From an uncultured Oscillospiraceae bacterium (GTDB lineage Bacteria > Bacillota_A > Clostridia > Oscillospirales > Oscillospiraceae), in NCBI GenBank assembly GCA_900754605.1, contig CAAEDK010000078.1:1-10675 (forward strand): DNA of 10,675 nucleotides. Reading direction: 5' to 3'. Within the stretch, counting starts at the first letter, position 1, and each line of letters begins with the position of its first letter. Positions 1 through 10,675 of the stretch are shown piece after piece. Made by a program: the position numbers and the translations under genes. Under the pieces are notes generated by a model, which ran no database searches, had not been told where the DNA came from, and saw only the letters and a program-made list of their open reading frames with translations.

Positions 1-2
1 CG

Positions 3-289
3 CTGTACCCGGACAGATGGCAGGAGCACAGCTATGTAGCCCTGTGCGGCACTGGCGGCCAGGCCGTGTGCTGGATGCTGGAGCAGCACCCCAGCCTCCA
101 ATCCGTTGTGCTCTGCCTGTGGATCACGACGAGCCCGGGCAGACGGCGGCCAGGCGCCTCCAGGAAGAGTTGCAGGGAGCAGGATACCACAGCGGTATCC
201 TGCTCCCTGTGCATAAGGACTGGAACGACGACCTGGTGCAAGGGCAGACCATGGCCGGCCTTGTAATGACCATGGGGCAGAGTATGTAG
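3..289 (+). pseudogene. C-terminal part of DUF3991/TOPRIM-type protein, frameshifted
   Basis: This is the 3' end of a gene that starts before the window. Frame 3 from the left edge reads LYPDRWQEHSYVALCGTGGQ and continues to SVVLCL. The homologous reading then resumes in frame 2 as DHDEPGQTAARRLQEELQ, followed by HKDWNDDL and a TAG stop at 287-289. SVVLCL plus DHDEPG is what I recall of the end of the TOPRIM fold in DUF3991/TOPRIM proteins of clostridial conjugative elements, where the DxD-like acidic patch binds metal; HKDWNDDL is the usual tail motif. The two halves join cleanly if the extra bases T and G at 120-121 are removed, so the gene carries a 2-nt insertion or a sequencing error. 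In intact relatives the protein is thought to work in DNA processing for transfer. The frameshift falls inside the TOPRIM motif, so this copy should be inactive if the sequence is right. The family call rests on remembered motifs. Confidence 0.68.
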
Positions 290-427
290 GCCGCAGAGGC
301 GCACCGCCCGCCAGGGGGGTGGTGTGCCCTGCCGCTGGACCGGGGGCCGGTTCATTTTGGCCCGCCCAGAAGGTCACAATGGAAGTAGATTTAAACACAG
401 AGAGCAGACAACGAAGGGATGATTGCA

Positions 428-700
428 GTGAACAACGACACCTGGATGCTGATCCTCCTGCTGGCGGTGGTATTCGGCGCCCTGGTCGCCATCACAACCT
501 TTTCCGGCCGGGGCAGCCTGGACAGCATCAAGAGTAAAACCGTGGGCGACGGGCAGCACGGCACCGCCCGCTGGGCCACGCCGGGGGAAATCAAGAAGAC
601 CTTCCGCTCCGTCCCCTTCCAGACCGCGCTGTGGCGGAAGGGGGAGCGCCTCCCGGGCACACAGGGGCTGGTGTTGGGCTGTACCGGAAAGAAGGGGTAG
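428..700 (+). pseudogene. N-terminal fragment of VirD4/TraG-type coupling protein, ends at premature TAG
   Basis: This is the amino-terminal piece of the coupling protein whose main part lies immediately downstream in the same frame. It has one hydrophobic segment (WMLILLLAVVFGALVAI, about residues 5-21) that would anchor it in the membrane. The conserved stretch GDGQHGTARWAT follows, then PFQTALWRKG and GLVLGC, all typical of the region before the P-loop in clostridial ICE coupling proteins. I prefer GTG at 428 as the start because AAGGG at 414-418 is 9 nt upstream; the ATG at 419 touches that site. The reading ends at TAG 698-700 right after CTGKKG. Beyond it the same frame continues with LTALVDSDD without any shift, so this is a nonsense change, not a natural end. 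If the stop is real the product is a short membrane peptide without ATPase function. Confidence 0.72.
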
Positions 701-712
701 CTCACGGCCCTG

Positions 713-2170
713 GTGGATTCGGACGATGTCCACTGCCTCATGATCGGTGCCTCCGGCGTGGGCAAGACCGCCTTCTTCCTATACCCCAATTTGGAATACG
801 CCTGTGCCAGCGGCATGAGCTTCTTTGCCAGTGACACCAAGGGAGATCTGGCCCGGAACTATGGGGCCATCGCCCGGGACTGCTATGGCTACCAGGTGGC
901 GGTGGTGGATCTTCGGAACCCCACCCGCTCAGATGGCTATAACCTGCTCACCCTGATCAATCACTATATGGACGCGTGCCGGAGAGATCCGGCTGACCTG
1001 GCCGCCCGGGCCAAGTCTGAGAAGTACTCCAAGATCCTGTCCAAGGCCATCATCAACCCGGATGGGGAGAACTTTGCACAAAATCAATATTTTTACGACG
1101 CGGCGGAGGGCGTGCTCACCGCCGTGATTCTGCTGCTAGCGGAGTACCTGCCGCCCAGGGAGATCGACGGAGTGCTGCGAGAGCGGAGGCACATCGTATC
1201 CGTGTTCAAGCTGGTGCAGGAGCTGCTGGCCCCCAGCATTCTGCCCGACAAGAATGAGTTCCAGCTCCTCATGGACCGCTTGCCGGAGGAACACAAGGCC
1301 AAGTGGTTCTCCGGCTCCGCCCTCACCGCCGCCGAGCAGTCTATGGCCTCCGTCATGTCCACCGTCCTCTCCCGGCTGAACACCTTCCTGGACTCGGAGC
1401 TGGAGCAAGTGCTGTGTTTCGACAGCACCATAGACGCCGAGAGCTTTGCCGCAAAGAAATCCTCCATCTTCCAGATACTTCCGGAGGAAGATCAGACCAA
1501 AAACTTCTTGGCTGGGCTAATGATCCAAACCCTGAGTCGGGAGCTTTTCTCTGTGGCGGATGAACACGACGGGAAGCTGCCCTGCCGGGTGGTGTTTTTC
1601 TGTGACGAGCTGGGCACCATGCCTGCCTTCGACATTCTGCCCCTGTTCTCCGCTGGCCGCTCCCGGCGGCTGACTCTAGTGCCCATCATCCAAAGCCTGG
1701 CCCAGCTGGAGAAGAACTACGGCAAGGAGGGGGCGGAGATCCTGGCGGATAACTGCCAGGACACCATCTTCGGCGGCTTTGCCCCCAACAGCCAGACCGC
1801 CGAAGTGCTGTCCAAGGCTCTGGGCAGCCGCACCGTGATGAGCGGCTCCATCTCCAGGGGGAAGAACGACCCCAACCAGAGCCTCCAGATGATCGAGCGG
1901 CCCCTCATGACCCCGGACGAGCTCAAGTCCATCCCCAAGGGGCACTTCATCGTCATGAAAACAGGCACCCACCCCATGCAGGCCCGCCTGCGCCTGTTCC
2001 TGGAGTGGGGGATCACCTTTGGTGCGGCCTACCAGGTACCCCAGCAGGCCGCCCGAAAGGTCTACTACGCCAGCAAGGCAGAATTGACCGATATCATATA
2101 CCGGGCATTTCCTGCGCCTGCCTGCCAGAACAACTACCGCACGCCGAAAAAGGAGGAAACCGTGCCATGA
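713..2170 (+). CDS. VirD4/TraG-family type IV coupling protein, ATPase part
   Basis: This is the main body (485 residues from GTG 713) of a conjugative coupling protein, the hexameric membrane ATPase that brings the relaxase-DNA complex to the type IV secretion channel. The Walker A motif GASGVGKT is at residues 12-19, DTKGD at 41-45, and Walker B VVFFCDE at 293-299, followed by LGTMPAFDILPLFSAGRSR. These match the clostridial ICE coupling proteins closely. Residues from GSRTVMSGS to MTPDELKS are the usual C-terminal part of the family. Reading back through the TAG at 698-700 to GTG 428 gives about 580 codons, normal for the family, so the gene is full length apart from that one stop. Without the N-terminal anchor the shortened form would probably be soluble and transfer-defective. 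The GTG start at 713 has only a distant purine-rich site (AAGGGG at 692-697), so translation of this part may depend on reinitiation. Its stop overlaps the ATG of the next gene (ATGA). Confidence 0.9.
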   Translation: MDSDDVHCLMIGASGVGKTAFFLYPNLEYACASGMSFFASDTKGDLARNYGAIARDCYGYQVAVVDLRNPTRSDGYNLLTLINHYMDACRRDPADLAARAKSEKYSKILSKAIINPDGENFAQNQYFYDAAEGVLTAVILLLAEYLPPREIDGVLRERRHIVSVFKLVQELLAPSILPDKNEFQLLMDRLPEEHKAKWFSGSALTAAEQSMASVMSTVLSRLNTFLDSELEQVLCFDSTIDAESFAAKKSSIFQILPEEDQTKNFLAGLMIQTLSRELFSVADEHDGKLPCRVVFFCDELGTMPAFDILPLFSAGRSRRLTLVPIIQSLAQLEKNYGKEGAEILADNCQDTIFGGFAPNSQTAEVLSKALGSRTVMSGSISRGKNDPNQSLQMIERPLMTPDELKSIPKGHFIVMKTGTHPMQARLRLFLEWGITFGAAYQVPQQAARKVYYASKAELTDIIYRAFPAPACQNNYRTPKKEETVP

Positions 2171-2370
2171 GCTATTTTAGTGAGATCTACGGCGACCCGG
2201 AGCTGAGTGCCAGGGCCAAGCAAGTGCTGGTGTACCTCCACGACCGGGCAAACAAGGATGGCAAGAGCTGGTACGCCATCGCCACCATGGCCAAAGACCT
2301 GAGCATCTCCCGCTCCACCATAAAACGAGCCCTGGCAGAGTTGATCCACCAGGGCCGAGTGGAGAAATAG
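2167..2370 (+). CDS. Small winged-helix (HTH) protein, probably truncated by TAG
   Basis: This is a 67-residue protein beginning MSYFSEIYGDPELS, with an HTH core AIATMAKDLSISRSTIKRAL. It resembles the short helix-turn-helix proteins that follow the coupling gene in many clostridial conjugative elements, where they are presumed DNA-binding regulators. The ATG at 2167 overlaps the coupling protein stop and has GGAGG at 2152-2156, 10 nt upstream, so the two genes are translationally linked. The frame stops at TAG 2368-2370 after RVEK, but the next codons read ARFRENRGCTSN, which is the beta-wing continuation I expect in full-length relatives. Reading through would extend the protein to TAA 2437-2439 (90 codons plus the stop). 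The recognition helix is retained and the wing is lost. Homology beyond CTSN becomes unclear, which may mark the junction with the agr island. Confidence 0.72.
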   Translation: MSYFSEIYGDPELSARAKQVLVYLHDRANKDGKSWYAIATMAKDLSISRSTIKRALAELIHQGRVEK

Positions 2371-2439
2371 GCAAGATTCCGGGAGAACAGAGGGTGTACT
2401 TCGAACTGTTATCAAATAAAGCAATTGATGCGCATCTAA
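2371..2439 (+). pseudogene. In-frame remnant of the small HTH protein after the TAG
   Basis: Codons after the TAG at 2368-2370 continue in the same frame as ARFRENRGCTSN and then CYQIKQL before TAA 2437-2439. The first dozen residues fit the wing of the preceding winged-helix domain, so this is the lost 3' end of that gene and not an independent one. The last residues no longer look like the family, so the original end may have been replaced when foreign DNA joined here. Confidence 0.55.
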
Positions 2440-2514
2440 TGTGATAACTCAGTCAGTTAAGATATAAAGTGTTGTGGGGAGAATTTTTGCGTTTTATGAA
2501 ATAGCCCATAGTAT

Positions 2515-3792
2515 TCATGAAGGATTTAGATTGAGATAAAGTGTTATACGAAACATACCGCCTTCCTGCTTTATATCGAGCGTACCCCCGTATTTGTCTA
2601 CAACCGACTGGACATTTTGTATTCCATATCCATGGAAAGAATGGCCGGAGTGTAGACGATGTTTACCGCCCTCAATATACGGGTTGGACATCTCATAGAG
2701 AAGAAGATTGTTATGGACTGAGATCTCTAATGAGATTTTCCTATGTTGGGCTGGAAGGGCTAGACATGCCTCTAAAGCGTTTTCAAAAGTGTTTCCAATA
2801 ATAATGCTAAGGTCGAGTATATTGATGTTTAGAGTTTGGGGTACCCAGACAGATAAATCTAATGGTACAGTCAAATCATTAGCTTGCTGGGCATAGTGTT
2901 GCAGAATTGCGCCGACTTCCGGGTTCCCGACATCAACAACACTTCCGATTTTGCTGAGAGAGTCCTGTGCATCAAGGAACACCTGTTCCACAGACGATTT
3001 ATCCCCGCTTACCGACACAGCTTTCATGGCAGTTAGGTATTTGCTCATATCGTGCCACATGGCGCGGGTTTGCTCCTGCTCTTTCCAAAGGCTGTCGTAA
3101 TAGCTTAACTGTAGTTCAAGCTGTTGCTGTCGGAGATCGGCATTGTGCCGCTCTTCCTGCCGTGCTTTGACCACCTCTGCATAGACAATGATTATAATAT
3201 TGAGATAGAGGATGCCTATTAAAATAATCGTCGATTCCACAGAGAGTTTTCGTCCTCCATTTTGCGTAAGGCGCAGAATTTCATCGCAGAAATAGACGCT
3301 GAATATCTGACACGCAAGAAGAGGCAACAAGCTTTTCAGCTTCAGTAAAGAGTGCTCCCTGTGCATGAGTGGAACGGCGATTATGACCAACGCTAATTGG
3401 CACACTTTCGCTATGAGAATATAAATAGCCCGTTCATACCCCGGGGACATAACGTCCAGATACTCCCACCCCATAATTGCAAGCAGCTTTAAGCAAAGGA
3501 GCTCCGTAATCAAGGCCAACGCACAAAATACGGTAGCAACATAAACTGCATTAAGTGGTGCAGAGCGATAACAGACTTTACACAGCACAAGAATACCGAG
3601 CCAAGTGTAAATAGTTCGGACAATCGGCATAACAGGAACCACGTTCAAGGCCATGAGTCCTATTCCAAATATAATATAGGCAACCCACACTATCGCAGAT
3701 GAACGTGAGTTCCGGGAAAGTAGCTTTTGCAGATAGAAAAAGATGAGGAATACTCCAAAAACAATGGTAGAAAGATGATAGATGAAATACAT
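2515..3792 (-). CDS. agrC: AgrC-like GHKL sensor histidine kinase
   Basis: This 425-residue membrane sensor kinase is the likely receptor for the cyclic peptide made by the divergent agrBD pair. Residues 1 to about 205 contain six or seven hydrophobic segments (for example 9-21, 33-50, 84-106, 122-141, 153-168, 188-205), as in AgrC sensors. A charged, probably coiled-coil linker follows at about 206-242 (ARQEERHNADLRQQQLELQL). The phospho-acceptor is H247 in MWHDMSKYL, the non-canonical H-box of the AgrC/GHKL class. The N-box is GNTFENALEA (333-342) and the G-box HGYGIQNVQSVV (387-398), forming a HATPase_c_5-type domain with no usual D-box. AGAAGGTGA at the end of the response regulator gene acts as its ribosome binding site, and only 4 bp separate the genes, so the two are co-translated. 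It runs toward the truncated HTH gene, ending about 75 bp from it. Ligand specificity cannot be read from the sequence. Confidence 0.92.
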   Translation of the reverse strand: MYFIYHLSTIVFGVFLIFFYLQKLLSRNSRSSAIVWVAYIIFGIGLMALNVVPVMPIVRTIYTWLGILVLCKVCYRSAPLNAVYVATVFCALALITELLCLKLLAIMGWEYLDVMSPGYERAIYILIAKVCQLALVIIAVPLMHREHSLLKLKSLLPLLACQIFSVYFCDEILRLTQNGGRKLSVESTIILIGILYLNIIIIVYAEVVKARQEERHNADLRQQQLELQLSYYDSLWKEQEQTRAMWHDMSKYLTAMKAVSVSGDKSSVEQVFLDAQDSLSKIGSVVDVGNPEVGAILQHYAQQANDLTVPLDLSVWVPQTLNINILDLSIIIGNTFENALEACLALPAQHRKISLEISVHNNLLLYEMSNPYIEGGKHRLHSGHSFHGYGIQNVQSVVDKYGGTLDIKQEGGMFRITLYLNLNPS

Positions 3793-3796
3793 ACAA

Positions 3797-4477
3797 TCAC
3801 CTTCTCAAAAAGTGAAACAGGGCTTCATCAAATAATTTCTTCCGATTTCTGCTGATGGGGATCTCTGTTCCGTCTGTTAAAAGAAGGTTGGCCTTTTGAA
3901 TACGGTCTACAAAATCGAGGTTCACCAGGAAGCTGTTGTGGGGCCGTGCAAAGCCATTGCCCCACAAAGTCCCCTCAAATTCCTTGAGCGGAGTCCGCAC
4001 CTGGTACTGTTCTTTGCTGGTATGGATTATCGTTTTATAGCTAAAGACCTCAATGTACGTAATGTCTCTGATCCTTACGAGAATTGGCCCGCGTTCCCCG
4101 GCCACAGGGATGCTTTTTGGGGAGCACTTAGCCACTGCGGCAGATACTGCCCGCACAAAGTCCGGGTATTCGACCGGCTTTTTCAAATACCGAAAGGCAA
4201 CCTCATAGCCCCGGATTATGTAGGCCCCACTCTGTGTAATGAAAATGATCAACGGAATATCGGGCAACTTGTTGAGTTCCTCAGCCGCCTGGTAGCCGTT
4301 CATACCCTCCATTTCTATATCCAGAAGTACGATATCGAAATAGTCCCGCCGAAAAGCCGCAAGCAGCTCCTCCGATGAGGCAAACCCCTTCCAGTTCGCT
4401 TGAGCGTTGTAGCGTAGCAAATAGTCCCGGATCTGCCGCAGTTCATTAGGGTTGTCGTCGCACAACGCGAATTTCAT
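3797..4477 (-). CDS. agrA: AgrA-like LytTR-family response regulator
   Basis: This 226-residue response regulator is the partner of the adjacent kinase. The receiver domain covers about residues 1-120, with the acidic pair D7/D8, phospho-acceptor D53 in VLLDIEMEGMNG, switch residue T81 and K100-P101 in RYLKKPV. The LytTR DNA-binding domain covers about 130-226, with ITYIEVFSYKTIIHT, the GFARPHNSFLVNLDFV motif (R-x-H-x-S-x-L-V-N) and the C-terminal ISRNRKKLF. LytTR proteins bind direct repeats about 21-22 bp apart near their target promoters. The start at 4477 has a strong site, GAGGGAGAG, just upstream. It lies 18 bp behind the XRE gene and 4 bp before the kinase. By analogy with staphylococcal AgrA it should activate agrBD and its own operon once phosphorylated, but no convincing pair of LytTR repeats was found by eye. 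Confidence 0.92.
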   Translation of the reverse strand: MKFALCDDNPNELRQIRDYLLRYNAQANWKGFASSEELLAAFRRDYFDIVLLDIEMEGMNGYQAAEELNKLPDIPLIIFITQSGAYIIRGYEVAFRYLKKPVEYPDFVRAVSAAVAKCSPKSIPVAGERGPILVRIRDITYIEVFSYKTIIHTSKEQYQVRTPLKEFEGTLWGNGFARPHNSFLVNLDFVDRIQKANLLLTDGTEIPISRNRKKLFDEALFHFLRR

Positions 4478-4495
4478 TTCTCTCCCTCAACTTGG

Positions 4496-4813
4496 TCATG
4501 AGTGCTTTTTGTGGAAAGCTGTACGGATACTGTCCTGAATAAATTTCTGTACAGGCTCGTCCAGTTCAGAGAGCATATTTTCCAGCTCGCTAAATTGATA
4601 TTGATCTTGCTTCTCGTCATAGAAAATCTGATTTGCGTCCAGTGAAAGCACATTGACCAGCCGCTTTAGCGTGGGGATGCTCGCCATGGACAGGCCTCGC
4701 TCCAACTGCCCGATATAGCCGGCCGATTTCCCAATCAATTCCGCAAGCTGCTCCTGTGTCAATCCGTGCTCTTCCCGTTTCATACGAATTAAGTCGCCAA
4801 TCTGCATAGCCAT
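4496..4813 (-). CDS. XRE-family HTH transcriptional regulator
   Basis: This 105-residue regulator has an N-terminal Cro/CI-type helix-turn-helix: IGDLIRMKREEHGLTQEQLA, then ELIGKSAGYIGQLERG (about residues 5-41). A short C-terminal helical tail (ELENMLSELDEPVQKFIQDS) may mediate dimerisation. A longer reading starting at 4870 exists, but its extra N-terminus is hydrophobic and unlike the family. ATG 4813 has GAGGG 8 nt upstream, and ATG 4807 is also possible. It is the first gene of the minus-strand arm, 18 bp before the LytTR regulator. Classic staphylococcal agr has no such protein. I infer that it adjusts expression of one or both diverging arms, perhaps by binding the small inverted repeat at 4886-4898. 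Whether it represses or activates cannot be told. Confidence 0.88.
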   Translation of the reverse strand: MAMQIGDLIRMKREEHGLTQEQLAELIGKSAGYIGQLERGLSMASIPTLKRLVNVLSLDANQIFYDEKQDQYQFSELENMLSELDEPVQKFIQDSIRTAFHKKHS

Positions 4814-5014
4814 CACCAATGCCCTCAGCTGTAGTGTTGCTATTATTATTACATAGCAAATCGTTGGCATACAGATAGTGATACAATGATTTTATCATAG
4901 TTATACAAAAGAAACAACCAGATACTGCACAGAAACGACAGGTTACAGCAAATCTATTGTGCATTTTATACAAGAAGTTAATATATACTTATCAGTAAAA
5001 AGAAGGAATGAACA
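4814..5014. promoter_or_regulatory. Divergent control region between the two agr arms
   Basis: This AT-rich 201-bp gap separates the diverging XRE-agrA-agrC and agrBD arms and must hold both promoters. On the minus strand TATGAT (read at about 4899-4894) is a fair -10 element. On the plus strand TATATA/TATACT around 4982-4990 sits about 30 bp before agrB, but its -35 match is poor. The octamer TTATACAA occurs twice in direct orientation (4901-4908 and 4966-4974 region). GTTA half-site-like cores occur at 4900, 4942 and 4977, but they do not give a clean LytTR pair at 21-22 bp. The position is certain; the individual elements are guesses. Confidence 0.6.
4886..4898. promoter_or_regulatory. Candidate operator: inverted repeat ATGAT-TTT-ATCAT
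   Basis: This is a perfect 5-bp inverted repeat around a 3-bp centre. On the minus strand it overlaps the best -10-like hexamer for the XRE gene. A site of this size and place would suit autoregulation by an XRE dimer, but so short a palindrome can occur by chance in AT-rich DNA. Confidence 0.3.
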
Positions 5015-5605
5015 ATGATCAAAAAGGCGGCAGCCGGATATGTCGGTTGGTTGTGTGCCAATGGGATTGTAGCGCCGGAAAAGAACAAAATATACGCCTA
5101 CGGGATGGAGCTGGTTCTATCTGGCTTGGTCAATGTCCTGTCTGTCCTGCTGATTTCAATTCTGATCTTCCATCCGGCTGACGGCTTGCTCTTTCTTGTG
5201 GCCTTCATCCCCCTGCGGACAACAGCGGGCGGATACCACGCAAATTCCCACCTGTCCTGCAATATAGTTTTCCTCAGCACGTTTGTTGCGTTGGAGTGCC
5301 TGGGACATTTGCTTCTGAAATACGGTTCCGTCATTCTCTATCTAGCTATAGCAGTCATTTCACTTGTAACACTGCTGATCCTATCCCCTAGCGAGGCAAA
5401 AAACAAGCCGCTGACCCCGGAGCAACGACGGCGCAATCGCCGCAGAAGCCTCATTTTAGGCGGGCTGAACCTGGCAATCGGGATCTTCCTTATCTGGGGC
5501 CTTCAAGCGCCGGCCCCATGGTGCACAAGCTATTACTTAGGAGTCATCGCAGCATCAATTTCGATGTGGGCGGCTCAAATAAAAGAAAGGATGTGTGTGC
5601 AATGA
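5015..5605 (+). CDS. agrB: AgrB, membrane peptidase/cyclase for the autoinducing peptide
   Basis: This 196-residue integral membrane cysteine endopeptidase removes the C-terminal tail of AgrD and forms the thiolactone ring. The catalytic pair is visible as H75 and C82 in RTTAGGYHANSHLSC, with the exact seven-residue spacing of staphylococcal AgrB (H77/C84). Four to six hydrophobic segments are apparent (about 33-53, 57-67, 83-101, 104-123, 146-163, 171-189). A basic loop, PEQRRRNRRRS (about 135-145), separates the last pair. The length is normal for the family. ATG 5015 has AGAAGG 8 nt upstream. The stop TGA at 5603-5605 overlaps the agrD start, so the enzyme and its substrate are translationally coupled. 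It is first gene of the plus-strand arm and diverges from the sensor and regulator genes. No lesion is seen in it. Confidence 0.95.
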   Translation: MIKKAAAGYVGWLCANGIVAPEKNKIYAYGMELVLSGLVNVLSVLLISILIFHPADGLLFLVAFIPLRTTAGGYHANSHLSCNIVFLSTFVALECLGHLLLKYGSVILYLAIAVISLVTLLILSPSEAKNKPLTPEQRRRNRRRSLILGGLNLAIGIFLIWGLQAPAPWCTSYYLGVIAASISMWAAQIKERMCVQ

Positions 5606-5739
5606 AAGTGATGGTTGAACGTATTTTACTGTGGTTTGGCGGGGCAATGGCCGTGCTAGCGAGATATACAGCCACTGCGTCGGTAAGCTCCACCTGCTTC
5701 TACACGGCCTATCAGCCGGATGTACCAGATGAGCTTTGA
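5602..5739 (+). CDS. agrD: AgrD, autoinducing peptide precursor (45 aa)
   Basis: This short precursor follows the three-part AgrD plan. Residues 1 to about 24 (MKVMVERILLWFGGAMAVLA...) form an amphipathic, membrane-associating leader. Residues about 28-36 (VSSTCFYTA) hold the signal. The charged tail YQPDVPDEL aligns position by position with the AgrD tails HQPEEPKSL (Clostridium perfringens) and DEVEVPKEL (Staphylococcus aureus). That alignment puts AgrB cleavage after A36 and gives a five-residue thiolactone ring C32-F-Y-T-A36. An N-terminal tail of one to four residues (T, ST, SST or VSST) remains after leader removal. The exact N-terminus is a guess. ATG 5602 overlaps the agrB stop (ATGA). 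The same frame is open further upstream into agrB, but a start there would give an N-terminus unlike any AgrD. Confidence 0.9.
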   Translation: MKVMVERILLWFGGAMAVLARYTATASVSSTCFYTAYQPDVPDEL

Positions 5740-5793
5740 GATGAAAATGTAGTTCAATTGCAAAACAAAATTTAGCAGAAAAGGGGTGCACAG

Positions 5794-7086
5794 ATGAACT
5801 GGAACTGGAAAAAAATGATATCTATTGTGCTGGTAGTAACTGTATGTACCACAGGGAGTGCAATCGCTCAAGCTGTTGAATGTGATGTGCCGCAATATAC
5901 TTTTTCAGATGAAAACATCGAGATTGTAGACCCTGCTCTGTTTTATGACCTCTTCACACAGGAGAATGATATCAATGCCATTCAAGATGATACTCTAGAT
6001 GCTTCATATAAATATACATTTGCTCCTTGGGAGGATAATGCTGACAAAAGCGATGTTTCTGTGGATTTTGTAGTCGTAGTAAACGGAGTACCGGCATACG
6101 GTTCGGCTACTGGTGTGGTTGATGCATATGATATCAACGCTGGCAGTATCCTTTGGGCTGGGCCTCTTAATGGAAGTATTGATATTAATGGGTACAAGTA
6201 TCCTCTTATTTTGGGATTCACCAAGATGGAGCCGAGTCAGGAAGTCTGTCTTTCGATAACGATCCAATCCTTTGATAATCATCCCAATATGGAACCAGTT
6301 TATTTTTCAATTGGTACGCCCTTGATAACAGACGGTGTTGAGGAATATATCAGAAATAGACAAGTAGCAGTAGGCGCAGATGATATCAGTGGTGTTGTAT
6401 CTGATGATGCTTTTAAGGCAAATGACTTTTATCAGATAGGAAGCGATTTCGGTAATTTCAATGGTGGCCTAGGAGGAACATCTGGAATAGGCCAAGAAAG
6501 CTTTGTATATGGCAATGCTACAACTGGAACAGTCATGGTAACTCTGCGTACACATGGAGATCGGATTGATAAGGCCTTTTCAGGAGCCGGGGTTAGCAAC
6601 TCTTTTGTTAGTCGTCTTATGATTAAGTTAAATCGTCAAGACTATACAGATGATAGCTATTCATGGATTGTAGGAATTGAACAGTACGATTTTCCGAGTT
6701 CTTCTTTTGGAAAATCTGGGGAATTGTTAATGCCCCTATTTAATGAGATACTTGGCGTGATGGGAGTTCCTTCAAATGTGATTAGCAGTGCACTCTCTGG
6801 GCTAACAGGAGTTGTAACTAAAGAAAATGCAAGTACAGATGCGTACTATGTTTCTTGTGAATTCTCTCTCCTTGAAGAAGCACGCTTTGATAAGATAGAG
6901 ACTGGCCTTCCAATAGTGTTCCAACTCGACCATAATAGCAATTATACAGGATATAGTGATTATGCTTCTTCCACTGAAATTATGTATCGTACTTATTTTA
7001 AGCCCCATAGTGCAAACAAAGGTACATACTACTATACCAGTTGTGAAGATACCTTTATTCCTTTCCAAATCACACTTCCAGAATGA
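5794..7086 (+). CDS. Secreted protein of unknown family, behind agrBD
   Basis: I do not recognise this 430-residue protein. It begins with a clear Sec signal peptide: basic residues KK at 6-7, a hydrophobic core ISIVLVVTV, and a likely cleavage after AIA (25) or AQA (27). The mature part is acidic, beta-rich in appearance and lacks membrane segments, an LPxTG sorting signal, choline- or SLH-type repeats and any recognisable protease or hydrolase motif. A glycine-rich loop, GGLGGTSGIG, lies near residues 223-232, and a VVVVNGVPAYGSATGVV stretch near 93-109. AAGGGG at 5781-5786 is a good ribosome site. It starts 54 bp after agrD with no terminator between, so it is probably co-transcribed, and its stop overlaps the next ATG. 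Codon use is more AT-rich than in the ICE backbone, suggesting separate origin. I infer an agr-controlled exported effector; adhesin, bacteriocin-like toxin or surface protein are all open. Confidence 0.85.
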   Translation: MNWNWKKMISIVLVVTVCTTGSAIAQAVECDVPQYTFSDENIEIVDPALFYDLFTQENDINAIQDDTLDASYKYTFAPWEDNADKSDVSVDFVVVVNGVPAYGSATGVVDAYDINAGSILWAGPLNGSIDINGYKYPLILGFTKMEPSQEVCLSITIQSFDNHPNMEPVYFSIGTPLITDGVEEYIRNRQVAVGADDISGVVSDDAFKANDFYQIGSDFGNFNGGLGGTSGIGQESFVYGNATTGTVMVTLRTHGDRIDKAFSGAGVSNSFVSRLMIKLNRQDYTDDSYSWIVGIEQYDFPSSSFGKSGELLMPLFNEILGVMGVPSNVISSALSGLTGVVTKENASTDAYYVSCEFSLLEEARFDKIETGLPIVFQLDHNSNYTGYSDYASSTEIMYRTYFKPHSANKGTYYYTSCEDTFIPFQITLPE

Positions 7087-7454
7087 AAAAGAGTGCTATC
7101 ATTATTGTATGGGGAGTCATTCTATGTACGAGCGTTTTTATTGTAGTACATATGTTATATTATACGAAAGTACAAATAGAAACACCTACTCTAATACACA
7201 AGTCTTTTGAAGGGACTATTTCCTTCTATTGTGATGAAAGTGACTCCCCATACACACATATTGTTATCGCATTGGCCAATAGGCCCGATAAAACAGAACG
7301 ATTTGTTGTTACTGAAGACACTATATTTGCCGACGATTCAGAAAGTATTATTGCAGAGCGTATAGTAGGGGTGCACGTAGAAATAGAATCTGAATATTGG
7401 AATAATGTAGAATATGATTACTATCCAGTTACTTTAATTTCCGGATGTCTTTAA
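7083..7454 (+). CDS. Small membrane-anchored protein of unknown function
   Basis: This 123-residue protein starts by ATGA overlap with the secreted protein gene, so the two are made together. Residues about 4-27 (SAIIIVWGVILCTSVFIVVH) form a single membrane segment, or an uncleaved signal anchor, with KK before it. The rest should face outside. It has alternating hydrophobic strands (GTISFYC, THIVIALA, ERFVVTEDTIFA, IVGVHVEIE, YYPVTLISGC) that suggest a small beta-barrel, loosely like DUF3221-type OB-fold proteins; that likeness is an impression only. Tight coupling to an exported partner allows an anchor, chaperone or self-protection role, none of which the sequence proves. It is as AT-rich as its neighbour and is followed by hairpins, so it is the last gene of the agrBD arm. 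Confidence 0.78.
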   Translation: MKKSAIIIVWGVILCTSVFIVVHMLYYTKVQIETPTLIHKSFEGTISFYCDESDSPYTHIVIALANRPDKTERFVVTEDTIFADDSESIIAERIVGVHVEIESEYWNNVEYDYYPVTLISGCL

Positions 7455-7567
7455 TGTAAAGACTACAAAAGTATTCTTGATGTGGACAAGATGAAGGTGG
7501 TTTTAATCGATCTATACTAGTATTTTCGTTTAGAATTAGTAACCATAAAATCTTCCGGCGCATAAAA

Positions 7568-7605
7568 GGCCGTCATCTCTGCACATAGGTATTGAGATGG
7601 CGGCC
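7568..7605. terminator. 12-bp imperfect hairpin downstream of the agrBD arm
   Basis: GGCCGTCATCTC (7568-7579) pairs with GAGATGGCGGCC (7594-7605) across a 14-nt loop, with one G-T wobble. There is no clean T-run on the plus-strand side (AATGTTATT follows). On the minus strand an imperfect T-rich stretch follows (TTTTATGCG). It could be a weak or two-way terminator or an RNA-stabilising 3' stem. Confidence 0.5.
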
Positions 7606-7658
7606 AATGTTATTCTATGCCTCGCTATACTACCCCTGAATTTTTATTTCTAGTGCTG

Positions 7659-7687
7659 AAAAGTCCCCTAAATTAGGGGACTTTTTT
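7659..7687 (+). terminator. Rho-independent terminator of the agrBD operon
   Basis: AAAAGTCCCC (7659-7668) pairs perfectly with GGGGACTTTT (7676-7685) across a 7-nt loop, followed directly by further T residues up to 7687. The A-run before and T-run after make it usable in both directions. It is the first strong terminator after agrB on the plus strand, so agrB, agrD and the two exported-protein genes form one transcription unit. It sits about 200 bp after the last stop codon. Confidence 0.85.
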
Positions 7688-7866
7688 AACACAAAATCAA
7701 AAGCTGAACGTGACAAAGGAGAGATAATCCAGAAGTTTATGGAATTCAGAGCTTCGACGAACGTCCACAGACGATCATTTCACGCCAGTGATTGTACTTG
7801 GATATCCCCCACACAGATGCGCCTTTTCCCGGTTAATAGAGACAAATTCAAGTAGGGGGTGCTTTT

Positions 7867-8157
7867 GTGTGGGAAGAACTAGTCGTAAAACGCTATCTTT
7901 GTGCAAAGACGGCTGGGCTGCTGACCTTGGAATATTATCTGCTGATAAGTCTATTTGCAGAAGATCTGGAGATTTACGGTGTCAAAATTGTTGAGTGGCA
8001 GAACAGCAACCAGCGCCCCGGCCTCACAATGAGCGGCCAGCAGATCTTTCGCCCGATTGCTCTGCTTTCCAAAGGGACTGTTGTGCCGACAAGCTTGGTG
8101 GTGGAATTTATAGGGGGCTGTCGTTTGCGTTGCCGGGGGACGGAGGACCTTCAATGA
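7867..8157 (+). CDS. DUF6514-like small protein
   Basis: This is a 96-residue protein starting at GTG 7867, with AGGGGGTG at 7854-7861 as a strong ribosome site. The pattern ELVVKRYLC, LEYYLLIS, YGVKIVE, a Thr-rich short middle and LLSKGTVVPTSLVVEFI matches my memory of DUF6514, a family of about 100 residues in Clostridia. Its members end in a GTVTPVTLxDVVEDW-like motif. The function of the family is unknown. No signal peptide or membrane segment is evident. The gene stands alone between two terminators (7659-7687 and 8244-8291), so it has its own promoter somewhere in 7688-7866, where I saw no clear -35/-10 pair. Its tail (GGCRLRCRGTEDLQ) departs from the motif expected in the family and may be altered. 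The call rests on remembered motifs. Confidence 0.65.
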   Translation: MWEELVVKRYLCAKTAGLLTLEYYLLISLFAEDLEIYGVKIVEWQNSNQRPGLTMSGQQIFRPIALLSKGTVVPTSLVVEFIGGCRLRCRGTEDLQ

Positions 8158-8222
8158 GCGTAGAACGTGGAGTGTCCCTTACTATTTACATTTCTACTTA
8201 TAGTTTCTCTCTGTCCGAATAG
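8154..8222 (+). CDS. Possible 22-residue peptide overlapping the DUF6514-like gene
   Basis: ATG 8154 overlaps the stop of the preceding gene in an ATGA arrangement and opens a frame of 22 codons (MSVERGVSLTIYIS...FSLSE) ending at TAG 8220-8222, just before a terminator. The overlap type matches the coupling seen elsewhere in this window. The only ribosome site is GGGGACGGAGGA inside the upstream gene (about 8136-8147), which is well placed. A frame this short can arise by chance and no homology is claimed. Confidence 0.22.
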   Translation: MSVERGVSLTIYISTYSFSLSE

Positions 8223-8243
8223 AGTATTTGCCTCTCATGGGGA

Positions 8244-8291
8244 GCTCGTGTTGCTGTGGTCTGCGACTACAGCAACACGGGCTTTTCTCTT
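8244..8291 (+). terminator. Rho-independent terminator after the DUF6514-like gene
   Basis: GCTCGTGTTGCTGT (8244-8257) pairs with ACAGCAACACGGGC (8269-8282), 14 bp with one wobble, across an 11-nt loop, then TTTTCTCTT. This is a strong intrinsic terminator that separates the DUF6514-like gene from the HTH regulator. Confidence 0.87.
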
Positions 8292-8456
8292 GATTAAACA
8301 AAACCGCATTGCGCATTATACATAGATTTTTACGCCCAGATGGAGCACAATGCTGATTTTACAAAAACCAGAGGAAAACTTTTTTTAACCGGAAAAGAAC
8401 CTTCCGCTTTAACCTTTATACTTCAATCACAGGGCAAGACGAGAGCGGTGAGAGGA

Positions 8457-8789
8457 ATGCCCCCGTCAGAGCGGAGAAGTGAAATCCTACGTCTGCTATG
8501 CAAGCGGAGGCACGAAACAGCCATAAATCTTGCGACAGAGTTTGGTGTCTCTGAGCGGACGATCCGCAACGATTTGGTGATTCTCTCCTGCTATTACCCG
8601 ATCCAAGTTACATGGGGACGATATGGCGGAGTGGCTCATCTACCAGAATGGTTCCACCTAGAAAACCGGATGTTATCTCCGAAACAGGAAATACTTCTCC
8701 AAAAACTGAAAACAGCCTTAGATGGGGAGGAGCTCCAAGTCATGAATAGTATTCTAGCCCAGTTTGCCCTGTATTGGGAGTATCGGTGA
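8457..8789 (+). CDS. DeoR-like HTH regulator of conjugative elements
   Basis: This 110-residue protein starts MPPSERRSEILRLLCKRRHE and continues with the helix-turn-helix ATEFGVSERTIRNDLVILS and the wing motif GRYGGVAHLPEW. It closely follows a small regulator common in clostridial conjugative transposons (MPKSERKNEILK... GVSERTIRRDI... GRYGGG). The C-terminal half (MLSPKQEILLQKLKTAL) is the usual helical tail. I chose ATG 8457 because the family begins at MP-SER and GGTGA lies 7 nt upstream. The frame extends to ATG 8340, but those 39 extra residues look like no known domain. A possible promoter is TTGATT (8290-8295) with CATTAT (8314-8319), 18 bp apart. It should bind DNA as an element-maintenance or recombination regulator; its target is unknown. 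The length is normal and no lesion is seen. Confidence 0.82.
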   Translation: MPPSERRSEILRLLCKRRHETAINLATEFGVSERTIRNDLVILSCYYPIQVTWGRYGGVAHLPEWFHLENRMLSPKQEILLQKLKTALDGEELQVMNSILAQFALYWEYR

Positions 8790-9234
8790 TCTACCGATTT
8801 CCGTCCTGATCCTTGTAAATAGAATATCCGGCAGCGGGATACGTCCGCTGACGAGAGGCCCTCCGGGAGGGGGGCTGAAGCGACGCTGGAGGATGCGCCA
8901 AGACCACCTGTGCGGGCTGTGAGCCCGCATCAAAGACGGCCAAGGAAGGTGCAGAGCGGTGCCCATCTGTCCACAAAGTAGCCTGTGGCGGGCTGTTTCG
9001 CATTGCGGCTGGCTTATCCGGCCCGACCCTCGTCAGCAATCTGATAATGATACTCCTGTCCAGCCACAGCCCCGGGTAAAACCGGGATCAAGCAATGGGG
9101 GCAGCTCGGAGAGATCCTCGGAGGGATGAGATTCCCGTGATGTGTGCCAACACAGTCCGTCTGCTGCCGCCCAGGGCCCGGGAAGTAGTGTCGAATAGGG
9201 CCAACCAGCGAAATGTATTTTTGAGAGAATTAGC
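8790..9234. other. Hairpin-rich GC-rich region without a convincing gene
   Basis: No frame on either strand here has both a start with a ribosome site and protein-like composition. Short perfect inverted repeats are crowded together: CAGCGG/CCGCTG (8832-8837 with 8845-8850), TGCGGGCT/AGCCCGCA (8911-8918 with 8922-8929), CCACA/TGTGG near 8971-8988, GGCTGG/CCGGCC near 9008-9024, and CCCGG/CCGGG near 9072-9087. A nine-codon frame, MRQDHLCGL (8893-8922), ends inside the second hairpin, with GGAGG abutting its ATG. The layout fits a structured RNA, a leader or an origin-type region in front of the downstream genes; which one cannot be decided here. Confidence 0.45.
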
Positions 9235-9273
9235 GGGGGCCGTTCTGCGGCCATACGCCTCATAACGGCCCCC
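9235..9273. promoter_or_regulatory. Perfect 10-bp hairpin before the 47-residue gene
   Basis: GGGGGCCGTT (9235-9244) pairs perfectly with AACGGCCCCC (9264-9273) across a 19-nt loop. No T-run follows, so it is not a standard terminator. It ends 21 bp before the ATG at 9295 and just ahead of its ribosome site. A control hairpin in the mRNA leader, or a protein-binding site on the element DNA, are both possible. Confidence 0.55.
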
Positions 9274-9294
9274 ATTTGAAAATGGAGATATGAA

Positions 9295-9438
9295 ATGAAC
9301 CACAACATTAACTATATCGGGATGGTGAACCTCCTTCATCACCTCCAGAATGTCGGCCTTGTTAGTCGGAAGGAGGCCGGGAGGACCGCGGCCCGGCTCC
9401 GTGTAGAGACCGGGGCGGACGTCATATTTTCTCCCTGA
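9295..9438 (+). CDS. Conserved-looking 47-residue small protein
   Basis: This short gene reads MNHNINYIGMVNLLHHLQNV and continues with GLVSRKEAGRTAARLRVETG and the end ADVIFSP, stop TGA 9436-9438. I recall similar 45-50-residue proteins (INYxxxVxxL...GLLSxKEAxxIAARIAxxxGAD-I-xS) directly before serine recombinases in clostridial conjugative elements; this copy fits that pattern. It looks like two short helices with a turn and could be an accessory DNA-binding factor, but no activity is known to me. GGAG at 9284-9287 lies 7 nt before the ATG. The recombinase starts 82 bp further on the same strand, and the two are probably transcribed together from upstream of the 9235-9273 hairpin. Confidence 0.68.
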   Translation: MNHNINYIGMVNLLHHLQNVGLVSRKEAGRTAARLRVETGADVIFSP

Positions 9439-9520
9439 TTTTTGTTGCGTTTGGATATGGATATTTTGCGGAAGTGCTGGTATTGTGTGTTGCTGACAGG
9501 AGATATAGAGAGGCGATTTC

Positions 9521-9958
9521 GTGGACGAACAGAAGAAAACTAGTGGTTCCCTGGCATTGAACAGCACGCCCCGGGTGATCACCATCGCGCCCAGCACCCC
9601 AGTCAGGGATCGAAAGCTGCGGGTGGCGGCCTACGCCCGGGTGAGCTCCAGCTCGGAGGATCAGCTCAACTCCTTTGCCGCTCAGAACGCCCACTATACA
9701 GAGCTCATCACAGCCAACCCGGAGTGGGAGTTCGTGGACGTGTACGCGGACAAGGGCATCACTGGCACCTCAGCGGAGAAGCGTGACGACTTCCAACGGC
9801 TCCTGGCGGGCTGCCGGCGGGGCCGGGTGGATAAGATCCTGGTGAAATCCTCCTCCCGATTTGCCAGGAACGCCAAGGAGTGCCTGAAGGCCATCCGGGA
9901 GCTGAAGACCCTGGGGGTAGGGGTACGGCTTCGAGGGACAGGGTATCGACACCTCTGA
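9521..9958 (+). pseudogene. Large serine recombinase, N-terminal catalytic part, frameshifted
   Basis: This is the resolvase/invertase-type catalytic domain of a large serine recombinase, the enzyme that would integrate and excise the element. Catalytic S42 is in RVAAYARVSS (34-43). It is followed by DQLNSFAAQ, the VYADKGITGTS loop (74-84) and the arginine motif KSSSRFARN (109-117). GTG 9521 has GAGAGG at 9508-9513, 7 nt upstream. The frame loses homology after LGVGVR at 9926-9928. One extra base, C9929, shifts reading, and the protein ends with a spurious tail at TGA 9956-9958. In the +1 frame the expected continuation FEGQGIDTSELAGELL is present. As read, the product is a 145-residue catalytic stub without the DNA-binding parts and could not recombine specific sites. 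Confidence 0.85.
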
Positions 9959-10675
9959 ACTGGCCGGCGAGCTTCTCACCGCCATCTTTGCCATGATGGA
10001 CCAGAAGGAGAGCGAGAACATCTCGGACAACCTCCGGTGGAGTATCGATATGCGGATGCGCACGGGGAAATACAATGCCTGCTTCGCCCCGTTTGGATAC
10101 CAACTTGTGGGCGGAAAACTGGAGCTGATCCTTGAGCAGGCGCCGATTATCCGGTATATCTATGACGCCTACCTGGCAGGCAAGACGGCGGAGGACATCG
10201 CAGCGACGCTGAATCTGTTCTCTGATGACCGCCCTTGGAAGCCACAGCGGATCGACTACATCCTCACCAATGAGCGGTACAGCGGCAATGCCCTTCTGCG
10301 GAAGCGATACACGACGGATACTATACCCCGCAAAGTGAAGCGCAACCGTGGAGAGAGGCCCATGTGTTTTGTGGCAGGAATCAATGAAGCAGTGGTTTCG
10401 CAAGAGATATTCGATAAGGCGCAGGAACTGCGCAAAAAACGATGGGAAAACCGCCTTGTCGACCCTGACATTTTTATATCCCGCCAAAACGAGCTGGCGG
10501 AACAGCTCCGCGCCGCAAAGCTGGAGAAGGAACGGTTCCTGAAGGCCGAGGAGGATCAGACGATCCAACAGACTCAGGAGCTGATTGAAGCCCTGGAGGC
10601 TGGGCCGGACTTCCTGGACGCCTTCGATGGGGAGCTGTTCCGCGAGCTCGTGGACAAGATTATCGTGGAGAGCAA
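9930..10675 (+). pseudogene. Large serine recombinase, C-terminal part without zinc ribbon, cut by window end
   Basis: This is the continuation of the recombinase in frame 3, open to the last base. It begins FEGQGIDTSELAGELL and continues through the catalytic-core helix FAMMDQKESENISDN. The Recombinase domain follows (GKYNACFAPFGYQLVGGKLE, TAEDIAATLN, RIDYILTNERYSGNALLRKR, INEAVVSQEIFDKAQELRKK). In relatives a zinc ribbon with CxxC pairs and a long coiled coil follow. Here RKKRWEN runs straight into RLVDPDIFISRQNELAEQLR, which normally lies after those parts, so about 100 residues or more seem to be missing in frame around 10440-10460. No CxxC pair remains. The tail FDGELFRELVDKIIVES is typical of the end of the family. 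Together with the frameshift this marks a decaying integrase. Confidence 0.82.

Follow-up and report, generated by a model that had tools for sequence, protein, structure and literature searches.

The staphylococcal agrBDCA locus encodes a protease, a thiolactone precursor, a GHKL kinase, and a LytTR regulator, and the AgrD sequence of Clostridium perfringens carries Q-P after the ring. According to the available parts of one report, a five-residue thiolactone ring is likely the natural signal of the C. perfringens Agr-like system, which is named there as a system separate from the VirS/VirR sensor pair (PMC7492741). In excerpts of further papers, agr2 of C. difficile is ordered agrACDB (PMC3754575), and agr genes are already known from a phage (PMC3901668), phiCDHM1, whose agr3 set comprises agrD, agrB, and agrC with no response regulator (PMC3901668, PMC5225093).

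Here, we analyzed a 10,675-nucleotide stretch of DNA (the window) from an uncultured Oscillospiraceae bacterium, whose genus is very probably Flavonifractor. The locus probably represents a complete agr-type quorum-sensing cassette that travels as the cargo of a Flavonifractor ICE-type element and drives an adjacent, exchangeable pair of exported proteins. It encodes the same four functions as staphylococcal agrBDCA, but in diverging arms, with an extra XRE gene, in a mobile setting, and with exported cargo after agrD. As in the excerpted descriptions of phiCDHM1, the agr genes lie on mobile DNA and have a lower GC content than the other genes of the carrier, whereas the set in the window is complete with AgrA and XRE and resides in an ICE-type element. 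The predicted five-residue ring and the Q-P after it resemble those of C. perfringens, but the sensor and signal genes, assigned to two systems in the parts of the report cited above, here form one cassette. MT839939 (L168), a human-gut contig from a phage collection, is similar to the window in that agrC-agrA diverge from agrB, the AgrD core is STCCFTAYQPDVP, and exported-looking proteins are encoded in the agrB arm. Unlike the window, it has no XRE match, has two ORFs between agrD and agrB, and encodes an AgrC that is 28% identical. The parts of the locus are of known kinds; what is new is how they are combined, together with the conserved signal and the exchange of exported proteins. Searches of the open-licence PMC literature on agr with ICEs, Flavonifractor, gut clostridia, and mobile elements returned no paper describing an agr cassette carried by an ICE, and none appears in the available sections of PMC5225093 and PMC13293320; its absence in print is unproven.

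Organization of the agr-type cassette

Profile matches place all four agr functions, intact as the initial annotation had proposed, within 2515–5739. On the minus strand, an AgrC-type GHKL histidine kinase of 425 residues (2515–3792; PF14501, 4.1e-16), with H247 and five hydrophobic stretches in its hydropathy profile, is encoded alongside an AgrA-type LytTR response regulator (3797–4477; PF04397, 7.4e-20; PF00072, 5.1e-14) with D53. On the plus strand, the AgrB-type peptide-processing membrane protease (5015–5605; PF04647, 4.2e-35) has a His and a Cys seven residues apart, H75 and C82, which we take to be the catalytic pair. The AgrD pro-peptide (5602–5739, plus strand; TIGR04223, 37.9 bits against a cut-off of 19) comprises a leader, a Cys ring, and a conserved tail according to the profile and the alignment, and its gene starts within the last 4 bases of agrB. 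The four residues given here and the AgrD length of 45 residues agree with those named beforehand. The two arms diverge from the intergenic region 4817–5014, again as described earlier, and the single-operon arrangement of staphylococcal agrBDCA is not found.

The view of the locus as an island of four agr genes overlooked a fifth, which lies between agrA and agrB and encodes an XRE-family regulator (4496–4816, minus strand; PF01381). Its GTG start is at 4816, with an ATG at 4813, and the ORF is extendable to 4870. Similarly, the outline of an agr island from 2515 to 7454 holds for 2515–5739, while 5794–7454 encodes an exported protein (P430) and its membrane-anchored partner (P123), which are not agr proteins. 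The PDB search yielded no match for AgrC or AgrB. A DNA search of plasmids returned nothing, and that of phage DNA returned matches to the flanks only (3 records). Searching the plasmid and phage collections with the AgrB protein gave distant matches only (5 plasmid and 3 phage records), and viral-contig scans with AgrB, AgrA, AgrC, and P430 found no relatives.

The cassette belongs to a middle block of lower GC content (2515–8157), located between the left (419–2370) and right (8340–10673) parts. In this block, agrC, agrA, and xre occupy the minus strand, and the plus-strand genes are agrB, agrD, those for P430 and P123, and one for a DUF6514 protein. The GC content is 46.5% for the agr genes and 38.7% for P430–P123, as compared with flank values of 61.0% (1–2410) and 55.8% (8381–10675); a 20-kb stretch (L039) further along the same contig of the nearest genome, G001, has 60.2%. 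A 66-bp repeat at 7539–7604 was considered as an IS end and dropped, because its neighbours are unlike in the six loci viewed.

The AgrD signal

The AgrD core, STCFYTAYQPDVP, is common to the window and G006, a second genome of the genus that represents a related species. Between the two, the 13-codon core shows 3 synonymous and 0 replacement changes, and the 29-codon leader shows 7 and 8, respectively. The exact core is present in 14 of the 16 aligned AgrD rows (the query and 15 of 22 matches); P0028 has F for Y34 and P0009 has L for V41. The seven matches left out of the alignment are P0008, P0010, and P0013, which contain the core with extensions, P0011, which was not viewed, and P0026, P0027, and P0029, which are without the core. 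Since candidates had to share five-residue words with the query, this conservation is partly an effect of the search. The distant loci L020, L044, L072, and L168 retain the motif C-x-x-x-small-[YH]-Q-P, which is not retained in the AgrD-like ORFs of L169 and of L167, the latter lacking Cys. The motif fits the five-residue ring of C. perfringens as presented in the accessible portion of PMC7492741.

The exported pair downstream of agrD

P430 (5794–7086, plus strand), an exported 430-residue protein with an N-terminal hydrophobic segment, is cargo and the candidate output of the system. The next gene (7083–7454, plus strand) overlaps that of P430 by 4 bases and encodes P123, which has 123 residues and one N-terminal hydrophobic segment. 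In G001, a run of A near the start of the P430 gene is one base shorter, and the frame from the first ATG therefore stops early. A word search with P430 gave seven matches, all near-identical copies and some partial or chimeric; a genome-contig search found no relatives, and comparison with PDB sequences gave no match. A six-frame search of 400 family genomes recovered G001 and five others (E values of 3.7e-13 to 1.2e-4). Four of these five relatives are 380–426 residues long, with exported-looking starts and 22–24% identity to P430. No agr match was seen near these four in the stretches read; the exported pair is therefore separable from the agr cassette, which fits an exchangeable output. 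Several sub-cut-off matches were taken as noise: PF05869 (E 0.088) and one PDB chain (E 0.75) among the P430 relatives, and PF19119 (E 0.017), PF22422 (E 0.041), and NF005615 (E 0.0033) for the protein partnering the relative in L191.

A gene pair encoding an exported protein and then, with an overlapping start, a small membrane-anchored one would suit a secreted antibacterial protein and its membrane-bound immunity partner under quorum control, and the P430 relative in L191 is likewise directly followed by a gene for a protein with an N-terminal hydrophobic segment (by eye). We regard this sub-case of the preferred reading as possible but doubtful, given that neither P430 nor P123 matches any toxin, bacteriocin, or defence family, or any other entry, in Pfam, NCBIfam, PHROGs, and PADLOC, that the single-sequence AlphaFold2 model of P430 is of low confidence (mean pLDDT of 34.9), and that adhesin or enzyme roles are equally likely.

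The carrier element and its cargo position

The left flanking module contains a VirD4-like coupling protein of the CD1115 family (419–2170, plus strand) and ends with a short HTH protein named by eye (2167–2370, plus strand). The coupling protein gene has an in-frame stop at 698–700 and is missing about 72 bp relative to its G001 paralogue; its 713–2170 part scores 237.6 bits against NF045973 (cut-off 250). On the right are a DeoR-type HTH protein (8340–8789, plus strand; PF08220), a pemK RNA motif (9044–9140, plus strand; Rfam RF02913, 65.2 bits), and the right flanking module with a large serine recombinase (9521–10673, plus strand), which is split into two frames, 9521–9958 (containing PF00239) and 9993–10673, and has an uninterrupted 534-residue homologue in L010. 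In G001, further recombinase ORFs containing runs of N follow to the right. The cassette thus lies between coupling-protein/HTH and serine-recombinase modules, in line with the earlier placement among ICE genes, but the coupling protein and the first recombinase are interrupted. The copy therefore looks decayed and its present mobility is doubtful; the element in the window may no longer be mobile. Its left side, where the relaxase would be, is off the contig, with the left end outside the window. A VirB4-like gene (NF045971, below the cut-off) is located upstream of the left module and VirD4 in G001 (C210) and G018 (C10).

DNA resembling window 1500–2480 occurs in 15 of the 20 genus genomes at E values up to 0.001, although several of these match over 30–40 bases only. 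Homology to the left module ends at window 2406–2421 in six other copies and earlier in further copies. G018, another genome of the genus, contains the left and right modules twice, each pair on one contig and strand, separated by 57.7 kb (C10) and 29.5 kb (C9) with other genes inside; insertions of about 3.7 kb and 1 kb are present in its left modules. G001 has a second left module (C210) with other genes after it, as well as a second right module (C228) with what reads as a transporter gene ahead of it. Since the same modules bracket other genes elsewhere, the space between them is a cargo position, which amounts to about 6 kb in the window. No filled and empty pair of one element was seen among the genomes compared. 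By eye, the intermodule genes of G018 look like glycan synthesis and nucleobase use.

Distribution and relatives of the cassette

G001 matches window 108–10675 at 99.7%, with 34 differing positions, two of which fall between 2400 and 8300. The cassette is present in two of the 20 genus genomes, G001 and G006, and a conserved chromosomal agr site shared by all close relatives was not found among them. Nine of the 20 reach a completeness of 90% or more with contamination no higher than 5%, and G001 is the one AgrB carrier among these nine; the absences are therefore soft. In G006 (L042), the five genes are conserved in the same order, and the DNA homology spans window 2511–5735 (agrC to agrD) and then ends, except for the DUF6514 region, where window 7763–8093 is 75% identical; the DUF6514 gene (7867–8157, plus strand; PF20124) is located 3' of the cargo in both. 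The G006 genes 3' of agrD encode a 104-residue exported-looking protein and an M28-peptidase protein whose start resembles, by eye, that of a lipoprotein, and the neighbourhood includes a NikA-like mobilization protein, an AAA_25 protein, a MobA/VirD2-type relaxase, and an IS transposase. As these neighbours and downstream genes are unlike those of the window, the cassette there has a different mobile setting and different cargo. The gene content and order, the flanking modules, and the different cargo of this sister locus are established. The end of an integrase-like ORF was also noticed by eye in the G006 neighbourhood.

An AgrC relative at an E value up to 1e-25 is encoded in 18 of 400 family genomes, representing 12 of 106 genera and including G001 and G006. 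The AgrC tree comprises 16 genomes and MT839939. It omits G079, G198, and the second AgrC matches from both G305 and G367, two genomes represented by incomplete genes; of the two AgrC-like genes in G063, it includes the one recovered by the family-wide search. G018 was searched for recA and left out of the tree. The AgrC and RecA trees disagree: G159, G427, G271, and G063, all of one genus, group together for RecA but fall into three clades for AgrC, a conflict to which paralogues may contribute. The position of the window–G006 pair in the AgrC tree is unsure.

This tree conflict, the two carriers among 20 genus genomes with unlike surroundings, and the flanking modules around other genes support the initial proposal that the signalling system has travelled horizontally. 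The same facts, together with the low GC content of the cassette, make it unlikely that an old chromosomal agr locus has been inherited vertically with frequent loss while element debris gathered around it. Such a history would accord with the AgrC relatives in 18 of 400 genomes, some of which (e.g. L044 and L067) have no mobile gene recognised nearby by eye, and with synonymous divergence resembling that of core genes: the four-fold-site identity between the window and G006 is 0.62–0.81 for the cassette genes, and that between G001 and G006 is 0.68 for recA and 0.82 for rpoB. The codon-position identities thus do not support the idea that G001 and G006 exchanged the cassette recently.

Beyond the preferred reading of an agr cassette as ICE-type cargo, we tentatively consider that a portable five-gene cassette encoding a single fixed signal is passed among the mobile elements, and among the species, of gut Oscillospiraceae, and that each element adds its own exported proteins, giving a shared language with different secreted products. 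If so, gut Clostridia could gain density signalling together with its effector as one package, and the conserved peptide could coordinate secretion across species bearing different elements. The locus offers a testable peptide, a testable operator, and an exported-protein family, unmatched in the libraries searched, beside a predicted quorum-sensing promoter.

Proposed mechanism and the control region

The functions of all the cassette and cargo proteins are inferred. In the proposed scheme, AgrB would cut AgrD and export the product, a small thiolactone peptide that probably consists of a ring of the five residues C-F-Y-T-A and a short N-terminal tail. This peptide would be sensed by AgrC, which would phosphorylate AgrA; AgrA would then activate the agrB-agrD promoter in a positive feedback, and transcription would read through into the co-directional exported pair (5794–7454) as the output. 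XRE would repress its own operon through the palindrome upstream of xre, thereby setting the threshold. The cassette itself would have arrived horizontally.

Among the displayed loci of 16 genomes and G001, four genomes (G001, G006, G159, and G148, from three genera) have agrC-agrA-xre diverging from the agrB/agrD arm, a count in which an XRE gene may escape notice beneath a longer antisense ORF, as in L069. In G148, agrD precedes agrB and an exported-looking ORF begins after this arm, while in G159 the gene for an exported-looking protein lies on the agrC side instead of following agrD. Between the window and G006, conservation of the intergenic region is good. An inverted repeat lies upstream of xre at 4837–4859, and a second is within 4879–4901. 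The repeat upstream of xre is alike at 16 of 17 bases between G159 and G148 (0 of 60 shuffles as good); the window repeat agrees with that of G148 at 14 of 17 (7 of 60 shuffles as good), and its ungapped comparison with G159 is not significant (25 of 60 shuffles).

XRE repressors are common switches of ICEs and phages. An unlikely reading, that the agr system is a pheromone switch for transfer or excision of the element with the exported proteins as bystanders, would agree with the phage repressor families matched by the XRE protein and with the adjoining coupling protein and recombinases, but it sits poorly with the broken flanking mobility genes, the different surroundings of the G006 cassette, the exported genes directly 3' of agrD in the same direction, and the single occurrence of the xre palindrome pattern in the window, upstream of xre. 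For the preferred reading, in which the cassette drives the exported pair, a candidate AgrA box is offered by a weak direct repeat with a 21-base period upstream of agrB (4917–4929/4938–4950). Repeats as good arise in 3 of 1000 shuffles for G159 and in 150, 142, and 174 per 1000 for the window, G006, and G148, respectively. The best direct repeat in G001 has another period, 22, and the strongest in the window, also of period 22, lies over the second inverted repeat. The promoter scan gave 11 promoter-like sites against 12.1 expected, with no plus-strand site ahead of agrB. The repeat and promoter results weigh against the preferred reading, as do the interrupted coupling protein and recombinase, the core-like synonymous divergence, the early stop in the G001 P430 frame, and the position of the exported-looking protein in G159.

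The amino-acid identity between the window and G006 is highest for XRE (97.2%), followed by AgrA (89.4%), AgrC (86.2%), AgrB (81.6%), and AgrD (78.3%), and 24 of the 37 four-fold sites of xre are the same while 13 differ. This pattern for XRE, and the absence of replacement changes in the AgrD core, indicate that both are under strong constraint.

Mobile-element modules in Flavonifractor

On two contigs (C9 and C10) of G018, another genome of the genus, tens of kilobases of other genes lie between coupling-protein and serine-recombinase modules like those of the window. The arrangement suggests that Flavonifractor harbours large elements of one family that carry cargo. In the right-hand part of the window, a pemK RNA motif (9044–9140) follows the DeoR gene and precedes that of the serine recombinase, and 88 of 400 family genomes contain matches to the surrounding region (8381–9520), many of them short. 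A 66-base repeat at 7539–7604 shares 78–85% identity with copies in six other genomes of the genus, and its neighbouring genes differ among the six loci viewed.

Start of P430 and agr-like loci in phage records

The first codons of P430, the exported protein encoded downstream of AgrD, include a run of seven A (5807–5813). In the nearest genome, G001, the run comprises six A, and the frame from the first ATG ends after seven codons, although a further in-frame ATG is present downstream. This difference, observed in a single sequence pair, may reflect either slip-strand switching or a sequencing error.

Two phage-filed records contain agr-like genes. In Ruminococcus phage NatCom_29429 (PV036441.1, 3992–5655), an AgrA-like gene, annotated like its agr-like neighbours as hypothetical, diverges from an AgrB-like gene accompanied by a small AgrD-like ORF lacking Cys. 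In MT839939.1, a human gut contig filed as phage, agrB diverges from agrC-agrA, and exported-looking proteins are also encoded, one of which contains DUF5626.
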